Of a stretch of DNA of 5,862 nt, positions 1 to 5,862 are shown piece by piece (the first letter of the stretch is position 1; each line of letters begins with the position of its first letter). Under the pieces are notes generated by a model. That model was not told the origin of the DNA. It did no database searches and was given only the letters and a program-made list of their open reading frames with translations. The DNA lies in NCBI GenBank assembly GCA_016763895.1, contig JAESSV010000279.1, positions 1 to 5,862 of the forward strand, read 5' to 3'. Source of the DNA: Magnetovibrio sp. Lineage in GTDB: Bacteria > Pseudomonadota > Alphaproteobacteria > Rhodospirillales > Magnetovibrionaceae. Made by a program: the position numbers and the translations under genes.

Positions 1-733
1 ATCGATAAAGATAAAATCAAAAAAATCAGGCGGGATTTTTTCGTTATAAACAACGGGGACGGATTCTTTAGCCTGTACCATTTCTGCTGGCTTGATTTCT
101 TCTACCGTTGAACATTATAAAGCTCGGTAAACTTGCGATTATCATCATTTGGCACATAGGACATAAGATCTTGTTCGGCCTGTTCACCCAAATTCTTAGT
201 ATCCACCAAAAACAAGATGCGTTTGGCATCGCCGTGTTTGAGCAATCGGTACATGGACGTAATTGCGGTAAAGGTCTTACCCGCCCTGGTCGCCATTTGA
301 ATGAGCGCACGGGGGTGATTGTTTTGAAATGAGGCTTCAAGGTTTTCGATTGCTGTTATCTGGCAATCGCGGAGGCCTTTGTGATTGAGCGGCGGGATAT
401 GTTGTAAGCGTTCAAGCAAGGATGAGCCGTGCGCCATCCATTCTTGAAGTGTTTTGGGTTGGTGAAAGTTAAACACTTCTCTGGAACGGGGTTTGGGGTC
501 GCGCCCATCGGTAAAGTGGGTGATAACGCCTGTGCTTTCATAAACGAACGGCAAGGGCTCACTGTTTTTCACCCATTTAAGGTTTGCCCCGGCATATCCC
601 CCGATTGCTCTTCAACCGTGGTGATTTTATGGCCCCAGTTCTCGGGCTTGGCCTCGATAACGCCAACGACCTCTAGCAGGAAATCTATATTGTCGCGTGC
701 CAATTGTTCAGGGATTTGATTTATGTCAGCCAA
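1..733 (-). pseudogene. hsdR: Type I restriction enzyme R subunit (HsdR), decayed and 3'-truncated by the window edge
   Basis: HsdR is the motor and nuclease subunit of type I restriction-modification complexes. The likely original start is a TTG at 733-731, with GGAGG (743-739) five bases upstream. It opens with a PEQLARDNIDFLL segment typical of the N-terminus of one HsdR group. At about 668-673 the reading jumps directly to VVGVIEAK, so about 45-50 residues usual in the family, including the acidic half of the nuclease motif, are missing; the ExK half (EAK) remains. At a run of five G (minus strand; 602-598) the frame shifts. The next frame carries PFVYESTGV, the LRDCQ-x-AI segment and Walker A-like ATRAGKT. 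A TAG at 104-102 ends that frame, and a third frame continues with PPDFFDFIFID toward the DEAD-box motif II at the window edge; the link between YNVQR and this part is also deleted. Motif order follows the HsdR family. Several independent lesions make a functional product very unlikely. No hsdM or hsdS is in the window. Confidence 0.88.
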
Positions 734-738
734 ATTAT

Positions 739-743
739 CCTCC
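739..743 (-). promoter_or_regulatory. Ribosome binding site supporting the TTG start of the hsdR remnant
   Basis: The minus strand reads GGAGG, then five bases, then TTG. No ATG lies in frame near the conserved N-terminal segment, so this site is what fixes the ancestral start at 733. Confidence 0.55.
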
Positions 744-860
744 CCCTATTCCTTTATTGTGTCCAGAACGCACCCTTTTCAGTATGGGAAATTCTGATAA
801 ATCGCAAGTTGTTCATGGTGATGAAATTACTCGCCTAAACCTGTATCAAAAATGTCGCAT

Positions 861-1011
861 AACATTCATTTCAGAAATAAAATGCACTTATTAAAAATTT
901 ATTTTGGAAAGGCTCATGTGGGGTCATTTGGGGTCATAAGATAGCAGGAGGTACAGGAGATAGCTGGAGTTGTCACAACGCCCTGTTTCTGTCCATTTCA
1001 GCCATTTGACA
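861..1011 (+). promoter_or_regulatory. Module A: repeat-rich leader of the relaxase gene
   Basis: In order: an AT-rich inverted repeat (AATAA 876-880, loop AATGCAC 881-887, TTATT 888-892); three GGNTCAT direct repeats at exactly 10-bp steps (911, 921, 931); GATAGCAGG (940-948) inside a GCAGGAGGTA string (944-953); GATAGCTGG (959-967); a short inverted repeat GTTG-TCA-CAAC; and a perfect -35-like TTGACA (1006-1011). A -10 is not clear: TATGTA at 1028-1033 has a 16-bp spacer but matches consensus poorly. The same parts recur in the same order in module B (4304-4444), with the AATGCAC loop ending 24 bases before the first GGTCAT-type repeat in both. I infer a shared regulator or replication/partition protein. 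The rest of 734-1064 shows no gene. Confidence 0.6.
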
Positions 1012-1051
1012 CGCCAAAACTCCCGCCTATGTACGCTCTATAACGATTGAA

Positions 1052-1057
1052 AAGGAG
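1052..1057 (+). promoter_or_regulatory. Ribosome binding site deciding the relaxase start
   Basis: AAGGAG sits 7 bases before ATG 1065 and only 1 base before ATG 1059, and overlaps the codons that would follow TTG 1047. The good site supports 1065 and shows that the shortened gene still has a normal initiation signal. Confidence 0.7.
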
Positions 1058-1064
1058 CATGATT

Positions 1065-1982
1065 ATGGCGAAAACAAAGCGGAAACTGGTTGGGGGGTGG
1101 CTGTTGCCTGAGGAAAAATCGGAAGTGGATACCCTTCAGGGTATTGAGTGGGAATTTGCACAAGCGTTGGAATTTAGCGATCATCCACGCGTGGTCGGCA
1201 CTCATGACAATACGAAAAATTTCCATATGCATGTGGGATACAGCCGCATTCATCCCAAAACCCATAAGGCGCATTATCCAAGTTGGGATTTTCACGCTTT
1301 GGGAAATACCTGTCGTGCCATGGAAGAAAAATACGGATTAAAAGTTGATCTTGGCCCCAAAGACAAACAGAAAACGGATCAAATGCCACGAGCCGCCCGT
1401 GACAAGGAAGCCCACAGTTGGGAACAAAGCTTTTACAGCTATGTCCACTGCCATAAACCACCCCTGATGGATGCGTTAAACAAGGCCAAAGGCTGGCAAG
1501 ACTTACATACGGCCTTTGCCAAGCATGATTTGGTTTTGCGAAAGCGAGGAAATGGCCTCATCATCGAAAATCGCCCGGCCAATCAACACATCAAGGCAAG
1601 CGCGCTTGATCGCACATTTTCAAAAGGAGCCTTGGAAAAACGGTTTGGACCGTTTCAAGCCTCTGAAAGAGCTCCTGAACACACCAAAGCGACTTTTCGC
1701 TATGGTCGTAGCCCCCTCACCCGCCATCCCGATCAGGCAAGCCACTGGCATCGTTACCTGAAAACGCGTAATCAACCGGATTCCCTTGGCAATAAAGCCT
1801 TCAAAACATGGCGGGAATATTTATCGCTTGGGGCGATTGATGATCCGTTAGCAATTGCGATTATTCAGGCTCAGAAGAAACTCATGCAGACCTTCACGCC
1901 ACCGCCCAAAAAGCCGGAGATTAAGGCGATAAGCAACAAACCCAAAAGCGTCAAAGACCGAGATCAAGGCATGTCGCGTTAA
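1065..1982 (+). CDS. MOBP/TraI-type relaxase, N-terminally truncated
   Basis: A relaxase nicks one strand at oriT, stays bound to its 5' end and pilots it in conjugation. This 305-residue product carries the metal-binding three-histidine motif THDNTKNFHMHV (H47, H54, H56). It is followed by family landmarks of IncP-like TraI relaxases: RIHPKT (61-66), MEEKYGLKVD (86-95), an ARDKEAH-x-QSF stretch (111-123), GWQDLH (143-148), RGNGLII (161-167) and SKGALEKRFGPF (186-197). Family members usually begin about 75 residues earlier with a segment holding the catalytic tyrosine (motif I). Here the protein starts just before the beta strand leading to the His motif, and I find no such segment upstream in any frame. 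The C-terminus is also short and ends in a basic, proline- and lysine-rich tail. I chose ATG 1065 because AAGGAG (1052-1057) lies 7 bases upstream; ATG 1059 and TTG 1047 are in frame but badly placed. It is either a relic or a protein acting with a helper. Confidence 0.8.
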   Translation: MAKTKRKLVGGWLLPEEKSEVDTLQGIEWEFAQALEFSDHPRVVGTHDNTKNFHMHVGYSRIHPKTHKAHYPSWDFHALGNTCRAMEEKYGLKVDLGPKDKQKTDQMPRAARDKEAHSWEQSFYSYVHCHKPPLMDALNKAKGWQDLHTAFAKHDLVLRKRGNGLIIENRPANQHIKASALDRTFSKGALEKRFGPFQASERAPEHTKATFRYGRSPLTRHPDQASHWHRYLKTRNQPDSLGNKAFKTWREYLSLGAIDDPLAIAIIQAQKKLMQTFTPPPKKPEIKAISNKPKSVKDRDQGMSR

Positions 1983-2386
1983 GTGAGCGGCGTGCTGTGG
2001 GTCTTAAACCATTTGGCTAGGTCGTCTTCGCTAATACTGCCATCTGCGGCCCCCAGCATGGTTTGGACGATATCTGTTTGATCAGGGGAAAAATCAAACC
2101 CGTTCAATTCAAGAAAAACAACACTAACGATGTAAGCCGTGCGTTTATTGCCATCGTGAAAGACGTGTCCTTTGACCAGAGCAAAGCAATACGCCGCCGC
2201 CAATGTGAACAGGTCAGGCTTTGGTTCATCATAGTGCCATTTGTTAAGGGGACGACCCAATGCGGCATTAAGAAGGTTCTCATCTCGCACATCACCACTA
2301 AGACCGCCAAACTTGCCGACAGACTGCACACTTATGGCGGTGACCTCATTGGCCGTAATCCAAACGGGGCCTTGCTTGTTCGCCAT
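1979..2386 (-). CDS. doc: Doc-type toxin of a toxin-antitoxin pair (Fic fold)
   Basis: Doc toxins arrest growth by phosphorylating elongation factor Tu. This 135-residue protein has the usual length and the Doc version of the Fic signature, HVFHDGNKRTA (residues 74-84): catalytic H74, acidic D78, and K81-R82 where true AMP-adding Fic proteins have G-R. The N-terminal VWITANEV segment, the ENLLNAALGRP stretch (37-46) and the helical LAAAYCFALVKG before the motif fit the death-on-curing family. The start ATG (2386-2384) lies two bases after the antitoxin stop, so the pair is probably translationally coupled in one operon read from the minus strand. All key residues are present, so it is likely active. 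Its stop (TAA, 1981-1979) overlaps the convergent relaxase stop within one TTAA. Confidence 0.92.
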   Translation of the reverse strand: MANKQGPVWITANEVTAISVQSVGKFGGLSGDVRDENLLNAALGRPLNKWHYDEPKPDLFTLAAAYCFALVKGHVFHDGNKRTAYIVSVVFLELNGFDFSPDQTDIVQTMLGAADGSISEDDLAKWFKTHSTPLT

Positions 2387-2388
2387 GT

Positions 2389-2610
2389 CTATTTAGCAAG
2401 CTCTTTTAAGGCATCGCGATCACGCGCCATGATGCGCTTGGCGGCATCCATCGTTTTTTCAAACTTGGGATCATAAGGCGTAACCATCACCCCATGCGGA
2501 GTTTCAACCGCATAGAGCTTATCGCCTTCTTTAACATTAAGGCGATTCAAGGTCTCTTTCGGCCAGATCGTCGCCAGTGAGTTTCCAGTTTTGCGCAGTT
2601 TAAGTTCCAT
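2389..2610 (-). CDS. AbrB/MazE-type antitoxin partner of Doc
   Basis: A 73-residue protein with the swapped-hairpin AbrB/MazE/SpoVT DNA-binding pattern at its N-terminus: ELKLRKTGNSLATIWPKE (2-19), then LNRLNVKEGDKL (21-32). The C-terminal third (PYDPKFEKTMDAAKRIMARDRDALKELAK region, from residue 45) is charged and helical, as expected for the part that binds and blocks the toxin. Classic Doc pairs with Phd; an AbrB-type partner is an alternative found next to many Doc genes. ATG 2610-2608 is chosen because AAGGAG (2623-2618) lies 7 bases upstream; the in-frame start at 2637 would put that site inside the coding region. It is first in the operon, so it should be made in excess over the toxin, and it probably represses its own promoter through the palindrome just upstream. 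Confidence 0.9.
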   Translation of the reverse strand: MELKLRKTGNSLATIWPKETLNRLNVKEGDKLYAVETPHGVMVTPYDPKFEKTMDAAKRIMARDRDALKELAK

Positions 2611-2628
2611 AGGAACGCTCCTTAATAA

Positions 2629-2658
2629 TATATACATATGTTAGTACATTGGTATATA
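2629..2658. promoter_or_regulatory. 30-bp imperfect palindrome, likely autoregulatory operator of the toxin-antitoxin operon
   Basis: The outer arms TATATAC (2629-2635) and GTATATA (2652-2658) and the inner arms ATGT (2638-2641) and ACAT (2646-2649) share the same centre (2643.5); 11 of 15 pairs are complementary. The site begins 19 bases upstream of the antitoxin start and overlaps a possible minus-strand promoter, TTGCTT (2666-2661) with a 17-base spacer and TAACAT (2643-2638). AbrB/MazE-type antitoxins commonly bind such dyads; the assignment to this one is inference. Confidence 0.6.
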
Positions 2659-2725
2659 AAAAGCAATAACTCATCTTTTCAAGGCTGGCACAGCACACCG
2701 TCCCCACGCAAAAACAAACTTCCCT

Positions 2726-2806
2726 CCGTTGAGCACAAAGTGCGAATAAGTATCTCAGCAAACTGCTGGGCAGGCGGATGGTGTTACACCATACATATCC
2801 TGCCCC
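2726..2806 (+). other. oriT: Origin of transfer (oriT), RP4/IncP-like
   Basis: Read on the plus strand: CCGTTGAGCAC (2726-2736), AAA, GTGCGAATAAG (2740-2750), 45 bases, then TATCCTG|CCC (2796-2805). As I recall it, RP4 oriT has the same CCGTTGAGCAC, a six-base loop, the same GTGCGAATAAG, 46 bases and the same TATCCTG|CCC nick core. Between the two blocks, RP4 has an unrelated-looking inverted repeat bound by TraJ. Here that place holds CAGCA/TGCTG (2756-2768) and a perfect 15-base palindrome ATGGTGTTACACCAT (2778-2792) ending three bases before the core. GGGCAGG (2768-2774) and CCTGCCC (2799-2805) add an outer stem over the nick. The predicted nick is between 2802 and 2803, so the transferred strand would enter by way of the ATPase gene, with relaxase and hsdR last. 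Confidence 0.82.
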
Positions 2807-2884
2807 TCTATACGACATGGAAGACGTGGAATCTCACGAAAGCCAATGATCGCCCAAAATCACCTTCTCAGCACCATTATACAC

Positions 2885-4051
2885 TTAGGCTTTAACCAAC
2901 ATGCTCATGATTTCAACCAGACTGATCGCTTGGATTTTTTCTGCAATGGGGTATTGATCTTCACCTCCATAAACAACAAAACTTTGAGTGGCTTTAATGT
3001 CTTCAATGGCAATGTAAAAACCTTTGCTCGGTTTAGCCGTTAGCCCACTTTTAATTTCTATGGCCCAGATTTCACCATTTGGCATTTCAAGAACAAGGTC
3101 AATTTCTGCGCCTGCCGATGTACGATAAAAACTCGCTTTAGTCCCAACAGGAGCAACAGACAAAATGTTTTCAATAATAAAACCTTCCCAACTCCCACCA
3201 ATAACGGGATGTCCCGCAAGAGCCTTGAAATCGACAATACCCAACAGAGCGTGTAATAACCCACTATCTCGAATATAGAGTTTCGGCGTTTTAACCAGTC
3301 GTTTTCCAATATTGGTATGAAAGGGTTTTAATCGCCTAAACAGCAACAAATCCACCAAAAGGTCGATATAAAAACCCACTGTTTTTGTCGCAATCGAAAG
3401 GTTTGATGCAAGCTTTGATGAATTTAACAATCCACCTTGGCAGCGCGCCAACATCATCCATAATCGTTCGAGTGTTTCAGAGGGAACACGAGGCGCAAAT
3501 TGTGGGATGTCGCGTTCTAAATATGTTCGAATAAAGTCCTTTCTAATCTGAAAGCTACTTTTTTCAGTGTCGCTTAAAAAACAATCTGGGAAACCACCCC
3601 TGACCCATAATTTCATAATATCGCCTGAGTCTATTTCCAGTGCGGTAATCGGTGTCATATCAATATAAGCAATACGTCCGGCAAGGCTTTCACCAGACTG
3701 CTTTAAAAGATCAAGCGATGCTGATCCCAGAATTAAGAACCGCCCTGTCTTCTTGCCTTTCCGCCGCCCTTTATCAATGACACCACGCAAGGTTTGAAAA
3801 AGCTCTGGCATACGGTGAATTTCATCAAGAATAATCAGGCTGTCTTCATACTGATTAAAGAATAAAATGGGGTCTTGTAATTTATCCCTGTCTTCATAGG
3901 ACTCAAGGTCAAGATAAACTGAATCTCGACCTTCTGCGATATCAAGGGCAAGTGTAGTTTTGCCAACCTGACGTGTGCCAATAATGGCAACCGCTGGCTG
4001 ACGGCCCAAGGCTTGCTCAACATCATAACGGACATTTCTACTTATCATCAT
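2885..4051 (-). CDS. AAA ATPase with DUF4143 C-terminal domain
   Basis: A 388-residue, apparently full-length member of the widespread ATP-binding/DUF4143 family; the cellular role of the family is not settled. Seen: Walker A GTRQVGKTT (25-33), Walker B SLIILDEIH (71-79, D76-E77), a sensor-like RFLILGSAS (104-112), AGRI (124-127), RGGFP (151-155), YLERDIP (177-183), LYIRDSGLLHALLG (258-271) and WEGFIIEN (288-295). The C-terminus holds EIDLVLE (316-322) and IEIKSG (331-336), the acidic/ExK spacing of a PD-(D/E)xK-like nuclease fold. Two adjacent ATGs (4051 and 4048) could start it; no clear ribosome binding site precedes either, and a promoter lies so close that the mRNA may be nearly leaderless. 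It stands alone, downstream of oriT in the predicted transfer direction. Such genes are frequent in accessory regions; a defence or addiction role is only a guess. Confidence 0.9.
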   Translation of the reverse strand: MMISRNVRYDVEQALGRQPAVAIIGTRQVGKTTLALDIAEGRDSVYLDLESYEDRDKLQDPILFFNQYEDSLIILDEIHRMPELFQTLRGVIDKGRRKGKKTGRFLILGSASLDLLKQSGESLAGRIAYIDMTPITALEIDSGDIMKLWVRGGFPDCFLSDTEKSSFQIRKDFIRTYLERDIPQFAPRVPSETLERLWMMLARCQGGLLNSSKLASNLSIATKTVGFYIDLLVDLLLFRRLKPFHTNIGKRLVKTPKLYIRDSGLLHALLGIVDFKALAGHPVIGGSWEGFIIENILSVAPVGTKASFYRTSAGAEIDLVLEMPNGEIWAIEIKSGLTAKPSKGFYIAIEDIKATQSFVVYGGEDQYPIAEKIQAISLVEIMSMLVKA

Positions 4052-4097
4052 TGCAATTTAGTGTAATTGGTTGCAAATTACAATGCAAAATTCGGGC
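4052..4097 (-). promoter_or_regulatory. Probable promoter and operator-like repeats of the DUF4143 ATPase gene
   Basis: On the minus strand a TTGCAT, a 17-base spacer and TACACT end about ten bases before the first ATG. Overlapping it is a perfect 7-bp inverted repeat, TGTAATT (4062-4068) and AATTACA (4076-4082) with a 7-base loop. TTGCAA(A/T)TTA recurs at 4051-4060 and 4071-4080, exactly 20 bases apart. Both promoter boxes are weak matches; the repeats suggest a repressor site. Confidence 0.4.
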
Positions 4098-4123
4098 AAT
4101 GAAATTTATTTTTCACGTTGTCA

Positions 4124-4183
4124 GGAGATAGCTGGAGTTGTCTAGAGATAGCTGGGCTTAGCTGAAGATAGCTGGATCTGTCA
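4124..4183 (+). repeat. Three 20-bp direct repeats with GATAGCTGG core (iteron-like)
   Basis: GATAGCTGG occurs at 4127, 4147 and 4167, exactly 20 bases apart, inside units GGAGATAGCTGGAGTTGTCT, AGAGATAGCTGGGCTTAGCT and GAAGATAGCTGGATCTGTCA. The stretch 4122-4142 is identical over 21 bases to 954-974 in module A, where a GATAGCAGG also lies 19 bases upstream. Unit length and spacing are those of plasmid iterons or partition/transfer-protein sites. No replication gene is in the window, so the bound protein is unknown. The bases between here and module B (4184-4303) show nothing else I can name. Confidence 0.65.
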
Positions 4184-4303
4184 TAAGTTACTGTTATTGC
4201 TATGTTTTTAATCTTGACTCATTCGCTCTTTTCCTCTTTCCTCTGCCTCACGACACTGATCATGAGACAGAAATTTATGTTTGGGCGCATAAAATCCCGT
4301 CTC

Positions 4304-4444
4304 AACATCTCATTTTGAAAAAAAATGCACTTTTTTCAAATTAATTTTGCTGAGGTCATACGGGGTCATAAGAGGTCATAAGGGTTCATGTGGTGGCAGG
4401 AGGTATCATAAGGCGTTGTTTTTGCTTATTTTATACATTTGACA
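4304..4444 (+). promoter_or_regulatory. Module B: second copy of the repeat-rich leader, before the 60-residue gene
   Basis: Parts in order: a perfect inverted repeat with arms TTTGAAAAAA (4314-4323) and TTTTTTCAAA (4331-4340) around the loop AATGCAC; GGTCATA at 4354, 4364 and 4374, then a diverged GGTTCAT at 4383, in 10-bp phase; the string GCAGGAGGTA (4396-4405); GGTATCATAAGG; and TTGACA (4439-4444). A weak -10 (TACCTA, 4462-4467, 17-base spacer) may complete a promoter. The AATGCAC loop and the 24 bases from it to the first repeat are shared with module A, though the stems differ in sequence and length. First repeat to TTGACA is 85 bases here and 95 in module A, one helical turn apart. Confidence 0.6.
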
Positions 4445-4492
4445 GCATCACAAATCACACTTACCTATCAATAGAACAACACCAAGAATAAA

Positions 4493-4675
4493 ATGAAGTC
4501 CGTGCAAAAACCCACACTTGAAGAACTGATCCGAGCGCGTCATGCCGCCGCTGTTCTTGTGTGTCGATTTGGTGATAAATTCATGCCCATATTCGAACGA
4601 TTGGATAAGGAGGTCACAATTCTGAAAGATAAACGAGCCGCGATTAAACGCGTCTTATCAGCACAAAGCCCCTGA
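4493..4675 (+). CDS. Small helical protein of unknown function (60 residues)
   Basis: Not a family I can name. The product is predicted mostly helical and basic (many K and R), soluble, with no signal peptide or membrane segment. Recognisable features are LEELIRARHAAAVLV (9-23), a FGDKFMPIFERLDKEV block (26-41) and a charged C-terminal helix ending near residue 56. The GDKFMPIFERLDKE pattern resembles short hypothetical proteins I associate with alphaproteobacterial mobile DNA, but I cannot confirm this. The start is set by an in-frame TAG shortly upstream and the first ATG; a ribosome binding site is poor. The case for a real gene is its clean frame, its amino-acid composition and its position directly behind module B, matching how the relaxase follows module A. 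Confidence 0.6.
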   Translation: MKSVQKPTLEELIRARHAAAVLVCRFGDKFMPIFERLDKEVTILKDKRAAIKRVLSAQSP

Positions 4676-4928
4676 CAGTCGTCAAGAGAACTATTTCAAA
4701 AATTTCAAAACCCGCAATGAGGCCACAAATTTACTGCCACCAGTTACTCATTGAAACAGCCCACAGATTATTTCAAAAAGGCACAACTTCCTTTCCACGG
4801 TAAAGAACGATACTGGTCGTTGGAAAGAAAATTATGAACAAAAATATATGGCTCCTATTTTGGGATACAAAGTGGTATACATTTCAAAATTAAATATTTA
4901 ATAATTTCAATGACTTACACCTGAACTA
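4676..4928. repeat. Non-coding AT-rich stretch with ATTTCAAAA repeats
   Basis: ATTTCAAAA occurs in tandem at 4693-4701 and 4702-4710, again at 4770-4778 and 4881-4889, with a diverged ATTTCAAT at 4904-4911, all on the plus strand. No gene is convincing here: the only short frame (from 4834, 19 codons) has no support. The repeats could be protein-binding sites or simply AT-biased sequence; I cannot tell which. Confidence 0.4.
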
Positions 4929-4960
4929 ATTGGCTCCGTGCTCTTGCCACCGGAGCCAAT
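4929..4960 (+). terminator. Perfect 10-bp hairpin after the 60-residue gene
   Basis: ATTGGCTCCG (4929-4938) and CGGAGCCAAT (4951-4960) pair perfectly around a 12-base loop. It lacks a T run, so it is a weak intrinsic terminator alone, but it stands four bases before a second, larger hairpin. The two may act together or belong to one structured RNA. Confidence 0.45.
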
Positions 4961-4963
4961 GAT

Positions 4964-5007
4964 AACAAGGTCCTAGCCCTCACCGGGTTGGGGCCTTGTT
5001 TCGTTTC
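4964..5007 (+). terminator. Long 16-bp hairpin with T-rich tail, terminator or structured RNA
   Basis: AACAAGGTCCTAGCCC (4964-4979) pairs along its whole length with 4985-5000, with four G-U pairs if read as plus-strand RNA and a five-base loop UCACC. A TTTCGTTT-like tail follows (4999-5006). The G-U pairs would be A-C mismatches on the other strand, so the structure belongs to plus-strand RNA. It could end transcription of the upstream small gene or be part of a small regulatory RNA. Confidence 0.5.
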
Positions 5008-5080
5008 GGTTCCAACAGGCTAAGCCTTACCCCTCCCCGTTCTAATGCCTTGTTTTGTAGAGGTTATAACAGGTCTAAGC
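4994..5080 (+). repeat. Imperfect direct repeat with 54-bp period
   Basis: 4994-5025 and 5048-5080 share CCTTGTTT, then GG-TT--AACAGG and CTAAGC in the same order, with six substitutions and one single-base gap over about 33 positions. A third fragment, GGTCTAAGCT, recurs at 5205-5214 just upstream of the membrane-protein gene. The first copy begins inside the right arm of the long hairpin. Function unknown. Confidence 0.5.
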
Positions 5081-5237
5081 TGGGAATTTACGGGTTTGAT
5101 ATATTATCGTTAACAAAACCTTACCTATGCAATTGGCGAATATCCCTTATGCAGCCATGGGCTTGAACATTCATCTACAGTTCACATTGCAGATGATATT
5201 TTAGGGTCTAAGCTAAATTATTAAGAGGATGTAGAAC

Positions 5238-5462
5238 ATGTCTGACGCATTATCACATAGTATGTATTTTATCGGTTACGGGACAACCCTTGGCTTGAGT
5301 GGCCTGCTGGCTTATTACGCGATGAAGGTGCGCTTAAAAAATGAAGGCACCCCTATTTCTTATGGCTTTTTAAAAGTCATCTTCTCCGCATCTGCTGTTA
5401 TGTGGGCTGGCGTTGGCGTGAGCTACGCAGTTTACCAGGCCACACCCGACACCTTTGTTTAA
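5238..5462 (+). CDS. Small membrane protein with two predicted helices (74 residues)
   Basis: Family not recognised. Two hydrophobic stretches are seen, about residues 9-29 (ending LSGLLAYYAM) and 43-67 (FLKVIFSASAVMWAGVGVSYAVY). They are joined by a short loop, KVRLKNEGTPIS, rich in positive charge, which by the positive-inside rule would face the cytoplasm and leave both ends outside. GxxxG-like spacing of glycines (GYGTTLG; GVGVSY) could favour helix packing. There is no cleavable signal peptide or lipobox. AGAGGA (5225-5230) lies 7 bases before the ATG, an acceptable ribosome binding site. It is transcribed away from oriT and alone; the leader holds a GGTCTAAGCT motif (5205-5214) also found at 5072-5081. 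No clear promoter was found. Confidence 0.72.
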   Translation: MSDALSHSMYFIGYGTTLGLSGLLAYYAMKVRLKNEGTPISYGFLKVIFSASAVMWAGVGVSYAVYQATPDTFV

Positions 5463-5463
5463 A

Positions 5464-5547
5464 CCAAACTGACATGAAACCCGGCGTCTCGCCAAACTGA
5501 CATGAAACCGGGCTATTCGCCAAACTGACATGAAACCGGGCTATTCG
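5464..5547. repeat. Three tandem 28-bp repeats between convergent genes
   Basis: Units start at 5464, 5492 and 5520, each beginning CCAAACTGACATGAAACC. Units two and three are identical over 28 bases; unit one differs near its end (CCGGCGTCTCG instead of CGGGCTATTCG). The array starts one base after the membrane-protein stop codon and ends inside the hairpin at 5536-5552, as if the front of a terminator region had been duplicated. Confidence 0.9.
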
Positions 5548-5552
5548 CCCGG
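5536..5552 (-). terminator. Hairpin between convergent genes, probable terminator
   Basis: CCGGGC (5536-5541) and GCCCGG (5547-5552) form a perfect six-pair stem with loop TATTC. On the minus strand the stem is followed by TTTC, a short T run, starting 4 bases past the stop of the gene ending at 5557. It could serve both converging genes, but the T tract is weak. Confidence 0.45.
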
Positions 5553-5556
5553 GTCA

Positions 5557-5862
5557 TCACGACGATCTTAAAATCTTCTTCACCCGGTTGGCCTGATCTA
5601 ACCTTGAAACGGTGGGCAGCCCATCGCTTCCCAACAAGGGCGTTAAATAGCTCATAAACTTGTCCGTCACATCATTTCCGTCGGTGTTGATCATGTTTTT
5701 GTCCATGACCTTGGTTTTCGCAGCAACGGCGGCAACGGGCAACAGTTTATATTCAACAGCATAATTCCCGGTGCGATGGATGGTCACGGTGCCATGCTTT
5801 TTTCCAGAAAAATGAGCGTATTGAACGGCTTTTTCGGCAACTTCGCGAGCCTCAATTTGGTC
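5557..5862 (-). CDS. C-terminal part of an unrecognised protein (5' end beyond the window)
   Basis: The frame is open from the right edge (first full codon reads D, then QIEAREVAEKAV) to a TGA at 5559-5557, giving at least 101 residues. A GTG at 5787 could start a shorter product, but the open, protein-like sequence upstream of it argues that the gene continues beyond the window. Seen: an N-terminal helix AREVAEKAVQYAHF, a likely beta strand pair GTVTIHRTGNYAVEYKLLPVAAV, then a helical, basic tail ending in RVKKILRSS. No membrane segment and no motif I can name. It converges on the membrane-protein gene, with the tandem repeats and hairpin between them. Confidence 0.65.
   Translation of the reverse strand, partial: DQIEAREVAEKAVQYAHFSGKKHGTVTIHRTGNYAVEYKLLPVAAVAAKTKVMDKNMINTDGNDVTDKFMSYLTPLLGSDGLPTVSRLDQANRVKKILRSS

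Follow-up and report, generated by a model that had tools for sequence, protein, structure and literature searches.

The gap between an antitoxin-like gene and an ATPase gene on a Magnetovibrio contig raises the question whether it holds a relative of the RP4 oriT, a workhorse of bacterial genetics, and whose enzymes would act on it. The window, i.e., the whole 5,862-nucleotide stretch analysed, is an entire contig (G000:C232); the MAG it belongs to is incomplete (59%) and split into 293 contigs. According to Pfam, the oriT-like site is flanked by a MazE/AbrB-type antitoxin-like gene (PF04014; 2389–2637, minus strand) and, on its leading side, by an AAA_14/DUF4143 ATPase gene (PF13173 and PF13635; 2885–4051, minus strand), which is also a PADLOC candidate (PDC-S01). 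The first-pass annotation had read the gap as an RP4-related oriT that keeps the hairpin and nic parts and has a different repeat. Our analysis supports this reading. From its sequence, the 2726–2816 site is predicted to be an RP4-related (MOBP-type) oriT of a mobilizable element.

All parts of the site lie on the plus strand. Block 1, CCGTTGAGCAC-AAA-GTGCGAATAAG, spans 2726–2750 and is predicted to form a hairpin as ssDNA. Its stem is composed of GCAC (2733–2736) and GTGC (2740–2743), and some compensatory stem changes are seen in relatives. The nic region TATCCTG|CCC (TATCCTGCCC) is present exactly at 2796–2805, and by analogy with RP4 only, the nick is predicted at 2802/2803. The two blocks have the positions, order, and orientation initially assigned to them, and the proposed one-base difference in spacing holds as well, with 45 nt in the window and 46 nt in a core identical to that of the IncP plasmid pBS228. 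In the ssDNA fold, the interval between block 1 and the palindrome contains a small hairpin, AGCA-aac-TGCT (2757–2767), and a left outer arm, GGGCAGG (2768–2774), which pairs with CCTGCCC (2799–2805) across the predicted nick. Within these arms sits a 19-bp near-palindrome, GGATGGTGTTACACCATAC (2776–2794), with seven of its eight outer pairs formed and one pair mismatched. The repeat originally delineated, ATGGTGTTACACCAT, was too small. The palindrome is the predicted site of a ribbon-helix-helix accessory protein. On the leading side, ACGAC is located at 2812–2816; with this motif and 7/8 palindrome pairs, the window site belongs to the class of sites referred to below as type B.

We searched for the two-block pattern GTGCGAATAAG-N25-55-TRTCCTGCCC, using the reversed pattern as control. 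Of 18 family genomes, five have the pattern, with twelve sites in total, and the control gave none in these 18 genomes. Among 385 genomes sampled evenly across the class, the pattern occurs solely in the window, and a contig collection of 84,980 species contains it in 117 stretches. The window and loci L027–L158 contain exact matches at 131 places, which amount to 87 distinct sites. Although it was not part of the search, the 5' half of block 1 (TTGAGYRC, one mismatch tolerated) is present in 83 of them including the window, 78 of the 87 having exact CGTTGAGCRC; the four sites lacking the 5' half resemble chance hits. The TATCCTGCCC word alone is not informative, as four occurrences were found with two mismatches allowed and 4.1 were expected. 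A plasmid BLAST (E up to 10) returned 26 records, whose best-supported match is block 1 alone, pYKBG036 being identical at 25/25 bases and pAKD4, among others, at 24/25; some of the remaining records match other parts and look like chance. No viral contig stretch has block 1. At 13 of 141 places, one core with a 46-nt spacer recurs, the 151-bp surroundings of which are identical to pBS228, where traJ-traI lies on one side of the site and a TraK-family gene on the other. Nine of the 13 are on 4650–4670-bp contigs from unrelated genera and are probably vector, and the shared core was counted as one distinct site. This core served as our yardstick for the RP4-type oriT. Two small plasmids, L155 (pZMO1) and L156 (pAK51), have block 1, a palindrome, and TAACCTGCCC; PLSDB types pZMO1 as non-mobilizable and pAK51 as mobilizable.

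A looser pattern including block 1 yielded 92 distinct sites, of which 25 are type B, defined by ACGAC or a one-base variant just after nic, and 67 are others. The split itself is by construction because ACGAC defines type B, while the remaining contrasts are independent of it; a single MAG contributes about 10 of the 25. A short palindrome, about 20 bp long and one base upstream of TATCC, has at least 7/8 outer pairs in 22/25 type-B sites and 3/67 others, a level reached by 74 of 12500 mononucleotide shuffles. These values are from a free-centre test, as a test with fixed 10-nt arms missed odd-centred sites (5/10 pairs in the window). In contrast, the long repeat is present in 56/67 others and only 2/25 type-B sites. 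A GGCAG, GCAGG, or GCAGA word occurs in 19/25 type-B spacers versus 8/67 others.

The gene surroundings differ in orientation. A relaxase relative (E<=1e-10) accompanies 9/25 type-B sites, one being the query's own locus, and all nine are on the trailing side and the same strand. Among the others, 35/67 have such a relative, 33 on the opposite strand and two on the same strand. TraK matches, with pAKD4 TraK as query, are on the leading side of 25 others and of no type-B site; absent matches may reflect short loci, many of which are at most 8 kb. DUF5338 beside two of the oriTs was considered as TraK and rejected, since pAKD4 TraK has no match there. At 13/25 type-B sites (two being the queries' own loci), the leading side has a serine recombinase gene in the same orientation, 11 of the 13 within 1 kb of block 1. 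Within 7 kb on the leading side, a tyrosine integrase is found at one of the 25 (L027), and the other 11 have neither recombinase nor integrase. Two of these 11 are the second, divergent sites of L032 and L045, where the serine recombinase gene sits on the trailing side. Trailing-side nikA genes, where detected at type-B sites, are 1.6–6.6 kb off and transcribed towards the site, and in several loci cargo separates the relaxase gene from oriT.

The named hosts in which type B was seen are Magnetospirillum, Magnetospira, Telmatospirillum, Thalassospira, Tepidicaulis, Magnetovibrio, and Rhodospirillales/Rhodospirillaceae MAGs; G006–G009 were tied to named records through identical DNA at L116, L121, L054, L122, and L132. 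Alphaproteobacteria have the other kind of site too, for instance in Sphingobium (L043), Gluconacetobacter (L050), Paracoccus (L144), Falsochrobactrum (L138), and a Hyphomicrobiales MAG (L038). Type B is a distinct oriT architecture, found here in Alphaproteobacteria, and does not cover the class. The literature surveyed, which includes PMC2831885, PMC12696120, and PMC11104534 in part and few subscription papers, holds no description of the type-B set in what it covers, which does not prove absence. Three loci have oriT-like pairs in opposite orientation (L032:11756-11993, L029:1843-2632, and L045:1202-1307) with block-1 starts 83–639 bp apart, and one member per pair has at least one base changed in GTGCGAATAAG. 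The oriT cores of L046 and L085 (Colwellia NORP201) are identical to those of L033 and L030 (a Rhodospirillaceae MAG that shares this NORP isolate series), which likely reflects misbinning, or else recent transfer.

We then inspected covariation in the block-1 stem and the palindrome. Across all 25 type-B sites, 87.5% of the cells are paired, compared with 70.1% in shuffles, and the covariation score is 0.343, compared with 0.097 in shuffles and 0.056–0.093 in slid controls. None of 500 shuffles reached either value. Five measures were computed, and two of them are weak with all 25 sites: both-side-change pairs were reached by 33/500 shuffles, and further pair types by 28/500. A first alignment of 23 sites gave 89.7% paired cells and a score of 0.354; it lacked L040 and one L030 site, both of which fail the palindrome test, as does only one further site of the 25. 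The window matches all 33 columns that are invariant across the other 22 sites of that alignment. Palindrome pairs 2 to 5 vary with compensation, and GTG/CAC hardly changes. Most sites preserve GCAC/GTGC of block 1, whose inner pairs are variable, being paired in some sites and unpaired in many (9/24 at columns 14/22, 5/13 at 15/21, and 5/9 at 16/20). Folds of seven of the 25 type-B sites as ssDNA have the block-1 hairpin in 7/7 and an outer stem including nic bases in 6/7, L084 being the one without. The fold z-score is -2.6 for the window and -2.5 to -6.6 for the other folded sites. The repeat thus covaries as a recognition palindrome would, and the exchange of this arm is not peculiar to one element, as the palindrome recurs in a 25-site set. 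For comparison of the NikA N-terminus with the palindrome, nine NikA-like proteins and pAKD4 TraJ were aligned, one of the nine being a fragment and two having many X, and we drew no code linking the two from this set.

The window has a relaxase-like gene of its own, and its structure bears on who would nick the site. A fusion ORF of 305 aa from the ATG at 1065 (1065–1982, plus strand) joins a NikA/TraJ-like start of about 21 residues (1065 to ~1127) in frame to a TraI-like relaxase part (~1132 on), which begins at about residue 86 of the L027 protein. It is on the oriT strand, about 740 bp before block 1. In Pfam, it matches PF03432 at positions 54–132 only, plus PF22863 TraI_middle. Against NF041893, the match begins at model position 80 and scores 219.9 bits, with a curated cut-off of 250, and the intact L027 relative scores 305.1 bits; this score and the relaxase-relative searches used the piece 1074–1982. 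At the DNA level, window 825–1127 is 87.5% identical to L027 8335–8637, and similarity picks up again at window 1132 and L027 9157, with about 515 bp missing in the window. Aligned with L027, the ORF lacks the segment of the motif I tyrosine (Y22 in RP4; PMC7314908) and retains the HMH of the metal motif; its open frame is 70% identical to L027 over 294 residues. The apparent ~515-bp deletion is read from one metagenome contig, and the window's own nickase is probably dead. The in-frame nikA-traI fusion ORF lacking the catalytic-tyrosine segment is new here.

L027 (G007) is intact in this respect. Its order is a repeat-rich leader, a NikA/TraJ-like gene, a short TraI (371 aa), a RelE-like toxin/HTH pair (assigned via clustering with L032 and L030 genes), and oriT, followed 3' of oriT by a second leader, a tyrosine integrase, and tRNA-Glu. 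The nikA-traI pair, oriT, the integrase, and the tRNA gene are all inside about 5 kb. The recombination gene is of the tyrosine type in L027 and of the serine type in L032 and L034. In L034, nikA is moreover preceded by a T4CP and an ArdC/Toprim protein, and oriT by a methylase and a restriction-enzyme-like gene. In the window, the interval between relaxase ORF and oriT hosts, besides the antitoxin-like gene, a Fic/Doc-family toxin-like gene (PF02661; 1979–2386, minus strand). This stretch carries cargo like an insertion slot in the window, L027, L028, L031, L034, and L036, the cargo types being toxin-antitoxin-like pairs, an ABC-3C-type gene, restriction-modification, and radical SAM; in L035, about 200 bp separate relaxase and oriT.

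Among the attributes of an integrative mobilizable element, the window has an oriT-like site, and no integrase or recombinase of its own was found by Pfam scans of nine ORFs and tblastn. In the nine scanned ORFs, relaxase and TraI_middle are the only conjugation families, and no Rfam RNA or tRNA was detected in the window. A repeat-rich leader with GGTCATAAG and GATAGCTGGAG words lies 5' of the fusion ORF (861–1011, plus strand) and is 70% identical to a second copy at 4304–4444 (plus strand); similar DNA is located 3' of oriT in L027 and L032, where the recombinase gene is next to it. A 21-mer of the leader is identical at window 954–974 and 4122–4142. In relatives, one leader precedes the relaxase operon and the other is on the integrase side, perhaps as sites for a common regulator. 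The PFK-like 3' end (5557–5862, minus strand) and ORF 5238–5462 match separate places in relatives, and the right end of the element was therefore left undefined.

Compared with the IncP-type (RP4) oriT, as represented by pBS228, pAKD4, pYKBG036, and the shared core, the window site shares block 1, the nic region, the 45/46-nt spacing, and trailing-side relaxase genes. It differs in that the short palindrome takes the place of the long (19-bp) TraJ inverted repeat, and type-B sites further differ in ACGAC after nic and in a relaxase gene transcribed towards oriT. Unlike pBS228, the window has neither divergent traJ-traI at block 1 nor a leading-side TraK match. IncP islands of Brucella, Burkholderia glumae, and others are reported to carry TraK, TrbJ, and TrbL, with a tyrosine integrase at guaA in Brucella (PMC5704250). 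They resemble the present elements in being integrated, in having an IncP-type MobP relaxase with a TraJ-like protein, and in extending to Alphaproteobacteria (PMC5704250). As to TraK, they differ, since pAKD4 TraK is unmatched in type-B loci. Precedents exist for IMEs without relaxase (PMC5704250) and for hitchers and iOriT (PMC11389934). The oriT subtypes of the staphylococcal pWBG749 family and SmpO likewise combine a constant core with a variable repeat arm for a ribbon-helix-helix protein, and plasmids carrying such oriTs are mobilised in trans; the hosts are different, and the evidence is experimental there and inferred from sequence here (PMC8136818). pPDL2 of Sphingobium fuliginis, compared by description, is an alphaproteobacterial plasmid/IME that has an oriT and was mobilised with a pRK2013 helper strain, its authors having detected no tra genes in it (PMC3516476). 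NZ_CP041019, another plasmid of S. fuliginis (ATCC 27551), has a site identical to L043, which is not type B. This 131-bp oriT piece is identical across Sphingobium, Sphingomonas, Sphingopyxis, and Tardibacter plasmids. M. gryphiswaldense pMSR-1 (NC_009353) is a further relative, with a type-B-like oriT 83.5% identical to the L084 site and a recombinase-family gene beginning 127 nt after nic. It differs in being plasmid-borne and in the last nic base (TATCCTGCCA), has no relaxase among the features listed over 15.5 kb of its sequence, and is outside the 25-site count. Type-B sites also offer a search key for mobile elements whose PLSDB type is non-mobilizable, pMSR-1 being an example.

Relaxase relatives occur in 7 of the 18 family genomes, the window's own included; back-translated patterns confirmed none in the contig collection. 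G007 has ten oriT-like sites, seven of them by the exact pattern. Three have relaxase sequence nearby (on C36, on C40, and as a fragment where C62 begins), and seven are on three contigs (C51, C96, and C113) without a relaxase match, although links between sites and relaxases may be missing because this MAG is fragmented. The conjugation ATPase family PF03135 was found in one of six genomes searched (G009; 25.9 bits, cut-off 21) and not in G000, G006, G007, G008, or G010, several of these assemblies being incomplete; any resident helper is thus hypothetical. T4CPs are present in three of the six (G006, G007, and G008). Among the best 25 of 3210 plasmid matches, the proteins closest to the short TraI are from Roseibium and Thalassospira, with 40–42% identity. 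In three fetched regions, traI comes after genes for a T4SS-family ATPase and a T4CP, a gene of DUF5710 or ArdC type, and small genes, an order resembled by L034. One small gene of the Thalassospira region is annotated ribbon-helix-helix, and VirB8/9/10-type genes are listed in L180. The link to these regions consists of relaxase and gene order only because the fetched Roseibium and Thalassospira regions have no site with both blocks. The earlier suggestion of an IncP-type helper with altered specificity finds no support in these data: the nearest kin have genes for both a NikA/TraJ-like protein and a short TraI in the same stretch, and the closest complete-looking transfer regions, among the best 25 of 3210 matches, are on the Roseibium/Thalassospira plasmids and not on IncP plasmids.

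Very probably, 2726–2816 is the oriT of a decayed integrative mobilizable element that would be nicked in trans by the TraI/NikA pair of a relative. Nicking in trans is likely because the window's relaxase ORF has no catalytic-tyrosine segment; lacking the front part of its relaxase-like gene, the element would borrow another element's enzymes and probably depends on other elements. From the observed sequences, their conservation and covariation, the gene order, and the fusion ORF, we infer binding, nicking, transfer, and a helper as follows. A NikA/TraJ-like ribbon-helix-helix dimer would bind the palindrome at 2776–2794 and position a MOBP TraI-like relaxase on TATCCTG|CCC, and the strand would be cut at 2802/2803. 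The 5' end would lead with the ATPase side, corresponding to the recombinase side in the kin, and the relaxase side would enter last. On ssDNA, the outer stem over nic and the hairpin of block 1 may act at termination or at second-strand start.

Two other accounts grant that the site is an oriT or its likeness. It might be a mimic served mainly by IncP plasmids, whose RP4-type TraI would read nic and hairpin. Block 1 and nic are indeed common to IncP-type sites, and the mobilisation of pPDL2 with the pRK2013 helper strain is a precedent (PMC3516476). The long TraJ repeat is, however, absent in the window as in nearly all type-B sites, RP4 TraI cleavage is reported to need TraJ bound at that repeat (PMC7314908), and several kin have NikA-like and TraI-like genes of their own, so we regard service mainly by IncP plasmids as quite improbable. 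The site might instead be a non-functional relic of an element from which the N-terminal relaxase part, most of nikA, and any integrase have gone, with oriT not yet decayed. The fusion ORF, the lack of a recombinase or integrase among the window's genes, and the mismatched palindrome pair speak for it, but a decayed site would sit uneasily with agreement at every one of the 33 invariant columns and with a relaxase frame that is still open. Present disuse seems unlikely to us, if appreciably less so than IncP service. It overlaps with the preferred reading, since it grants the identity of the oriT and denies only its present use, and the two are not exclusive.

The remaining account, in which the conserved blocks arose by chance or form a shared promoter or regulatory element instead of an oriT, has a negligible probability in our judgement. 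A chance origin is ruled out by the control of 385 genomes, where the window stands alone, together with the conserved unsearched half of block 1. The regulatory version has one point in its favour: the RP4 traJ transcript is reported to start 24 nt from nic (PMC7314908), and block 1 therefore presumably lies within the traJ leader there. A leader cannot be its only role, as trailing-side nikA is 1.6–6.6 kb distant in type-B loci and transcribed towards the site. Block 1 is also present in pZMO1, a 1680-bp plasmid with rep as its sole listed gene. Being kept under both circumstances, it seems to owe its conservation to the oriT itself. Candidate roles are second-strand start, termination, and relaxase recognition, in any of which it may take part. 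As block 1 is kept without adjacent traJ and shows some compensatory stem changes, a separate cis function becomes testable.

More broadly, and only tentatively, the type-B sites may belong to an addressable mobilisation network in Alphaproteobacteria. A hairpin-nic chassis shared with RP4 would be invariant in it, the palindrome would serve as the address, a few relaxase islands would move many elements without relaxase, and the block-1 hairpin would be a functional part of the oriT in place of the traJ leader expected from its RP4 position. The address would consist of four covarying base pairs, G-NNNN-GTG..CAC-NNNN-C, read by matching NikA/TraJ-like proteins. We hold this wider picture to be somewhat less probable than an even chance.

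Several minor features were seen alongside. At the left end of the window, 102–572 (minus strand) is a fragment resembling a type I restriction R subunit in its helicase part, and the adjoining ORF 569–733 has no match. Near the end of the PFK-like gene, 5464–5549 is a threefold 28-bp tandem of CCAAACTGACATGAAACC.. units. On the Roseibium plasmid NZ_CP045621, a possible distant oriT follows traI at L180:15862. Its parts, seen by eye, are GCGTTGAGTGTGAAGAAG, a hairpin, the palindrome CAGGGTCATAAATGACCCTG, CACGCCGGCCC, and ACGACAG, and its nic would differ.
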